This document shows positions 1 through 64,000 of a stretch of DNA of 64,000 nt, one piece after another. Each line of letters begins with the position of its first letter. Within the stretch, counting starts at the first letter, position 1. This stretch comes from Dysgonomonas sp. 520 (GTDB taxonomy: Bacteria; Bacteroidota; Bacteroidia; Bacteroidales; Dysgonomonadaceae): NCBI RefSeq assembly GCF_010501095.1, contig NZ_QVMP01000014.1, positions 1-64,000 on the forward strand, in the 5' to 3' direction. The notes below the pieces were generated by a model. That model saw only the letters and a program-made list of their open reading frames with translations. It was not told the DNA's origin and made no database searches. The translations under genes were made by a program, and so were the position numbers.

Positions 1-788
1 GCAGTTTAATTTTATTGATTTTTTTAGCCGTTACGGCTCTAAAAGCACAGGTGGGTGTGAACACGGAAAACCCGCAGGGTATCTTCCACATCGACGGGAA
101 AAGAGACACAAATGGTAACACAAACGTCGCAGATGATGTGGTGGTAGATACTCTAGGCAGAATTGGAGTAGGGACGAACAACCCACAAACGAAAGTAGAT
201 ATCAGAACGACAACAAAAGGTAGCGGTTTTCGTCTGCAAGACGGTTCACAGCAAACAGGAAAAGTATTGACAGCAATGGATAATACAGGGCGTGCCGAAT
301 GGCAAGAAATCGGCGTGAGAATAACAGCACCTTCGGGTACATTTACTAGAGAAGGTATTGATATCCCGGAATTTGGAGGACATTCGCCATTGAGGGATAC
401 CGGAGCGAGATTGACCATCCCTCCCGGAAAGTGGTTTGTAATGGTTTCTTTGCTGGCTGAACCTTCAAACAAATCTGTTGTACCTCCTGCAACAGACATT
501 ATTAATGCACATGTATATACAAGAACGACTCTCAGTGCCGTAAATGCAGCAGATGATGGTTATATCCATTATGATGGCTCTTCACTTGTTGGAGGTCAAG
601 TAAAACCATATGGTTTTACTACCTTTTCAGGATTCTTCATCATAAGGAACTCTCATACAGCAAGCATACCCCTTCGGTTGGATGTTCAAACCTTGAATTA
701 TGGAGCTCCATCAAGAATGTGGCCAATAATATTTGCTAGGGCTGCCCACCTAGAAAACTCAATAGCAGCCTTTATGCTCTCCGAATAA
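1..788 (+). CDS. Secreted surface protein, 5' end cut by window edge
   Basis: The reading frame is open from base 3, and the window appears to start about 10 nt inside the gene. The evidence is that the gene at 63714 begins MKKSSLILF and its DNA lines up with base 1 onward here. The protein has a signal peptide ending near KAQ, then the motif VGVNTENPQGIFHID, then a GVGTNNPQTKVDIR segment. Such VGINT/GIGTxxP repeats are common at the start of Bacteroidota surface proteins of unknown function. The last 150 residues (from ITAPSGTFTREG) look like a beta-sandwich, possibly TNF/C1q-like, but this is inference. It is a paralogue of the truncated gene at 63714. No function can be assigned. A strong terminator follows at 812. 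Confidence 0.8.
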   Translation, partial: SLILLIFLAVTALKAQVGVNTENPQGIFHIDGKRDTNGNTNVADDVVVDTLGRIGVGTNNPQTKVDIRTTTKGSGFRLQDGSQQTGKVLTAMDNTGRAEWQEIGVRITAPSGTFTREGIDIPEFGGHSPLRDTGARLTIPPGKWFVMVSLLAEPSNKSVVPPATDIINAHVYTRTTLSAVNAADDGYIHYDGSSLVGGQVKPYGFTTFSGFFIIRNSHTASIPLRLDVQTLNYGAPSRMWPIIFARAAHLENSIAAFMLSE

Positions 789-811
789 GAGTATAATCTA
801 TATGTAACAAG

Positions 812-843
812 GGCAGAAAAACACATAATTTTCTGCCTTTTTT
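812..843 (+). terminator. Rho-independent terminator after the first gene
   Basis: Inverted repeat ggcagaaaa / ttttctgcc (812-820 and 829-837) with an 8-nt loop, followed by six T. It lies 23 nt after the stop codon at 788 and separates this gene from porX. Confidence 0.8.
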
Positions 844-917
844 GTTTTCGATATATCATTTATTGCAGATTACCATTATTTAAGAGTTATGATATTATAA
901 GTACATGTTAAATTCGT

Positions 918-925
918 TACTTTTG
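918..925 (+). promoter_or_regulatory. Candidate -7 box for porX
   Basis: TACTTTTG matches the Bacteroidota sigma-A -7 consensus TAnnTTTG and sits 27 nt before the porX start codon. No convincing -33 TTTG is present at 19-21 bp spacing, so this rests on one box only. Confidence 0.35.
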
Positions 926-951
926 AACATGAAAAAAGTAATAGAATTGAG

Positions 952-2496
952 ATGAAGAAAAAACGAATACTTTGGGCAGATGACGAAATAGATCTTTTAC
1001 GCCCACATATTTTGTTTCTGAGCGAGAAAGGCTATGAATTGGCTACTGTCAACAGTGGGCAGGATGCCATAGAGGCTTTTTCGGAAGAGACTTTCGATAT
1101 GGTTTTTCTCGACGAAAATATGCCGGGTATTACAGGACTTGAAACTCTTTCCCGATTGAAAGAAATCAACCCGAATGTGCCTGTGATAATGATTACCAAG
1201 AGCGAAGACGAAGGCATTATGACCGATGCCATCGGGAAAAAGATTGCCGATTATCTGATCAAACCCGTCAATCCCAACCAGATATTGATGTCGATCAAGA
1301 AAAATCTGCACAAAGATGATATCGTGACCGAGGCTACCCTCGAAGGTTATCGTGAAGAATTCAACCGGATTGGCATGCAAATAAACAACGCCTCATCGCC
1401 CGAAGATTGGATGGACGTTTATAAAAAAATCGTTCATTGGGAAATGGAGCTGACCAGTTCCGAAAATCCACTACTCGATCTTCTGAAAATGCAAAAACAG
1501 GACGCCAATGTCGCTTTTTCTAAATTTGTAAGGAAGAACTATGAGTCGTGGGTGAATAATTCGGACGACAGACCCGTTTTGAGTCCCGACTTATTCAAGA
1601 AGAACGTATTTCCATTGCTGGATGATGGTGAAAAAGTATTCTTCATTTTAATCGACAATTTCCGTCTCGACCAGTGGATGGAAATAAAAGACCTGTTGGC
1701 TTCTGACTTTACTTTCAATGAAGACTTGTATTACAGTATCCTCCCTACGGCAACACAATATGCACGAAATTCTATCTTTTCGGGATTGATGCCTTTGCAG
1801 ATAGCCGAAATGTTTCCTGACCTTTGGATTGATGAAGATGAGGAAGAAAGTAAAAACCTGAACGAAGAGCCACTGATTCAAACACAGATAGATCGTTTCA
1901 GAAAGAAATACAGCTTTTCGTACAATAAAGTCCTCAATTCGACACATGGCGAAAAACTAATCCAAAACTTTAATCAACTGGATAATAATCAGCTGAATGT
2001 GATAGTCCTGAACTTTGTTGATATGCTTTCGCATGCTCGTACCGATTCGAGAATGATTCGAGAACTTGCATCGGACGAGGCAGCATATCGTTCGCTTACC
2101 CGTTCGTGGTTCAAACATTCAAGCACGAGCGATTTGTTCAAAAAATTGGCAGAAAAAGGATATAAGGTGATTTTAACCACAGATCATGGAACCATACGTG
2201 TGAAAAATGCCTTGAAAGTGATTGGAGACAAAGCAACCAACACAAATTTGCGATACAAGCTGGGAAGAAATCTGAATTACGATCACAAAAAAGTTTACGA
2301 GATACGTGAGCCTGCAAAATACGGTTTGCCAAGTCCCAATATAAGCACGAAGTATATCTTTGCTTATAATGACGATTTCTTCGCTTATCCCAACAATTAC
2401 AATTATTATGTGTCGTATTACACCGATACATTCCAGCATGGAGGCATCTCGCTCGAAGAAATGATAATTCCATTAATCACACTTAATCCGAAATAG
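952..2496 (+). CDS. porX: PorX, T9SS response regulator with PglZ domain
   Basis: Two-domain cytoplasmic regulator of 514 residues. Residues 1-125 form a receiver domain: acidic DDE at 10-12, the phospho-acceptor Asp54 in FLDENMPG, and Lys in YLIKPVNP. The remainder is a PglZ/alkaline-phosphatase-like domain with FILIDNFRLDQW, LPTATQYARNSIFSG and TTDHGTIRVKN metal-site motifs. This architecture is diagnostic of PorX, which with the histidine kinase PorY controls the type IX secretion system in Bacteroidota; its PglZ domain has been described as an oligonucleotide phosphodiesterase. Its presence fits the T9SS sorting domains on the proteins at 28757 and 35986. PorY and the structural por genes are not in this window. 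tsaE follows 6 nt after the stop, so the two may be co-transcribed. Confidence 0.95.
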   Translation: MKKKRILWADDEIDLLRPHILFLSEKGYELATVNSGQDAIEAFSEETFDMVFLDENMPGITGLETLSRLKEINPNVPVIMITKSEDEGIMTDAIGKKIADYLIKPVNPNQILMSIKKNLHKDDIVTEATLEGYREEFNRIGMQINNASSPEDWMDVYKKIVHWEMELTSSENPLLDLLKMQKQDANVAFSKFVRKNYESWVNNSDDRPVLSPDLFKKNVFPLLDDGEKVFFILIDNFRLDQWMEIKDLLASDFTFNEDLYYSILPTATQYARNSIFSGLMPLQIAEMFPDLWIDEDEEESKNLNEEPLIQTQIDRFRKKYSFSYNKVLNSTHGEKLIQNFNQLDNNQLNVIVLNFVDMLSHARTDSRMIRELASDEAAYRSLTRSWFKHSSTSDLFKKLAEKGYKVILTTDHGTIRVKNALKVIGDKATNTNLRYKLGRNLNYDHKKVYEIREPAKYGLPSPNISTKYIFAYNDDFFAYPNNYNYYVSYYTDTFQHGGISLEEMIIPLITLNPK

Positions 2497-2502
2497 ACTT
2501 CT

Positions 2503-2919
2503 ATGAAACAACTTACAATACAATCTCTTGACGCAATTGACGAAACAGCCCGCGAGTTTATAGAGCAAATGGGGGATAATACCGTTTTTGCCTTTCATGG
2601 AAAAATGGGAGCAGGAAAAACCACTTTCATTAAAGCCATTTGCGAAGAACTGGGAGTGGAAGATGTGATCAACAGTCCTACTTTTGCCATCGTAAACGAA
2701 TATCGCTCAGGTACGGGCGAGTTGATTTATCATTTCGATTTCTATCGTATTAATAAAGAAGAAGAAGCATTTGATTTTGGCTACGAAGACTATTTTTATA
2801 GCGGAAGCCTCTGTTTTATCGAATGGCCGGAAAAAGTGCAGTCGCTTTTGCCTCACGATGTGGTGAACGTGACCATCGAAGAACAGGCAGACGGAAAACG
2901 TATCGTAATAATTGAATAG
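2503..2919 (+). CDS. tsaE: tRNA t6A biosynthesis ATPase TsaE
   Basis: A 138-residue P-loop protein with Walker [10 protein letters not shown] at residues 33-41, [17 protein letters not shown] and FIEWPEKV, all hallmarks of TsaE. TsaE binds the TsaB-TsaD complex and its ATPase activity is needed for the threonylcarbamoyl transfer that makes t6A at A37 of ANN-decoding tRNAs. Length is normal for the family. The gene lies 6 nt after porX and 5 nt before the phosphatase gene. tcdA, which converts t6A to cyclic t6A, lies 1.1 kb downstream, so two steps of one tRNA modification are close together. Confidence 0.95.
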
Positions 2920-2924
2920 AATTT

Positions 2925-3989
2925 ATGAAAAAGTTAGATATTATAACAATCACATTGTCAGCTATCTGGATGATGTTAGCATGCGGAGATAAAAACAAAA
3001 CTACTATGACAAAAGCAGAATATTCGGGCGAAGATATTTCAAACATAGCCACTATCGAGAGGAATAAAGATACAAAAAAGGCGTCTCTAAAAATAGAGAC
3101 AGACGGAAAGTGGACACTCTATTCAGGACTGACGGTTGAAAGCATAGATTTTTCCAAACCTGTGGCAGAAGGTGAGGGTAGTGGAACATTTGCCCTGAAT
3201 GTACCTGATTCGGTCAGAAGTTATTTCCAACTGGAGACAACAAACGGAAAAGCTATTTTAGCCGAAAGGCATTTGCCAATGACAGGAGGTTATAACTTCC
3301 GCGATTTGGGAGGTTTCAAAACAAAGGATGGCAAGTATGTGAAGTGGGGAAAGGTTTTCCGTTCGGACGATCTGCATCACCTCACAGATCAGGACTTGCA
3401 GTATTTGGCAAGCATTCCGGTTGTCACGATTGTTGATTTCCGTTCCGATGAAGAGATAGAGCCGGCTCCTGACAAAAATCCGCCTTCCGTTAAAAATAAC
3501 TTTGCATTGTCAATCAGTCCGGGTAATGTTATCGACTTTATGACAACATCAAAACCAGCCGAAGAATTGATGAAAGACCTGAATGTTCAGCTGGTAACAG
3601 ATAGTTTATATATTGCTCAATATAAAGAATTTTTCTATTTGCTTCAGAACAAGGATGATGTGCCATTGATGTTTCACTGTTCGGCAGGGAAAGACCGCAC
3701 AGGAATGGGGGCGGCATTGTTCCTTTACTCGCTAGGGGTAGATGAAAAAACAATCATGGAAGATTATATGATGTCTAATGTCTATTTGGGAGACAAGTAT
3801 GCTGAATACATAGAGAAAAACCCGAACCTGAAATCTTTATTTGAGGTGAGGGCAGAATATATCGGTGCGGCTATGGATCAGATAAAAAAAGATCATGGCT
3901 CGGTAGAAAAATACCTGACAGACGTTTTAGGTGTCGATCTACCGAAAATGAGAGAAATGTACTTGTATTCAGTTAACAGTCATCAGTGA
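2925..3989 (+). CDS. Tyrosine-phosphatase-like lipoprotein
   Basis: A 354-residue exported protein. The N-terminus has a signal peptide ending in the lipobox LAC (Cys20), so it is probably a lipoprotein. Residues about 25-110 form a small domain of unknown type. From residue 120 (GGYNFRDLGGF) it matches the Y_phosphatase3/IphP-like protein tyrosine/serine phosphatase family: FRSDDLHHL, then the P-loop HCSAGKDRTG with catalytic Cys252 and Arg258 (CX5R). The substrate is unknown; phosphoprotein, phosphoinositide or another phosphoester is possible. It starts 5 nt after tsaE and is probably part of the same operon. A functional link to t6A is not implied, since the protein should sit outside the cytoplasm. 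Confidence 0.85.
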   Translation: MKKLDIITITLSAIWMMLACGDKNKTTMTKAEYSGEDISNIATIERNKDTKKASLKIETDGKWTLYSGLTVESIDFSKPVAEGEGSGTFALNVPDSVRSYFQLETTNGKAILAERHLPMTGGYNFRDLGGFKTKDGKYVKWGKVFRSDDLHHLTDQDLQYLASIPVVTIVDFRSDEEIEPAPDKNPPSVKNNFALSISPGNVIDFMTTSKPAEELMKDLNVQLVTDSLYIAQYKEFFYLLQNKDDVPLMFHCSAGKDRTGMGAALFLYSLGVDEKTIMEDYMMSNVYLGDKYAEYIEKNPNLKSLFEVRAEYIGAAMDQIKKDHGSVEKYLTDVLGVDLPKMREMYLYSVNSHQ

Positions 3990-4032
3990 TCAGTTCAACT
4001 TTCTACTTAAAACTTATTTCTCATAACTTGCA

Positions 4033-4827
4033 ATGAGCTTAGAACAAGATATTTTCAGCCGTACAGAACGCCTTGTGGGTGAAGAAACGATGGACAGGAT
4101 AGCCAACAGCAAAGTTATCATATTTGGTGTTGGAGGGGTTGGCAGTTGGTGCGTGGAAGGGTTGATCAGATCGGGGATCAGGCATCTCACTATGGTAGAT
4201 TCCGATCTGGTGTCAGTCACCAATATTAATCGTCAATTGCCCGCTACCACTAAAACCGTAGGGCATGTGAAAGTGGAGGTTTTGAAACAACGGATGTTGG
4301 AAATAAACCCCGAAGCCGAGATTGTAGCATTACAGAAGATATACAGTAAAGATACTTATCAGGAGTTTGAACTGGACAAGTACGATTATATAATTGATGC
4401 AATAGACAGCCTCGAAAATAAAGTGCATCTGATTCAGACCGCCACCAAGACAAGTGCAACATTCTTTTCTTCGATGGGTGCAGCCTTGAAGCTGGATTCT
4501 ACGAAGATTGAAGTGTCCGAGTTCTGGAAAGTGAGAGGTTGCCCTTTGGCTGCGGCATTGAGGCGCCGGCTGAAAAAGTCGGAAATGCCATCCAAGAAAT
4601 TTCTTTGTGTATATAGCGAAGAAGTTTTGGAAAATAAAGGCTTAGGCCTGGTCACAACAGAGGAAAACATAGAAAGCAGCATAGTTCGGGGCGACCCGGA
4701 ACTAGCTCTTAACGATTGGAATGAGAAAAAAGCACAAATAAACGGAACATTGGTTCATGCCACGGCTATTTTCGGTTTCACTTTGTCGGGATTGGTTGTT
4801 CAGGATATAATTAGAAAAAGCAATTAG
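4033..4827 (+). CDS. tcdA: tRNA threonylcarbamoyladenosine dehydratase TcdA
   Basis: E1-like/ThiF-fold enzyme of 264 residues. It has the nucleotide-binding loop GVGGVGSW at 32-39, the conserved VDSDLVSVTNINRQ, DAIDSLENK and the family-typical SSMGAALKLD. TcdA uses ATP to cyclise t6A to ct6A at tRNA position 37, with help from CsdA/CsdE-type partners. Length and motifs are normal. The start at 4033 is the only one that precedes the conserved FSRTERLVG segment. yaaA follows 5 nt after the stop. Confidence 0.93.
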   Translation: MSLEQDIFSRTERLVGEETMDRIANSKVIIFGVGGVGSWCVEGLIRSGIRHLTMVDSDLVSVTNINRQLPATTKTVGHVKVEVLKQRMLEINPEAEIVALQKIYSKDTYQEFELDKYDYIIDAIDSLENKVHLIQTATKTSATFFSSMGAALKLDSTKIEVSEFWKVRGCPLAAALRRRLKKSEMPSKKFLCVYSEEVLENKGLGLVTTEENIESSIVRGDPELALNDWNEKKAQINGTLVHATAIFGFTLSGLVVQDIIRKSN

Positions 4828-4832
4828 ATATA

Positions 4833-5594
4833 ATGATAGTAACACTTTCACCTGCTAAGATGATCAATTTTGCAGAAGAAGATATTGAGGCAGGGCAAAC
4901 AAAACCCCGATTCGACAAACAAGCAAAAGAGTTGAACTCTTTGTTGCAGAATCTGAACATGGAGGACGTGAAAACCCTGATGAAGATAAATCCTGCGCAG
5001 GCAATGGAAGTGTATCAATACATACATGGTTTCGGTTCGGGAAAAGCTCCGGAAAAACAAGCCGCATTTGCATATAATGGAATTGCCTATTCGGGTTTGA
5101 ATGTCCGTGGTTTCAGTTCTTCGGAACTGGATTATTTGCAAGATCATTTGGTTGTCCTGTCCGGGCTTTACGGAGCATTGCGCCCTCTGGATATGATAAA
5201 GCCATATCGTTTGGAAATGCAGATAAAACTGGAAAACGATAAGGCAAAAGATCTTTACGCTTACTGGAAACCTACATTGACGAACTATCTTTCAGAGAGG
5301 CTTTTAGCCGATGACAAAATATGGGTGAACCTAATGTCGACGGAATACACAAAGGCTATCGACAAGAAAAAATTGCCTGAAGGAACACAGATTATCACCC
5401 CTGATTTTAAAGAACAAACAGATAAAGGATACAGGCAGGTTGTGGTCTACACAAAAAAAGCAAGAGGCATGCTTGCCCGGTTCATCCTGAAGCATCGCCT
5501 CACCTCGGCAGACGACCTGATGGCATTTGATGAGGAGGGTTATTACTACTCGCAAGAACTGTCTACACCAAACAATCCTGTGTTTGTCAGATGA
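4833..5594 (+). CDS. yaaA: Peroxide stress protein YaaA (UPF0246)
   Basis: A 253-residue YaaA/DUF328 protein. Family motifs include MIVTLSPAKMINF at the N-terminus, AYNGIAYSGL, LVVLSGLYGALRPLD, KPYRLEM and the C-terminal ARFILKHRL segment. In E. coli YaaA lowers free intracellular iron during hydrogen peroxide stress, and the fold binds DNA. The gene begins 5 nt after tcdA, so co-transcription is likely. No OxyR-type site was seen. Confidence 0.92.
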   Translation: MIVTLSPAKMINFAEEDIEAGQTKPRFDKQAKELNSLLQNLNMEDVKTLMKINPAQAMEVYQYIHGFGSGKAPEKQAAFAYNGIAYSGLNVRGFSSSELDYLQDHLVVLSGLYGALRPLDMIKPYRLEMQIKLENDKAKDLYAYWKPTLTNYLSERLLADDKIWVNLMSTEYTKAIDKKKLPEGTQIITPDFKEQTDKGYRQVVVYTKKARGMLARFILKHRLTSADDLMAFDEEGYYYSQELSTPNNPVFVR

Positions 5595-5674
5595 TGACAA
5601 TATTATTTTATAGAGAAGGAAATAATATTTTAACAAAAAATCCCTACTTTTATATCTCATAAAAAATTATAGCT

Positions 5675-8203
5675 ATGAGACTGAAAATAGCGTTTGTAAT
5701 AGCATTTATCCTATTAGGTCTTAACACTTTTTGTCAGAAGAGTGTTGAGTTGAGCAGGGTATATCGGGCAAAGCCGATAAACGTAGATCTACCTTTCATG
5801 GTAGACTCAACCAACATGAAAGGTGATAAATTTCAGAATAAAGACTTTCTTCAGACATACATATCCATTCCGGGTATGGATGCTTTCACAGAAGAATTGA
5901 AAACTGATGTATCCGGTTACTTCTTTCTGTCGAAAGCACAAAAAGGGGCAAGGTTTCATTTGCTTTCTTTCGATTTCAGTACAGATAAACAAGGAAAAAC
6001 CAAACTCAAGGTTATCGGACCAAGCATGTATGAGGTATATGTAAACGGGGAAAAGAAGCACACGAAAACAACTGTGGAAGACAGCCTGTCGCAGGCTAAA
6101 TTTTCCGAAATATCTTTTTCGGCAATTCCGGGAACATACAATATCCTGATAAAATATATGAGTCTGCCGACAAACAAATCGCCTGAGGCCATGAAAGTTG
6201 TTCTGGAGGCGGAGAGCAAAGACTCAAATATAAATTACACTATTCTGAGGAATGCCGACAAGCGTTTCGTAAACATTAAAGACATAATACAGGGAAAAAG
6301 GGTTACTTCCTTGTCCACTTCGCCAAATGGCACGCATATCTTGCTAAGCTACGCTACCACGAAAGACGATGGAAAAATCTTTCAGGAAAAGGAACTGTTG
6401 AATGTGAAAACAAACAGGCGGGTTTCGTTGGCAGTCAGTCGCAATTATAGCTGGATGCCTGTGTCGGATAAGTTTTATTACGAAGACAAATCGGAAAAAG
6501 AACTGAAAGTCGTGGTTGTCGATCCCGAAACACTTTCCGAGTCTGTCATCGCCCGGAACATCCCTTCCGGCAGTTATCTTTTTACGCCCGACGAGAAATC
6601 ATTGATTTATGCGGATAGTGATGAAGCGAAAAAAGGAAATACAAGTCTAATTAGATTGAAGTCGCCCGAAGATAGGCAGCCGGGTTACGACAACCGTTAT
6701 TTTGTTTCCAAATACGATATTGAGACAGGAGTAAAACAACGCCTTACTTACGGAAAAAGATCGACCTCCATTAATCATATAACTAACGATTCTCGTTATC
6801 TGTTATTCTCGACAAGGAAAGAGATCACAGAACGTCCTTTCAGCCAGACTTCTATGTATATCTTGGATATGCAGGAAATGAAAGTCGATACGCTTTGGAC
6901 GGACGAGGGTTATGCAACCTCCGCTAAATTTTCTCCCGACGGAAAACACGTTTTGATAAAAGGTTCGGCGGAAGCCTTCGGAGGTATCGCAAAAAACTTA
7001 AAAGATGGTGAAATTCCCAACAGTTTCGACGGGCAGGCCTTTATTATGAATGTTGCCACAAAGAAAGTGGAAGCTATAACACGCGATTTTACCCCTAGTG
7101 TAGAGAAAATCTATTGGAGTTCGGGCGATGGCATGATCTATCTTGCTACTTACGACAAGGATTATGAACGTATCTACAGATACAATCCCGATAAAAAGCA
7201 ATTCAAAATGCTTCCGTTGAAAGAAGATGTGGTTCGTTTATTCTCGCTTTCGGGCAATAGTGCGTCCGCTTCTTATGCAGGAACAAGTATTTCCAATTCG
7301 TCCCGTGCCTATCATCTGGATTTGAAGAACGACAATTCCACTTTGATTGCCGACCCTTCGGGAAAACGTCTGTCGGAGATACGACTGGGAGAAACAAGGG
7401 ATTGGGTATTCACAGCATCGGACGGAACGAAAATAGACGGTCGTTACTACCTCCCTCCTAATTTTGACGGTACGAAAAAATATCCGCTCATTGTGTATTA
7501 CTACGGGGGAACGCTACCCACAGCCCGCACGTTGGAGGGTGCTTATCCGCCACATGTATATGCGGCTTTGGGTTATGTGGTTTATGTATTGCAACCAAGC
7601 GGGGCAACAGGATACGGGCAAGAATTTGCAGCACGGCATGTCAATACTTGGGGAAAACGCTCGGCAAACGATATAATAGAAGGGACGAAACAGTTTGTGA
7701 GCGAACATTCTTTCGTGAACGGAGAAAAAATCGGCTGTGTCGGTGCATCATACGGAGGGTTTATGACCATGTATCTGCAAACACAAACAGATATGTTTGC
7801 GACGGCGGTTTCTCATGCGGGAATCAGTTCAATCTCCAGCTATTGGGGCGAGGGTTATTGGGGTTATACGTACAACTCCATAGCCAGTGCAGATAGTTAT
7901 CCCTGGAACAATAAAGAGCTTTATGTAGATCAAAGTCCGTTGTTCAGTGCCGATAAAATCAATACTCCGCTATTGCTTTTGCACGGAACCGAAGATACGA
8001 ATGTGCCGGTTGGCGAAAGCATCCAGATGTATACGGCATTGAAGATATTGGGAAAACCGGTCGAGTTTATTCAGGTGAAAGGCGAAAATCATAGTATCAA
8101 AGACTACAATAAACGTCTTCAGTGGAATTATACCATCTATGCGTGGCTTGCCAAATGGTTGCAAGACGATTCGTCGTGGTGGGATAGCTTGTATCCGAAC
8201 TGA
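5675..8203 (+). CDS. Prolyl-oligopeptidase-family (S9) serine peptidase, exported
   Basis: An 842-residue protein. Residues 1-20 are a signal peptide, followed by an N-terminal beta-sandwich extension (about 20-200), then a WD40/beta-propeller-like domain (about 200-570), then an alpha/beta hydrolase domain. The nucleophile Ser692 lies in GASYGG. The probable acid is Asp in HGTEDTNVP and the catalytic His is in GENHS. The order Ser-Asp-His and the propeller domain are typical of S9 peptidases, which cleave short peptides after proline or small/basic residues. The signal peptide points to the periplasm or cell surface, where it would act with the M16 genes downstream in peptide scavenging. Substrate preference cannot be read from the sequence. 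Confidence 0.92.
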   Translation: MRLKIAFVIAFILLGLNTFCQKSVELSRVYRAKPINVDLPFMVDSTNMKGDKFQNKDFLQTYISIPGMDAFTEELKTDVSGYFFLSKAQKGARFHLLSFDFSTDKQGKTKLKVIGPSMYEVYVNGEKKHTKTTVEDSLSQAKFSEISFSAIPGTYNILIKYMSLPTNKSPEAMKVVLEAESKDSNINYTILRNADKRFVNIKDIIQGKRVTSLSTSPNGTHILLSYATTKDDGKIFQEKELLNVKTNRRVSLAVSRNYSWMPVSDKFYYEDKSEKELKVVVVDPETLSESVIARNIPSGSYLFTPDEKSLIYADSDEAKKGNTSLIRLKSPEDRQPGYDNRYFVSKYDIETGVKQRLTYGKRSTSINHITNDSRYLLFSTRKEITERPFSQTSMYILDMQEMKVDTLWTDEGYATSAKFSPDGKHVLIKGSAEAFGGIAKNLKDGEIPNSFDGQAFIMNVATKKVEAITRDFTPSVEKIYWSSGDGMIYLATYDKDYERIYRYNPDKKQFKMLPLKEDVVRLFSLSGNSASASYAGTSISNSSRAYHLDLKNDNSTLIADPSGKRLSEIRLGETRDWVFTASDGTKIDGRYYLPPNFDGTKKYPLIVYYYGGTLPTARTLEGAYPPHVYAALGYVVYVLQPSGATGYGQEFAARHVNTWGKRSANDIIEGTKQFVSEHSFVNGEKIGCVGASYGGFMTMYLQTQTDMFATAVSHAGISSISSYWGEGYWGYTYNSIASADSYPWNNKELYVDQSPLFSADKINTPLLLLHGTEDTNVPVGESIQMYTALKILGKPVEFIQVKGENHSIKDYNKRLQWNYTIYAWLAKWLQDDSSWWDSLYPN

Positions 8204-8283
8204 ATTTTTTCAGCTTGTTTGTGACGAAAAGCAGGATTTAGCGACAAATAGAATTAAAAACACATATAATAAATACATAATTT

Positions 8284-9603
8284 ATGAAAAAAATCTTCTT
8301 ATCATTGGGGTTACTTTTCATGGGGGGTGTTGGTGTCGTATCGGCCCAGCACATCGAATTTGAGGAATATACCCTTAGCAACGGATTGCATGTGATTTTG
8401 CATCAAGACAAATCCGTTCCGGTTGTTACTACCTCCGTAATGTATCATGTAGGAGCAAAGGACGAACAACCAGACCGCACAGGCTTTGCACACTTCTTCG
8501 AGCACCTGCTTTTCGAAGGAACCGAGAATATTGGCAGGGGCGATTGGTTCAAAATCGTATCGGCCAATGGCGGACAAAACAATGCGAATACTTCGGATGA
8601 CCGTACTTATTATTACGAGACATTTCCGTCAAACAATCTGCAATTATCGCTTTGGATGGAAGCGGAGCGTATGCTTCATCCCGTCATCAATCAGATTGGA
8701 GTTGATACGCAAAGGGAAGTTGTGAAAGAAGAAAAACGTCTGGGTGTCGATAATCGCCCTTACGGACGGCTGTTTGAGGCTGTGAAATCGAATATATTTA
8801 AGCATCACCCCTATCGTTGGACAACAATAGGCGATATGGATCATATTGATGCGGCAACATTGGCCGAATTTCAGGCTTTTTTCAAAAAATTCTATATACC
8901 CAACAATGCCGTGTTGGTGGTTGCGGGAGACTTTGATAAAGCGCAGGCTAAGAAATGGATAGACGAATATTTTGCTTCTATACCCAAAGGCGCGGATATT
9001 GTGAGAAAACAATATACGGAAGAACCTATTACCAAGCAAATCAACGCTAAATTTGAAGATGAGAACATACAGATTCCGATGTTGCTGAACGTATACCGCA
9101 CCCCATCGTTCAAAGAGCGTGATACTTATGCGCTCGATCTTGTTTCGGATGTGCTGAGTTCGGGAAAAAGTTCAAGGCTGTACAGAAGATTGGTTGATAA
9201 GGAAAAAACAGCACTCGACGTTAGTTCGTTCATCTATCCTCAGGAAGATTACGGAACATATTTTATTTATGGTCTGCCAATGACAGGGAAAACCATGGAA
9301 GACATGCAAATCAGCATTGATGAGGAAGTGAACAGGATTTGCACGGAACTGATCACTGAAGATGAATATCAGAAATTGCTGAATAAGGTTGAGAATAGTG
9401 TTGTAAGTCAAAATTCCTCTACCGATGGTGTTGCTCACAACCTGGCTACTTACTATTTGCTCTACAAAGACGTGAATCTTATCAATAAAGAGATAGATAT
9501 TTACAGGTCTATAACCCGTGAAGAAATAAGGGATGTGGCTAAAAAATACTTGAAACCTAATCAACGTCTGGTGCTTGATTATGTACCCAAAAACGCTGAA
9601 TAA
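8284..9603 (+). CDS. M16 zinc peptidase, exported, catalytically intact
   Basis: A 439-residue member of peptidase family M16 (pitrilysin/insulinase). After a signal peptide ending at VSAQ, the inverted zinc motif HFFEH spans residues 70-74, with Glu73 as catalytic base. The third ligand is probably Glu150 in REVVKEEKR. A Gly-rich segment (VSANGGQNNANTSDD) follows the zinc motif as usual. The length is that of a single M16 alpha/beta half-pair. The gene is paired with the M16-like gene 24 nt downstream, which lacks the zinc site. Such pairs typically form a heterodimeric chamber that degrades peptides. Confidence 0.93.
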   Translation: MKKIFLSLGLLFMGGVGVVSAQHIEFEEYTLSNGLHVILHQDKSVPVVTTSVMYHVGAKDEQPDRTGFAHFFEHLLFEGTENIGRGDWFKIVSANGGQNNANTSDDRTYYYETFPSNNLQLSLWMEAERMLHPVINQIGVDTQREVVKEEKRLGVDNRPYGRLFEAVKSNIFKHHPYRWTTIGDMDHIDAATLAEFQAFFKKFYIPNNAVLVVAGDFDKAQAKKWIDEYFASIPKGADIVRKQYTEEPITKQINAKFEDENIQIPMLLNVYRTPSFKERDTYALDLVSDVLSSGKSSRLYRRLVDKEKTALDVSSFIYPQEDYGTYFIYGLPMTGKTMEDMQISIDEEVNRICTELITEDEYQKLLNKVENSVVSQNSSTDGVAHNLATYYLLYKDVNLINKEIDIYRSITREEIRDVAKKYLKPNQRLVLDYVPKNAE

Positions 9604-9627
9604 CAAATAAACATCAGAAACAATAAA

Positions 9628-11673
9628 ATGAAAAAATCATTATACATATTTCTTGTATTGCTACTATCCGTATCAATGCAAGCACAGGTGGACAGGTCGG
9701 TGCAACCAAAACCCGGTCCGGCTCCAAAAGTGAATCTCGGAAAACCTCAAAGTTTTAAACTACCCAATGGTTTAACCGTTCTGGTGGTTGAGAATCATAA
9801 ATTGCCTCAGGTCAATTTTAATCTTTACCTTGACAATGGCCCCACCCTTGAAGGGAACAAAAAGGGTGTTGACGATTTGGCCAGCAGCCTGTTGGGTACA
9901 GGGACAAGCAAGTTGAGCAAAGATCAGTTCAACGAAAAGCTGGACTATTATGGGGCTTCGCTCTTTTTCTCGGTGCATAGCACAGGAGGAAGCACCTTGT
10001 CGAGATATTTCCCTGAAGTTTTGAATTTAATTGCACAGGGGGTTCTTGATCCCGTTTTCCGTGGAGATGAACTGGAGAGTGAAAGGGCAAAACTTCTGGA
10101 TGGAATAAAAGTTGGTGAAAAAAGCGCACAGGAAATAGCCGGCAGAGTAAGAAAAGCATTGGTATATGGCAAGGGAAATCCTTCGGGAGAATTTCTCAGA
10201 GAGGAAACGATCAATAATATCTCATTATCCGATATTCAGGAATATTATAAAACATACTTTGTCCCCGAAAATGCGTATCTCGTAATTGTGGGAGATGTGA
10301 AGTTCGGCGATGTGAAAAAACTTGTAACCTCAAACTTCTCCTCGTGGAAGAAAGCTGCCTCACCCAAAAAGGCTTATCCTGAGCCGGTAAACCTGACTGC
10401 AACAGAAATAGATTTTGTGGATGTGCCACACGCCGTTCAATCGGAAATCTCGGTGAGCAATGTAGTGAATTTGAAAATGACCGATCCTGATTATTTCGCT
10501 GCCCTTTTGGCAAACCAGATTCTCGGAGGTGGTGGCGAAGGCCGTTTGTTCCTGAATTTGCGTGAAGCTCACGGCTGGACATACGGCTCTTATTCAAGAC
10601 TTAGAGGTGATAAACATACGTCCGACTTCACGGCATCGGCATCGGTGCGCAATGCTGTGACAGACAGTGCAGTTGTTGAAATGCTGGGCGAGATAAAAAG
10701 GATAAGAATTGAATTGCCGACACAGGCCGACCTCGATTTGGCCAAGGCAAAATATGTAGGAAGTTTTGTAATGAATGCAGAAAAACCTGCAACTATCGCA
10801 AATCTGGCAACATACGAGAAAACACAATCGCTTCCGGCTACATTCTATCAGGATTACATTAAAAACATAAATGCCGTGACACTGGAGCAAGTGAATGCTG
10901 CTGCTAAGAAATATTTTATGTACGACGCTCTGCGTATCGTTGTGGTTGGTAAAGCTGCCGAAGTGTTGCCAAGCCTCGAAGCCTTGAATATTCCGATCAA
11001 ATATTATGACAAGTATGCAGATGCAACCGAAAAGCCATCGGTGAAGGATGTAGACCCAAATGTAACGGCTACGTCTGTCCTTGAAAAATATATCCGAAAT
11101 ATTGGCGGATTGCAAGCGATAGATAAGGTGAACACCGTAGCTATCACTTATGTAGCTAAGGTACAAGGTCAGGAGATGAAGACCGTAAGCAAGCAAACGG
11201 CATCGGGCAAATCGTCTCAGGAGGTATCTATGATGGGTATGGTTATGGCCCGAACCGTATTCGATGGAGAAAAAGGTTTTATGGTGGTTCAAGGTCAGAA
11301 AAAGGAAATGACGGGAGATGTGCTTGAGGCTTTGAAATCAGGAGGAATTATTCCCGAAACTAAGATGTTGAAATCGGGTGATGTGAAGATTGCCGGAATA
11401 GAAAAAGTTGGAGACAATGACGCATACAAAATAGTAGACGGAAAGAAAACTATTTTCTACGATCAGGCTACAGGTTTGAAAGTTGCCGAAGAAGCAACTG
11501 TGGATATGGAAGGCCAGCAAATTACCCAACGCACACTATTCGGAGATTATCGGGAAGTTGGAGGTATAAAAATTCCATTCAAGCAAACTACCAATATGAT
11601 GGGAATGGATATAGAAATGAATGTGACGGATGCGAAAGTGAACGAAGGAGTTTCTGACGCAGACTTCAAGTAA
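9628..11673 (+). CDS. M16 peptidase-like partner without zinc motif
   Basis: A 681-residue exported protein with M16 fold. Where the upstream gene has HFFEH, this protein reads LASSLLGTG, so the zinc ligands are lost and it is predicted to be proteolytically inactive. It keeps the C-terminal substrate-binding R/Y pair in LREAHGWTYGSYSR. The last 200 residues (from about 480) form an additional beta-rich domain seen in Bacteroidota M16 partners. The expected role is the regulatory/substrate-binding subunit for the peptidase encoded 24 nt upstream. A palindromic repeat with a T-tract follows at 11711. Confidence 0.9.
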   Translation: MKKSLYIFLVLLLSVSMQAQVDRSVQPKPGPAPKVNLGKPQSFKLPNGLTVLVVENHKLPQVNFNLYLDNGPTLEGNKKGVDDLASSLLGTGTSKLSKDQFNEKLDYYGASLFFSVHSTGGSTLSRYFPEVLNLIAQGVLDPVFRGDELESERAKLLDGIKVGEKSAQEIAGRVRKALVYGKGNPSGEFLREETINNISLSDIQEYYKTYFVPENAYLVIVGDVKFGDVKKLVTSNFSSWKKAASPKKAYPEPVNLTATEIDFVDVPHAVQSEISVSNVVNLKMTDPDYFAALLANQILGGGGEGRLFLNLREAHGWTYGSYSRLRGDKHTSDFTASASVRNAVTDSAVVEMLGEIKRIRIELPTQADLDLAKAKYVGSFVMNAEKPATIANLATYEKTQSLPATFYQDYIKNINAVTLEQVNAAAKKYFMYDALRIVVVGKAAEVLPSLEALNIPIKYYDKYADATEKPSVKDVDPNVTATSVLEKYIRNIGGLQAIDKVNTVAITYVAKVQGQEMKTVSKQTASGKSSQEVSMMGMVMARTVFDGEKGFMVVQGQKKEMTGDVLEALKSGGIIPETKMLKSGDVKIAGIEKVGDNDAYKIVDGKKTIFYDQATGLKVAEEATVDMEGQQITQRTLFGDYREVGGIKIPFKQTTNMMGMDIEMNVTDAKVNEGVSDADFK

Positions 11674-11710
11674 AAAGTAAGGATATATAATCAAAGTGTT
11701 ATTCACCTTT

Positions 11711-11781
11711 GTCATTGAGTCGCCTTCGCTCCACCGATTATCAATTCGAGGAGCGAAGGTGAGGCAATGACAGTTTTTTTT
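11711..11781 (+). terminator. Palindromic repeat acting as terminator between convergent genes
   Basis: Arms at 11711-11732 and 11750-11771 pair at about 19 of 22 positions, and the right arm is followed by an eight-base T run. It lies between the plus-strand M16 gene and the minus-strand TonB receptor. The arm sequence (ggagcgaaggcgactcaatgac type) recurs inside the composite repeat at 28559-28733, so this is a repeat-derived terminator. Confidence 0.65.
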
Positions 11782-11809
11782 ATACTCTGCTCTTTTCGGT
11801 TATAATCTC

Positions 11810-14023
11810 TTATTTACCGATATTATATCTCAGCCCTACATAGAATTTCGTTCCTTGAGTTGGTCCGTAAACCATTGTGGCGTCAAAGTTTGATCCATAA
11901 GGGTCGCTTGCTGCAATAACAGGATTCTTCTGTTTGAAGTTGAGGATATTCTCTGCCCCTGCATATACGCTCCATGTTCTGAAAAACTTAGTCACCTGTG
12001 CATTCATTATGGTATACGATTTGAATTTTTCTTTCCATAACGGTGCTCCATCCACAACATTAGGGGTTGGCATTCTGCCTCCTCCATTAAATTGGGCTGT
12101 CAGGTCAAATTGCCATTTCCTCAGATTGGTTTCGTACGAAGCAGTTGCAAGAGCCTTGTAATCGCTAAGTAAGGGTTTCTTCAGGCGTTGACCGTTTTTG
12201 TAATCGGTTTTCGTATTGTTCCACCTGTAAGCACCTAGCAAGGTAAAGCCCTTGAAGAGTGGATAAGAAGCCTCAATCTGAAAACTATTGGAATAAGATT
12301 TGCCGGTCAGGTTGTAAAAACTAACCTTGTGAGGGTCTGAATCCATATCCATAACCACCTGATTTTGGAAATTTGTGTGGAAATACTCCACAGCAAGAGA
12401 TAGCTCCTCGCCAAACAGTGGTATGTGGAAATTGGCACTGGCTCCAAAATTCCATGCTTCTTCTTGTTTCAGGTTGTTTTCAATATCAATGCGCCTGTTG
12501 CTTGCAAGCAAATAACTGTTTTCGGGCAATACGAACACCGTGCGATATCCCTTTCCTGCCGATAGACGAAGGTGAGCACCATGAAATAAGTCATATTTGA
12601 TATGCACACGTGGCGTAAGGAAAAGGTTGTCGTGAAGCGAACTGTAATCGGCACGCAATCCGGCCAATACTATCAACTTGTTATTCAGACTGAAAGTATA
12701 TTGGGCATAGGCTCCTGTTACCGATTCTTTATCATCTTGATTGCCGGGAATCAAATCACGGACATACTTGGATTCGTTGAAATAATCGTGATTGAAACTC
12801 ACCCCTGTACTTAGCTTGTGCATGTCGCTGAAATCTTTTTCATACATCAAAGAAGCATTCAGGTTATATTCGTACACATTATATTTGTCTGTCGCATACT
12901 TCGACTTCTGATCGTGATACGAACCAGACATGATCAGGGCAATACTTTCATTTTTATGATGATCGAGGATATATCCGTTTTTGGTGAAAAGCTCGGCACG
13001 GTTTGTCTTCACATCAATCACATAAGGATCGTAAGCAGCACCTTTGGGCATAGTATGTTTTGTTTGCCCGCTTCTGCGCTCATCGTTCACAAATTTGATT
13101 GCCGATTGCGAAATAAAATTATCCGTTTGATAGTGCCAGCGGTTCATCAGGTTGATTTGTTGTCTCTTAGGCATATCGAGAAATGAATCGTCGTTGTCGT
13201 CATGCTCTTTCTTTTCGTTGGAGTAGTGTGCAAAAATGCCTGTCGACAATTTATCGTTCAACACCAATGCGGCATCAGCATTTCCCTCGTAACGGCTCGC
13301 ATCACTCATAAAGAAGTTCAGGCTCAACGGATCGGCATCCTGAGGTTTTTTATATTCCACATTCACTTGCCCCGATATGGATTCGTAACCATTTTTCACG
13401 GAAGCCGAACCTTTCGAGATGTGTATGCTTTCCATCCACGGACCGGGTATGTAGTCTAACCCGTACAACTTGGCTGCGCCTCTGAAATTAGGAAAATTCT
13501 CCGTCAGCATTTGTACGTATGTTCCTGAAATACCCAACAACTGAATTTGTTTGGCTCCCGTAACGGCATCGCTGTACGATACATCCACAGAGGGGTTGGT
13601 TTCGAAACTTTCGGCAAGGCTGCAACATGCTGCACGGCTCAGTTCTTTTGTGTTGAGCAACTCTGTCCGCATAGGATCGATACGAGACGAGAACCTGCCA
13701 ACGGCGGCCTTAGTCACCACCACTTCTTCCAGTTCCTTTACATCTTTCAATGTAATGGAGAGAGGTTTCCCGTTGTCATGTGTGTGCAATGCATATTCTT
13801 CATATCCGAAAAGTGAAAAATGAAGATGATGGGCATCCTTCACTCCTGAGATTTCGAAATAACCTTTTTCATCAGTTTTCACCGCATCGGTAGAATTTTC
13901 CCAGAATACAAGCACGCCTTCGAGCGGCTTTTTCTTACTGTCATAAACATTCCCTTTGAATGTTTGTGCCGATAAACCGATAAACGGCACGAGTATTAAT
14001 ATTAATAATATTTTGAATTTCAT
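11810..14023 (-). CDS. TonB-dependent outer-membrane receptor
   Basis: A 737-residue receptor. Signal peptide to about residue 20, then a CarboxypepD_reg-like domain (FKGNVYDSKKKPLEGVLVFW, about 20-100), a plug (about 105-230) and a 22-strand-type beta-barrel ending in KFYVGLRYNIGK. The plug contains a Cys pair (RAACCSLAES). The first gene of the pair, 108 nt upstream, encodes a Cys/His-rich protein. In Bacteroidota such small proteins are often found next to receptors of this type and are thought to act in metal handling, so copper or another metal is a plausible substrate (inference). It is not a SusC-type receptor: it is shorter and lacks a SusD partner. Confidence 0.9.
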   Translation of the reverse strand: MKFKILLILILVPFIGLSAQTFKGNVYDSKKKPLEGVLVFWENSTDAVKTDEKGYFEISGVKDAHHLHFSLFGYEEYALHTHDNGKPLSITLKDVKELEEVVVTKAAVGRFSSRIDPMRTELLNTKELSRAACCSLAESFETNPSVDVSYSDAVTGAKQIQLLGISGTYVQMLTENFPNFRGAAKLYGLDYIPGPWMESIHISKGSASVKNGYESISGQVNVEYKKPQDADPLSLNFFMSDASRYEGNADAALVLNDKLSTGIFAHYSNEKKEHDDNDDSFLDMPKRQQINLMNRWHYQTDNFISQSAIKFVNDERRSGQTKHTMPKGAAYDPYVIDVKTNRAELFTKNGYILDHHKNESIALIMSGSYHDQKSKYATDKYNVYEYNLNASLMYEKDFSDMHKLSTGVSFNHDYFNESKYVRDLIPGNQDDKESVTGAYAQYTFSLNNKLIVLAGLRADYSSLHDNLFLTPRVHIKYDLFHGAHLRLSAGKGYRTVFVLPENSYLLASNRRIDIENNLKQEEAWNFGASANFHIPLFGEELSLAVEYFHTNFQNQVVMDMDSDPHKVSFYNLTGKSYSNSFQIEASYPLFKGFTLLGAYRWNNTKTDYKNGQRLKKPLLSDYKALATASYETNLRKWQFDLTAQFNGGGRMPTPNVVDGAPLWKEKFKSYTIMNAQVTKFFRTWSVYAGAENILNFKQKNPVIAASDPYGSNFDATMVYGPTQGTKFYVGLRYNIGK

Positions 14024-14131
14024 TATTTTGACTTATTTTTCTGTTTATAATTTTTTGGTTTTGCCTTAACTGCAAAACAATCCGTCCCAAATTTCAAATT
14101 TTGAATTTGGGAAAATATAACAGAAATAAAA

Positions 14132-14599
14132 TTAAATAATGAGAACCCTGAGCTTAGACAAATAGGCTCGGGGTAATGTGGTAGGTGGTATTTTTAATTG
14201 TTTGGAAAAACTGTTTTCAGCCAAAGGCGAGTCCGAGATTTTCAACAATTCGGTCGGAAACATAGCGTCGACCCAAACGAACGGAGCCGCCACTTGCAGA
14301 CGGAATTGATAACTATCCAGCAGCATCGAAACACGTTTGGCTACACAACATTCGCCATCGTGAGGCCGGTCGCAGCAATTATGCTTGTGTTCATGATCCA
14401 ATACGTTTTCAGTCGCATCATTGCTGGCACAACAAGAAGCATCGCTATTGTTATGGCACGAGTCGTTTTTCGTCGACAGCTGCATTTGCTCAATGATGCA
14501 GTTTTTGCAACAAAGGTCAATAATAGTAAATCCTGCTCCAATCACAAAAATGATGGAAGCGAGACTCAGTATTATTATTTTCTGCAAAATCTTTTTCAT
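14132..14599 (-). CDS. Small Cys/His-rich exported protein (HYC_CC_PP-like)
   Basis: About 155 residues when started at MKKILQKII; an upstream in-frame Met at 14641 gives 14 more residues but spoils the signal peptide. After one hydrophobic segment there are clustered Cys and His: CCKNC, SCCASN, HEHKHNCC and GECC. These could bind a soft metal. The pattern resembles the HYC_CC_PP family that occurs beside TonB-dependent receptors in Bacteroidota; family membership is by recognition only. It is the upstream gene of the receptor at 11810 and shares its direction. Function is not experimentally known to me. Confidence 0.7.
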   Translation of the reverse strand: MKKILQKIIILSLASIIFVIGAGFTIIDLCCKNCIIEQMQLSTKNDSCHNNSDASCCASNDATENVLDHEHKHNCCDRPHDGECCVAKRVSMLLDSYQFRLQVAAPFVWVDAMFPTELLKISDSPLAENSFSKQLKIPPTTLPRAYLSKLRVLII

Positions 14600-14700
14600 T
14601 CCGAAACAATGCCAGCGTATTGAGACGACAAAGATAAGCATTCTTTAAAATATTAGGTTTGAATTTAAGTTTTTCTTAACGAATAATTATCGCATTTGAC

Positions 14701-14708
14701 TATATTTG
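14701..14708 (+). promoter_or_regulatory. Candidate -7 box for the lipoprotein-rsmG operon
   Basis: TATATTTG matches TAnnTTTG exactly and lies 25 nt before the start codon at 14733. No clear -33 TTTG at the expected distance. It lies in the divergent gap with the Cys/His-rich gene. Confidence 0.4.
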
Positions 14709-14732
14709 CATTTAAATAATATTCTTTTGAGT

Positions 14733-15578
14733 ATGAAAAAAATCACTTTAGGAGTTTGTGTTGGTCTTTTAATAGCCTCATTTTCATGCAAGCAGCAAAC
14801 TGAAAAACAATACACAAAAAATGAACTGGCATTCGACACCATCAATGTCTCGGAAAAACATTTTTTCAACAATGATACGGCACAAACTGCCTGCAACTTA
14901 TCGGTAGAGTTTGTTTATCCCGTTCAGAACGACAACGATTCTATCGTCGAAAAAATGCAAAGGGAGATAATACTGATGTATTTTGAAGATGAAAAATATA
15001 CTGGAGTTTCGCCAAAAGACGCCGTAGACAAATATGTGTCGGATTTCAATTCTTCTTTCGATGCAACAGTGAAAGGCTATGAAAACCACATGGACGAGTT
15101 TGATGGTAACGACCCGTTCTTCACTGCATCGGAAAAATTACTGGGGCACTTGCTGTTCAACGAAGGTGGGTTCCTGACTTTTCAGGTAGAACGCCAGAAC
15201 TCGAAAATGGGAACAATTACGCATACTCAGTACAAAAATTGTGTGATCGACCTGGAAACCGGCGAACGAATAAAAGAAGAAGATATTTTTGTAGAAGACT
15301 ATGAACAGGAAATTCACGACTTGTTTGTGGTGCAACTACTTAAAGTTCACAATGTAAAGCAATTGTCCGACTTGGAAAACGATGAGTACGGGTATATAAA
15401 TCTGGAAGAAATAGTTCCGAACCGAAACTTCGGTGTAGATGGAAAAGGTATTACTTATGTGTTCAATTCGGGTGAATATTCGACATATAAAACCGAGGCA
15501 ATCAGAATTTTACTGCCATTTGAAGAAATAAAACACTTGATAAAGGAAAATTCACCAATTTTCAGATTAATAGATTAA
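14733..15578 (+). CDS. DUF3298/RsiV-like lipoprotein
   Basis: Started at MKKITLGVCVG; an in-frame Met nine codons earlier would bury the signal peptide. The lipobox ends at ASFSC. The mature part has the shape of DUF4163/DUF3298 proteins: a first half with VEFVYPVQND followed by a helix (IVEKMQREIIL), and a second half with NCVIDLETGERIKEEDIF, GITYVFNSGEYSTYKTEAI and ILLPFEEIKHLI. Members include RsiV-like and peptidoglycan-linked proteins. No catalytic residues are evident. Its stop codon overlaps the rsmG start (TAATG), which implies translational coupling. Confidence 0.75.
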   Translation: MKKITLGVCVGLLIASFSCKQQTEKQYTKNELAFDTINVSEKHFFNNDTAQTACNLSVEFVYPVQNDNDSIVEKMQREIILMYFEDEKYTGVSPKDAVDKYVSDFNSSFDATVKGYENHMDEFDGNDPFFTASEKLLGHLLFNEGGFLTFQVERQNSKMGTITHTQYKNCVIDLETGERIKEEDIFVEDYEQEIHDLFVVQLLKVHNVKQLSDLENDEYGYINLEEIVPNRNFGVDGKGITYVFNSGEYSTYKTEAIRILLPFEEIKHLIKENSPIFRLID

Positions 15579-16198
15579 TGGATATAATATTAAAATACTT
15601 CCCCGACCTTACGGATAAACAAAAAGAACAATTTGCAGCATTGTACGATTTATATCTGGATTGGAATTCGAAAATAAACGTTATTTCACGAAAAGACATT
15701 GAAAATCTGTATGTTCACCACGTTCTTCACTCATTAAGTATAGCCAAAATAATCCGGTTCAACGATGGCTCGAAGATTATGGATGTTGGCACGGGTGGAG
15801 GCTTTCCCGGTGTGCCACTGGCGATACTTTTTCCCGAATCGGAGTTTTTATTAGTGGATAGTATCGGTAAAAAAATAAGGGTGGCGACAGAAATATCCAC
15901 AGCGATAGGGTTGAAGAATATCCGTTTTCGCCATTGTCGTGCCGAAGAAGAGAAAGGCTTGTTCGACTTTGTGGTTAGCCGGGCGGTGATGCCATTGTCC
16001 GATCTGGTGAAAATCGTCAGGAAAAATATATCGAAAAAGCAGAATAATCCACTACCCAATGGCCTTATTTGCCTGAAAGGCGGAGAACTGGAGAACGAAA
16101 TATCTCCTTTCAGAAAGTATGCAGATGTAGAAGACTTGAACAATTATTTTGAAGAAGATTTCTTCGACACAAAGAAGGTCGTTTATCTGCCTTTGTAA
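15578..16198 (+). CDS. rsmG: 16S rRNA m7G527 methyltransferase RsmG
   Basis: A 206-residue class I SAM methyltransferase. The SAM-binding loop is DVGTGGGFPG (69-78), followed by FLLVDSIGKKIRVATEI and the family-specific VSRAVMPLSDLVK. RsmG (GidB) methylates N7 of G527 in 16S rRNA. Length is typical. Its start codon overlaps the preceding lipoprotein stop by one base. Confidence 0.95.
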   Translation: MDIILKYFPDLTDKQKEQFAALYDLYLDWNSKINVISRKDIENLYVHHVLHSLSIAKIIRFNDGSKIMDVGTGGGFPGVPLAILFPESEFLLVDSIGKKIRVATEISTAIGLKNIRFRHCRAEEEKGLFDFVVSRAVMPLSDLVKIVRKNISKKQNNPLPNGLICLKGGELENEISPFRKYADVEDLNNYFEEDFFDTKKVVYLPL

Positions 16199-16217
16199 AA
16201 CTATACTTGTTTCAAGG

Positions 16218-16283
16218 TTTTGTCATGTTGAAGGGAGTGAAAGATCTGATAAAATAGATCCTTCGATACTCTCAGGATGACAA
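16218..16283. repeat. Dispersed palindromic intergenic repeat, copy 1
   Basis: Begins ttttgtcatgttgaa and ends atactctcaggatgacaaa, so its ends are imperfect inverted repeats. The same consensus occurs at 28588, 35854, 39901 and 52166. It fills the gap between rsmG and the TPR lipoprotein. Confidence 0.7.
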
Positions 16284-16319
16284 ATAATAATATTTGCTAT
16301 ACAAAACACAACACACAAA

Positions 16320-17501
16320 ATGATTAAAAAATTATTTATTGTAGCCATTGTAGTTCTATGTTGTATGTCTTGTGCAAACCAGAAATTCACAAAAGCAGAC
16401 ATTCTGAGATGGAAGGCTGCGGGCGATGTTGCTGCCAATGCGTTCATGCAGATGAAGTATGACAAGGAAACTGATTTCCTGCACAAAAATAGCGTTGACG
16501 AACAGGTTATGTACGATTCTTTGTATAGTATGTACAGTTATTATGCAAAAATAGATTCGGTAAAAGTGCAAGGCGTGAATGACTCCATATATCGGCAGAT
16601 AGCTTTCAATTTGAAAAATAATTACGACAACTTTATATACGGGGGAGCTTTGGCTTTCGACAAGAAAGAGTACACCAAAGCACTCAATTTTTTTGAGGCT
16701 TATTGGAATACGCCGTCAATGCAGGTATTCAAACTGAAAAAGAATGACAACCTGAGGATAGACACCCGGGATGAGAGTTTTCAAACCGTAAAATATTATG
16801 CAGCCATCGTTTCTTTGCAAACGAATGACAATACTCACTCAATTAATCTGCTGCAAAGAATAATATCAGAAGGTTATATTGAGAATGAAACATACAAAGA
16901 AAGCGATATATATGAATTGCTTGTGGATAAATACAGTCAAGTAGGTGATTCCCTTAATTTCATGCAAACTTTGAATCAGTGTGTCAGTAAATTTCCGAAT
17001 AACCGATATTTTCTGGCTAACCTGATAAATGAATATATCAGTAACGGAAAACTTGATGACGCAATCAAATATCTGGATAAAGCTATAAAAAATAAGGTTG
17101 CAGATGTGTGCGAACTGACAAGCGTCAAGGCAAACATTTTTGTTTCGGAGAAAGATTATGACAATGCCTCCGAGGCTTACATGGCTGCACTGAACGAAAA
17201 TCCCGATTGCGAGAGGGCATTGGATGGATTAGGAACCTTGTATATTTTGCAGGCTCAGGATGTGAAAGAAAACGCATTTACTATAGACGACAGGGATATA
17301 AGCTACTTAATTGAACCTAGCGACTATTACAGAAAATCACTCCCTCATTTAGAAAAATATAGGGAACTGCTCATAGCAAGAAACGCAGACCCTGTGGAGA
17401 TCCGATTGGCTTTGGTAAAACTTCGGAACGCATATTACAACCTGAATATGTTGGTCGAGTTTGACAATTGCGAAAAAGAACTGAACAAATATACGGATTA
17501 G
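16320..17501 (+). CDS. TPR-repeat lipoprotein
   Basis: A 393-residue protein with a signal peptide and lipobox CMSC (Cys19). It is mostly alpha-helical. Tetratricopeptide-like repeats are visible around YGGALAFDKKEYTKALNFFE, LINEYISNGKLDDAIKYLDK and NIFVSEKDYDNASEAYMAAL. A helical C-terminal stretch follows. TPR lipoproteins in Bacteroidota act as periplasmic or surface scaffolds; no partner can be inferred. It lies alone after rsmG, separated by a palindromic repeat. Confidence 0.8.
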   Translation: MIKKLFIVAIVVLCCMSCANQKFTKADILRWKAAGDVAANAFMQMKYDKETDFLHKNSVDEQVMYDSLYSMYSYYAKIDSVKVQGVNDSIYRQIAFNLKNNYDNFIYGGALAFDKKEYTKALNFFEAYWNTPSMQVFKLKKNDNLRIDTRDESFQTVKYYAAIVSLQTNDNTHSINLLQRIISEGYIENETYKESDIYELLVDKYSQVGDSLNFMQTLNQCVSKFPNNRYFLANLINEYISNGKLDDAIKYLDKAIKNKVADVCELTSVKANIFVSEKDYDNASEAYMAALNENPDCERALDGLGTLYILQAQDVKENAFTIDDRDISYLIEPSDYYRKSLPHLEKYRELLIARNADPVEIRLALVKLRNAYYNLNMLVEFDNCEKELNKYTD

Positions 17502-17569
17502 AGAATCAAAATGGGCACTCTCCGTAGGTATTGTGTCTTATGATTTCTAGGAGACTTGATTCTCTCGTA

Positions 17570-18517
17570 TCATTTTGTGAGTATATGCAATCGTCTTCGG
17601 ATGGTATCTATTATTTTCGATTGGTTCTGCATTTCATCCTTTCCTACTTGAAATAAGAACCACTTTTGTTGATAATGCAAAGACTCTCCTTTCCGCAATT
17701 CCGTATATTTTCCATGATTCTCCAATTCTACATATTGGCTGTTTGGAGCTAGAAAAATCTCCACTTCGCCTTGCAACAAAGGCAAGTCTTTTACTTGTGT
17801 CATCGGAAATTGTTTTACCAATACCAAATCTTTATACTGATGCGCCAACCATCCTTCTTGTGTGGTGGCAAAGAGTTTTTGACCTCTTTTAATTGAATCC
17901 TGCGAATAATTATACCGGATTATGCCATCTTGTTCTGAGACATGATCTAAGTTGGATGGCAAATCTTTCAGATATTTGTCCTTAACAGGAAAGAATGTAA
18001 CACCTCCGGGCACACGAGTCACGTCCCATGCGGCAACATGCTGAGTGGTATCGGATATATTTTCTATCGTATAGTTGATCGATATAGCTTTATCTTTTTT
18101 AGAAAATGAAAATTCTTTTGTGAAGCGAAAACCCTTCAGCGAATCTTTTTCACTGATAAGACGGAGCAAATTTCCCTCCACTTCGGCAAAATAAGGTTCT
18201 GCATCAAGTATTGGAGAAGGAGGCCAGAATCTGCGTTGAGGCGAAGGCCAAAGAGTGGCTCCGTAGTAAAGCGGATGATCTTTCTCGGATAATAATATTT
18301 CTTGTCCGGCGCATTTAAAGCTAACGATACGTCCTCCGTTTGTGCCCGAAACCGTGAAAGAAAGGTCGCCTTGCATTAAAGTATAAACACCATCTGCATG
18401 ACTTATCCTTTGTGCTGCTCGGCATGAAGAAAAAAGCAGCACAATGAATAAGAATAGAAATAGATTAGTAGTTATCCTATTTTTTTGTATTTCCCATATA
18501 AAACTCAAGTGTATCAC
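17570..18517 (-). CDS. DUF4380-like lipoprotein, last gene of glycosidase operon
   Basis: A 315-residue protein. The only start before the signal peptide is a GTG at 18517, which lies inside the end of the GH92 gene (41-nt overlap), so translation is probably coupled. A TTG three codons later is the alternative. Signal peptide ends at LLFSSC (lipobox). The body matches the pattern of DUF4380 proteins: GGRIVSFKCAGQEIL, GATLWPSPQRRFWPPSP, TKEFSFSKKDKAISINYTIEN and WDVTRVPGGVTFFPV. These are galactose-mutarotase-like beta-sandwich proteins often found with glycoside hydrolases. No catalytic assignment is possible. Confidence 0.7.
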   Translation of the reverse strand: MIHLSFIWEIQKNRITTNLFLFLFIVLLFSSCRAAQRISHADGVYTLMQGDLSFTVSGTNGGRIVSFKCAGQEILLSEKDHPLYYGATLWPSPQRRFWPPSPILDAEPYFAEVEGNLLRLISEKDSLKGFRFTKEFSFSKKDKAISINYTIENISDTTQHVAAWDVTRVPGGVTFFPVKDKYLKDLPSNLDHVSEQDGIIRYNYSQDSIKRGQKLFATTQEGWLAHQYKDLVLVKQFPMTQVKDLPLLQGEVEIFLAPNSQYVELENHGKYTELRKGESLHYQQKWFLFQVGKDEMQNQSKIIDTIRRRLHILTK

Positions 18518-20732
18518 CTTGCATTATATTTTCGTGAGTTATGTAATATTTATCGTATTCCTTGCCGTTTAATTTGACCGACTGAATATAAATATTCTTA
18601 TCATTCAGGTCGTTTGCAATCATTTTAAAAGTTTTTTCTCCGACCCGGATTTCGGCCGAATTTACCATCGGTTTTCCAAATATATACATTCCGTCGGCAG
18701 GGTTGACCGGATAGAAACCCATCGCACTGAATACATACCAAGCCGACATCTGTCCGCAATCTTCATTGCCACAAAGTCCGTCAGGTTTTGTCGTGTACAA
18801 CTCTTTCATAATTTGGTGAACCTTCTCTTGCGTTTTATACGGCTGGCCTACAAAATTGTAGAGGTAAGCCACATGATGGCTGGGTTCGTTTCCGTGAGCA
18901 TATTGCCCGATGAGGCCTGTAATGTCGATAGGTACATCAGCACCCGAAACATTGGAGTGAATTGAGAACAACGTATCCAAAGCGTTTGCAAATTTTTCCT
19001 TAGAACCGAAAAGGCTTATCAATCCCGGAATATCATGCGGAGCAAAGAAAGAATATTGCCATGAATTGCCTTCTACCCAGTCGCACTCTCCGTAAGACGA
19101 ATAGAAAGGATCGAAAGGTCTTCTGAACTGACCCGTAGAAGAAAAGCCGTTCATTAATTGATATTCTTTGTCAAAATAGTTTTTATACGATTGCGAACGT
19201 TTCATAAAATAGTCATAATCTTCCGTCTTTCCCAAATCCTTTGCCATGCGTGCAATGCACCAATCATCGAAACAATATTCCAATGCCGTGGAAACAGATT
19301 TGTTGTATTTATCGTAAGGAATATATCCGTATTGTTTGAGTTCTTTTACTCCGAAATTATCTTGCATTGCGGAGGTTTTCATTGCCTCGTAAACTTTTTC
19401 TACATCATAATCACGGATTCCTTTAAAATAGGCATCAACAATGACGGGGATCGCATGATAGCCAATCATACAATTGGTTTCGCTCGACCATAGAGGCCAA
19501 ACCGGCAATAGTCCATATTGTTCATATTGCGCCATCATAGACTTGATAATGTCATTCACCCTGTTCGGCTCAATGATAGTCAACAGAGGATTAGCCGCCC
19601 TGAAAGTATCCCAAAGGGACATAACTGTATAATTTTCAAATCCTTCAGCCCTATGCACTTCACCATCAAAGCCGATGTATTCTTTATTCACATCATTGAA
19701 CAAATATGGAGCCAACAAGGAATGATAAAGAGCCGTATAGAAAATAACTTTTTCATTTTCCTCTGCCTCTATTTTTATTTTAGACAATTGTTTTTCCCAT
19801 TCGTCCTGAACATTCGTCAGAGTTTCTTCAAAATTCCATTCTGAAATTTCCGTATCCAAGTTTTGTATGGCATTTTCTGCACTGACAGCAGATATTCCAA
19901 CCTTCACCAGAATTTTTTCACCTTCTTCTGTCTTATAATTTACAACAGCTTTAATATTTCTTCCGCTTGCTGTTTTTTTGTCTAACGACTTATCATCAGA
20001 ATATACTTGAAATGAATGGAAAGGCTTGGAAAAACGAATGGCAAAATACAATTGCTGATTGCTCCAATACAGTTCATTTGGTTCTCCCCAGCCTTTCGTC
20101 TGCCTCATGCCTGTTACAGTCTGATTGTCAACTACATCAACAGAGAGGAACTTTATGGAATCGGTAGAATAATGATGTGCGAGATCTAAAATAATGTGAG
20201 ACTCATCACTTTCAGGAAAAGTATATTGATGAAAACCACAACGAGGACTGACAGTCAGTTCTGCCATAATGTTATAGTCCTGCAATTTCACCTTGTAATA
20301 TCCGGGTGATGCCCATTCCTCATCGTGCGAAAAGCGGGAACGATAACCACTATCAGGGTTTTCTTTTGTTCCGGAATTTAGTTTCACTTCGCCTGTTGTC
20401 GGCATAATCATCACATCCATCAAGTCGGAGCGACCTGTCCCTGAAAGGTGAGTGTGAGAGAATCCGATTATGGAACTGTCGGTATGATGATATCCCGAAC
20501 ACCAATCCCAACCCTCCAATCCCGTATCGGGACTGAGTTGTACCATTCCGAAAGGTGCTATCGCTCCGGGAAATGTGTGTCCGTGTGCTGCTGTCCCGAT
20601 GAATGGGTCTACATATTCGATTAATTTTTTCTCACCATCCTTTTTTTCGGATGAACATCCCGATAGCATTAGAGAAACAACTGATAATAAGAAAATATAT
20701 TTTTTCATTTTGCTATTTTTCATTTGAGTCAT
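18477..20732 (-). CDS. GH92 family alpha-mannosidase, lipoprotein
   Basis: A 751-residue protein with lipobox LSGC. Family GH92 hallmarks are clear: YVDPFIGTAAHGHTFPGA, QLSPDTGLEGWDWCSGYHH, GFSHTHLSGTG, SLWDTFRAANPL, EGNSWQYSFFAPHD, and near the end GNEDCGQMSAWYVFSAMGFY followed by NPADGMYIFGKP. GH92 enzymes are calcium-dependent exo-alpha-mannosidases (1,2, 1,3, 1,4 or 1,6) and invert configuration; the linkage cannot be read here. Three in-frame Met (20732, 20723, 20708) are possible; the last gives the tidiest signal peptide. The start lies 2 nt after the stop of the preceding gene. It probably acts on mannosidic side chains at the outer membrane. Confidence 0.93.
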   Translation of the reverse strand: MTQMKNSKMKKYIFLLSVVSLMLSGCSSEKKDGEKKLIEYVDPFIGTAAHGHTFPGAIAPFGMVQLSPDTGLEGWDWCSGYHHTDSSIIGFSHTHLSGTGRSDLMDVMIMPTTGEVKLNSGTKENPDSGYRSRFSHDEEWASPGYYKVKLQDYNIMAELTVSPRCGFHQYTFPESDESHIILDLAHHYSTDSIKFLSVDVVDNQTVTGMRQTKGWGEPNELYWSNQQLYFAIRFSKPFHSFQVYSDDKSLDKKTASGRNIKAVVNYKTEEGEKILVKVGISAVSAENAIQNLDTEISEWNFEETLTNVQDEWEKQLSKIKIEAEENEKVIFYTALYHSLLAPYLFNDVNKEYIGFDGEVHRAEGFENYTVMSLWDTFRAANPLLTIIEPNRVNDIIKSMMAQYEQYGLLPVWPLWSSETNCMIGYHAIPVIVDAYFKGIRDYDVEKVYEAMKTSAMQDNFGVKELKQYGYIPYDKYNKSVSTALEYCFDDWCIARMAKDLGKTEDYDYFMKRSQSYKNYFDKEYQLMNGFSSTGQFRRPFDPFYSSYGECDWVEGNSWQYSFFAPHDIPGLISLFGSKEKFANALDTLFSIHSNVSGADVPIDITGLIGQYAHGNEPSHHVAYLYNFVGQPYKTQEKVHQIMKELYTTKPDGLCGNEDCGQMSAWYVFSAMGFYPVNPADGMYIFGKPMVNSAEIRVGEKTFKMIANDLNDKNIYIQSVKLNGKEYDKYYITHENIMQGDTLEFYMGNTKK

Positions 20733-20734
20733 TG

Positions 20735-23700
20735 TTATTCTTCAAATCCGAATGCCACTTCATTTGCCCAATGTTCTTTCCAATCGGGATGAAAGGCCCG
20801 TGAATTCTTTTTAGATACACTACGTTCTTTTGCCAATTCCATACATGCGGCAGGCGCTCCATCGTCATTCACTCTGAATGAAAACTTGATATTTTCACCT
20901 TTATCCAGAGCTTCCTTTACATGTGGAATTTCGCTCCATGATATGGCACATTCTGTATATAGTGTGTTTCCATCGCGAACGGTTATTAGTTTTCCATCCT
21001 TAACGGCTCCATCGTATGAAGATTTTCCCTGACGTGGATAGAAATGTTTGCGAGGCATTCCGGGTACAAGCATGCGCCAGATTTCAAATCCACCGCCATA
21101 TTCGGGTGCAACAGGGTTGAGAGCATACTCGTAATCGGTACACTTATACCCGATATACTTCGGCATTGTGCCTTTACTTGTAGCTTCCATTCCATCTTCA
21201 CCAATTGGTAATACATTGAAAGCTATAAGGATATTGTCAAACAATTGTCCGGAAGTTCCGTCCGGCAAGATCGGCCTTTTACGGTACGTGAATTTCCGTA
21301 CACCTTCGGGCCATTTTAATGGAATCAAATCATCTTGACTAACGATATTACAAGAAACATTGGCAGGCAGTTTTTCGGGGATGTCGATCATATAATATCC
21401 TGAATTTCCATATTTTCCCTTCCAATTGCCCATCGTATCGAAATCCCTGCTCACAACATTTGCTGTTGTTTTGTTATTAGCCGAAAGATTTGATTCGTCA
21501 AAAAATACGCCTGCTAGTTTTGCCGTATACCACCATCCGTATGCAGAACAGCGAATCCGTACTTTTCCCGACAAATTGAGAGTCAGGTATACTCCATTCC
21601 ACAACTTGTCTATTCTTTCGCTCAACAACTCTTTATCCGTTTCCCTGTCATAAACCGTGACGGCGACCCCATGTTGAGCAACATTTGGAAAATAGAGAGA
21701 GGCCTGTGTCATTTTATCTTTTGGCAAGTCGATGTCTATTCCTATGGATTGTGTGTTGGTGGTATTCTCCATATAATTCATAATCCGCCCATCTTCTGTC
21801 GGATGCCATAATGCCCCCTGATTGGCTTTGTCGGCTTGCCGTGAAACAATGACCGATTGCATAGCATTAATCGTCTGCATATAGGAAGTATCGGGATAGA
21901 AGAACTGATCGTCGTCCCTGTCTTTGAAACGTAAACTACCTTTATTGGGCGTCTTATCCGCTACTTTTGCCGCAAAATAGAAATACTGATCGTCATAACC
22001 CAGGTAGGCATGTGCCAAACCTTCGGCATTGCTATCGAATTTTTCGAACGGATACCAAGCTGCTTCGGTCAGCGAAATGCTTGCCTTTGCAGAACCTCTT
22101 ACAACCTGAGGTATAGCACCTTTCCAATCGTCGAGATTACCATCTATATTGATTGTTCTTTTTGCAATCACGTTCACATGCATATCTTCCCAATGGGTTG
22201 CCTTTCCATCTTTTCCTGCATCGAATACAACATCAAGAGGATACGTGTTATCTGCATTAGCCTCACCGTTAACAACTTTCACCTTTATGGTTTTTGTCTC
22301 ATTCCCTTTCAAAGATATATTTTGAGGCGCTTCTATCTGCAGATTTCCGACAGTTACTTTTAAAGAACCTTTCACCTCCCTGTTCAGGATATTTGTGATA
22401 TCCAATTCCATTTCAGGATTATCAGTAATAGCTTTAGTGAAATCTTTTGCTACAATATCAACAGGCTGGTAGCCTTCAACTTTCGATTTCCTTAAAGTTG
22501 CAATTAATTGCTTGAAAGAGCCTTTCTTTCCGTTTGTACGTAAGAAATATCCCTGATAATTGAGCGGAATTTCATACCTGTTATTCCGAGGGGCAATTAT
22601 ATTCCCGTAGAAATCATATAACAGGAAAGACGGTTGTGCATCTACAATCATTTTCCCGTCGGTAATTGGCTGACCCGAAGAAAGCGATACTACATTGCGG
22701 AAAAGGATGTTGTCTTTTCCGAATGCTTCGCCCAAATCGCCGGCAATGACAACCGTTCCGTCATCTTCATTGTCGTTGTATCCATCAAAAACCATCACCC
22801 AAGGCAATCCGTTCTGAAACAGCAATTCCTTAAATTCACGCTCGCCTATTAAACTTTGGGTTGCAGCCATTGCCGCCGTAGATGACCAGGTGGAATAGAC
22901 AGGACAGACTTTTTGTATACCGTTTGGCGTATTTATCTCATAGTTTTTAGGAACATCTCCTTTCCCCGAATACATATATCCGCCGTAGATTCCCATCGAG
23001 CGGTCATATCCTGCCGAACGGTTTGCTGCAACTACCAGCCCTATTCTGTCGTCGGTATTTCCTACCCAACTTTCGGTGTCCCAGATCAATACTCGCCCTT
23101 TATAGTCTTTGCGGTTGTTCCATTCAGGATATAATACGGGAGATTCCATCCCCTGATAGTGAATGGACAGAAAATCGAAAATAGGTAGCATATCCATTGT
23201 TCCATCACCAAAAAATTTATCCAAGGCATTAGAGTTCGAGTCGCCTCCGCCAACAAGAACATCCGCCCCATCCTTGCGAGCTTCCAAAACAGCCTCCGCC
23301 ATTTTTGTATATATTTCCCTGTAACGCACCATATCGGCTTGCCATCCTGCAATGGATATTCCCTCCCAAGGTTCGTTCCATAAAGAAATGCCAGTAACAG
23401 GCCCTTTAGGCCATCCGTATTTAAGGCAGATTTCTTTTACAAATTGTTTGAAGTCTTCATCCATTTCGGGAAGCCAGACATAGTCTTGCTTTGTACGAAG
23501 AAATATTCCGTTATCATCCAAATGCGAACGTGGTGTGCCCAATGGCATCAATGAACCACCTTCGCCAATCATGATTAATACGGTGATATTATTGTCCATG
23601 TATTTTTTCATTTCATCGTCAAAATTTTGCATCATCCGACGATACCCCGGACTTGTTGTCGGCAAATATCCTAATCCGTGACGGATAGCCTGAACACCTA

Positions 23701-24265
23701 CACGGCTCAGAAAATCGACCCCCAAATCATCCAGCGATTGTTTCGGATATTGCATTTTCACCGGATTGGGTTGCATGCTATATACAAAACTTGTAGCCAG
23801 ACGCCTGCCATTTTTGCCCAAATCGAAAACAACAGCATATCCCCCATATTTTTCTATGTCGTCTACATCTATTGTTACGTTAGTATAGCCTTTTGGCGAA
23901 ATGGATACAGGACGGATTATTTCTTTTTCATAATCCATCTTCACCACTTGCGGCAACCATACATTGTTAGGAATGCCCTTTGTTCCATACTGAATTATGT
24001 AGATCTTCGCATCGGTGTCAATCTGAAAATCGGTATTGTTTTTCAACTGAAATTGAAATTCTATTTTGTCACCTTTCCAGAAAATGTTGGCAGGCGCCGA
24101 AGAGTAGAAAGGCACTACGTCGTAATTATAGAAACGCAAGCCTTCCTTTACCTTGAATATGGTTTCGTAATCAACCCATTCGTGAGGTTTTTTCATTTGT
24201 GCCCTCAATATAAAAATGGGGGACAAAATCATAACAAGCAATATTATTAATTTTCTTTTCTGCAT
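20735..24265 (-). CDS. Large clan GH-A glycosidase with split CBM9-like domain
   Basis: A 1176-residue secreted protein with a signal peptide ending LRAQ. Residues about 25-180 are a beta-sandwich. Residues 180-480 look like a (beta/alpha)8 barrel: GISLWNEPWEG carries the likely acid/base Glu298 and LIWDTESWVGN the likely nucleophile Glu398, 100 residues apart as expected for retaining clan GH-A enzymes (GH39/GH5-like; no family certain). Beta-rich domains follow. At about 700 a CBM9-like module begins (INIDGNLDDWKGA, YLGYDDQYFYFAAKVADK). Its typical end (ECAISWSEIPHV, SFRVNDDG, HPDWKEHWANEVAFG) comes only at the C-terminus, so about 200 residues are inserted in it. It is the second gene of the minus-strand operon, 7 nt after the previous stop. 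Confidence 0.75.
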   Translation of the reverse strand: MQKRKLIILLVMILSPIFILRAQMKKPHEWVDYETIFKVKEGLRFYNYDVVPFYSSAPANIFWKGDKIEFQFQLKNNTDFQIDTDAKIYIIQYGTKGIPNNVWLPQVVKMDYEKEIIRPVSISPKGYTNVTIDVDDIEKYGGYAVVFDLGKNGRRLATSFVYSMQPNPVKMQYPKQSLDDLGVDFLSRVGVQAIRHGLGYLPTTSPGYRRMMQNFDDEMKKYMDNNITVLIMIGEGGSLMPLGTPRSHLDDNGIFLRTKQDYVWLPEMDEDFKQFVKEICLKYGWPKGPVTGISLWNEPWEGISIAGWQADMVRYREIYTKMAEAVLEARKDGADVLVGGGDSNSNALDKFFGDGTMDMLPIFDFLSIHYQGMESPVLYPEWNNRKDYKGRVLIWDTESWVGNTDDRIGLVVAANRSAGYDRSMGIYGGYMYSGKGDVPKNYEINTPNGIQKVCPVYSTWSSTAAMAATQSLIGEREFKELLFQNGLPWVMVFDGYNDNEDDGTVVIAGDLGEAFGKDNILFRNVVSLSSGQPITDGKMIVDAQPSFLLYDFYGNIIAPRNNRYEIPLNYQGYFLRTNGKKGSFKQLIATLRKSKVEGYQPVDIVAKDFTKAITDNPEMELDITNILNREVKGSLKVTVGNLQIEAPQNISLKGNETKTIKVKVVNGEANADNTYPLDVVFDAGKDGKATHWEDMHVNVIAKRTINIDGNLDDWKGAIPQVVRGSAKASISLTEAAWYPFEKFDSNAEGLAHAYLGYDDQYFYFAAKVADKTPNKGSLRFKDRDDDQFFYPDTSYMQTINAMQSVIVSRQADKANQGALWHPTEDGRIMNYMENTTNTQSIGIDIDLPKDKMTQASLYFPNVAQHGVAVTVYDRETDKELLSERIDKLWNGVYLTLNLSGKVRIRCSAYGWWYTAKLAGVFFDESNLSANNKTTANVVSRDFDTMGNWKGKYGNSGYYMIDIPEKLPANVSCNIVSQDDLIPLKWPEGVRKFTYRKRPILPDGTSGQLFDNILIAFNVLPIGEDGMEATSKGTMPKYIGYKCTDYEYALNPVAPEYGGGFEIWRMLVPGMPRKHFYPRQGKSSYDGAVKDGKLITVRDGNTLYTECAISWSEIPHVKEALDKGENIKFSFRVNDDGAPAACMELAKERSVSKKNSRAFHPDWKEHWANEVAFGFEE

Positions 24266-24272
24266 AATTCAC

Positions 24273-26174
24273 CTAGTATTTTGATATTTGAGGACTATTG
24301 ATGTCTGATCCTGTCAAATCTGTACATTCTATTTCATAATCATTTTTCACTCTCAGCTCGTTTGCCGGTTTTGCCAATGCCTTAACTTTCAGATTATCAT
24401 TAAACAATGTCAGGTAATCATCATCAACTTTTATTTTCACATCAGGATGTTTATGGTTTTCGTTGCCCGAACTCATAGATAAATGGATTCCTACAACAGC
24501 ATCGCCCATCTGATTCAATCGGAATGTTTTCTTCTTTCCTGAATAAAGGACATAATCGGCCCATATTTTGCCATTAGCATTTCCGGTTTCCCAATGCCCA
24601 TCTTTATTGTCCCATTTGGCAAAAGGAATTTTTATCGTACTCTTTATATTTCGGGAAACAAAATTTACATCCTCCCTATTCAATTCGGGAAGAGTGAATC
24701 TTGTGTTCTCTAAATCGCCTCCCACTTCAATTCTTAAACGAATATCTGTTGCTTCAATGGTGGCATCTTTTATGCGGTCGAGTCCGGGGTGCGTATCTCC
24801 ACCGTCATCTGCTATACTCATAATAGCCAATACGGTGGTGCTGTCTTGTGCGCACACGATATTTGCCGCCGAAAAATCGTAGCCGTCATGCAAAAACCTG
24901 ACTTGCATATAGCTTGGTTTTACAGGCGTGCCCCAATGCGCAATCAGAGGGCGGGTCTGATTCCACATATATCCCTGATTGACCGACGCAAGCGCAAATT
25001 CGGTGCCGGCATACAGTTTGCCCACAATATCTTTCGAATGAATGAAATCGCTTTTCTTTACTCCGTTTCGTTGACAAACTCTCTCTATTTTAATTTCAGG
25101 ATTTGCTACCACAAATGTATCAATTTCCAGCCGAGGTAGAACAGATTGTGTAAATTTAGGAAGTATGTCTTCGGGAATTTTGTGTGGAGCTATCACATTC
25201 GGAATACGTGGATAGTCTCCCGGCAAGTTGATGGTTCCGTTAGACGCATTATACAGCAAACGATAGAACTTTGGTTGGGAAAGGCTGCTATACGACCGCA
25301 GATTGGGTCCGCACCATTGTCCTGATGGTTGATGAAAATGGTTGGCTATCACATTCCAGCTCATAGCATACAGGTCGTCGATAATCTTTCTGTCTTCGGG
25401 GTTGATGATGGTCTGCTGCATACGTAGTAATTCATCCATCGCAACCGGAGTATATGTAGGGCTGTTATATTCCGTAAAGCCTTTGTTCCGTATTGTATAT
25501 TCATAGAAGTTGAGTAACCTTTCCCGTGCATAACTTGTCATTTCGGGCATATCGCAAATATCACCTACAATGTAGCACGCATATGTGCCCATTATGCTGA
25601 TATTCGTATAATCGGGTTGTACGTTCCTTTTTTTTATTGCTTTAGCTGCTAAAACCAATGCTTTCTTTATATCATTTACGAGTTTTTCTCCTGCATAATC
25701 GGAATGATTGATGATAACATCAATCAGGGGTACAGCGATGAAATCTGCCCAGTTATAATCTATTGCCGCCTTTCGTCCTCTCAACGGATCTTCGGGATAA
25801 TAAGGCCAGATGCCACAATATGGAAGAGACTCGTCCGTTTCTTGCATCGGCAATATTTTTTTCACAATATTAATACCCCGTTCCATATATGCTTTATCTT
25901 CCGTTTTCAGTAATGCTACTGCATATTCCAGCGATTCACGGGTTTGGTGAACAACAACGCCGCTATCAAGATCGCTATGATAATGCCTGCTTTGTGTTAC
26001 GCAAAAAAGCATATTCATAGACGGGTCGTATTCTTTGTTTTTCTTCTCTAAATCCGTTTTTAAATAATCAATTTCTTCTTTACTCAGCTTCACCGGAGTA
26101 AAGTGTGTATTAGAGCCTATCAATACATTAATTGTCAATAAAAGAAGGACTGTGATCGTTAGCTTTTTTCTCAT
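24273..26174 (-). CDS. Alpha/alpha-toroid-like secreted protein, probable glycan-active enzyme
   Basis: About 633 residues when started at MRKKLTITVL. An upstream in-frame Met at 26234 adds 20 residues with several Cys and hides the signal peptide. The N-terminal two thirds is helical with paired segments (AVALLKTEDKAYMERGINIV, WADFIAVPLIDVII, FTEYNSPTYTPVAMDELL, QPSGQWCGPNLRSYSSL) as in (alpha/alpha)n toroids of polysaccharide lyases and heparinase-type or glucuronidase-type enzymes. The C-terminal third is beta-rich. I do not recognise the family, and no catalytic residue can be named. It is the first gene of the operon leading to the GH-A, GH92 and DUF4380-like genes. Its upstream region holds the 26337-26670 repeat. 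Confidence 0.6.
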   Translation of the reverse strand: MRKKLTITVLLLLTINVLIGSNTHFTPVKLSKEEIDYLKTDLEKKNKEYDPSMNMLFCVTQSRHYHSDLDSGVVVHQTRESLEYAVALLKTEDKAYMERGINIVKKILPMQETDESLPYCGIWPYYPEDPLRGRKAAIDYNWADFIAVPLIDVIINHSDYAGEKLVNDIKKALVLAAKAIKKRNVQPDYTNISIMGTYACYIVGDICDMPEMTSYARERLLNFYEYTIRNKGFTEYNSPTYTPVAMDELLRMQQTIINPEDRKIIDDLYAMSWNVIANHFHQPSGQWCGPNLRSYSSLSQPKFYRLLYNASNGTINLPGDYPRIPNVIAPHKIPEDILPKFTQSVLPRLEIDTFVVANPEIKIERVCQRNGVKKSDFIHSKDIVGKLYAGTEFALASVNQGYMWNQTRPLIAHWGTPVKPSYMQVRFLHDGYDFSAANIVCAQDSTTVLAIMSIADDGGDTHPGLDRIKDATIEATDIRLRIEVGGDLENTRFTLPELNREDVNFVSRNIKSTIKIPFAKWDNKDGHWETGNANGKIWADYVLYSGKKKTFRLNQMGDAVVGIHLSMSSGNENHKHPDVKIKVDDDYLTLFNDNLKVKALAKPANELRVKNDYEIECTDLTGSDINSPQISKY

Positions 26175-26336
26175 AACGTATGCAAATTTTCTATTAGAAC
26201 TGAGACAAAGACACCCCCGGCTACACTTTTTCACGAGAGTAGCTGTATCATCGGTTACAATGTCAATTATCCGATTATCAGTATGTTTTATTTAAATTTT
26301 CTTTCCTGTATTTAATATGAATCAGTATTTCAAAAA

Positions 26337-26670
26337 CGTTCTTTTATTTTCTACAGTCTTCCTGCGCGGAATTAAAAATTCCTTGCATTCCTTTTGTCCC
26401 ATGTCACAAAAGGAATCAAAAAGACATTTTGTGACTAAGGCTCCTTGCCGACCCACAAATAGCTGATAAGCTGAACAAAAAATAACTCGCACCAAAAGAC
26501 AGTTAAAGCCTGAAAGGTTTGGTTATGCTCAAACAGCTTTTTGTTCTTCACGCTTATTGCGCTGTGTGGGTGCCCCGTCAATCAGCCTAATGTCACGCCT
26601 GACGGACGTAAGCCGAATGGTATCTGCTTCGAAGAAGGTGCGACAGGATTTGGTAGAAAATAAAAGAACG
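26337..26670. repeat. MITE-like element with 18-bp terminal inverted repeats
   Basis: The end sequences cgttcttttattttctac (26337-26354) and its exact reverse complement (26653-26670) enclose about 300 bp without a credible gene. Inside are further imperfect palindromes: a gtcacaaaa/ttttgtgac hairpin near 26402-26434, and arms beginning acccacaaatagc and ending gctgtgtgggt. No target-site duplication and no transposase are visible. It sits between the GH105 gene and the rest of the glycosidase operon, together with about 190 bp of flanking sequence that shows nothing else. Confidence 0.65.
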
Positions 26671-26702
26671 CTTTTAGGATGCATATATCAACTAATTAAT
26701 AT

Positions 26703-28493
26703 TTATTTTTCTGTTTTCCATATCATACGCTGCACTTCTATTCCCGCAAAAATTACGGCAAACGAACCATGAGTGTCGTCATCATAGAAAGGACGGTTTA
26801 TGTAATAATTCACATCTTCCGAACACATAGTCCCTACACATATTTTATGCACCGTGCCATCTTCTTCTATCTCTGAAGCAATGGCTTCCCAACCTTTCAT
26901 TACTGCAGGTTTGTATTTTTTCTCATTTAGCCAGCCATGTGTAATTCCCCGTGCGATGCACATAGTGAAAATTGCTGTTCCTGAAACTTCTTCCGGAGAT
27001 TCGGAACGGTCTATCACATTGAACCAAAATCCGCTTTTGTCCTGATACTTGATCAGTTCGTCCACATGCACCCTATACTGTTTAAGGATGGCATTGTATT
27101 TCGGATGATTTTTAGGCAAATACATCAATACTTCCGACATTGCCCAAATAGCCCAGCCGTTGGCTCGTGACCAGTGTGGCAATTTTGCTTCGGGGCGGGT
27201 CGAAAAATTAGCGTGCATATACAAGCGGGCGTCTTTGTCCCACACATGCTTGTTGAAATCTAAAGTCTGTGAGGCAGCATCGTCAAAATATGCTTTTCGC
27301 AGTTCGGGCGTATCGGCATACAATCCGGCTTGCATCAGGAAAGGAATACCCATAAACATATCGTCTACCCATGTAGTATATTTTTCGGGAGTCTCGCGCG
27401 TATAGTTTGTCAAGCCGGGACTTCTCACCTGTCCGTTGCGGGCATAATCCAGCATAATATCTATGTATGCTTTGTAAAGATCCCGATTGGCGAAGTCGGC
27501 TTCTTTTCGCAAACGATATATCAGAGGGATGGATGGCGCCAAAGTGAAATCCAACATTTTGTAGTTGACAATTGCATAGTTGGCCGAACGTACCGCTCTC
27601 AAATCATTTACCTGAAAATCGACGAAAGGTATACCCTCCATCTGATAGTCGCAGAAGTTGTTGGCCCATTGTTCGTACTTTCTATCTTTTGTGACTTCTG
27701 TCATTTGCTGCATAGCCCAAGCCACGCCTCCATTATGATAGTTCCACTGATAGGTTGTGCCCCAAGGTGCGGGGTCAATAACATCTCCTAGAATTTCAAT
27801 TTTAGGTATAGTCCATGTAACCCCTTCATACATGTGACCAAACCTGATTTCTTTTTCGGGTTGATGCACTTGATCAATATCGGGAGAAAATGGCCCTATT
27901 ACCAGCCAATTGGATAAATCTGCAATCTTCTTATCAATATATTGTATATTTTGTAATCCTATGTTGGGGTATTGTATGGGGTATTCCAATACTGCATCTT
28001 TTTCGCTTGGTGGTTGCAACAGCACACTCCACTCTTTGCCCGATGTTTCCGATTTTATCAAAAGTTTATTGTTCCCTTTTTTCAACCGGACAGAGAAAGA
28101 GTATGACATTTCCACGCTTCTTTCTTCTTGTATCAGTTGTATATCCCGCCAGCCTTTTCGTTCATATACCAGATTATCGTTACACCATATTTTGCACGCA
28201 TCATTGTGCTCAACTTCCAAAGTCATAGTAGTATCTATTGCCGATGTCAGTTCAGTGTATGCGTAAGCCACGGCAGGTTTACCCAAGCCATAGGTGCGTC
28301 CGAAATCGACAAATTTCAGGTCGTTGAACTTGTTGTTGCTTGGGTTAAGGATCAGACGATACTTGAATGGTGTTTCCCGTATTAGTTTATCTCCAATCCT
28401 TTTGACTGTTTCTATTGGCGATTCTGCATAGAGCGTATTAGTTGCCTGAACCAATATGAAGAGGAAGAATATGGTATAACTCTTGATTTTCAT
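26703..28493 (-). CDS. GH105/GH88-type unsaturated uronyl hydrolase
   Basis: A 596-residue exported protein. A signal peptide to about residue 24 is followed by an N-terminal beta-sandwich (about 25-215) and then an (alpha/alpha)6 barrel. Family signatures are YTTWVDDMFMGIPFL with the Asp pair 377/378, HWSRANGWAIWAMSEVL, and YYINRPFYDDDTHGS. Enzymes of GH105/GH88 hydrate the 4,5-double bond of unsaturated uronic acids released by polysaccharide lyases. The product and location point to breakdown of a uronic-acid-containing polymer such as pectin or ulvan-like glycan; which one is not readable. The N-terminal domain makes it longer than a minimal GH105 (about 370 residues). It is separated from the next genes by the 26337 repeat. 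Confidence 0.85.
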   Translation of the reverse strand: MKIKSYTIFFLFILVQATNTLYAESPIETVKRIGDKLIRETPFKYRLILNPSNNKFNDLKFVDFGRTYGLGKPAVAYAYTELTSAIDTTMTLEVEHNDACKIWCNDNLVYERKGWRDIQLIQEERSVEMSYSFSVRLKKGNNKLLIKSETSGKEWSVLLQPPSEKDAVLEYPIQYPNIGLQNIQYIDKKIADLSNWLVIGPFSPDIDQVHQPEKEIRFGHMYEGVTWTIPKIEILGDVIDPAPWGTTYQWNYHNGGVAWAMQQMTEVTKDRKYEQWANNFCDYQMEGIPFVDFQVNDLRAVRSANYAIVNYKMLDFTLAPSIPLIYRLRKEADFANRDLYKAYIDIMLDYARNGQVRSPGLTNYTRETPEKYTTWVDDMFMGIPFLMQAGLYADTPELRKAYFDDAASQTLDFNKHVWDKDARLYMHANFSTRPEAKLPHWSRANGWAIWAMSEVLMYLPKNHPKYNAILKQYRVHVDELIKYQDKSGFWFNVIDRSESPEEVSGTAIFTMCIARGITHGWLNEKKYKPAVMKGWEAIASEIEEDGTVHKICVGTMCSEDVNYYINRPFYDDDTHGSFAVIFAGIEVQRMIWKTEK

Positions 28494-28558
28494 TTATGAT
28501 TTAGTGTTAGATATTGCAAATTCTGTACTTATACATTTTATTATGAGCTGAATCCGGG

Positions 28559-28733
28559 GGATGTGTCAAAAGTAAATCTCAGTGTCTTTTTGTCATCCTG
28601 AACAGAGTGAAGGATCTGTTCTATAGAGCTCAGATTCTTCGTTGCACTCAGAAACAACGTTCGAGGAGCGAAGGCGACTCAATGACAAGGATGAGTCACA
28701 CTTTGATAGTGTAATCTTACTTTTGACACATCC
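28559..28733. repeat. Nested palindromic intergenic element
   Basis: Outer arms ggatgtgtcaaaagtaa (28559-28575) and its exact complement (28717-28733) enclose two further repeats: the dispersed tgtcatcctgaa type and the ggagcgaaggcgactcaatgac arm also found at 11711. It occupies the gap between GH105 and the 1633-residue T9SS cargo, both minus strand. The outer 17-bp arms could form a very stable hairpin in the transcript. Confidence 0.7.
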
Positions 28734-28756
28734 TCCTGTTTTCAGCATCCGGTTGA

Positions 28757-31700
28757 TTATTTAATTATTATTTTCTCTATCAAATTTTCTTTCAAGGTTT
28801 TCACCTGTAACAGATAATATCCTTTAGATAAACCTGATATATCAATGGTTGATCCGTTTGCAATCCGTTTTGTCATAACGTTTCTTCCATCCATCGAAGT
28901 GAAGATCACCGTATACTCGCTTTCGGGTGTATCTACTTGTACATGCAATGTAGTAGATGCCGGATTCGGATATACTTTTACGGACGTTGCTTCAGCCATC
29001 TCGATACCATCCATAGGAGGTTCGGTAGGTCCTGTTATTGCTCCGGTATTGTCTCCACCGCCAAATTCGAATGACATATAGTTGTTATCGGCAGAACATT
29101 CTTTACCCTTACGCCCGTAGTTCACATCAACATCTACCCGGTAATTACCTTTTTTATAGACCCAGAAAGGTGTTTTATCGTTATTCAGCACACTTATATC
29201 AATGTAGTCTCCTCCATAGATATTTTCGGTATGAATATTCGATTGTGCCTCATATACAATCTGATTGGTATTAAGGTCGGTTACTGTATACAAAACAAGG
29301 CATCGTCCAGGATCGGTACGGCGGCTGTTAACCACAGTTCCGCTTTCAAGATTTCTCACTCTGACAGTGAATTTGATAGGTTGCCCTTCCGGAATATTGA
29401 TATTATCAATATTTTCCTTGTCTCCATTTTGTACCCATATACGTTCGGGAACTAAATCTCCGGTCAATACCAAGTTTCCGTCAAAACTATTGATATCGTA
29501 ATGAAGCAGTTTTGCAAAAGCATTTTCCTCGGCAAGGAGTTCGTACGTACCATCAGTGTTCTTACGTCCATTGATGGAATAAGTGAAGTCGGTCCACCCA
29601 ACTCTTTTTTCAACTTCTGCGCCCGGAGTTATTTGTCCGACAAATAGGTTGTCTCCGGCTCTTTCATACACATTGATGTTTCCGGTTGCCAGATGGAAGA
29701 ACAAATAGTCTCCCACGTATGTCATTGCTTTCGCGCTGATTTCCACACCCGGATCGGCAGGAGTTCCTATGGCTGCTTTCGGGCTTGCAGGTATTACGAG
29801 TTCCTGATCGGCTATCCATTCTGATGATGGAACCGTAGCAATATTGGCAAAACGTTCTGTCATGTTTTTGAAGGTAAGCACTGTTGTACCCACTTGTCCC
29901 CAAATAGATTGATGCGGATTAGGATTATTCTTTGTATAGCATGCCACCAGCATCTCGTCACGTTCGGCGTCGTACAGAACACGGTTCACCAATGTGATAT
30001 ACGATGGCAGTTTGTAAGTTACGGGTGCATCATATTTCAATACCTTATCGGCCGATTGTCCTACCTGTTTCCATATTCTGAATGCCGGACCGTTCACTAC
30101 CATATTTGCGTTGTCTGCCAACCAAATATTACCGTTCTTGTCGGGATAGATAGAGAATGTGTTGCCCGAACTGGGATAACGTGTAACCTCGCTGTCTGTT
30201 TTCTGTCCGTCGCCGTTCGTGTCTTCCCAGAAGGTGATACCGTCGGCTCTCAACTCCATACAAGGAACTCCTATGTAACCATGATTTTCTTTATCGAAGC
30301 GATAACCGCCCAATATGGTAGAGTACATATTTGTTACGAAAAGATAGTCCGTTCCGTTAATTCTGCGTTTGAATGTTCCTGTTTTGATAGGAGTGGGCGG
30401 GTTAGGCTCAAGGCGCATATCCAACGGATAGGTAAAGGGATCGACAGTTGTTCCGATAAACGTATCCATTCGTTTTCCTTTCTTGTCATAATCCAGCTCA
30501 TACACTTTCTCTATACAGTAAACCTTGTTAAGCTGAGTTTCGTCAAAGTCGCCTGTTGAAGTAAACACAAGACCTTCCTGTTTCCAGTTCAATGTTTGCG
30601 CTTCTTCTTTGTACGAATACAGAATAGCACTTGCCGAGTTCACAAACATGGTAGAGACATAAATATTGCCATGTTTGTCAACACCAACGCCTGTTGGACC
30701 GGGGAAACGTAAATGTCCGGCTTCTCCTTGCAGGTATTCACCACCTTCGGGTTTAGGTGCTTTTACAAGCAAACCACCTTTTTGTCCGAATGTGCCGGTA
30801 AGTTTAGGATTTTCGTATATATCGGTATATATCAATACGTTCAGGTCTTTACCGCTGTTTGCTACCAATAAGCGTTCTTTTCCACAATCGTCAGTATCGA
30901 TAGAGAACGATTTTGCAACAACATCGGCAGGCAAATTGATAATTGATTCTGATCGGATGCCCCCGTTTCTCAGGTTGATTGCAACAATTCGGTTACCTTG
31001 CAGCATCCATACAAATCCGCGCTTGTCGGCAAATAAGAAACCAACGCCACCTTCATCAATTCTGAATCCGCCAATGGAAGTATTGCTCATCGTTTGTTTA
31101 TCGTATATCTTTATCGAGTCAGGAATCTGAAGCGCAGTTATTCCCGGAACAGCAACAATCAGCTCGTTGTCTGTTATGGCCAATCCTCGTAGCAATCGCT
31201 CTTCTTGCGGAGCCACTAACAGCATATTTGCTAAAGGCCCGTATCCCTCCGAAAATTTTGCGGCCGAGCCATCATTTGCATTATAGCGGGTGATTAACTG
31301 CCACTCAACGCCACTTGCTTTTGGCGGATAGCTTCTCAAACCGTTCGAGTTTAACGATTCATTTCCTGAGTTTCCGTTGAAGCGCATCAATTGGTATACA
31401 TATTGATCGTCCAGTGCAACAGCCTTTCCGGAGTTACGTCCCCAGCTACCTGTACCCGATTCGACAGGTATACTTACTATTTTTCCATCTTTCCACACTC
31501 CTACGTTCGTACCGCCTTCGTCCCAGTTACAAATAGTAGCTACCGTTCCGTCTTCACGGACAAATAGAGCATCCATACTGTGAGGGACGTGTGTGCGTGG
31601 TGTACCGCCCGAATTGGCTAGCCATGATGTTTGATAGTCGGTCAATTCTCCATTGAAACAATTGTTCGGATAAACACCCGACGGACTGCCAAAACCGGAA

Positions 31701-33658
31701 CCTGTTCCGGGTGTGCCTTTATAATTTGCCTGAATTTCTGCATCGACGGCAGGCATAACAAATGTTGTTGTAGTATTATTTTCATCAGCAAAAACGACTC
31801 CCGGTGTTGATGATGACCAGTTCACAAATTCCATGTTCGGCCTTTTGGTTGCCGTGATGGAAATGGTTTCGTCGCTGAATGCGTCTAAAATTTTTTCTCC
31901 TGCAAATGTTGCGCTTCCGCCTCTTATGCTCAGCATGTATTTTGTTTTGTAGACAGCTCTGATCGTAACGGTTCCGTTAATCATAACGAAAGATGTGACA
32001 GGCGACGACGGGTCGTCAATAACAAGTCCGTTACCTTCCACTATCTCCCAATATTGAAACAATTCGTTATTGGATGTCCCTTTTGTTTCGGCAGCCTCAA
32101 TAGTTACTATCCCGTCAATAGCAGCAAAGCCCGATTGGGTAATCGCATTTTCTATTGTATACGGTTTTGCAGCAGCAAATGTAGCTGTGATGGTAACATC
32201 GTTTTCGGGCATGGTGAAATAGGTAGGCGACGCATTGACATTCTCAAAAACAACGCCTTCCGGCTCCGATTTCCATTCATAAAACGCTTCTCCAAGAGGT
32301 GCTTCGCCGGCTGTTATACGCATTTGCGAACCCGAAACAGAAATGTCTAATGCAGTTGTTGCATTATTGCAAGTAATATTGTGATAAGACAAAATCTGAT
32401 CTGCACTAAAACTATGAGAGTAGTTAGCGTTTCTTACCCAATTGGATGTCTTATAGGCTGCAATAGCTTCGGCAGGCACACCTACTTTTACGCCCGTTCC
32501 GTTTGCACTGTAAAATATGTCATTCCCTGCAAAAGCTGGTGGAGTTGTAGCCTTGCATATATATTGCTTCATGTTTTGGCAAACGGCAAAAGCTTCTGCT
32601 CCTATCGACTTCATAGTAGAGGGCATCGAAACATACTCTATCTGCATATCGTAACCTTTAAAAGCCATTGACCCTATTTCCTCCACTCCTTCGCCAAACA
32701 CAACACTTTTGATGTGCGGAGAATTGGAAAAGAACTTATTTCCTATTTTTTTAGCAAAAGTGCCGTCTATAAATATCTCTTCGTCCTTATTTGCCGGAGG
32801 AAGAAGTATCAAGGAATTGGTGCTTTTGTCAATTAAAAAACCGTTTTCGGTAGACGCAAATACGGAGTTGCTCTCAGGTACATGAATAGCTTTCAGGTTA
32901 GGTGTTTGCGGAGCTATAACATCCACACGTACATTGCCGTTCTGACGGAAAATTTCGACCAGGTTTGGCGAGAAAGTCAATTCGGTAAGATATTTATTGT
33001 AGCCGAATGCGCTTAAACCTATTGCTACCGCATCGTCGGGCATGGTGTATGCAAATTCCTTGTTGGCAGGGAGGTAAAGACAAATTCTTTTTCCTTGCAA
33101 ATTCCCGTTCTCGGTGTACGAAAACGACGAAAACAAAATAGTACCCTTATCGTTTGTGCTCAAAGTCGGGTGTCCGTCAGGAAATGCGAATCCGGTGATT
33201 CCTTGACAATCGATAAATCTATTTTCGATCATAGTATAATCTTGAATCGTATTCGGAAATTCAACAACTCCCTCCAAGCCCGAACCGGCAAAGTTTCCGA
33301 ATGTTCTTGTTTTTGGCGGGAAGTGGATTTTTTTGATTGTCTTATTGGTAAAGTCATTGCTCACCTTCAATCCGGCGCAATGAGTCGAGTTCCAGTCGCC
33401 AAGTAAATCCAGTTCTTCCAACTTGGGCATCTCCATATAAATCACATTGAAGTCAGTTTGGTCTAATACTGCTCCGTTGGATGTGGTTACGATTAACTTG
33501 GTTATGCTGGATTTTTCTGCCGCAGTGAGCAAAGTGCCCAACGTTTTTGTCTGCTTGAGGTCTATAATCTTCTCCACCTGAGCGGAAAGAGGAGCCGCCA
33601 ATGCCAACAATAGTATAACGGTCAGTTGTTTTTTTAAAAAAGAAATTATATTTCTCAT
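28757..33658 (-). CDS. Giant T9SS cargo: BspA-like LRR, InlB-type repeats, propeller
   Basis: A 1633-residue secreted protein. Signal peptide ends at LSAQ. Residues about 30-420 are BspA-like (LRR_5) leucine-rich repeats (for example FANYKYLTELTFSPNL-type units and IKSVVFGEGVEEIGSMAF). Residues about 430-650 hold three divergent InlB B-type repeats ending in FTMPENDVTITATF, FVMINGTVTIRAVY and FVMPAVDAEIQANY. From about 670 a long beta-propeller-like region follows (DALFVREDGTVATICNWDEGG, GVGVDKHGNIYVSTMF). The C-terminus is a type A T9SS sorting domain (VKVYPNPASTTLHVQ to ENLIEKIIIK). It should be exported through the T9SS that PorX regulates and be surface-attached or released. The N-terminal half is homologous to the gene at 33700. 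Role in glycan binding is inference from context. Confidence 0.85.
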   Translation of the reverse strand: MRNIISFLKKQLTVILLLALAAPLSAQVEKIIDLKQTKTLGTLLTAAEKSSITKLIVTTSNGAVLDQTDFNVIYMEMPKLEELDLLGDWNSTHCAGLKVSNDFTNKTIKKIHFPPKTRTFGNFAGSGLEGVVEFPNTIQDYTMIENRFIDCQGITGFAFPDGHPTLSTNDKGTILFSSFSYTENGNLQGKRICLYLPANKEFAYTMPDDAVAIGLSAFGYNKYLTELTFSPNLVEIFRQNGNVRVDVIAPQTPNLKAIHVPESNSVFASTENGFLIDKSTNSLILLPPANKDEEIFIDGTFAKKIGNKFFSNSPHIKSVVFGEGVEEIGSMAFKGYDMQIEYVSMPSTMKSIGAEAFAVCQNMKQYICKATTPPAFAGNDIFYSANGTGVKVGVPAEAIAAYKTSNWVRNANYSHSFSADQILSYHNITCNNATTALDISVSGSQMRITAGEAPLGEAFYEWKSEPEGVVFENVNASPTYFTMPENDVTITATFAAAKPYTIENAITQSGFAAIDGIVTIEAAETKGTSNNELFQYWEIVEGNGLVIDDPSSPVTSFVMINGTVTIRAVYKTKYMLSIRGGSATFAGEKILDAFSDETISITATKRPNMEFVNWSSSTPGVVFADENNTTTTFVMPAVDAEIQANYKGTPGTGSGFGSPSGVYPNNCFNGELTDYQTSWLANSGGTPRTHVPHSMDALFVREDGTVATICNWDEGGTNVGVWKDGKIVSIPVESGTGSWGRNSGKAVALDDQYVYQLMRFNGNSGNESLNSNGLRSYPPKASGVEWQLITRYNANDGSAAKFSEGYGPLANMLLVAPQEERLLRGLAITDNELIVAVPGITALQIPDSIKIYDKQTMSNTSIGGFRIDEGGVGFLFADKRGFVWMLQGNRIVAINLRNGGIRSESIINLPADVVAKSFSIDTDDCGKERLLVANSGKDLNVLIYTDIYENPKLTGTFGQKGGLLVKAPKPEGGEYLQGEAGHLRFPGPTGVGVDKHGNIYVSTMFVNSASAILYSYKEEAQTLNWKQEGLVFTSTGDFDETQLNKVYCIEKVYELDYDKKGKRMDTFIGTTVDPFTYPLDMRLEPNPPTPIKTGTFKRRINGTDYLFVTNMYSTILGGYRFDKENHGYIGVPCMELRADGITFWEDTNGDGQKTDSEVTRYPSSGNTFSIYPDKNGNIWLADNANMVVNGPAFRIWKQVGQSADKVLKYDAPVTYKLPSYITLVNRVLYDAERDEMLVACYTKNNPNPHQSIWGQVGTTVLTFKNMTERFANIATVPSSEWIADQELVIPASPKAAIGTPADPGVEISAKAMTYVGDYLFFHLATGNINVYERAGDNLFVGQITPGAEVEKRVGWTDFTYSINGRKNTDGTYELLAEENAFAKLLHYDINSFDGNLVLTGDLVPERIWVQNGDKENIDNINIPEGQPIKFTVRVRNLESGTVVNSRRTDPGRCLVLYTVTDLNTNQIVYEAQSNIHTENIYGGDYIDISVLNNDKTPFWVYKKGNYRVDVDVNYGRKGKECSADNNYMSFEFGGGDNTGAITGPTEPPMDGIEMAEATSVKVYPNPASTTLHVQVDTPESEYTVIFTSMDGRNVMTKRIANGSTIDISGLSKGYYLLQVKTLKENLIEKIIIK

Positions 33659-33699
33659 GGATATATATTTTTTTATTATTTAAGAAAAGGTCTGAAGCC

Positions 33700-35700
33700 T
33701 TAAAAATCGGCATCTATAATTACATCTTTTGCAGGCATAACAAAAGTGGTTGTTTCGCTATTTGGATTGGCAAAAGTGACACCCGAAGTTGGAGAAGTCC
33801 ATTTCTTAAAAGTCGGACTGGTTCTGCTTGATGTTTTCACAGTAACTGTTTCTCCGGGGAAGGCTTCCAATACGGTATATCCTCCACAAATCGTAATTTT
33901 GTAGGCTGCCGAGTATACTGCGGCAATTTTTACAGTACCGTCTATCATGGTAAAAGATGTGCTTACCGAATTCGGGTCAACAACCTCAACTCCGTTGCCC
34001 TCGGCAACAGTCCACTTACTAAATGCCAAACCGCCTTTTGTTGGCGCAGCTTCGATATTTACCGAACTTCCGATAGCCGCCATGCCCGATTGGGTTATGG
34101 CATCTACCAGTGTGTAAGGTTTCTTTAAGGCAAACAACGCTTTTACTTCAATATCCGAGTTTGGCATTGTAAAACTTGAAACACTTACTTTTGCATTTGT
34201 AAAAGAAGTTTCGGGTGTAGATGTCCATCTGGAAAATGCTTCTCCGGCAGGAGCCTCATTTGCTTTTACGGCTACAAGATAATCTGCAACAGATGCACTC
34301 TGAATACAAGTTGCATCTACGGTAGTAATGTTTCTGTAAGCTACTATCTGATCTTCCGGAAAGGCGTTTGTGGGAGCACTTACGCTGATATTCCAAGCAG
34401 ACGCTTTATATTTGGCTAGCGATGCCACAGGAACTCCCAGGCGAGTATCTTTGCCGTTGGATTCGCGGAAAATCTGATTCGGAAACAGTGTTGGTGGTTC
34501 TGTTGCCTTACAGATAACTTGCAGTAGATTTTTATTTCCTACAAAGGCTTCGGCTTCTATATTTTTGAGAGTAGAGGGAAGTTCTATATATTCCAATACC
34601 GAGGTAATGGGCGTTCCGTTTATTGCTCCAACTTTGAATGCGCCAAAATTAATTGTTTCCACCCCTTCGGTGAAAATTATGTTTTTAAGAGTTGCAACAG
34701 CATAAGAAAAATAGAAGCGGGGAACAATTTTCACAATGCTGCCATCTATTACAATGGTTTCGCTGGTGTTTCCTAAGGGGTATGCCATTAGCGTTCCGGT
34801 TGTCTTATCTACCAGGAAGCCATTGGTTGCAGCCAATACCGTGTTTCCGGGTGCTACATTGTATCTTTTTATTTTGCCGGAGCCGTTCACAATCAGGTCT
34901 TCTCTGGGCAAAGTAGTCAAGGATGCGGGGAACGACAATTCTTCCAGATAATCGTTCCAGCCAAAAGCACTGGTGGCAAGTGTGGTCACACCTTCGGGGA
35001 TGTTGAAAGCCACATCTTGTTTTCCGCAAGGATACATTAAGAGAGATTTTCCGTCGGCAGAAAAAAGCACTCCGTTAACCGCTTTTACATAAGCATTGCC
35101 CGTTTCTACTTCGAATGCCGTGATACCCTTGCAATTTTCGAACGCAGAGTTGTACTCATTTACCGTGACCACCGTTTTAGGCAAAAAGATTGTTCCTTGC
35201 AGTGCTGAGTTTTGAAAAACGGAACGGTTGAATGCCCTTAGATTTTTAGGGAAAGTAATTGTTTTGATAGTTGCATTATTTGCTAATGCCGAACGAGGAA
35301 ATCCATCGTCAGAGCGATTTATCTGGCTTCCGATTTTGGCATCCGACAAATCGAGATTAGACAATCGGGCCATAGAATTGATAAGGGCAAAATCACCCAC
35401 GGGAACATCTTCTCTGGCATCAGTTCCGTTTGGGCGGGTATTTGTCATGGTAAGGTGTACGCCTGTTGCGGTAATAATTTTCAGGTTGGTGATGTTAGCA
35501 ATAGTTTCTGCCGTGTAGCCGGCATCTTTAAAAGCAGCCTGAAGACCTCCGGATGAACTTATTTGCTGAGTTCCATCCCTTACCTCGGAATACATTTCTG
35601 TAACTGTTATCACTACTTGCTGAGCATTCAGCAACATGCCGCAGCATAATATTGCCAGTAATGATATTTGCCGTTTAAATCTAAATGTTAGTTTTTTCAT
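33700..35700 (-). CDS. BspA-like LRR protein lacking a T9SS sorting domain
   Basis: A 666-residue exported protein with signal peptide ending LNAQ. It contains BspA-like LRR_5 repeats (about 30-420; for example IKTITFPKNLRAFNRSVF and LEELSFPASLTTLP) followed by three InlB B-type repeats ending FTMPNSDIEVKALF, FTMIDGTVKIAAVY and FVMPAKDVIIDADF. The stop comes directly after the last repeat. The paralogue at 28757 continues at this point with the propeller and sorting domain. No sorting domain is encoded in any frame of the 41-nt gap to the next gene. It is therefore either periplasmic, exported by another route, or the remnant of a longer protein. Confidence 0.85.
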   Translation of the reverse strand: MKKLTFRFKRQISLLAILCCGMLLNAQQVVITVTEMYSEVRDGTQQISSSGGLQAAFKDAGYTAETIANITNLKIITATGVHLTMTNTRPNGTDAREDVPVGDFALINSMARLSNLDLSDAKIGSQINRSDDGFPRSALANNATIKTITFPKNLRAFNRSVFQNSALQGTIFLPKTVVTVNEYNSAFENCKGITAFEVETGNAYVKAVNGVLFSADGKSLLMYPCGKQDVAFNIPEGVTTLATSAFGWNDYLEELSFPASLTTLPREDLIVNGSGKIKRYNVAPGNTVLAATNGFLVDKTTGTLMAYPLGNTSETIVIDGSIVKIVPRFYFSYAVATLKNIIFTEGVETINFGAFKVGAINGTPITSVLEYIELPSTLKNIEAEAFVGNKNLLQVICKATEPPTLFPNQIFRESNGKDTRLGVPVASLAKYKASAWNISVSAPTNAFPEDQIVAYRNITTVDATCIQSASVADYLVAVKANEAPAGEAFSRWTSTPETSFTNAKVSVSSFTMPNSDIEVKALFALKKPYTLVDAITQSGMAAIGSSVNIEAAPTKGGLAFSKWTVAEGNGVEVVDPNSVSTSFTMIDGTVKIAAVYSAAYKITICGGYTVLEAFPGETVTVKTSSRTSPTFKKWTSPTSGVTFANPNSETTTFVMPAKDVIIDADF

Positions 35701-35853
35701 GGATTTTTTTAGAGGTTAAATTCATACAGAGAGTATGGTATGTAGAAGGAATGAAAGTGGAAATGGATTTTATTTCCACTTTCATTATTTTTTACCTGTA
35801 GTGCATTTATAGCTTTAATGTTAAAGCATTCATAATGAAATTTTTATTTAAAC

Positions 35854-35922
35854 TGTCATTCTGAACGAAGTGAAGAATCTGGGCTTTTAGTCTTAGATCC
35901 TTCGTTTTACTCAGGATGACAA
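35854..35922. repeat. Dispersed palindromic intergenic repeat, copy 3
   Basis: Runs from gtcattctgaacgaagtgaa to tttactcaggatgacaa; ends are imperfect inverted repeats and match the family seen at 16218 and 28588. Located between two minus-strand LRR genes, where it could act as a partial terminator. Confidence 0.7.
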
Positions 35923-35985
35923 GATGATTATGTATTATCTTTCAATCTGTTGCCTTTTATTTTTTAATGCACTACGAGTTTTTTG

Positions 35986-37776
35986 TTACTTTTTAATAAA
36001 GCGCATTGCTTTTCCGTCTGTTTTCAGAATGTAGATTCCATTAGCCAAACCAGATACAGAGATAGGCTCGTTATTTGCCACACCTTCCGACACCTGTTGA
36101 CCTGCTACATTGTAGATGACAAAGTTGGAGTCTGCAACACCTGCCAGTTTGATGTAGTCTGTTGCCGGATTAGGATAAATAACAAATTCAGAATTTGTAT
36201 TTTCAATGTTTCCAATTCCAACAGTAGTATCGTCTTCGTATGTTGCCGTCAATTCGAGAGCAGCAGCAGGCATCGTGATATTGATAGTAGTTTTAGTATC
36301 TTGATCTGTCAGAAGTTCGGGATGAGTGGTTGATGTCCATTTTTTAAATATTTTTCCTACCGGAGCAGCATCAGCCGTAACTGTCAGGGCATCATTTTCA
36401 AGTGCGATATCCGTTCCTATCGACGATTGTGTAGTAGCATAGGTTAAAGCAATATCGTAGAATCCGAAGAAGTTATTCAGGGCAAAACCTTTATAGGCAG
36501 TGGTTCCGCCTTTTCCATTATCACCCATCGTACCATTTACCCATGTTGAAGCCTTATAATCGTCTAATGCACTAGCCGGAACATATACTTTTGTGTTCCA
36601 ACCGATACTGCTCCCTACATTATTAAAACTTTGCGACTTATTAACAGGTACGTTTGTTGCACGACAGATAAATGTTACTAATTCGTCCGTAGCAACAAAT
36701 GCTCCGTCTTCAATGCTCTCTAATGTTTCGGGAAGATCGACAAGGGTAACCACCTTTGCATAATTGTTATTTTGCGAGCCTAATCCATCACCGAAATCGG
36801 TTTTTCCGTTTCCTCCAAATACACTATTCTGGCTTCCTCCCCCTGCAAATATTTGGATAGGTTCAGTAATGATTAATTGTGTTTTGCCCTTTGGCGACCA
36901 AACTACTCTATTTGTTGCAGTCTGATATAGCACACCATTTACCGAAGCAAGTACCGGGTTTCCTTCAGCAACAAATATATTTTCGATAGTAGAGAAGTTT
37001 GCAGTGGCATCAAATCTGTTTGCTCCTGCCTGCAAAGTGGTGGTTGTGGAAGCAAATGTGAGGTCTTTCAGATTATAGTTACATTCAAATGCGCTGTTTC
37101 GGATAGTTACAACATTTTCAGGAATTTGATAAGCGGCATCCGTTTTTCCGCAAGGATAGTAATGCAACGTGCTCATATCTTTATTGAAAACTACACCATC
37201 AACAACCGTAATGTTAGGAGCATCAGCAGCGATAGCAAAACCTGTAATTCCCTGACTATTTCCGAATATGCCATGTTCGGCACTAGTAGCAGGAATCTTA
37301 GAAGGAAGAGTAATAATACCTTCCAATGCACTACTCATAAACGCTCCTGCCCCTATACCCGTTAATGATGAAGGGAAGGAGATTGTTTTGATGCTTGAGT
37401 TAGCTTTAAATGCATTAGCAGGTATATCATTTCTAACTACTGCTGCATTATCGCGCGTAACGGTAGACTCCGACAAATCCAGATTTGCTAATGATGTTAA
37501 ATTCGTATTTAAGTAAGTGAAATCTTTTGGATCGAGAAATGCACCGCCGGATGTAATGATCTTTAAATCAGTAATAGCTGCTATTTCTTCCACTGTATAG
37601 GGTACTGCAAGGATAGCCGACTCCAGCACGCTGGTTTCATTTGTCCCGCCTGCTCCGTTTGCTGTGTATTTAGTGTTGATATCTACAACAACCTGTTGTG
37701 CCATTAACGACATACTACAACACAACATCACAAGTAATAAAACTTGTTGTTTAAGAGTAAAAATTAGTTTTTTCAT
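35986..37776 (-). CDS. BspA-like LRR protein with T9SS sorting domain
   Basis: A 596-residue T9SS cargo. Signal peptide ends MAQQ. BspA-like LRR_5 repeats occupy about residues 60-430 (for example IKTISFPSSLTGIGAGAF and ENVVTIRNSAFECNYNLKDL). One InlB-type repeat (KWTSTTHPELLTDQDTKT to MPAAALELTATY) follows. The last 75 residues are a type A sorting domain: FVIYPNPATDYIKLAG ending KAMRFIKK. It is related to the two larger LRR genes downstream and is probably surface displayed. BspA-type proteins in Bacteroidales bind host or matrix ligands; no ligand can be inferred here. The gap to the SGNH gene is 43 nt, so both may share a transcript. Confidence 0.88.
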   Translation of the reverse strand: MKKLIFTLKQQVLLLVMLCCSMSLMAQQVVVDINTKYTANGAGGTNETSVLESAILAVPYTVEEIAAITDLKIITSGGAFLDPKDFTYLNTNLTSLANLDLSESTVTRDNAAVVRNDIPANAFKANSSIKTISFPSSLTGIGAGAFMSSALEGIITLPSKIPATSAEHGIFGNSQGITGFAIAADAPNITVVDGVVFNKDMSTLHYYPCGKTDAAYQIPENVVTIRNSAFECNYNLKDLTFASTTTTLQAGANRFDATANFSTIENIFVAEGNPVLASVNGVLYQTATNRVVWSPKGKTQLIITEPIQIFAGGGSQNSVFGGNGKTDFGDGLGSQNNNYAKVVTLVDLPETLESIEDGAFVATDELVTFICRATNVPVNKSQSFNNVGSSIGWNTKVYVPASALDDYKASTWVNGTMGDNGKGGTTAYKGFALNNFFGFYDIALTYATTQSSIGTDIALENDALTVTADAAPVGKIFKKWTSTTHPELLTDQDTKTTINITMPAAALELTATYEDDTTVGIGNIENTNSEFVIYPNPATDYIKLAGVADSNFVIYNVAGQQVSEGVANNEPISVSGLANGIYILKTDGKAMRFIKK

Positions 37777-37819
37777 GTTACTATTGATTTAAATATTAAG
37801 TAATTAAAAGTTAATCTTA

Positions 37820-38467
37820 TCATTTTATAGATTTGGCTACAATGACGGCCATCTCTATTGCTCCATTTTTGTCGGGATGAACACCATCGGGGAAAAATTC
37901 GGGTCTGTATAAGAAAGCTGCATGCAAATCAATAACTCTGCACTTCTTTTCAAATGCAACCTTATCAATAGCCGGAATCGCTTCCGAACACAATATGGTA
38001 TCATTTATATGAAATCTGTTCTTGAAAGAAGGTATAGGTTTACATAAAAATATTTCGGGATGCGACGACAATTGTTGAAAACTGTCTACCATTGCCCTCA
38101 GGTCTTCTTCATATTTGCCTGGAAAAGAGGGTATGTTTTGCGGTTTTGTATCGTTAGCACCAAGTTGTATTATTACAATGTCGGGGTTGAAAGCCAGTGC
38201 TTCTCTGAAAGCCGGTTTATCCCAATAAGGCCAATCTCCCGACTTCAACATGGTGGCTCCACTCTTTCCAAAATTGACTACCTGATAGCCATCTCCCAAA
38301 AGTACGGATAGAATTGCCGGATAAGCCTCTTTTGATCTGTCTTGCAATCCATCTCCATCTGTAATGCTGTCTCCAACGCAAGCAACCTTTTTGGGGGAAC
38401 CGTGGTCGAACGATTGACTAAAAAGCGCGAATAATAAAATAGTTATGATTAATGTGGTTTTTCTCAT
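37820..38467 (-). CDS. SGNH/GDSL-family esterase, exported
   Basis: A 215-residue SGNH hydrolase. A signal peptide of about 20 residues is followed by block I GDSITDG with nucleophile Ser34, block II Gly in NFGKSGAT, block III GANDT, and block V DGVHPDKNG with Asp194 and His197. Such enzymes remove acetyl or other acyl groups; next to a GH92, GH105 and GH42 set a carbohydrate acetylesterase role is plausible (inference). It is the first gene of the minus-strand run with the LRR genes. A -7 box (TACATTTG, minus strand, 38516-38523) lies 49 nt upstream. Confidence 0.85.
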   Translation of the reverse strand: MRKTTLIITILLFALFSQSFDHGSPKKVACVGDSITDGDGLQDRSKEAYPAILSVLLGDGYQVVNFGKSGATMLKSGDWPYWDKPAFREALAFNPDIVIIQLGANDTKPQNIPSFPGKYEEDLRAMVDSFQQLSSHPEIFLCKPIPSFKNRFHINDTILCSEAIPAIDKVAFEKKCRVIDLHAAFLYRPEFFPDGVHPDKNGAIEMAVIVAKSIK

Positions 38468-38515
38468 GTTTTCAGATTCATAGGGTTAAACATTTTTATT
38501 CAATGTATCCGAAAA

Positions 38516-38523
38516 CAAATGTA
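38516..38523 (-). promoter_or_regulatory. Candidate -7 box for the SGNH-LRR transcript
   Basis: Minus-strand TACATTTG fits TAnnTTTG and lies 49 nt before the SGNH start codon. No matching -33 box at 19-21 bp. Confidence 0.35.
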
Positions 38524-38567
38524 TGATTACAGCTCACTATATAGAGAAACAAAACAAAGAGAAAGTA

Positions 38568-38600
38568 GATTCAAAACCCATTCAAAACCGATTCAAAAGC
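38568..38600. repeat. Three 11-bp direct repeats in divergent promoter region
   Basis: Units gattcaaaacc, cattcaaaacc and gattcaaaagc abut exactly at 38568, 38579 and 38590. The 11-bp period places them on one face of the helix, as in regulator-binding arrays. They lie between the SGNH gene (minus) and the mutarotase-like gene (plus), 45 bp upstream of the minus-strand -7 box. Confidence 0.6.
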
Positions 38601-38731
38601 AATTGCGAAAATGTATGATACTGATTATCAGTGTTATTTAAAAATTGTATGAAAAGGCATAGGTACAGAGCGTCATTTTTTATGAGCTCAATTCAGTATC
38701 TTTACTGTACAATCTTAAACTAAATTCCACC

Positions 38732-39859
38732 ATGATTTTAACAATGAGAAAACTCCTGCTCTCACTCCTTTTGTCGTATACCTTACTTCATACGGTTTGT
38801 GCAGAAAATGAAAAACATCTTATAGAATTAGGAAATACCCATACCGAAAATTATTTATCAATAGATTTAAATGGTGGGGCAATGGTAGATTTCAGATTGA
38901 CCAAAGAAAATCCAAATCCCTTCTCGTGGAATATTCCCATTGCCGAAATGCCGGAAAATAATAGAAAAGGGGCTGCCTTTCAAGGTCATTTTCTATGCTT
39001 GGGGCGTTGGGGGTCACCTACAATGGGTGAAATGAAAGCAGGCGTTCCTCACAATGGTCAGTCGGGAAACCAAATGTGGAACATTGTTTCTTTCGAGGGA
39101 AAATCATATCTGCACATCCGGTCGAAAGCTCCTCTGGACGGAATTGTTGTGAATAGGGAGATTGACTTTGACGAACAGAACACAATTTTTAAAGTTACCG
39201 ATCGCATTCAAAGCACAATCTCAATCGGGCGACCGTTTAATGTAGTGCAACATGCAACTATCGGGCCTCCTTTTCTGTCCGAAAATACTATTATAGATAG
39301 CAATGCCGAACGGGGATTTATGCAACACCTATCTTACCCCAATCCTCATAAGTTTGAATATGTATGGCCACATGCAATTATCGACACATTGGGCAGAACA
39401 ATAAATCTGACACGGACTGACATTCAGGAAAGCTATGTTTCCACTCATTTGTTTAATGATACTATTGGTTGGGTTACGGCTTCGAACGCAGACAACGGAT
39501 TGTTGCTCGGCTATATTTGGAAAACAAAGGAATACCCTTGGATTAACATTTGGAATGAGATGAAAGATGGAAAACCTTGGGCTAAAGGTTTGGAATTTGG
39601 AACAGCAGGAATAGGGCAATCTTATCAGGACTTATTGGCTGTAGACACTCGTTTTCATGGAGCAAATTCTTTCTTCTATCTGGATGCCTTGGAAGAAGTG
39701 GATAAGTCTTTTCTTTGTTTTCAGGTGAGGATACCACAAGATTACAAGGGTGTGAGTAAGATAAAAATTCAAGGGAATAAGATTGTGCTGATAGAAAAAG
39801 ACGTGCCCGATTCTCGAAGTATAGTTATAGTTAATAGATATTACCCGTGGTGCATTTAG
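38732..39859 (+). CDS. Mutarotase-like secreted protein
   Basis: A 375-residue exported protein with signal peptide ending TVCAEN; the next in-frame Met, five codons in (MRKLLLS), may be the real start. The body resembles aldose-epimerase/galactose-mutarotase-like beta-sandwich proteins found with Bacteroidota glycosidases: LSIDLNGGAMVDFRL, GHFLCLGRWGSPTMGE, FNVVQHATIGPPFL, YPWINIWNEMKDG and KGLEFGTAG. Conserved His and Glu could be catalytic, but the family is not certain. It is the first plus-strand gene of the island and precedes GH42 by 221 nt, a gap that contains a palindromic repeat. Confidence 0.6.
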   Translation: MILTMRKLLLSLLLSYTLLHTVCAENEKHLIELGNTHTENYLSIDLNGGAMVDFRLTKENPNPFSWNIPIAEMPENNRKGAAFQGHFLCLGRWGSPTMGEMKAGVPHNGQSGNQMWNIVSFEGKSYLHIRSKAPLDGIVVNREIDFDEQNTIFKVTDRIQSTISIGRPFNVVQHATIGPPFLSENTIIDSNAERGFMQHLSYPNPHKFEYVWPHAIIDTLGRTINLTRTDIQESYVSTHLFNDTIGWVTASNADNGLLLGYIWKTKEYPWINIWNEMKDGKPWAKGLEFGTAGIGQSYQDLLAVDTRFHGANSFFYLDALEEVDKSFLCFQVRIPQDYKGVSKIKIQGNKIVLIEKDVPDSRSIVIVNRYYPWCI

Positions 39860-39900
39860 GACTTTGATATAAACTCATTTATTATAAGATTCATATCGGT

Positions 39901-40037
39901 TTTGTCATGTTGAACGTAAGTGAATTAACAATCGACGAAGCGAAAGCGAGTCAAAAATCTAAAAAAACAGATCCTTCGATACTCTCAGGATGACAAAATT
40001 GAATAAAACGAAAAAGTCTAGACGGTTTCAATATAAA
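39901..40037. repeat. Dispersed repeat, copy 4, sharing 80 bp with copy 5
   Basis: Starts tttgtcatgttgaacgt and carries a repeat end actctcaggatgacaaaatt. Positions 39957-40037 are nearly identical to 52191-52270: one base of A-run length and one substitution differ over about 80 bp. Both copies end 21-44 nt before a plus-strand start codon. The left end, with the tctagacttttt arm of copy 5, is missing here. Confidence 0.75.
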
Positions 40038-40080
40038 CTTTAACAAGTTCAATCAATTGTAATTTTAAAATACTAAATTC

Positions 40081-42180
40081 ATGAAAAATAAAATCATTTT
40101 ATCTCTTTTGATTTGCGGATTATTTTCATCAGTTTCTTTTTCCCGCGATATAATCAACTCACCCGAAAAGTCATTGATGCCGATAGGCGCATATTATTAT
40201 CCCGAACATTGGCCCGAACATCAATGGGAAAGGGATATTAAACGGATTGCCGAATTAGGATTCGAGTTTACTCATTTTGCCGAATTTTCGTGGTCACGCC
40301 TTGAACCCGAAGAGAGTAAATTTAACTTTGAATGGCTGGACAAATGTGTTGCATTGGCCGAAAAATATGGTTTGAAAGTGATAATGTGTACCCCTTCTCC
40401 AACTCCTCCTGCATGGTTGACCGCCAAACACCCTGAGATATTGGTTGTTACCGAAGATGGATTTCAGGTGAAACATGGAATGCGCCTGAACGCCAATGGA
40501 AGCAATCCGGTATATCAACAGTACGTAAAACGAATTACTGAAAAATTAGCCGACCGATATGGCTCCAATCCCGTTGTCTGCGGTTGGCAATTGGATAACG
40601 AACCTCACTACGAAGGGTTATACGATTATTCTCCCTTCGTTCGCAGTGAATTTCAGAAATGGCTCAAAAATAAATATACAACGATAGAAAATCTGAATCG
40701 GGCATGGGGAGCAGCTTTTTGGAGTTATGAATTCAATAATTTTGAACAAATAGATCTTCCCAACAAGAACGAACGTAACAATAATCCGCATGCAAAAATC
40801 GACTTTAAGCGTTATTCGGCCGATGCAATTGCTGAGGCTTTACGCTTTCAGGCTGATGTTCTGAGAAAAAAAGTTTCATCCAAACAGTGGGTTACATCAA
40901 ACTTTGCCTATTATAAGTTTTTACCCTCTGTCGATTTGTTCCGAAGCAAAAACGATCTGGACTTTGCTTCGCATACGATGTATCTTTTGAGCACTTTCCT
41001 TGATTATCCTGAAGGGAAGCTGGCCGGCAGATTGGGGAGTGGTATGGAACTTTCTTTTTCAAGCGAATTGGCTCGTTCTGTAAAAGGATATACAGGCATT
41101 ATGGAATTGCAACCCGGACAAATTGATTGGGGAAGCTGGAACTCACAACCCTTACCGGGTGCTGTTCGGATGTGGATATGGCATAGTTTTGCATTGGGTG
41201 ACAAATTTGTGTGTACCTATCGTTTCCGTCAACCTCTGTATGGAGCCGAGCAATTCCATAAAGGAATCATGGAACCTGATGGCGTAACCGTCTCTCCGGG
41301 CGGATCGGAGTATGTTACGGCTATAAAGGAAATAAGCCAATTAGAAAAATTGCCCCGAGAAAAAACAATTATCCCAAAGGACGTGGCTTCCCGCACTACT
41401 GCCTTTTTGTGGAAACAAGACAATATGATGTCTTTAGAAACTGTGAAACTTACGCAATCGTGGGATACTTGGAATCATTATTATACCTATTATCAAAAAT
41501 TGAAAACGATGGGATCATCGGTTACATTCATTCAGGAGTCGGATGCTTTTGATGTTTCCCGATATCCTTTCATGGTAGCTCCTGCCTATGAAATGGTTGA
41601 CGAAAACCTGATTTCGAAATGGAAGAAATATGTATCGGAAGGAGGAAACCTCATTCTAACTACACGTAGCGGAATGAAAGACAACAACTCACATTTGTGG
41701 GAAGCTCCTCTACAACACCCCATACAAGAACTTATCGGCTCAAAAATTGAGTATTTCGATCAACTCTCTCCACAAGAAGAAGCAAACGTGGTATTTGAAG
41801 GGAAGAATTATACGTGGAATGTTTGGGGAGATATTCTTTCGCCTGCATCTGAAACAGAAGTATGGGCATCATATTCCGATCAGTTTTACAAGGGAAAACC
41901 TTGTGTTGTAAAAAACAAGATCGGCAAGGGATCGGTTTATTACATTGGTGTTGCAACAAAAAATAAAGAGCTGGAAAAACAACTGCTAAGAAAAATATAT
42001 ACAGAGGGTGGGGCTTCTATTTTAGATTTGCCGGACTATGTATTTACCGAGTATAGAGACGGATATTGGGTTACGGTTAATTATACTTCGGAAACCATAA
42101 GCGCACCTATACCAGATTCTTCAACAATTGTTTGTGGCAAAAAAGAAGTTGCTCCGGGAGGAGTGGCTGTTTGGAAATAA
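40081..42180 (+). CDS. GH42 family beta-galactosidase
   Basis: A 699-residue exported glycosidase of family GH42 (clan GH-A, retaining). Signal peptide to about residue 22, then PIGAYYYPEHWPEHQWERD. The acid/base Glu174 lies in WQLDNEPHYE and the nucleophile Glu342 in GIMELQPGQIDWG. FAEFSWSRLEPEE and the trimerisation/beta-domain segments (YPFMVAPAYEMVDE, IGKGSVYYIGV) are as in GH42. It releases beta-linked galactose (or related sugars). Most GH42 proteins are cytoplasmic; a signal peptide fits an outer-membrane or periplasmic role with the neighbouring GH92 and GH105. A hairpin overlaps the stop codon. Confidence 0.93.
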   Translation: MKNKIILSLLICGLFSSVSFSRDIINSPEKSLMPIGAYYYPEHWPEHQWERDIKRIAELGFEFTHFAEFSWSRLEPEESKFNFEWLDKCVALAEKYGLKVIMCTPSPTPPAWLTAKHPEILVVTEDGFQVKHGMRLNANGSNPVYQQYVKRITEKLADRYGSNPVVCGWQLDNEPHYEGLYDYSPFVRSEFQKWLKNKYTTIENLNRAWGAAFWSYEFNNFEQIDLPNKNERNNNPHAKIDFKRYSADAIAEALRFQADVLRKKVSSKQWVTSNFAYYKFLPSVDLFRSKNDLDFASHTMYLLSTFLDYPEGKLAGRLGSGMELSFSSELARSVKGYTGIMELQPGQIDWGSWNSQPLPGAVRMWIWHSFALGDKFVCTYRFRQPLYGAEQFHKGIMEPDGVTVSPGGSEYVTAIKEISQLEKLPREKTIIPKDVASRTTAFLWKQDNMMSLETVKLTQSWDTWNHYYTYYQKLKTMGSSVTFIQESDAFDVSRYPFMVAPAYEMVDENLISKWKKYVSEGGNLILTTRSGMKDNNSHLWEAPLQHPIQELIGSKIEYFDQLSPQEEANVVFEGKNYTWNVWGDILSPASETEVWASYSDQFYKGKPCVVKNKIGKGSVYYIGVATKNKELEKQLLRKIYTEGGASILDLPDYVFTEYRDGYWVTVNYTSETISAPIPDSSTIVCGKKEVAPGGVAVWK

Positions 42181-42206
42181 GGGAAAAAAACAGCCACTTA
42201 CATTTT
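42163..42206 (+). terminator. Terminator-like hairpin at the GH42 stop
   Basis: Arms gtggctgttt (42163-42172) and aaacagccac (42188-42197) enclose the stop codon. The following ttacattttatt is only partly T-rich, so termination is probable but not strong. Confidence 0.55.
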
Positions 42207-42255
42207 ATTATTCGCATCAGAACATCTTAATTCCATTTTTCTCGCAAAAATTATA

Positions 42256-42263
42256 TAGTTTTG
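42256..42263 (+). promoter_or_regulatory. Candidate -7 box for pyrH
   Basis: TAGTTTTG fits TAnnTTTG, 27 nt before the pyrH start. A clear -33 TTTG was not seen. Confidence 0.35.
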
Positions 42264-42290
42264 TATTTATTAATAACCTGAAAAAACGGA

Positions 42291-43004
42291 ATGATGGCTA
42301 AATACAAAAGAATATTACTCAAATTGAGTGGCGAATCACTAATGGGCGAACAACAGCACGGAATAGATACCAAACGCATTACGGAATATGCCGTACAGAT
42401 CAAAGAGATAGTAGACATGGGCGTGCAGGTGAGTGTTGTTATTGGCGGAGGAAACATATTCAGAGGACTTAGCGGTGCATCAAAAGGTTTCGACAGGGTA
42501 AAAGGTGACCAAATGGGCATGTTGGCAACAGTTATCAACAGTCTTGCTTTGAGCTCGGCACTTGTGGCTATCGGGCAAAAGGCTCGTGTGCTGACTGCCA
42601 TCCGCATGGAGCCCATCGGCGAACTTTATTCGAAATGGAAAGCTATCGAAGCCATGGAAAACGACGAAGTAGCCATCCTGTCGTGCGGAACAGGAAATCC
42701 TTTCTTCACAACTGATACGGGATCTGCCCTGAGAGGTATCGAAATAGAGGCTGACGTGATGCTGAAAGGTACACGCGTAGACGGTGTTTACACTGCCGAT
42801 CCTGAGAAAGACCGCACAGCGACAAAATTTGAGACTATTTCTTACGATGAGGTATACAGCCGTGGACTGAAAGTTATGGATCTGACGGCCACCACCATGT
42901 GCAAGGAAAACAACCTGCCTATCATTGTTTTCGATATGGATACCGTGGGCAATCTGGCCAAAGTGATGGGCGGTGAAAACATCGGAACTTATGTTCACGC
43001 ATAA
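42291..43004 (+). CDS. pyrH: UMP kinase PyrH
   Basis: A 237-residue amino-acid-kinase-fold UMP kinase. Motifs: RILLKLSGESLMG, VVIGGGNIFRG, GDQMGMLATVINSLAL, GTGNPFFTTDT and KGTRVDGVYTADP. It phosphorylates UMP to UDP in pyrimidine synthesis. ATGATG at the start gives two adjacent start choices. The end overlaps the next small gene by 14 nt. The pyrH-frr order is common in bacteria. Confidence 0.96.
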   Translation: MMAKYKRILLKLSGESLMGEQQHGIDTKRITEYAVQIKEIVDMGVQVSVVIGGGNIFRGLSGASKGFDRVKGDQMGMLATVINSLALSSALVAIGQKARVLTAIRMEPIGELYSKWKAIEAMENDEVAILSCGTGNPFFTTDTGSALRGIEIEADVMLKGTRVDGVYTADPEKDRTATKFETISYDEVYSRGLKVMDLTATTMCKENNLPIIVFDMDTVGNLAKVMGGENIGTYVHA

Positions 43005-43188
43005 ATCCGATAACGGAAAACGCCAGCTGAAAGATGATTTGTCGGCAGGAATAATCGTTGTTTTGGTTGCTCTATATGCGGCATACCTGACGAAAGAATA
43101 TTATTTGCTGTTGCTAAGTTTGCCGGGAATATATTTCATTGTCAGAGGAATAAGAAATTATAGAAAAATAAAAGACAATCTAAAATAA
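42991..43188 (+). CDS. Small two-helix membrane protein
   Basis: A 65-residue protein starting at an ATG inside the pyrH end (14-nt overlap). Hydrophobic segments AGIIVVLVALYAAYL and YYLLLLSLPGIYFIVRGI predict two membrane helices with basic flanks. It lies between pyrH and frr, probably translationally coupled. No family recognised. The 14-nt overlap and a proper reading frame support a real gene. Confidence 0.65.
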   Translation: MFTHKSDNGKRQLKDDLSAGIIVVLVALYAAYLTKEYYLLLLSLPGIYFIVRGIRNYRKIKDNLK

Positions 43189-43218
43189 TCATCATATCTA
43201 AAAAAACAAATTACTGAT

Positions 43219-43779
43219 ATGTCAGACGTAAAAGCATTCGAAAAAAAAGCTGAGGAGAAAATGCAATCAGCAGTTGAGTTCTTAGAAGAATCTTTGGCTC
43301 ACATACGTGCAGGGAAAGCCAACCCTCGCATTCTGGACGGAATAAAGGTAGATTACTACGGTTCACAAACCGCACTAAGCGGAGTAGCTTCCATCAATAC
43401 ACCCGACGCAAAAACAATAGCCATTCAGCCTTGGGAAAAAAACATGCTTGCCGAGATTGAAAGAGCCATCATAAATTCCGATTTGGGATTGAATCCGGCC
43501 AATGACGGCGAGGTTATCCGTCTGCTTATCCCGCCATTAACGGAAGAACGTCGTAAGGCGTTGGTAAAACAATCGAAACAAGAAGCGGAAGATGCAAAAA
43601 TCAGCGTGCGCAATTCTCGCCGTGACGCTATCGACGCAATCAAAAAATCGGTGAAAGACGGAACTCCCGAAGATGTGGCAAAAGATTCGGAAGCAAGTGT
43701 TCAGAAAATTCACGATAAGTATATCAAACAAATTGATGAACTGTTTGCCGCAAAAGAAAAAGAAATAATGACAGTGTAA
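43219..43779 (+). CDS. frr: Ribosome recycling factor Frr
   Basis: A 186-residue RRF of normal length. Motifs include [64 protein letters not shown] and the C-terminal [14 protein letters not shown]. With EF-G it splits post-termination ribosomes. The gene follows the small membrane gene by 30 nt. Confidence 0.97.
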
Positions 43780-43781
43780 CA

Positions 43782-43885
43782 TCAGTTATGAGTTACTTCG
43801 TCTTCCGAAATAATTACGAGTTACGAGTAGAATAGACATATCACTCGTAGCTTGTAACATGTAACTCGTCAACTTGTAACTAAAA
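43782..43885. repeat. Interspersed gagttacgagt/actcgtaac-type repeats
   Basis: The frr-rsgA gap carries several approximate copies of ttacgagttacgagt and actcgtagcttgt. The arms near 43815 and 43852 pair at about 11 of 13 positions. A similar string (aactcgtaacta) appears at 56889. It may be a hairpin rather than a coding region. Confidence 0.45.
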
Positions 43886-43888
43886 TAG

Positions 43889-44815
43889 ATGAATGGACTG
43901 GTAATAAAAAATACAGGTAGCTGGTATCTTGTTCGCACAGACGACAACAAGAATGTTGAGTGTAAGATAAAGGGTAACTTCCGACTGAAAGATATTAAAA
44001 GCACAAACCCCATTACGGTGGGCGACAGCGTATCTTATATTATGAATGAGGATGGCACAGGAGTTATCACAGAAATTCATGACAGAAGGAACTATATCAT
44101 ACGCAAATCGTCCAACCTGTCTAAACAGTCTCACATTATAGCTGCCAATCTGGATATGTGTTTCCTTGTGGTGACTGTTACCAAACCAATCACAACAACT
44201 GTCTTTATCGACCGCTTTCTCGCCTCTGCCGAAGCCTATCGCATTCCTGTGAGCCTTGTTTTCAACAAGGTGGATATATACGATGAAGACGAAACCGAAT
44301 ATATGGATGCGCTTATCAATCTTTACGATTATATCGGATATCCATGCTACAAAATATCGGCTCTGAACAATGAAGGCATAGACGTGCTGAAAGAAAAACT
44401 GAGAGACAAAATCACATTATTTTCCGGTCATTCCGGAGTTGGCAAATCTACACTTATCAATATACTGATACCCGATGCAGAACAAAGAACGGCTGCAATA
44501 TCGGGCTATCACGGAAAAGGCATGCATACCACCACTTTTTCCGAAATGTTGGAAATTCCCGAAGGAGGTTTCATTATAGATACGCCGGGCATCAAAGGCT
44601 TTGGAACCGTTGATATGAAACCCGAAGAAATAAGTCACTATTTTCCCGAAATATTTAAGTTTTCGCACAATTGCCGCTTCAATAATTGCATGCACATAAA
44701 CGAACCCGGCTGTGCCGTGTTGGAAGCCGTAGAAAATCATTATATCAGTGAAAGCCGGTACAAATCATACTTGAATATTATAGAAGACGAATCGGATGGA
44801 AAATACAGAAAATAG
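43889..44815 (+). CDS. rsgA: Ribosome small-subunit GTPase RsgA
   Basis: A 308-residue circularly permuted GTPase. An OB-fold N-terminus is followed by G4 FNKVD, then Walker [10 protein letters not shown] (about residue 180), then DTPG. The C-terminal zinc site is [14 protein letters not shown]. RsgA acts late in 30S maturation. The next gene overlaps its end by 20 nt. Confidence 0.95.
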
Positions 44816-45191
44816 AAATGCAACCAAAATAAGATTTGATTTTAAATCGTTCCTCATATTCCTATTGATTTTCGTAGTAGAGGTTCTGATTGCATTGTTC
44901 GTAAACGACAATTTTATCCGTCCCTACGGAGGTGACATTCTGGTGGTTGTGCTGATGTATTATTTTTGTAAATCGTTCATCCAAACAAAACCCCTGTATT
45001 TGATTGTTCCTTTACTGCTTTTCGCATATTCTGTTGAATTTGGGCAATATATGAATCTGGTGGAAGTTTTGGGTATGCAAGATAACAAAGTGATGAGAGT
45101 GGTTATAGGCTCTTCATTCAGTTGGTACGATATAATTTGCTACACCATCGGGGCGATAATATGTTATGTGATTGACAGGAAAAAGAATTGA
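44796..45191 (+). CDS. DUF2809-like membrane protein
   Basis: A 131-residue protein with four hydrophobic segments ([69 protein letters not shown]). The EFGQ and WYDI motifs fit DUF2809 / VanZ-related membrane proteins. The start overlaps rsgA by 20 nt, so translation is coupled. Function unknown. Confidence 0.75.
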
Positions 45192-45193
45192 AT

Positions 45194-45589
45194 ATGGCAT
45201 TTCAACAACGAAAAAAAGATTACTTGCAACGGCTGATAGAAGAATTTTTCGCAAAGTTGCATAAACTCACCAACGAAAAGGAACATATTTCTTTGCTTGA
45301 GAAAACACAGCTTCTGGTTAGTGGATTCCAGTTCTTTTACGAGAACTTCGATATAAAACTAACAGATACGGCAAACGATATTCTGGAGAAGATTGGCGAT
45401 TACGAACTCTCGGAACAATATGCCAGACTGTTGGTTGTAGAATACGAGTGCCTCGAAGAAGACGGAAACAAAGATTCGCTGTCGAAAGCCCTCGAAATTG
45501 TTGAATATCTTATCAATACAGACACCACCTACTCGTGGGACAGGTCTGTGATAAGGGAAGATATTCTGAGGTTGTTAGAAAAAAGCTAA
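45194..45589 (+). CDS. Small helical protein of unknown function
   Basis: A 131-residue protein starting at the ATG at 45194, just after the previous stop; a TTG two codons upstream is the alternative. It is strongly helical and charged (YLQRLIEEFFAKLHKLTN, YARLLVVEYECLEEDG). The N-terminus resembles short DUF6483-type proteins, but this is only a faint likeness. It is squeezed between the DUF2809-like gene and cls, in one operon. No function can be assigned. Confidence 0.55.
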   Translation: MAFQQRKKDYLQRLIEEFFAKLHKLTNEKEHISLLEKTQLLVSGFQFFYENFDIKLTDTANDILEKIGDYELSEQYARLLVVEYECLEEDGNKDSLSKALEIVEYLINTDTTYSWDRSVIREDILRLLEKS

Positions 45590-45603
45590 ATTTGGGAATA
45601 ATT

Positions 45604-47034
45604 ATGCTGCTGTTTACGACAAATAACCTGTTCGATATTTTCAAATTGCTGTATATCATTACAGCAATTGGGGTGGTTATTGTCGTAATTTCCGAAAACA
45701 GAAATCCCCTGAAAACCATTTCGTGGGTTATGATACTGCTCTTGCTGCCATTGGTGGGACTTATCATTTATTGGTTTTTCGGCGAAGATCACCGGAAGAA
45801 AAGGCTCATCTCCCGAAAGATGTACAAGAAGCTGAAAAACAGGATAGCAGAAAGATATGACATGCTGGAAACGGCTCACCCTCCCGCCGAATACAAGAAT
45901 CTCGTAAATCTGTTGAACAAGCTAAAAACCAGCCCGTTATACGGAGGTAATAAAATAACGTTCTACTCCGACGGAACAAGCAAGTTTCAGGCTCTTTTCG
46001 AAGAATTGGAGAAAGCAAAAAGCCACATCCATTTTCAGTACTATATATTTATGGATGATGAAATTGGGCACAAAGTAAGAGACTTACTCATAAGGAAAGC
46101 AAAAGAAGGAGTTGAAGTCAGGGTTCTTTACGACGATGTGGGTTCGTGGAAAGCTAAAAATAGATTCTACAAAGAAATGGAAAATGAGGGAATACAGGTA
46201 GATGCCTTCCTCAAAGTTCGGTTTCCTTTGCTTACGAGCCGTGTAAACTACCGAAATCACCGGAAAGTGGTCATCGTCGACGGAAAGGTCGGTTTTATGG
46301 GTGGAATGAATGTTGCCGACAGATATATCAACGGTATTAAAGACGGAGTATGGCGCGATAGCCACTTCAAAGTGGAAGGAAAAGCTGTTCACGGACTGCA
46401 AACTTCTTTCGTGACCGACTGGTATGCCTCCCGTTCCGAATTTTTATCGGCAAATAAATATTTCCCGGCTCTTGAAGCCAAAGGTGACAGTCTGATGCAG
46501 ATTGCAACAAGTGGTCCCACGGGCGAATTCAAAGAGATACTGCAAGGCATATTTCATGCCATAACCAACGCAAAGGAGTATGTGTATATCCAAACCCCAT
46601 ACTTCATTCCCAGCGATATATTGCTACTGGCCATTCAATCGGCGGCAATGAGCGGTGTTGATGTCAGGATAATGATCCCTGAAAAATCCGATACGACGTT
46701 CGTGCAGATCGCCACATGGTCTTATATAAAAGACCTGCTGAATGCCAAAGTGAAAGTACATCTTTACACAAAAGGATTCCTCCACTCGAAACTGATGGTG
46801 ATTGACGACAATCTGGTCATTTCGGGTTCGGCAAATATGGATGTACGCAGTTTTGAGCACAATTTTGAAATAGACGCATTTATATATAGTAAAGAAACTG
46901 CACTGCAGGCAAAAGAAATCTTCTACAAGGATCTGTTAGACACAAAGCTTATAGATATTCTGGAATGGGAAAAAAGATCTCGTTCCAAACGCTTTTTTGA
47001 ATCTGTAATGCGAATGTTTACACCGCTACTATAA
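45604..47034 (+). CDS. cls: Cardiolipin synthase
   Basis: About 476 residues when started at MLLFTTNNLF, 14 nt after the preceding stop; longer starts overlap it. Two N-terminal membrane helices (LYIITAIGVVIVVI, VMILLLLPLVGLIIYWFFG) are followed by two phospholipase-D HKD sites: HRKVVIVDG with His219/Lys221/Asp226 and HSKLMVIDD with His394/Lys396/Asp401. GGMNVADRYI and SGSANMDVRS complete the family signature. It condenses two phosphatidylglycerol (or PG with PE) molecules at the inner membrane. Confidence 0.93.
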   Translation: MLLFTTNNLFDIFKLLYIITAIGVVIVVISENRNPLKTISWVMILLLLPLVGLIIYWFFGEDHRKKRLISRKMYKKLKNRIAERYDMLETAHPPAEYKNLVNLLNKLKTSPLYGGNKITFYSDGTSKFQALFEELEKAKSHIHFQYYIFMDDEIGHKVRDLLIRKAKEGVEVRVLYDDVGSWKAKNRFYKEMENEGIQVDAFLKVRFPLLTSRVNYRNHRKVVIVDGKVGFMGGMNVADRYINGIKDGVWRDSHFKVEGKAVHGLQTSFVTDWYASRSEFLSANKYFPALEAKGDSLMQIATSGPTGEFKEILQGIFHAITNAKEYVYIQTPYFIPSDILLLAIQSAAMSGVDVRIMIPEKSDTTFVQIATWSYIKDLLNAKVKVHLYTKGFLHSKLMVIDDNLVISGSANMDVRSFEHNFEIDAFIYSKETALQAKEIFYKDLLDTKLIDILEWEKRSRSKRFFESVMRMFTPLL

Positions 47035-47059
47035 GGCAATTTTTTACTTTTCATTTAAA

Positions 47060-48346
47060 ATGAATTATCAGGAAACAATAGAATACCTATACAATCGCCT
47101 GCCTGTTTATCAGAATGTGGGAGGAAGCGCATACAAAGAAGGATTGGACAACAGTCTGGCTCTGGATAAATATTTCAATTGTCCGCACAAGGAATACAAG
47201 ACCATTCACGTTGCCGGAACTAACGGAAAAGGCTCAACATCGCATCTTCTGGCGGCAATTTTGCAGCAATCGGGATATAGGGTAGGTCTTTACACTTCGC
47301 CCCATCTGGTAGATTTCAGGGAGCGGATACGCATAAACGGGGAAAAGATTTCGGAGCAATATGTCGTTGATTTTGTAGCCAATCATAAAGAGAACTTCGA
47401 GCCGATATACCCTTCGTTCTTCGAACTGACCATGACGATGGCTTTCCGCTATTTTGCTGATATGAAGGTCGATATAGCTATCGTTGAAGTTGGTTTGGGA
47501 GGCAGGTTAGACAGTACGAATATAATTACCCCCATGCTTTCGGTGATTACGAATATAAGTCTCGATCACACTCAGTTTCTGGGTGATACGCTTGAAAAAA
47601 TAGCAGGAGAAAAGGCAGGAATCATAAAGCCGCAAATCGCCGTCGTAATTGGAGAAGCTGAGGGAGAAGTCCGCAAGGTTTTTGAAGAAAAAGCTAAAAA
47701 GGAACATGCCCCAATCGTTTTTGCACAAGATAATAACCCGATTATTTCCACAGGGAAAGATACGGATGGTTCGTGGATATATCAAACCGAAAGATACCCC
47801 AACCTGAAAGGTGAACTTGGCGGACTGGCGCAGATAAAGAACACGGCAACCGTATTGTGTGCAATTCAAGAATTGCAAAAATCAGGTGTCAATATCGCTG
47901 ACTCTGCCGTTTATTCAGGGTTTTCCGAGGTGGTAGAGCTGACCGGCTTGATGGGCAGGTGGCAGATCATACAGCAAAATAACCCAAAAATAGTTTGCGA
48001 CACGGGGCATAATGTCGGCGGATTTGGATATATAACCGAGCAACTGGCATCGGAAAAATATGCTGCTTTACGAATCGTGCTTGGGATGGTGAATGATAAA
48101 GATATTTCAAAGGTGTTGGCTCTGTTGCCTAAAAATGCCGTTTACTACTTCACCCGTGCAGCCATACAGCGAGCATTGCCCGAAGTTGAATTGCAACAAC
48201 AAGCCGAAAAGTCAGGTCTGAAAGGAGAGGTCTATCCCACCGTAGAGACAGCTATAAAAGCGGCTTTGGATGATGCAAAACCAGAAGATCTGATCTTTAT
48301 TGGGGGGAGCAATTTTGTGGTGGCCGAGGCTCTGCCTTTATTTTAG
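47060..48346 (+). CDS. folC: Folylpolyglutamate / dihydrofolate synthase FolC
   Basis: A 428-residue Mur-ligase-like enzyme. The P-loop GTNGKGST (54-61) follows HVA, and SPHLVDFRERIRING, ELTMTMAFRYF, EVGLGGRLDSTN, ITNISLDHTQFLGDT, GEKAGIIK and CDTGHNVGG are family signatures. It adds glutamate to folate and, in bifunctional forms, makes dihydrofolate from dihydropteroate. The gene follows cls by 25 nt. Confidence 0.95.
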   Translation: MNYQETIEYLYNRLPVYQNVGGSAYKEGLDNSLALDKYFNCPHKEYKTIHVAGTNGKGSTSHLLAAILQQSGYRVGLYTSPHLVDFRERIRINGEKISEQYVVDFVANHKENFEPIYPSFFELTMTMAFRYFADMKVDIAIVEVGLGGRLDSTNIITPMLSVITNISLDHTQFLGDTLEKIAGEKAGIIKPQIAVVIGEAEGEVRKVFEEKAKKEHAPIVFAQDNNPIISTGKDTDGSWIYQTERYPNLKGELGGLAQIKNTATVLCAIQELQKSGVNIADSAVYSGFSEVVELTGLMGRWQIIQQNNPKIVCDTGHNVGGFGYITEQLASEKYAALRIVLGMVNDKDISKVLALLPKNAVYYFTRAAIQRALPEVELQQQAEKSGLKGEVYPTVETAIKAALDDAKPEDLIFIGGSNFVVAEALPLF

Positions 48347-48655
48347 GAATAATTATTGTTCAGATAATTCTTTTTCGATTTCGATTGATGTTTCCATTGA
48401 TTGATTTTCTAAACGAATCGAACAGCCGAAAAGGATTTTCTGATTAGGTATTAAGAAGCTCGGGAAGAGGGTGCAGAAGTTAAATTTTATATAACTGTCA
48501 CTAATATAGCAAATATTGCATATATTTGCGACGAAGATTGATAATTAGATACAAATTTATACAAACTGAGATAGTATCCTTATAGCTGGCTATCCATTTT
48601 CTCGAAAGAGTATTGCCACATATTGATAGTTTGTTAGCTATATATAATAGATAAT
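48347..48655. other. 309-nt gap between folC and AraC gene
   Basis: AT-rich, no gene seen. It includes a TATATTTG box at 48521, a partial ctgtcactaata string at 48495 resembling half of the palindrome found at 49855, and a gcaaata/tatttgc palindrome (48510-48530) overlapping the -7 box. The regulator may control its own synthesis here (inference). Confidence 0.5.
48521..48528 (+). promoter_or_regulatory. Candidate -7 box for the AraC gene
   Basis: TATATTTG fits TAnnTTTG, inside an inverted repeat gcaaata...tatttgc. It implies a leader of about 120 nt. No -33 TTTG at the expected distance. Confidence 0.4.
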
Positions 48656-49507
48656 ATGGATTATTTAAACGATAAAACCCAGAATAATTTTCATAATGAC
48701 GGAACTGAAAAATATTCAATCGAAACTGTTTCTGTGAAAAAAGGGCAGGTTTGGAAATTGAACCTTAAGGAAAGTCAGGTTGTCATTGTAAAAGAAGGGC
48801 AATTAAGTTGTTCTTTTGCGCATTTTGAAGATGAAATGGTTTGCACCGGTAATTTTTTCCTAGTACCTGCCAAATCCGATTTTATTGCAAAAATATTAGA
48901 AGATAGTACCTTTTTCACTATATCTATTGGTAATAAGTTGCACCTGTATAGCAATTTCTCGATAGAAAACCTCCGTAACGAAGATGATGAAAAAAGTAAA
49001 GATCCTGCATTTTTTGTTTTATCCCTCAATAAAATGATGACAGATTTTCTGCATCTGTTGGATATATATCTGCGTAATGGCATGAACAGCCAGGATTTGA
49101 TGGAAATAAAAACAACGGAATTTTTCTACATATTAAGTAATTTTTACGAGAAAAAAGACGTGCAGTCGTTTATGGAACTGTATTTGACCGACGACTTTCA
49201 TTTCCGTGAACAGATATACCTTTGTTTCCGAAAAGTAAGAACAGTGCAGCAGTTGGCCGAACAAACGCATTATAGCTACTCAGGTTTCAATAAGCGTTTC
49301 AAAAAGGTATTCGGAGTTTCGGCCTATTCGTGGATGCAAACACAACGGGCACAGATGATTCTTCAAGAATTGAGCACAACAAACAAGAGTCTGAAAGAAA
49401 TAAGTATAGATTACAGCTTTGTATCTTTGTCTCATTTCAATGGCTTTTGTCACAAAGAGTTAGGGTCTTCTCCTAGCGAAATCAGGAAAAAAAATCTTGT
49501 CGGATAA
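48656..49507 (+). CDS. AraC-family regulator of the surface-protein locus
   Basis: A 283-residue regulator. Residues 1-170 form a cupin-like sensor half (VWKLNLKESQVVIVKEGQ, FFLVPAKSDFIAKI) with a helical linker. Residues about 185-280 hold two helix-turn-helix motifs: TVQQLAEQTHYSYSGFNKRF and SLKEISIDYSFVSLSHFNGF, ending GSSPSEIRKK, the AraC/XylS signature. The regulator at 62298 is a clear paralogue. Both lie beside surface-protein genes and near copies of a GTCACTTA-type palindrome. The effector is unknown. Confidence 0.9.
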   Translation: MDYLNDKTQNNFHNDGTEKYSIETVSVKKGQVWKLNLKESQVVIVKEGQLSCSFAHFEDEMVCTGNFFLVPAKSDFIAKILEDSTFFTISIGNKLHLYSNFSIENLRNEDDEKSKDPAFFVLSLNKMMTDFLHLLDIYLRNGMNSQDLMEIKTTEFFYILSNFYEKKDVQSFMELYLTDDFHFREQIYLCFRKVRTVQQLAEQTHYSYSGFNKRFKKVFGVSAYSWMQTQRAQMILQELSTTNKSLKEISIDYSFVSLSHFNGFCHKELGSSPSEIRKKNLVG

Positions 49508-49815
49508 AACAGAATAAAAAACTCAACCCTTTGTCAGGGTATTCATTGCTGCCTTGTATAAACTTTTCGGGGCAGCCTCACTAACGATCTTATTCTTAAA
49601 ATTATTACAATTAGGGTATTAACAGAATTTCCGCAAAAGGGAGGGGATGTGAATTGGCCTCGATTTTACTCTTTCCACCAACATAAGGTGTATTCCTTAG
49701 TTTATGCCTCGCTTTTTTTAACACATGTATGCAAACGATATCAAAATGATACCGAGAGGATAAAAATATGGAAGTTCAGGACTAATATATGGAATCAGAC
49801 CAATATTTTTTAATT
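49508..49815. other. Gap between AraC gene and surface operon, left part
   Basis: No gene seen. A short hairpin gctgcc...ggcagc (49550-49577) lies about 45 nt after the AraC stop without a T-tract. The rest is AT-rich leader/promoter sequence up to the -7 box at 49816. Confidence 0.45.
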
Positions 49816-49823
49816 TACTTTTG
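49816..49823 (+). promoter_or_regulatory. Candidate -7 box for the surface operon
   Basis: TACTTTTG fits TAnnTTTG. It implies a leader of about 140 nt that contains the palindrome at 49855-49879. No clear -33 TTTG. Confidence 0.4.
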
Positions 49824-49854
49824 TCAAGTTGATTTGTATACGCAAAAAGACAAC

Positions 49855-49879
49855 ATCTGTCACCTAATAAGTGACAGAT
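49855..49879. promoter_or_regulatory. Palindrome with GTCACCTAATAAGTGAC core, copy 1
   Basis: Arms atctgtcac (49855-49863) and gtgacagat (49871-49879) with a 7-nt centre. The 17-bp core recurs at 62290 and 63374. It lies 94 nt before the start at 49973, in the predicted leader, with the AraC gene immediately upstream. It may be an operator or a leader hairpin; no T-tract follows, so it is not a standard terminator. Confidence 0.55.
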
Positions 49880-49972
49880 ATGTTAAAAGGCTTACGACTA
49901 AATGTGTTTTTTTAAACAACAGAAAATGACATTACAAAACAAACTAAACAACCTCAACAAAACTAAAAGATA

Positions 49973-50755
49973 ATGAACAAACAAGCAATATGGCGATTGC
50001 TGCCGATGTTTCTGATGGCTGCTTTCGCATTGAATTTATCGGGACAGGTATCTATTGGCTCCAGTGAACCACCTTCGCCGGCCAGCCTTCTCGAAATAAA
50101 AGACAGAGAAGCAACTGCACCCGTATCGGTTACTGACGCAAACAATGTAACAGCCGAAACAGGAGGTTTGATATTGTCGCGCGTACGGCTAGTTAACCTG
50201 AGAACGCTAGAGCCTTTCATCGCAACCACTGCCACCGAATGGAATGCTGCAAATATCAATAGAACCAAACGTAAACATGCCGGATTGATGGTTTATAATA
50301 TCTATGTCAGTCCATCTTCTGTTACGGATACGGACAAACAATTCGATCTGGGAATTTATGTTTGGGATGGGGAGAAGTGGAGCCAGACTGGTGTAGATTC
50401 GGAAAGCAAAGACAATAAGCGTTGGTTTTATATGCCGGCTTTCAATTTGCCCTTACCCAAGATAACAGGTAGCGGGCCGGATGAAACCTACGATATTTAT
50501 GGGGAATATGCCCGTCAGTTTACCCAATCGGGCAACGCAACATACCGCTCAAACAATGGTAGTTTGGCGCGCATACCATCACCTATAAGCAGTCGTTTGT
50601 ATGCGAAGACCGAACTTGACTATGCTGTTATCTATTATGACGATAGCATTGTTCGGGTAACCGGTATTGACAATAACGGCATTATGTCTTATAAGGTGTT
50701 GGATAACGATCCGGGACCCACCTCTTTCATGAACATTGTATTCATTGTAAAATAG
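49973..50755 (+). CDS. Secreted surface protein A of the AraC locus
   Basis: A 260-residue exported protein. Signal peptide ends NLSGQ, then VSIGSSEPPSPASLLEIKDRE, a variant of the VGIGTxxPxxxALLEI opening seen in many Bacteroidota surface proteins. It shares EPFIATTATEW, HAGLMVYN, IYVWDGEKW, YDIYGEYARQFT and LDYAVIYYDD with the gene at 51303, so the two are paralogues. No lipobox and no T9SS domain. The fold is beta-rich; function unknown, possibly a fibre or adhesion subunit (inference). First gene of a probable operon 49973-52058. Confidence 0.75.
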   Translation: MNKQAIWRLLPMFLMAAFALNLSGQVSIGSSEPPSPASLLEIKDREATAPVSVTDANNVTAETGGLILSRVRLVNLRTLEPFIATTATEWNAANINRTKRKHAGLMVYNIYVSPSSVTDTDKQFDLGIYVWDGEKWSQTGVDSESKDNKRWFYMPAFNLPLPKITGSGPDETYDIYGEYARQFTQSGNATYRSNNGSLARIPSPISSRLYAKTELDYAVIYYDDSIVRVTGIDNNGIMSYKVLDNDPGPTSFMNIVFIVK

Positions 50756-50772
50756 AAATAGAGCGATAACAT

Positions 50773-51243
50773 ATGAAAAAAATAATATTACTATTTAGTC
50801 TATTGATAACCCTTACAAATCTGAATGCCCGAAAAGAAGCAAACGTTTGGAATTTTGAGAGTAGCGAAAAGTCCGATTTGAGCATAAACGAATTGAAGGG
50901 AGCACAGGATATTTGTATAAAATCTTTAAATACCTATTCAGTAGAAATTGTAAAAGGTGCTGGAACCAATGAGGTGGATAAGGTTGTTTGGGATTTTGGT
51001 GATGGCACAACCTATGAAGTTGACAATATTTTGGCAGGCACAAATACATATACCCAGTCTCATTCATACAAAAGGCCGAATCTGTATGTATTGATTGTAA
51101 GAGCATACAGGGCTGATGGTTCTGAATTAGAAAACAGCCTGCAATATTTAAATATTAATGTCAACTCGTGTGTTGTCCCTGTCAACCCGAATATACATTT
51201 TTATACCATCACTGACGACGAGATTCCTCCAAAACCCGATTAA
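50773..51243 (+). CDS. PKD-like secreted protein with NSCVVPVNPNI tail
   Basis: A 156-residue exported protein, signal peptide ending LNAR. The middle has a PKD-like fold (VDKVVWDFGDGTTYEVDN, SHSYKRPNLYVLIVRAYRADG). The end NSCVVPVNPNIHFYTITDDE contains the motif NSCxxPVNxNI, which also ends the adhesin at 52291. It lies 17 nt after surface protein A and 60 nt before its paralogue. Probable structural partner in the same assembly (inference). Confidence 0.7.
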   Translation: MKKIILLFSLLITLTNLNARKEANVWNFESSEKSDLSINELKGAQDICIKSLNTYSVEIVKGAGTNEVDKVVWDFGDGTTYEVDNILAGTNTYTQSHSYKRPNLYVLIVRAYRADGSELENSLQYLNINVNSCVVPVNPNIHFYTITDDEIPPKPD

Positions 51244-51302
51244 GGAGCTTTGAGGTGAATAAAACAGATAGATACTACAAAATAATAAAATCAGATACAA
51301 TT

Positions 51303-52058
51303 ATGAATATTAAGACCAAAATGAAAATAGCGGCCGCTATATTAATGATATTTACCGTAAATATATCTATAAATGCACAAGTGACGGTAGGTTCGGACAA
51401 TCCTGCAGCCAAGGCAGCATTGCTCGAAATTAAAAGTGAGGAAACTACAAATCCTACATCAGTAACTGATGTTACGAACGTAACATCCAGAACTGGAGGC
51501 TTGGGGTTGCCCCGTGTTCAACTCGTAAACACGGGGACCCTGGAGCCGTTTATCGCAACAACGGCTACCGAATGGAGTGCCGGAAACAAAGCATTAACTA
51601 TGATCAAACACGCAGGTCTGATGGTATATAATCTGTCACTTACAAACGGATTCAAACAAGGAATTTATGTTTGGGACGGAGCACAATGGGTAATAGTAAA
51701 GGATGACAACAGCGGAGCTTCGGCCGAACGTTATTTCTACATCCCTTCATTCAATATAGGATTAGGCTCGGTGGGGGCAACAAGCACAGTGAACCTGTAT
51801 GAAGAATACCGCAAACAGTTTACTAAGGCGGGCAACTCTACATTTGTAAGCAACAACGCTTCATTAAATGTAGTTCCGTCTGCCGGACCAGGAGTATTGT
51901 ATACTCCCGATCAGCTTGATTATGTAGTTACCTATTACGACACAGACATATTCGACACAGTTAGTATAAACAATTCAGGAGTTATGACTTATAAGGTTAA
52001 GTCGTTGAACACTACTCCCGGCTCGTATCTGAATGTAGTTTTTGTTGTAAAAGAGTAA
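51303..52058 (+). CDS. Secreted surface protein B, paralogue of protein A
   Basis: About 251 residues when started at MNIKTKMKIAAA; longer starts (51255) lack a proper signal peptide. Signal peptide ends SINAQ, followed by VTVGSDNPAAKAALLEIKSEE. Paralogous to the gene at 49973 across its length: EPFIATTATEW, HAGLMVYN, IYVWDGAQW, VNLYEEYRKQFT, LDYVVTYYDTD and YLNVVFVVK. No lipobox or T9SS domain. The C-terminal NVVFVVKE strand (NIVFIVK in A) is conserved. Function unknown. Confidence 0.75.
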   Translation: MNIKTKMKIAAAILMIFTVNISINAQVTVGSDNPAAKAALLEIKSEETTNPTSVTDVTNVTSRTGGLGLPRVQLVNTGTLEPFIATTATEWSAGNKALTMIKHAGLMVYNLSLTNGFKQGIYVWDGAQWVIVKDDNSGASAERYFYIPSFNIGLGSVGATSTVNLYEEYRKQFTKAGNSTFVSNNASLNVVPSAGPGVLYTPDQLDYVVTYYDTDIFDTVSINNSGVMTYKVKSLNTTPGSYLNVVFVVKE

Positions 52059-52130
52059 CAAGAATATAGTATTTATTGATTTGTTATTGAGAATGTTAAT
52101 GATATCCGATCCGATAAAACTATGAAGTCA

Positions 52131-52270
52131 TCTAGACTTTTTAAATTATACTTAATTTTTGAGTTTTTGTCATGTTGAACGTAGTGAAACATCTAAAAAA
52201 CAGATCCTTCGATACTCTCAGGATGACAAAATTGAATAAAACGAAAAAGTCTAGACGGTTTCTATATAAA
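52131..52270. repeat. Palindromic element with 12-bp inverted ends, copy 5
   Basis: Exact arms tctagacttttt (52131-52142) and aaaaagtctaga (52244-52255) enclose an inner palindrome, ttttgtcatgttgaa to ctcaggatgacaaaa. The right 80 bp are shared with 39957-40037. It is noncoding and lies 21 nt before the adhesin start. Confidence 0.75.
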
Positions 52271-52290
52271 AAAATAAATATGCAAAAAGT

Positions 52291-54582
52291 ATGAAGAAAT
52301 ATATTTTGTTTTCGATTGCCTTCCTTTTTTTTGTTGGCGGTGGGCGATTATTTGCACAACAAGCAACTAGCGCAAGTACCGAGGGTACCGATTTCTGGGT
52401 GTCCTTTGGGGCAAATGGTAGTGCTACTTCTAACAATCTTGGAGGTGCGGCAGACCCGAATCTTACTTTACAGATAAGAATAGTAGCATCAAAAGCAGTA
52501 ACAGGTACTATCACTTTTACGCAAACAAACACTACCGAGTCTTTTTCTGTACCGGCAGGAGGTGTTTTTACCAGAGACCTGTCAGCCACGGAAAGACCCC
52601 TTGCCTATTCAGCTACTACGGGCAGTTCGAACAAATCGATACGGATACAATCGTCGGGTCCTGTTTCGGTTTATGCGCTGCACCAATATTGGGCGGCAGC
52701 AGATGCCACCAATATACTACCCGTGAGTAGGTTAAGTACCAGATACTATCAGGTATCTTACGCATCCAACATCAATGCAGCTGCTTATCACGATGGCTAT
52801 ACTGTTATTGCAACAGAAAATAATACAGCTATTTATGAAAATAAAATTTTGAAAGCAACCTTGCAAAAAGGGCAGGTTTACAGCTATTATGCTACATCAA
52901 ATACGATAGACCTTACGGGCAGATATATTACTGCCAGTAAACCGATAGCCCATTTTGTGACAAACACATTGGCTTTTATACCTAAAGGTAAGGCAGCCGG
53001 AGATATTTTGTATCAGCAACTGATGCCTATAGATGCGTGGGGAAATAAATTTCTGGTGCCTGTATCTTTGCGTAAAATAGAAAGGGTCAGGATTATGGCT
53101 TCACAAAACAATACAGTAATCACTCAGGTTGGAGGTACTATAAAAACGGACGGAGGCGGGTCTAGTTCTTTGACCCTAAATGCCGGTAAATTTGTAGAAT
53201 TGGATGTTACTTCGTCAACAAACGGATGTTATATCTCTTCAAATAAGCCGATCGCCGTATGTTCTTATTTTGTAGGAAATGTTTACGCCAAAGAAACGGG
53301 GGGATATGTATCGGGCGATACCCCTGATAAAAAAGGAGACCCTGCCGAGGCTTGGATTCCTCCTTTCGAACAATCGATAGAGAGTACAACTATCGCCCCC
53401 TTTATCCCAACAGGGGCAACTCAGCTGAGGGAGCACTATGCGTTAATCGTAACCCCTACTGCATCAAAGAACGAAACAAAAGTGGCTTTAGGCTCCGGCG
53501 CATTGCAATCTTTGACGGGAGGCACATGGGCCGATAATGTGGCTTCAGGTCATTCATATTATTCTCTTCCATTGACAGCGGGCGGCGAAACGTCGTATAC
53601 CTTTTCCAATCCGGCTGGTTTGATTGTGTTAGGATATGGACTTGGGTCCGACGAGTCTTATTATTATTTGGCTGGTTCTGCTGCCCGTGATTTGGTTCCG
53701 GCATTTTATGTAAACAATATTCATTTCCAGGATATTGATGGGCAAGAAATTTGTGATGCACCTTATACAATTAAGGGGCTGATAGATGAGAGCGATATCA
53801 GCACAGCTCCCGGTCATGTGAGATGGTCGCTTGATGGTGTTGAGCAGACTACCGTACAAGATCAGCTGTTGTGGAGTATCCCGAATCTGAGCAATGGAGA
53901 GCATACAATAACAATGAGGGTGGTTAGTTCTTCGGGTACTGAAAAGCTTCTTACTACTACATTTAAGGTAAATTGTGTAGTTGAAACGGTTGATGCTGTT
54001 GACGATTATACGTCCACATCATCGGGTGCAATTAGCAGTTTACCCGTAAAAATAGATATATTGGCAAATGACGATTTAGGGTCATGCGGTGTTTCAAATA
54101 TATCCTTGTCTTTAGATAACTCGGCATTGCCTCAACATGGTACGGTGACAATAGACGCTAATAAAAAGCTCATTTATACTCCGGCTCTAGGGTATGAGGG
54201 TATAGATGCTTTCAGATATATTATAGATTGTAATGGGGTTTCCGATGTGGCAACAGTGTATGTTGTTGTGACAAAGATACCGGACAATATTACACCCGAA
54301 GCACAAGATGTATGTATAGGTGAGGCAAAAGCAATGATATTTAATTTCAGCTTGATGAATGGGGCATACCAGTGGCAAATAAGTTTCGATAATTCCACAT
54401 GGTCAGACATAACGGGTGCTACTTCAAAAAATTATACTATTACTGACCAAAAAGTCGGAGTAGTTTATTATCGGGCTATAGTCAGCAATGGAGCGCAAAC
54501 GGTTACAAGTCAATCTGCGCGCGTCAAAATAAATTCATGTATACTACCGGTTAATCACAATATCAGTGTGATGAAATATTGA
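52291..54582 (+). CDS. IgGFc-binding-like modular adhesin
   Basis: A 763-residue exported protein. Signal peptide ends RLFAQ. Residues about 25-450 match the IgGFc-binding-type domain of Bacteroidota surface proteins (EGTDFWVSFGAN, PVSVYALHQYW, YHDGYTVIATENNTAIYEN, ITASKPIAHFVTN, SSNKPIAVCSYFVGN, HYALIVTPTASKNETKVAL). A domain of unknown type follows, then a cadherin-like tandem-type domain (AVDDYTSTSSGA, IDILANDDLG, YEGIDAFRYII), then an Ig-like domain (YQWQISFDNSTWSDITGAT). The tail NSCILPVNHNISVMKY carries the same NSCxxPVNxNI motif as the protein at 50773. A surface adhesin role is inferred from the domains. Confidence 0.8.
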   Translation: MKKYILFSIAFLFFVGGGRLFAQQATSASTEGTDFWVSFGANGSATSNNLGGAADPNLTLQIRIVASKAVTGTITFTQTNTTESFSVPAGGVFTRDLSATERPLAYSATTGSSNKSIRIQSSGPVSVYALHQYWAAADATNILPVSRLSTRYYQVSYASNINAAAYHDGYTVIATENNTAIYENKILKATLQKGQVYSYYATSNTIDLTGRYITASKPIAHFVTNTLAFIPKGKAAGDILYQQLMPIDAWGNKFLVPVSLRKIERVRIMASQNNTVITQVGGTIKTDGGGSSSLTLNAGKFVELDVTSSTNGCYISSNKPIAVCSYFVGNVYAKETGGYVSGDTPDKKGDPAEAWIPPFEQSIESTTIAPFIPTGATQLREHYALIVTPTASKNETKVALGSGALQSLTGGTWADNVASGHSYYSLPLTAGGETSYTFSNPAGLIVLGYGLGSDESYYYLAGSAARDLVPAFYVNNIHFQDIDGQEICDAPYTIKGLIDESDISTAPGHVRWSLDGVEQTTVQDQLLWSIPNLSNGEHTITMRVVSSSGTEKLLTTTFKVNCVVETVDAVDDYTSTSSGAISSLPVKIDILANDDLGSCGVSNISLSLDNSALPQHGTVTIDANKKLIYTPALGYEGIDAFRYIIDCNGVSDVATVYVVVTKIPDNITPEAQDVCIGEAKAMIFNFSLMNGAYQWQISFDNSTWSDITGATSKNYTITDQKVGVVYYRAIVSNGAQTVTSQSARVKINSCILPVNHNISVMKY

Positions 54583-54609
54583 TTTATGTAAGAAAGAAGT
54601 GATGAAAAG

Positions 54610-54651
54610 GGGTGTGTCAGAAAGAGTCTCAACTGACGCACCCTTTTGTTT
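54610..54651 (+). terminator. Terminator between convergent adhesin and S46 genes
   Basis: Arms gggtgtgtcag (54610-54620) and ctgacgcaccc (54633-54643) pair with one G-T wobble, followed by ttttgttt. It lies 28 nt after the adhesin stop and 20 nt from the S46 stop, so it may serve both strands. Confidence 0.75.
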
Positions 54652-54670
54652 AGTTGATTTAATCAGTGTT

Positions 54671-56794
54671 TTATTTTGAGAATTTCAGTTCTTCTACCAA
54701 TCGGTGACAGTTCATAACCTTATCAATTACGTAGATTACATAACGGATATCCACATTGATACAGCGTTGAACCTCGGGGTTGAAAGTGATATCTCCGCTT
54801 AGCGACTCCCAGTTGCCGTCGAAAGCCAAACCAATCAACTCGGCCTTACCGTTGAAAACAGGACTGCCTGAGTTTCCTCCCGTAATGTCATTTGTGGAAA
54901 GGAAACAAGTATGCAGGGAGCCGTCTTTGTCGGCATATTGTCCCCAGTTTTGGGTTCTGAGGTCATCCAGAATGTATTGCTGTACGTTAAATTCAGGATC
55001 TCCCGGTTTTTCTTTTTCAAATATACCTTTTGTTGTAGTATAATAGTCATAAGTAACAGCATCGGCAGGTTTGTAGCTTTTCACAGAGCCGTACGTCAGG
55101 CGTTGGGTGAAATTGGCATCGGAATAGAACGCCTTATCCGGTTGCATTTCTATCAATCCCGCCAAAAATAAACGCTCGCCTTTCGTTATCGACGGATAAT
55201 ATTCTGCAAAAACAGGATTAAACTTCTCTGCCATCAGGTTTATTGAAGCCGCAAGTTCTATGACCGGATCTTTCTGAAAGTCTTTTTCCTTTGCCTTTTT
55301 GGTGAATTCGATAGCCTGATCCAAATCTGTGAATTTTGTGTTACTGAAAACCCAGTCGGCATATTTATTATAATCCCCTTTAAATTTTTTATTGATCGTG
55401 TTGTATACCTCCGGCAAATACTCCTTCGGCACTCTATCGGCATATAGTTTCAGCAACACGGGCATAACTTTCTTGTCGAGGGCGGGTTCATAGTCTTTAT
55501 AAACCGTTTTTAGCCTTTTGTTGATGTATGATTCGGCTTCGTCCTGATCCATTCCTTTCACAGATATAAAGCTGGCACCGAATCTGCCGATCTCGATTCC
55601 GGATACGAAAGTCTCGATGAAATAAGTGAATATTTTTTCTGAATCCATTGTCATCTTATATCCGGCTTTCATCAAGTTCAGTGCATTACCGTATTTTTCC
55701 GATCTTTCGCCATTGCCCGCTACCCATCTCTCAAACCTGTCTTCAAGTGCCTCTTTGTCTTCAACAACATGAAGTTTTCGGATAGCTTCGTTCATCCCGA
55801 TAGCGTTTTTCCAATAATTGGAACTTCTGGCATATTTCGACGCATATTTTATGCGAATGGCATCGTCGGCATTCATGGCCTCTTTCCAGATAGCTTGCTT
55901 TTCGCCACGCACTTCAATTCGTGGTTTATGCTCGCTTTCCACCAGTTGCCTGATACCCCACGATGAGCGGTAACGCTCTGTGCTTCCGGGAAATCCCATC
56001 ACCATGGCATAATCATTTTCCTGATATCCTTTCAGAGATACGGGAACGGAATATTTAGGTACGTAAGGCACATTGTCGGCACTATAATTGGCCGGTTTGT
56101 TATCCTTGTCGGCATACACACGGAAAACCGAGAAATCGCCTGTATGGCGGGGCCACACCCAGTTGTCTGTTTCATCGCCAAACTTCCCTATGGATGAAGG
56201 CGGAGCAAACACCATGCGCACATCCTTGAATACATCGTAAATCACCAGAAAGTATTTATTGCCTGAATAGAAGGGCAATACAATGGCTTGCGTGAAATCG
56301 TCGGAGTTGTATTTCGAGGTTATCTCTTCGATAGTGAGTTCAATTTGCTTATCCCTTTCCTGTTCGGTCAAAGTATCGGACAATGAGCCGATTACCAGAT
56401 TGGTAACATCTTCTGTTTTGCGGACAAATTTTATGGTTAATCCTTCTGTGTAAAGTTCTTCTTCTTTACTCTGGCTTACAAAGCCATCTTTCAGGTAGTC
56501 GTGTTCTACCGAACTATGCCCCTGTATGGCATCGAATCCGCAGTGATGATTGGTGAAAATCAATCCTTGATCTGACACGGCAACACCTGTGCAACCACCG
56601 CCAAAAATTACTACCGCATCTTTCAGCGACGGGTTTTCTTCACTATAAAGACTGTCAATAGGGAACGTAAAGCCAAGCTCTTGCATACGGGCTGCGCTTT
56701 GGCGGTTCAGTTCGTTCAACATCCACATCCCCTCATCTGCTTTCAGGGCAAATAGAGCGAGGAGCATGGAAAGGGAGAATAAAATTTTTTTCAT
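54671..56794 (-). CDS. dpp7: S46 dipeptidyl-peptidase, DPP7 type
   Basis: A 707-residue exported S46 peptidase. Catalytic triad by position: His84 in TNHHCG, Asp220 in HTGDFSVFR and Ser642 in GGNSGSP. Gly660 lies 18 residues after the Ser, in AFDGNWE; in P. gingivalis this position (673, 18 after Ser655) is Gly in DPP7 and Arg in the acidic-specific DPP11. This enzyme should therefore remove dipeptides with a hydrophobic second residue. Signal peptide ends FALKAD. Dipeptide release suits an amino-acid-fermenting Bacteroidales. The next gene upstream is a flippase, 152 nt away. Confidence 0.93.
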   Translation of the reverse strand: MKKILFSLSMLLALFALKADEGMWMLNELNRQSAARMQELGFTFPIDSLYSEENPSLKDAVVIFGGGCTGVAVSDQGLIFTNHHCGFDAIQGHSSVEHDYLKDGFVSQSKEEELYTEGLTIKFVRKTEDVTNLVIGSLSDTLTEQERDKQIELTIEEITSKYNSDDFTQAIVLPFYSGNKYFLVIYDVFKDVRMVFAPPSSIGKFGDETDNWVWPRHTGDFSVFRVYADKDNKPANYSADNVPYVPKYSVPVSLKGYQENDYAMVMGFPGSTERYRSSWGIRQLVESEHKPRIEVRGEKQAIWKEAMNADDAIRIKYASKYARSSNYWKNAIGMNEAIRKLHVVEDKEALEDRFERWVAGNGERSEKYGNALNLMKAGYKMTMDSEKIFTYFIETFVSGIEIGRFGASFISVKGMDQDEAESYINKRLKTVYKDYEPALDKKVMPVLLKLYADRVPKEYLPEVYNTINKKFKGDYNKYADWVFSNTKFTDLDQAIEFTKKAKEKDFQKDPVIELAASINLMAEKFNPVFAEYYPSITKGERLFLAGLIEMQPDKAFYSDANFTQRLTYGSVKSYKPADAVTYDYYTTTKGIFEKEKPGDPEFNVQQYILDDLRTQNWGQYADKDGSLHTCFLSTNDITGGNSGSPVFNGKAELIGLAFDGNWESLSGDITFNPEVQRCINVDIRYVIYVIDKVMNCHRLVEELKFSK

Positions 56795-56946
56795 ATTATA
56801 ATTTTGAATTGTTAGAATTCTTTATGTTCGTTTCGTAAGGGTACATCATCAATATTTTGTCATGCCGAATGCAACAAATATTGGTGCGAATAACTCGTAA
56901 CTAATCTAAATAACGTTTTATTCGATATGATGTTTATTCAGTTTGC

Positions 56947-58446
56947 TTACTTTTTCTTTACGAATCTCCCGATTCCGGGAAATTCCGACAAGGGAAGATC
57001 CTTTTTTACAACGATATACACATAAATGGCAAGCAGCAATGTCCGGAATGAGAATTTCAGCCAGTCGGCATCTATTTCTACCAGCCATGCAATTGCAAAT
57101 AGTAATGATGCCAGAATGAGGTAGAACAACATGTTTTTGATTTTATAGGCAATGGGATAATACTTTTGCCCGAAAAAGTAAGATATAAGCATCATCACAA
57201 GGTTTCCGAAGAAGGATGCCCATGCGCTGGCTATATAGCCATACCGGGGTACGAATATTATGTTTATGGCAACGATTACCGCACAGCCAAGAATTGAAAA
57301 AATTGCCCCGTAGTGTGTTTTGTCTATCAACTTGTACCAAAGTGAAAGATTGAAATAAATTCCGAAGAAAATTTCACCCATCATCACAATAGATACCACA
57401 TTCAACCCTTCGAAATAAGATTTTCCGACAAAATATTTGATGATATCCAAATAGAACATTACCGCAAGGAAAATGAACAACCCGAAGATGACAAAATATT
57501 TCATAGCCATGACATACGAAAGTTTGTTGTCTTTACCTTTGTTCTGGGCAAAGATGAACGGCTCGTACGCATAACGAAATGCCTGAGTGAACATGGTCAT
57601 CACCACTGCTATTTTTGCACACGCACCATAAATACCCAATTGGCGAAGAGCCTCTTTTTCGTCGGAAAACAAGAAGGGGTACAGAATTTTGTCGGCTGTC
57701 TGGTTCATTACTCCCGCAATGCCCAATATAAGCAGCGGGAAGGTATATTTCAGCATGCTTTTCAGCAGCGGAAAGTCCAACTTGTATTTGAAGCCTGTAA
57801 GATCGGGTATCAGAAGAAGAAGCGTACCTAAAGACGTTATCAGGTTGGCAGCGAAAATATAGCCGATGCCATAGCTTGGGTTGTAGAACCAACTGATGAG
57901 GTCAGGATTTGACGCATAAATTTTAGGGCAAACCAACAGGAAGAAAATATTCAGGGCGATATTTAAGAATATCATCAACAGCTTTAGGGAAGCAAAGCGT
58001 ATAGGTTTTTTCTTATATCTCAGGTATGCGAACGGAATGCTGCAAAAAGCATCAATTGCCACGGTTGCAGCCATGATGAGGATATAGTCGGAATGATCGG
58101 GATATTTCATCCACGACGATATGGGATTTATAAAACTGAAGCAAATGAACAGGAACAGCAGCGATGTTGAAGCTAAGGTGATGAGGGTAGTGGAATAGAC
58201 CGTAGAAGCCCTTTCTTCATTTTTATTGATAAAGCGGAAGAAAGTTGTTTCCATGCCAAACGTAAGTATCACAACAGCAAAGGCAACATAGCCATAGATG
58301 TTTGTGACAATGCCATACTCGCCCGTATCGGTAAATATATTTGTATAGAGAGGTACTAACAACCAGTTGAGGAACCGTCCGACAATGCTGCTCAATCCGT
58401 AGATTGCAGTGTCTTTAGCCAAACCTTTCATGCCTGCTCCTGCCAT
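56947..58446 (-). CDS. Polysaccharide/lipid-linked oligosaccharide flippase-like protein
   Basis: A 499-residue membrane protein with about 12-14 hydrophobic helices (for example YGYVAFAVVILTFGME, YILIMAATVAIDAFCSIPFAY, LLILGIAGVMNQTADKILYP). It fits the MOP/Wzx-type flippase superfamily (polysaccharide biosynthesis protein). Such proteins move undecaprenyl-linked glycans across the inner membrane. No glycan-synthesis genes are adjacent, so the substrate is unknown; a family member outside a cluster is not unusual. Two in-frame Met (codons 1 and 6) are possible. Confidence 0.85.
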   Translation of the reverse strand: MAGAGMKGLAKDTAIYGLSSIVGRFLNWLLVPLYTNIFTDTGEYGIVTNIYGYVAFAVVILTFGMETTFFRFINKNEERASTVYSTTLITLASTSLLFLFICFSFINPISSWMKYPDHSDYILIMAATVAIDAFCSIPFAYLRYKKKPIRFASLKLLMIFLNIALNIFFLLVCPKIYASNPDLISWFYNPSYGIGYIFAANLITSLGTLLLLIPDLTGFKYKLDFPLLKSMLKYTFPLLILGIAGVMNQTADKILYPFLFSDEKEALRQLGIYGACAKIAVVMTMFTQAFRYAYEPFIFAQNKGKDNKLSYVMAMKYFVIFGLFIFLAVMFYLDIIKYFVGKSYFEGLNVVSIVMMGEIFFGIYFNLSLWYKLIDKTHYGAIFSILGCAVIVAINIIFVPRYGYIASAWASFFGNLVMMLISYFFGQKYYPIAYKIKNMLFYLILASLLFAIAWLVEIDADWLKFSFRTLLLAIYVYIVVKKDLPLSEFPGIGRFVKKK

Positions 58447-58757
58447 AAGAAAATTGTATCTTGATGAATAGTAAGGTGCAAATTTAGTGTAAATTTTTAA
58501 ACCAAATTCATTAAAAAGGGTTATAATGGAGAGAAGTATAACTCATTCTTATGTGTTAAATTGAATTTATCATGTAATTTTGTTTCCGAAGTATAATGGA
58601 GTTTATATTTAATAATATTGATTAAAAACTATACCGACCATATTTGTAGGGATGAGGTTTTACTTCACCCGCAAGATGTTGAATATTAACCAATGCTTTT
58701 TGATACTTAAAACTCAAATAAGATTTTTCGATATAATGATATATTAACCGTTTTTCG
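58447..58757. other. 311-nt divergent gap with TAATTTTG box and shared 41-nt element
   Basis: No gene seen. A plus-strand TAATTTTG at 58575-58582 may be the tamL -7 box, implying a leader of about 165 nt. A 41-nt stretch at 58645-58685 is 34/41 identical to 63615-63655. Confidence 0.5.
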
Positions 58758-61079
58758 ATGATAAAAAAAGCTCTGTATATATTTCTGCTATGTTCCATCA
58801 TTTATTCGTGTGTTACTCCCAAAAACATGCCCGAAGGTCAATATCTATTGAAGAATGTTGATATCAAATCGGACGACAAGCGAATAGATGATGTGGAAAT
58901 GGAATCTTATCTCCGGCAATTGCCCAACTCAAGCCTTTCTTTTTTGGGAAGGATAAGGCTTGGCATATACAATATGGCGGGTCAGGATTCGAGCAAGTGG
59001 CTTACTCGGACAATACGAAAAATAGGTGAGGCGCCTGTTTATTATAGTCCCGGACTAACCAACATCTCGGCAAAGCAAATACAGAGACAACTATCCAACC
59101 AAGGCTTCTTAAACGCAGAAGTTGATACTGTTCTGAATGTAAAAGACAAAAATATATCTGTGACATATAACATCACTGCAAAGGAACCGTATACAATCCG
59201 AAAATATGAGCTGGATTCGGCTCAGATACCAAAGCAAATGATGCGGGTGTTGTCTATGTATAACCGTAGGAGGTCTTCGGTGCGTCCGGGAGAACTGTTC
59301 GATCAGGATAAACTGGAAGATGAAAGGGTGAGCTTGACATCACTATTTCGCAACATAGGCTATTATTCGTTTTCGAAGGAATATTTATATTACAAGGCAG
59401 ATACTACCTTGAATTCGAATCAGGTAGACCTGTATCTGTCTCTGTATCCTGAAAAAGATAGCTTGGCGTTTCGTAGGTATAATGTGAGAACCGTGACAAT
59501 AAAAAGCGGTTTTGACCCGATGAGCGAAGACAATAATGTGGTTTTTAGTCCTGAAAATACCGATACAACATCATACCGGGGAATGACCATAATAAAAGGT
59601 TCTAACAACTTCTTGCGCAACTCCACGCTCTACCGGAATACTTTATTGCGTCCGGGCAGGCGTTATTCCGATTGGTTGTATTCAAACACCTTCACTGCAT
59701 TTAATGGGATGAGTGCAGTGAAGCAAACAAATATAAACATAACCCCGTCGCCACCATTGCCTACCGATACTACAAAAATGCTGGATGTGAATATAACGTT
59801 GGCTCCGGCAAATGCTCACTGGACCCAGTTGAGCTTGGAAGGCACAAATTCGGCGGGCGACCTGGGAGTTGCCCCCAGTGTTTCGTATCAGCACCAAAAT
59901 CTATTTAATGGAGGGGAAATCCTCAGCCTGAAACTGAAAGGCGCATACGAGTTTGTAACAAAATCGAAGAATAGCGCAGCATTCAATAATTATTACGAAT
60001 ATGGTTTCGACATAGGTTTGTCGTTTCCTCAGTTTCTATTTCCATTTCTGAAAAAAAGCTGGCGTGAACAGCCGTCTTCAAGTACACAGTTCTCTGTCGG
60101 GTTGAATAATCAGCACCGCTCGGAATATATAAGGCAGTTTTTCAATGCCACCATTACATACAGATGGTCTACCATGCGCAACCGGTTGAGCCATTCGCTC
60201 GACTTCCTCGACATTAACTATGTTCGTATGCCTTGGATCTCGGATCAATTCAAGAATGACTATTTAAGCGATTCTGCCGCTAACTCCAATCCGATGCTGA
60301 AAGCTATGTATCAAGACCAGTTGATATCGCGTAGCGGGTATTCTCTGGTTTATAATTGGAATGACAGGTCGGGTAGGGTGGTGCGCAACAGTTATACCTT
60401 GCGTTTTGGGGCAGACATTGCCGGAGTGCTTCCCCGGCTTGTGTCTTTAATTCACAGTCAGAAGAAAAATGATTTGGGGCAACAAATGATTCTCGGAATC
60501 GCTTATGCCGAATATGTGAAAGGAGATGTGAGTTTTTCTCAGACACACACCTTCCGCAATCGTAATTCTCTGGCATACAGGGCAGCCATAGGGGTTGCTT
60601 CGCCTTATGGCAATTCGACGGTGTTGCCTTTCGAGAAGCGATATTTTGGAGGAGGCTCAAATAGTGTGAGAGGTTGGAGCACACGGCGTCTTGGTCCGGG
60701 TTCGTATAAGTCGAACAAACAGATGGACGATTTTGTGAATCAGACGGGAGATATAAAACTCGATCTGAATCTGGAATACCGGGCAAAGGCTTCGGATTTT
60801 ATCGAATTTGCAGGTTTTGTTGATGCCGGAAATATATGGACTATCCGTAATTACGAATCGCAACCGGGAGGGCAGTTCAAGTTCTCCGAATTTTGGCGGG
60901 AAATAGCTATGTCTTATGGGTTGGGGATCAGGTTCGACCTCAGCTTCTTGTTGTTAAGGCTCGACTTCGGGATGAAGGCTTACGATCCGGAGAGGGACAC
61001 GAACGACCGTTGGGTTATTTACCGTCCAAACTTCGGACGCGATTTTGCCTGGCACTTTGCTATCGGTTATCCATTCTAA
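58758..61079 (+). CDS. tamL: TamL, lipoprotein Omp85-family translocation protein
   Basis: A 773-residue outer-membrane protein. The signal peptide ends at IIYSC (lipobox, Cys18). POTRA-like repeats follow (YLLKNVDIKSDDKRID, ISAKQIQRQLSNQGFLNAEVDTV, YTIRKYELDSAQIP). From about 380 to the end it is a beta-barrel of the D15/BamA family with YFGGGSNSVRGWSTRRLGPGSY (RGW motif) and the C-terminal WHFAIGYPF. The lipid-anchored BamA homologue of Bacteroidota is called TamL; it is thought to work with TamB in outer-membrane or surface-protein biogenesis. The TamB gene, often adjacent, is not in this window. Confidence 0.88.
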   Translation: MIKKALYIFLLCSIIYSCVTPKNMPEGQYLLKNVDIKSDDKRIDDVEMESYLRQLPNSSLSFLGRIRLGIYNMAGQDSSKWLTRTIRKIGEAPVYYSPGLTNISAKQIQRQLSNQGFLNAEVDTVLNVKDKNISVTYNITAKEPYTIRKYELDSAQIPKQMMRVLSMYNRRRSSVRPGELFDQDKLEDERVSLTSLFRNIGYYSFSKEYLYYKADTTLNSNQVDLYLSLYPEKDSLAFRRYNVRTVTIKSGFDPMSEDNNVVFSPENTDTTSYRGMTIIKGSNNFLRNSTLYRNTLLRPGRRYSDWLYSNTFTAFNGMSAVKQTNINITPSPPLPTDTTKMLDVNITLAPANAHWTQLSLEGTNSAGDLGVAPSVSYQHQNLFNGGEILSLKLKGAYEFVTKSKNSAAFNNYYEYGFDIGLSFPQFLFPFLKKSWREQPSSSTQFSVGLNNQHRSEYIRQFFNATITYRWSTMRNRLSHSLDFLDINYVRMPWISDQFKNDYLSDSAANSNPMLKAMYQDQLISRSGYSLVYNWNDRSGRVVRNSYTLRFGADIAGVLPRLVSLIHSQKKNDLGQQMILGIAYAEYVKGDVSFSQTHTFRNRNSLAYRAAIGVASPYGNSTVLPFEKRYFGGGSNSVRGWSTRRLGPGSYKSNKQMDDFVNQTGDIKLDLNLEYRAKASDFIEFAGFVDAGNIWTIRNYESQPGGQFKFSEFWREIAMSYGLGIRFDLSFLLLRLDFGMKAYDPERDTNDRWVIYRPNFGRDFAWHFAIGYPF

Positions 61080-61097
61080 GAACGATATAAAAATGAA

Positions 61098-61139
61098 AAT
61101 AGCTGACACTCATCACAGGTCAGCTATTCTTTTAGGTTT
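61098..61139 (+). terminator. Terminator between tamL and FKBP gene
   Basis: Arms aatagctgac (61098-61107) and gtcagctatt (61119-61128), exact, with 11-nt loop and a cttttaggttt tail. It may act in both directions, since the genes converge. Confidence 0.75.
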
Positions 61140-61150
61140 ATCGTATAATT

Positions 61151-62089
61151 TTATTCTGCTTCTACGGGCGTAACCTCAATTTCTGTCGTATTTCCTTCGA
61201 TGTCAATCAATTCTATCTCGAATATTAATGCAGAATAAGGTTGGATAGGTCCTGATTCTCTTGATCCATAAGCCAATTCAGCCGGAATATATACAATCCA
61301 TTTAGAACCGACAGGCATTATCTGCAATATTTCTGTCCATCCTTTAATCACCTGAGTTACACCGAAATCAACTGGTGCGCCTCTGTCAACGCTGCTGTCG
61401 AACACAGTGCCGTCAAGCAATGTTCCATGATAATGTACTTTCACTTTATCAGAAGTGGTAGGTATTGGGCCGTTTCCTTCAGTTATCACTTTGTATTGAA
61501 GTCCGTTAGGCAAGCTGATCACTCCTTCTTTATTTTTATTTTCTGCAAAGAATTCCTTTTCAGCCTCAATGTTCGATGCATACTTCACTTTAGCTTCTTC
61601 TTCACGTCGAGCTTTTATTTTGTCCTGAGCAGCAGTATATTTGTTTTGAATCAGCTCTCCCGGATTTTCAATGATGACACTTTCTTTATTTAGTGCATGT
61701 TCAAGACCTAAGAGGAAAAGACTTACGTTCATCTGATCTTTCTCATTACCTGTGATTTGCCCGAAATTGTCTGACATCTGGCTCAATTGAGATCCAAACG
61801 AGAAGCCTTTGTTATACATTTCATCTTTTGTCTTAGCCGCAAAAAACGCATTTATTCCTTTCTTGAAAGCAGTGATATTCTTTTTGTTGACAGCCTCGGT
61901 AGTATCGCTCACCACACCCAGTTGTTTCAGATATTGTTCCAGTCCTTGCTCCACAATACCCGCTCCATAAGCGTAAGAAAGAGAGTCCAGTTCTGTTTTA
62001 ATGCTTGGTTTTTTTGTCCCTTTTTGGGCATAAGCCGGAGTCATGCAGATGAATGCGGCAATGAGAATGAAGAATGAAATTTTTTTCAT
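61151..62089 (-). CDS. FKBP-type peptidyl-prolyl cis-trans isomerase, exported
   Basis: About 312 residues from MKKISFFILI; a Met two codons earlier is possible. Signal peptide ends PAYAQ. Residues about 35-185 are a helical dimerisation domain (FkpA_N-like: SLSYAYGAGIVEQGLEQYL, LFLLGLEHALNKES). The FKBP domain starts about 200: LQYKVITEGNGPIP, VKVHYHGTLLDGTVFDSS, VIKGWTEILQIMPVGSKWIVYIPAELAYGSR, ALIFEIELIDI. Acts as a periplasmic foldase for exported proteins. It is transcribed in the same direction as the AraC gene upstream (208-nt gap). Confidence 0.92.
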   Translation of the reverse strand: MKKISFFILIAAFICMTPAYAQKGTKKPSIKTELDSLSYAYGAGIVEQGLEQYLKQLGVVSDTTEAVNKKNITAFKKGINAFFAAKTKDEMYNKGFSFGSQLSQMSDNFGQITGNEKDQMNVSLFLLGLEHALNKESVIIENPGELIQNKYTAAQDKIKARREEEAKVKYASNIEAEKEFFAENKNKEGVISLPNGLQYKVITEGNGPIPTTSDKVKVHYHGTLLDGTVFDSSVDRGAPVDFGVTQVIKGWTEILQIMPVGSKWIVYIPAELAYGSRESGPIQPYSALIFEIELIDIEGNTTEIEVTPVEAE

Positions 62090-62227
62090 ATACAAAGTTA
62101 TATTTTTAGGTAATTGTAAAATTTAATGATTTTTTTAGCGCATCAAAGTTAAGAATATTTCTTTAACTCATACAAACACCTAAAATAACTTACAATCTTT
62201 TTGTTTGCAATAAAAAGCAGGAAGAGA

Positions 62228-62258
62228 TTTGTTTACAATAATAATTTGCGTATATTTG
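62228..62258 (+). promoter_or_regulatory. Consensus Bacteroidota promoter pointing to the candidate sRNA
   Basis: TTTG (62228-62231), 19-bp spacer, TATATTTG (62251-62258): both boxes and the spacing match the TTTG-N19-21-TAnnTTTG consensus. No plus-strand gene follows; the first element downstream is the hairpin at 62281. This is the best promoter match seen in the window. Confidence 0.6.
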
Positions 62259-62263
62259 TACTT

Positions 62264-62320
62264 TAGTTACTTATAATGCTCAAAGCTCTGTCACTTACTA
62301 AGTGACGGAGCTTTGTTTTT
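62264..62320 (+). ncRNA. Candidate small RNA with 17-bp terminator hairpin
   Basis: Start estimated 5-6 nt after the -7 box at 62251-62258; the exact base is inference. The predicted RNA of about 57 nt has an AU-rich 5' part and a near-perfect hairpin (62281-62315: 17-bp arms, one G-U wobble, 1-nt centre) followed by a U-rich tail (gttttttatt). The 3' part overlaps the last 23 nt of the minus-strand AraC gene, so it would be antisense to that mRNA. Two other copies of the hairpin core lie near surface-protein genes. Confidence 0.4.
62281..62315. promoter_or_regulatory. Palindrome with GTCACTTACTAAGTGAC core, copy 2
   Basis: Arms of 17 bp (62281-62297 and 62299-62315) around a single centre base; one mismatch. 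On the plus strand it is followed by a T-tract, so it can be the terminator of the candidate sRNA. The same core is found at 49859 and 63374. Confidence 0.6.
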
Positions 62321-63134
62321 TATTGATATTTTCCAAACTCCTTTTCCGTCGGATTTCGGAGGGCGATTTCCCCAGATTTTTGTGGCAAAATTCATTGAAG
62401 TGAGACAAGCTACAGAATTTATTATCCGTCGAGATCTGTTTCAAGGTTTTGTCTGTGTGATAGATATCGTGATACACCATATTTGTCCTTTGCTTCTTGA
62501 GCCACGAATAGGCAGTTGTTCCGAAAACTTTTCTGAACTTTTTGTTAAATCCCGAATAACTGTAATTCGTTTTGTAGGCTAATTCTTTTATATTCTTTGT
62601 GTTATAAGATAATATTCTCACCCGTTCCGTAAAGAAGGAGTCGTTTGTTTGGTATGTACAGAAAAAATTGAAGAGTTGCTCCTCTGTATAAGATGCTTTG
62701 AGTATGTATATCAACTCTTTAACTTTAATTTCGGCGAGGAGGTTGTAATCTACATTCTTATCTCTGTAAGTCAGTAATGAATTTATGTAGGCATTCATTA
62801 TATGGTTGAAACACAAATGGCTTATTCCTTGTTTGTCAATACATTTCGATTCTTTTATCCTGAAGTTATTGTATAGGTGATTTTCATCGGAGATATCAAT
62901 CGATACTATTAAAGACTTGCTCAACGCTTCGGCTGATAAGCTATATCCGGCAGGCAAAAAGAATAATCCATCGACATAAAACTTTTCGTTTTTGTCTCTC
63001 GTAAAGAAGACTTTCAACTTGCCGCTTACGACTAATATAATCCTGCAATTGTCTTGTCTGGAAGTCCACAGTTTGCCTTTCTCTAATTCTTCGAACAAGA
63101 TGCCGGACCTCAGGTTTATGCTATCGAATTTCAT
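62298..63134 (-). CDS. AraC-family regulator, paralogue of 48656
   Basis: A 278-residue regulator with the same layout as the gene at 48656: cupin-like sensor half (KLWTSRQDNCRIILVVSG, FFLPAGYSLSAEAL), linker, and two helix-turn-helix motifs (NIKELAYKTNYSYSGFNKKF; TLKQISTDNKFCSLSHFNEF) ending GKSPSEIRRKR. The last codons overlap a GTCACTTA-type palindrome and a predicted sRNA on the other strand. The start codon lies 580 nt from the divergent surface gene at 63714, a typical regulator-target arrangement (inference). Confidence 0.88.
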   Translation of the reverse strand: MKFDSINLRSGILFEELEKGKLWTSRQDNCRIILVVSGKLKVFFTRDKNEKFYVDGLFFLPAGYSLSAEALSKSLIVSIDISDENHLYNNFRIKESKCIDKQGISHLCFNHIMNAYINSLLTYRDKNVDYNLLAEIKVKELIYILKASYTEEQLFNFFCTYQTNDSFFTERVRILSYNTKNIKELAYKTNYSYSGFNKKFRKVFGTTAYSWLKKQRTNMVYHDIYHTDKTLKQISTDNKFCSLSHFNEFCHKNLGKSPSEIRRKRSLENINKKQSSVT

Positions 63135-63535
63135 CTTTCTATTGTTGTCTAAGTGTTTAAGTATGTACGTGTTTAACGAATATTTAACAAAAAATAAAAA
63201 TGATACATTCTCTTTTTATCTGTAAATAGTTGTTTGTGAGTTGCTTATAATGGATGGCTATTTTGCTTTCACGGAGAAAGAACTATTTGTTAAACGAGAT
63301 GTCTGAAATTCTTATTTTCTAGTTCATATTCATCTATTAATCAAGTATATAACAATAGTTAAAATACCCACCCGTCACTTAGTAAGTGACGGGTACAAAA
63401 CAGTCAGACAATCAGGAGTTTAACGTTATTGTCGATTTTCAATCGGACTGAAACGAAAGTGAGGTAAACTATGATCAAAACGTTCTTTTTTCGACCTATT
63501 TTTTACTGCCGCGTCTCTTGCAGATGCCTTGACTT
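63135..63535. other. Divergent gap between AraC and surface gene, left part
   Basis: AT-rich, no gene seen. It contains the palindrome at 63370-63394. No TAnnTTTG box with proper spacing was found for the 63714 gene in this part. Confidence 0.45.
63370..63394. promoter_or_regulatory. Palindrome with GTCACTTAGTAAGTGAC core, copy 3
   Basis: Perfect 12-bp arms acccgtcactta / taagtgacgggt around one centre base. It lies 320 nt before the surface gene start and 236 nt before the AraC start. No T-tract follows on either strand, which favours an operator over a terminator. Confidence 0.6.
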
Positions 63536-63655
63536 CTCGGCGACCGACCTCACCCCGGCCCTCTCCAAGAGGAGAGGGAGCAAGCCCCTCCAAAAGAGCA
63601 GGGTTAGAGTGAGGTGTAGGGGTGGGGTTTTACTCCACCCGGAAAACGTCGAATA
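63536..63655. repeat. REP-like GC-rich palindromic element
   Basis: Three stems: ccctctcc/ggagaggg (63559-63566, 63571-63578), cctcac/gtgagg (63548-63553, 63609-63614) and gggtgg/ccaccc (63620-63625, 63635-63640). GC content is far above the flanks. The last 41 nt resemble 58645-58685. It lies in the leader or promoter region of the gene at 63714. Confidence 0.65.
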
Positions 63656-63713
63656 AGAACAACCGATTCATATTATTTATAAAAACAACACAACAAACAA
63701 CATTAAGAACTTA

Positions 63714-64000
63714 TGAAAAAGAGCAGTTTAATTTTATTCATTCTTTTAGCCGTTACGGCAATTAAAGCACAGGTGGGTGTGAATACGGAATCGCCACAAG
63801 GAGTATTTCACATTGATGCGAAAAAAAACACAAACGGGAATGTGAATGTGGCAGACGATGTCATCGTCAACAGCAGTGGGAATGTGGGTGTAGGGACGAA
63901 TGCGCCACAGACGAAGGTTGATATCCGATCTTCAACTGCAAAAGGCGGTTTTCGCCTGCAAGACGGAACACAATCGGTAGGTAAGGTTCTGATATCGGAT
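63714..64000 (+). CDS. Secreted surface protein, 3' end cut by window edge
   Basis: Starts MKKSSLILFILLAVTAIKAQ, then VGVNTESPQGVFHIDAKK and GVGTNAPQTKVDIRS, and FRLQDGTQSVGKVLISD at the edge. It is a paralogue of the gene at the left edge, and the signal-peptide DNA is nearly identical in both. Only the first 95 residues are visible. Function unknown. It lies divergent to the AraC gene at 62298 and downstream of a GTCACTTA-type palindrome. Confidence 0.8.

Follow-up and report, generated by a model that had tools for sequence, protein, structure and literature searches.

What does a promoter that runs straight into a hairpin do where a convergent AraC gene ends? This arrangement occurs at 62228–62320 of the 64,000-nt stretch of Dysgonomonas sp. 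520 DNA that was analysed (the window). It had originally been read as the candidate gene of a small RNA which could control the AraC gene. Our analysis leads to a different answer: the hairpin is very probably the left end of a switch which works by phase-variable DNA inversion.

Promoter and hairpin beside the AraC gene

The elements of the locus, with the roles that we assign to them, are as follows.

62228..62258, plus strand: outside promoter P1 (−33 TTTG, −7 TATATTTG), reading into the putative invertible segment
62281..62321, plus strand: terminator-like hairpin (16-bp stem) and T-tract, arising at the left recombination site while the segment has its present orientation
62287..62309, no strand: left recombination site (site 1), TCTGTCAC-TTACTAA-GTGACGGA
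62298..63134, minus strand: AraC-family regulator gene, cargo of the putative invertible segment (Pfam HTH_18 and HTH_AraC)
63371..63393, no strand: right recombination site (site 2), with the centre TTAGTAA, the reverse complement of the site 1 centre
63713..64000, plus strand: gene for a secreted protein of 243 aa (AQVGVNTESPQGVFHID family) next to the putative switch, continuing past the window end

Both the letters and the fold confirm that a promoter and then a hairpin are present at the 3′ end of the convergent AraC gene. P1 consists of TTTG at 62228–62231, 19 bases and TATATTTG at 62251–62258. The hairpin occupies 62281–62315 and is followed by six T (62316–62321). The region 62264–62325 folds with −24.9 kcal/mol into a stem of 16 bp, one of them G-U, with a loop of 3 nt (z = −6.6, with none of 200 shuffles folding equally well). 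The earlier count of 17 bp with one wobble has to be corrected by one, as the 17th pair cannot close. Because the promoter precedes a terminator-like hairpin, a short RNA of about 55 nt is a reasonable prediction. A scan of the 64,000-nt window against Rfam returned no family at gathering score.

Paired sites and the orientation of the AraC segments

The hairpin turned out to be one of two inverted sites of the form TCnGTCAC-N7-GTGACnGA which flank a segment of about 1.08 kb with the AraC gene inside. As had been noted, its core GTCACTTAnTAAGTGAC is found at two further places of the window, namely at 49859 with one mismatch and at 63374 exactly, where none would be expected by chance (100 shuffles, up to two mismatches). 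The regulator belongs to the AraC family as judged from its C-terminal HTH_18 domain match (4.9e-15). Within the own genome (G000 in our numbering; loci are labelled L and contigs C) we obtained 53 DNA matches to 62100–62500 and 46 protein matches to the AraC protein, itself included. The flanks of 45 of these 46 places were examined, one weak fragment on C67 being left out. At 39 of the 45 a GTCAC-N7-GTGAC site with at most one arm change lies at each segment end, the two sites being 1.05–1.19 kb apart; six places (L101, L106, L107, L111, L112 and L113) lack at least one of the two sites and were dropped. In the family-wide searches, which scored a part of the first candidates per genome (24 for AraC, 17 for the recombinase described below), there are at least 24 AraC matches at E ≤ 1e-30 in the own genome (43 in the own-genome search at the same threshold) and 0–3 in the other 100 genomes among the scored candidates. 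No site pair is present at 25 of the 28 AraC homologue loci in relatives.

The site arms TC[T/C]GTCACT and GTGAC[A/G]GA are near-invariant in both sites, with T/C or A/G at position 9, and the centre (−2 to +3) differs from locus to locus and agrees within 38–39 of the 39 loci. Altogether 17 distinct left-site centres occur, and in 38 of the 39 pairs the site 2 centre, read as its reverse complement, is identical to that of site 1. Shuffling the pairs 10,000 times gave 3.3 matches on average and 12 at most, a test which overstates independence as the 39 loci are paralogues. Outside of arms and centre the agreement within loci is close to that of the shuffles, apart from +9 and +15, where it is higher by about two standard deviations. 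A centre which is variable but matched is the picture to be expected if it serves as a strand-exchange overlap in which the partners must match. L103 (G000 C22:198151 and 199235) is the only cassette with non-matching centres. The P1-side site of L103 shares its centre with the neighbouring cassette L100, and this suggests exchange or duplication between the two cassettes.

A count over the whole genome gave 82 exact sites, against zero for a control pattern. The 39 pairs account for 76 of them, the two paired sites left over having one change. Six exact sites lie elsewhere: two at or near contig ends (C13 and C25), a single one next to an AraC remnant (C67), the solo site C5:49859 and the two of a 394-bp pair (C54). 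The C54 pair is concordant and has no AraC inside (L251:3695-4111); it is followed downstream by the gene of a secreted protein of 695 aa, by another gene and by one for AraC. Scanning both strands we found no TAnnTTTG inside this own 394-bp pair; the short site pairs of relatives contain it in seven of the eight tested. Contig C29 (L207:6800-6929) ends inside a recombination site, right behind P1. In viral contigs the site pattern yielded 45 stretches and no concordant pair, and none of the 21 named loci of the neighbour gene at 58758–61079 has a concordant pair.

The paralogues also show which part of P1 is retained. A −7 element of the relaxed form TAnn[TC][CT]TG stands at a near-fixed distance before the site in all 39 site-pair loci, and the strict TAnnTTTG, which is named as the Bacteroides −7 consensus (PMC4747536), is found on the left flank 38–40 bp ahead of the site in 36 of them; P1 of locus L070 carries TATACTTG. 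The −33 TTTG is, unlike the −7 element, not conserved. Of the promoter form TTTG-N19-TATATTTG put forward originally, which is present at this locus, only the −7 half is therefore kept in the family. The stretch from P1 to the hairpin is poorly conserved except for a few positions, namely just past the −7 element and at one T and one A farther downstream.

Past the site, at most 1 kb away, 37 of the 39 cassettes have the start of a gene with a signal-like start and the motif QVG[VI]NT (32 cassettes) or QVT[VI]G (5 cassettes); in L103 it is the second gene after the site. In the other two cassettes a QLVGINT protein is encoded (L100) or the contig end is reached (L099). The secreted proteins have a median identity of 50% (564 of 666 pairs alignable), and no pair exceeds 90% over most of its length. 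For the gene at 63713 no Pfam or NCBIfam family was found at E 0.01, and a search of solved structures with one secreted protein gave none at E 0.01.

P1 points at the AraC 3′ end in 37 of the 39 loci. L091 and L109 are flipped: here the −7 element, with TAnnTTTG on the right flank, is at the 5′ side of AraC, and the secreted-protein gene is at the 3′ side and co-directional with AraC. In L091 the P1 half-stem can pair over 8 bp with the half that is now 1.1 kb away compared with 3 bp with its present neighbour, as a flip would predict; in L109, where the site is mutated, there is no preference (4 versus 4). Both orientations are known in the own genome solely as 37 versus 2 paralogous loci of one assembly. 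In the relative G012, a Dysgonomonas whose site coordinates coincide with those in Dysgonomonas sp. 25, a 384-bp segment is found with 100% identity in opposite orientations at two contig ends (L214 on C5 and L220 on C7) beside the same 51-bp flank. In our view both forms were represented among the reads, although the contig ends call for caution. In a further relative, G011, the loci L213 and L219 share the order integrase, P1-like element and site, and their AraC genes point in opposite directions. Judged from these arrangements, DNA inversion of the AraC segments appears well supported.

A candidate recombinase

In relatives a tyrosine integrase of 365–434 aa adjoins such sites. Six integrases beside the relatives' sites all have the same best match among the 28 own PF00589 loci, namely C6:55267-56535 (44–62% identity, second-best at most 34%). 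This gene encodes a protein of 423 aa with Arm, SAM-like and Phage_integrase domains, and in the alignment Lys, His-x-x-Arg, His and Tyr are retained and the first Arg is shifted relative to XerD. An odd centre of 7 bp suits a tyrosine enzyme better than a serine enzyme.

A recombinase of the C6 type was found at E ≤ 1e-80 in 15 of 101 family genomes among the candidates scored. Eight genomes in which sites or pairs had been met independently of the recombinase (G000, G005, G011, G012, G017, G010, G030 and G035) are all within these 15. Concordant pairs with at most three arm changes are present at 10 of the 26 loci of C6-type recombinases compared with none of the 37 loci of other own recombinases. 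All ten pair-bearing loci are in relatives (G005, G010, G011, G012, G017, G086 and G090); in the recombinase-bearing genomes G014, G015, G021, G031 and G033 there is no concordant pair beside the gene. The own C6 recombinase has no pair within 1.5 kb, and the nearest cassette, L109, is about 5.7 kb off. C6:55267-56535 is likely a trans-acting invertase. We infer that this enzyme acts on the sites of this strain and serves all own cassettes, and that the segments flip here at an appreciable rate.

Two other groups of recombinases were considered. Tyrosine recombinases of about 195 aa (C5, C22 and C68) had been suspected by their size; they have no site pair at their loci and are not what adjoins the sites in relatives. 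For the serine recombinases (11 matches) no pairs were seen at the ten loci scanned.

Polarity of the proposed switch and other readings

At the window locus the stem extension is 9 bp in the present form versus 3 bp after flipping in silico, with 11 versus 8 T. Averaged over the loci, the present junction (left outer half with AraC 3′ half) has an extension of 8.0 bp, 9.5 T in 16 and −22.1 kcal/mol, compared with 3.8 bp, 5.9 T and −15.3 kcal/mol for the flipped junction (left outer half with AraC 5′ half); the flipped L091 and L109 enter these means as they stand. In 36 of the 39 loci the P1 half finds its better partner in the AraC 3′ half; two loci show equal pairing, and one, L104, pairs better in the opposite orientation. 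The promoter scan took in 120 bp ahead of site 1, the stretch from AraC to site 2 and the 130 bp beyond the latter. Between AraC and site 2 TAnnTTTG is rare (towards the secreted gene in 6 of 39 loci, towards AraC in 2 of 39), therefore P1 is the only recurring consensus promoter.

We propose the following mechanism. P1 sits outside the AraC segment, which a tyrosine recombinase, with G000:C6:55267-56535 as the best candidate, would invert in trans by strand exchange inside the 7-bp centre. The present orientation would be OFF: P1 meets the long hairpin and its T-tract, so that transcription would stop after about 55 nt, and AraC points at P1. Inversion would swap the hairpin halves, so that the stem is split, the T-tract removed and the terminator lost. 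The flipped orientation would then be ON, with P1 reading AraC and then the secreted-protein gene. As P1 would be blocked by the hairpin now and free after the flip, the predicted short RNA would therefore be the OFF product, as proposed for CwpV. What can be established from the sequence for this switch are the paired concerted sites, the occurrence of both orientations in the paralogous loci and in the assembly of a relative, the linkage of recombinase and site in relatives and the terminator logic.

The second AraC locus of the window bears on the polarity. It is the single-site locus L106 with the following elements.

48521..48528, plus strand: P1-like −7 element ahead of the second AraC
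48656..49507, plus strand: second AraC paralogue in the window
49816..49823, plus strand: P1-like −7 element TACTTTTG, 43 bp before the solo site
49856..49878, no strand: solo recombination site
49973..50755, plus strand: secreted-protein gene of the second locus

No partner of the solo site was found at 47600–48700, where the best stretch agrees in 13 of 23 letters, and the whole locus (48521–50755) looks like a cassette which has lost its switch.

On balance we favour that the flipped orientation expresses the secreted protein in an operon from P1. The same inversion could also have the opposite polarity, a reading that overlaps with ours and that we regard as possible, if clearly less probable. 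A promoter which depends on AraC and lies between its gene and site 2 would then drive the secreted gene in the present orientation. Included in this reading is that flipping would let P1 supply AraC for action in trans at other loci. The sequence ahead of site 2 offers some ground for it. The motif GTTT[ACT][ACT]C, which was picked after viewing the sequences, is present in all 39 loci (L069 and the other 38), reading forward in the 240 bp ahead of site 2, compared with an expectation of 0.22 of loci from mononucleotide shuffles, which keep single bases only. Two copies as direct repeats 11–13 bp apart are found in 16 of the 39 loci (expectation 0.002) and none such on the other strand, and a T/A block 20–47 bp before site 2 is moderately conserved. 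Possibly these GTTTnnC-type repeats are AraC boxes. There is, however, little sign of a consensus −7 for such a promoter: the six instances of TAnnTTTG in that direction all lie 204–239 bp before site 2, and within 130 bp after site 2 the motif is present in two of 39 loci (L093 and L094), there inside the gene. Two points make expression from P1 after the flip the likelier polarity in our judgement. P1 and the terminator are kept in nearly all loci, even though, as now oriented, P1 leads into no gene; and P1-type elements stand upstream of the secreted gene in L091, in L109 and in L106, the solo-site locus.

Many paralogues share DNA-binding regions and the box-like repeats, and so control across loci is conceivable. 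In a combinatorial scheme, which we consider doubtful, one trans-acting tyrosine invertase would flip 39 AraC genes, and the AraC proteins from few flipped loci would control the secreted-protein promoters of other loci, so that the inversions would select among about 39 secreted proteins.

Readings without inversion fare far worse. The original prediction held that the small RNA from P1 could control AraC by antisense pairing or, as its hairpin core recurs, could work in trans. The promoter and the hairpin are real and the short RNA is still predicted; for the function assigned to it we find no support, and we consider it very improbable. Antisense control would call for a conserved overlap with the target mRNA. 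Comparing reading frames alone, the site overlaps the AraC frame in just 16 of the 39 paralogous loci and does not do so in 23. No shared seed for an action in trans is visible because the promoter–hairpin stretch is poorly conserved across paralogues, and the recurrence of the core is accounted for by the recombination sites, all 82 exact copies of which could be placed. A promoter and hairpin at a gene end may thus be a recombination site and not a small RNA, which calls for caution with similar finds.

We give as little credence to the view that both palindromes are operators of the local AraC protein. Two near-palindromic sites do flank each AraC gene, and related AraC proteins often share centres. 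However, AraC proteins with 97.6% identical DNA-binding regions have the quite different centres TTGTAGA, TTGCACA and TTGGTAA, and therefore the centre does not follow the binding domain; it is matched within each locus except L103. Flipped copies would also not be expected of operators, nor would the short pairs which relatives carry beside recombinases without AraC inside. Slightly less probable still is an ordinary terminator between convergent genes of an expanded family without any recombination: a hairpin with a T-tract at a gene end would fit, but the same palindrome with a matched centre recurs across AraC in 38 of the 39 loci. Least probable of all is a kissing-loop switch in which the RNA loop of hairpin 1 pairs with a complementary loop in the secreted-gene leader, for although reverse-complement centres would likewise give complementary loops, the outer stem at site 2 is weak (mean extension 1.6 bp) and both the flipped loci and the recombinase linkage are left unexplained.

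The inversion switch can be compared with known systems. Bacteroidales invertons, going by the accessible part of PMC12118408, have GTTAC-N7-GTAAC sites with an adjacent tyrosine integrase (CCGTTACCTABVRAGTAAC in B. thetaiotaomicron, GTTACTTCTTAGGTAACGGA in B. xylanisolvens and GCTACTYRGNRAGTAGC in P. distasonis). They share with the AraC cassettes the 5-bp palindromic arms, 7 variable bases, inverted pairs and surface genes downstream; an integrase adjoins the site in some relatives, and the own candidate enzyme lies apart from the cassettes. The arms GTCAC/GTGAC are one base away from GTTAC/GTAAC, and inverted 5-N7-5 pairs with matching centres are found here in 38 of 39 cases. Since palindrome and integrase match this class (PMC12118408), the AraC switch would therefore be a variant of it. 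It differs in its cargo, a whole AraC gene instead of a promoter region of about 280–345 bp (PMC12118408), in its promoter, which lies outside and not inside the segment, and in the 39 cassettes with one candidate enzyme in one genome.

For CwpV of Clostridioides difficile, according to the text available from PMC2784873, the OFF transcript was proposed to end at an intrinsic terminator 60–70 nt from its start, which the ON form does not have. As in CwpV the promoter is outside of the invertible DNA and a terminator is predicted to form in OFF only, here by in-silico flip (36 of 39 loci). The CwpV inversion region is described as holding neither the promoter nor the cwpV reading frame (PMC2784873), whereas here a regulator gene is inside; and, unlike CwpV, the recombination site itself is the terminator stem. 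In Bacteroides fragilis the serine enzyme Mpi inverts at least 13 regions and the tyrosine enzyme Tsr19/BF2766 serves two, as far as the accessible parts of PMC12632263, PMC5903667 and PMC4747536 describe them. One enzyme for several distant loci governing surface products would be common to these and to our case; they invert promoters, whereas here 39 regulator-gene cassettes with a tyrosine-like site type are concerned.

Within the accessible text of the open-licence PMC papers listed by our searches we found no description of invertons which carry a whole regulator gene, have their promoter outside and reach tens of copies per genome. New compared with the known Bacteroidales promoter invertons would be that the regulator gene itself is flipped, that the site doubles as terminator stem and that there are 39 copies beside diverse secreted proteins. 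If the switch works as inferred, it would provide a large phase-variation repertoire for one genome with one enzyme, and a clean system for inversion, termination and regulator feedback.

In the relative G005 an AraC cassette (L208) adjoins a protein with the Mfa2 fimbria-anchor domain. The leader from site 2 to the secreted-protein gene measures 322 bp at the window locus and 622 bp in L084, and in the former a G+C-rich, repeat-like stretch is seen at 63500–63640.
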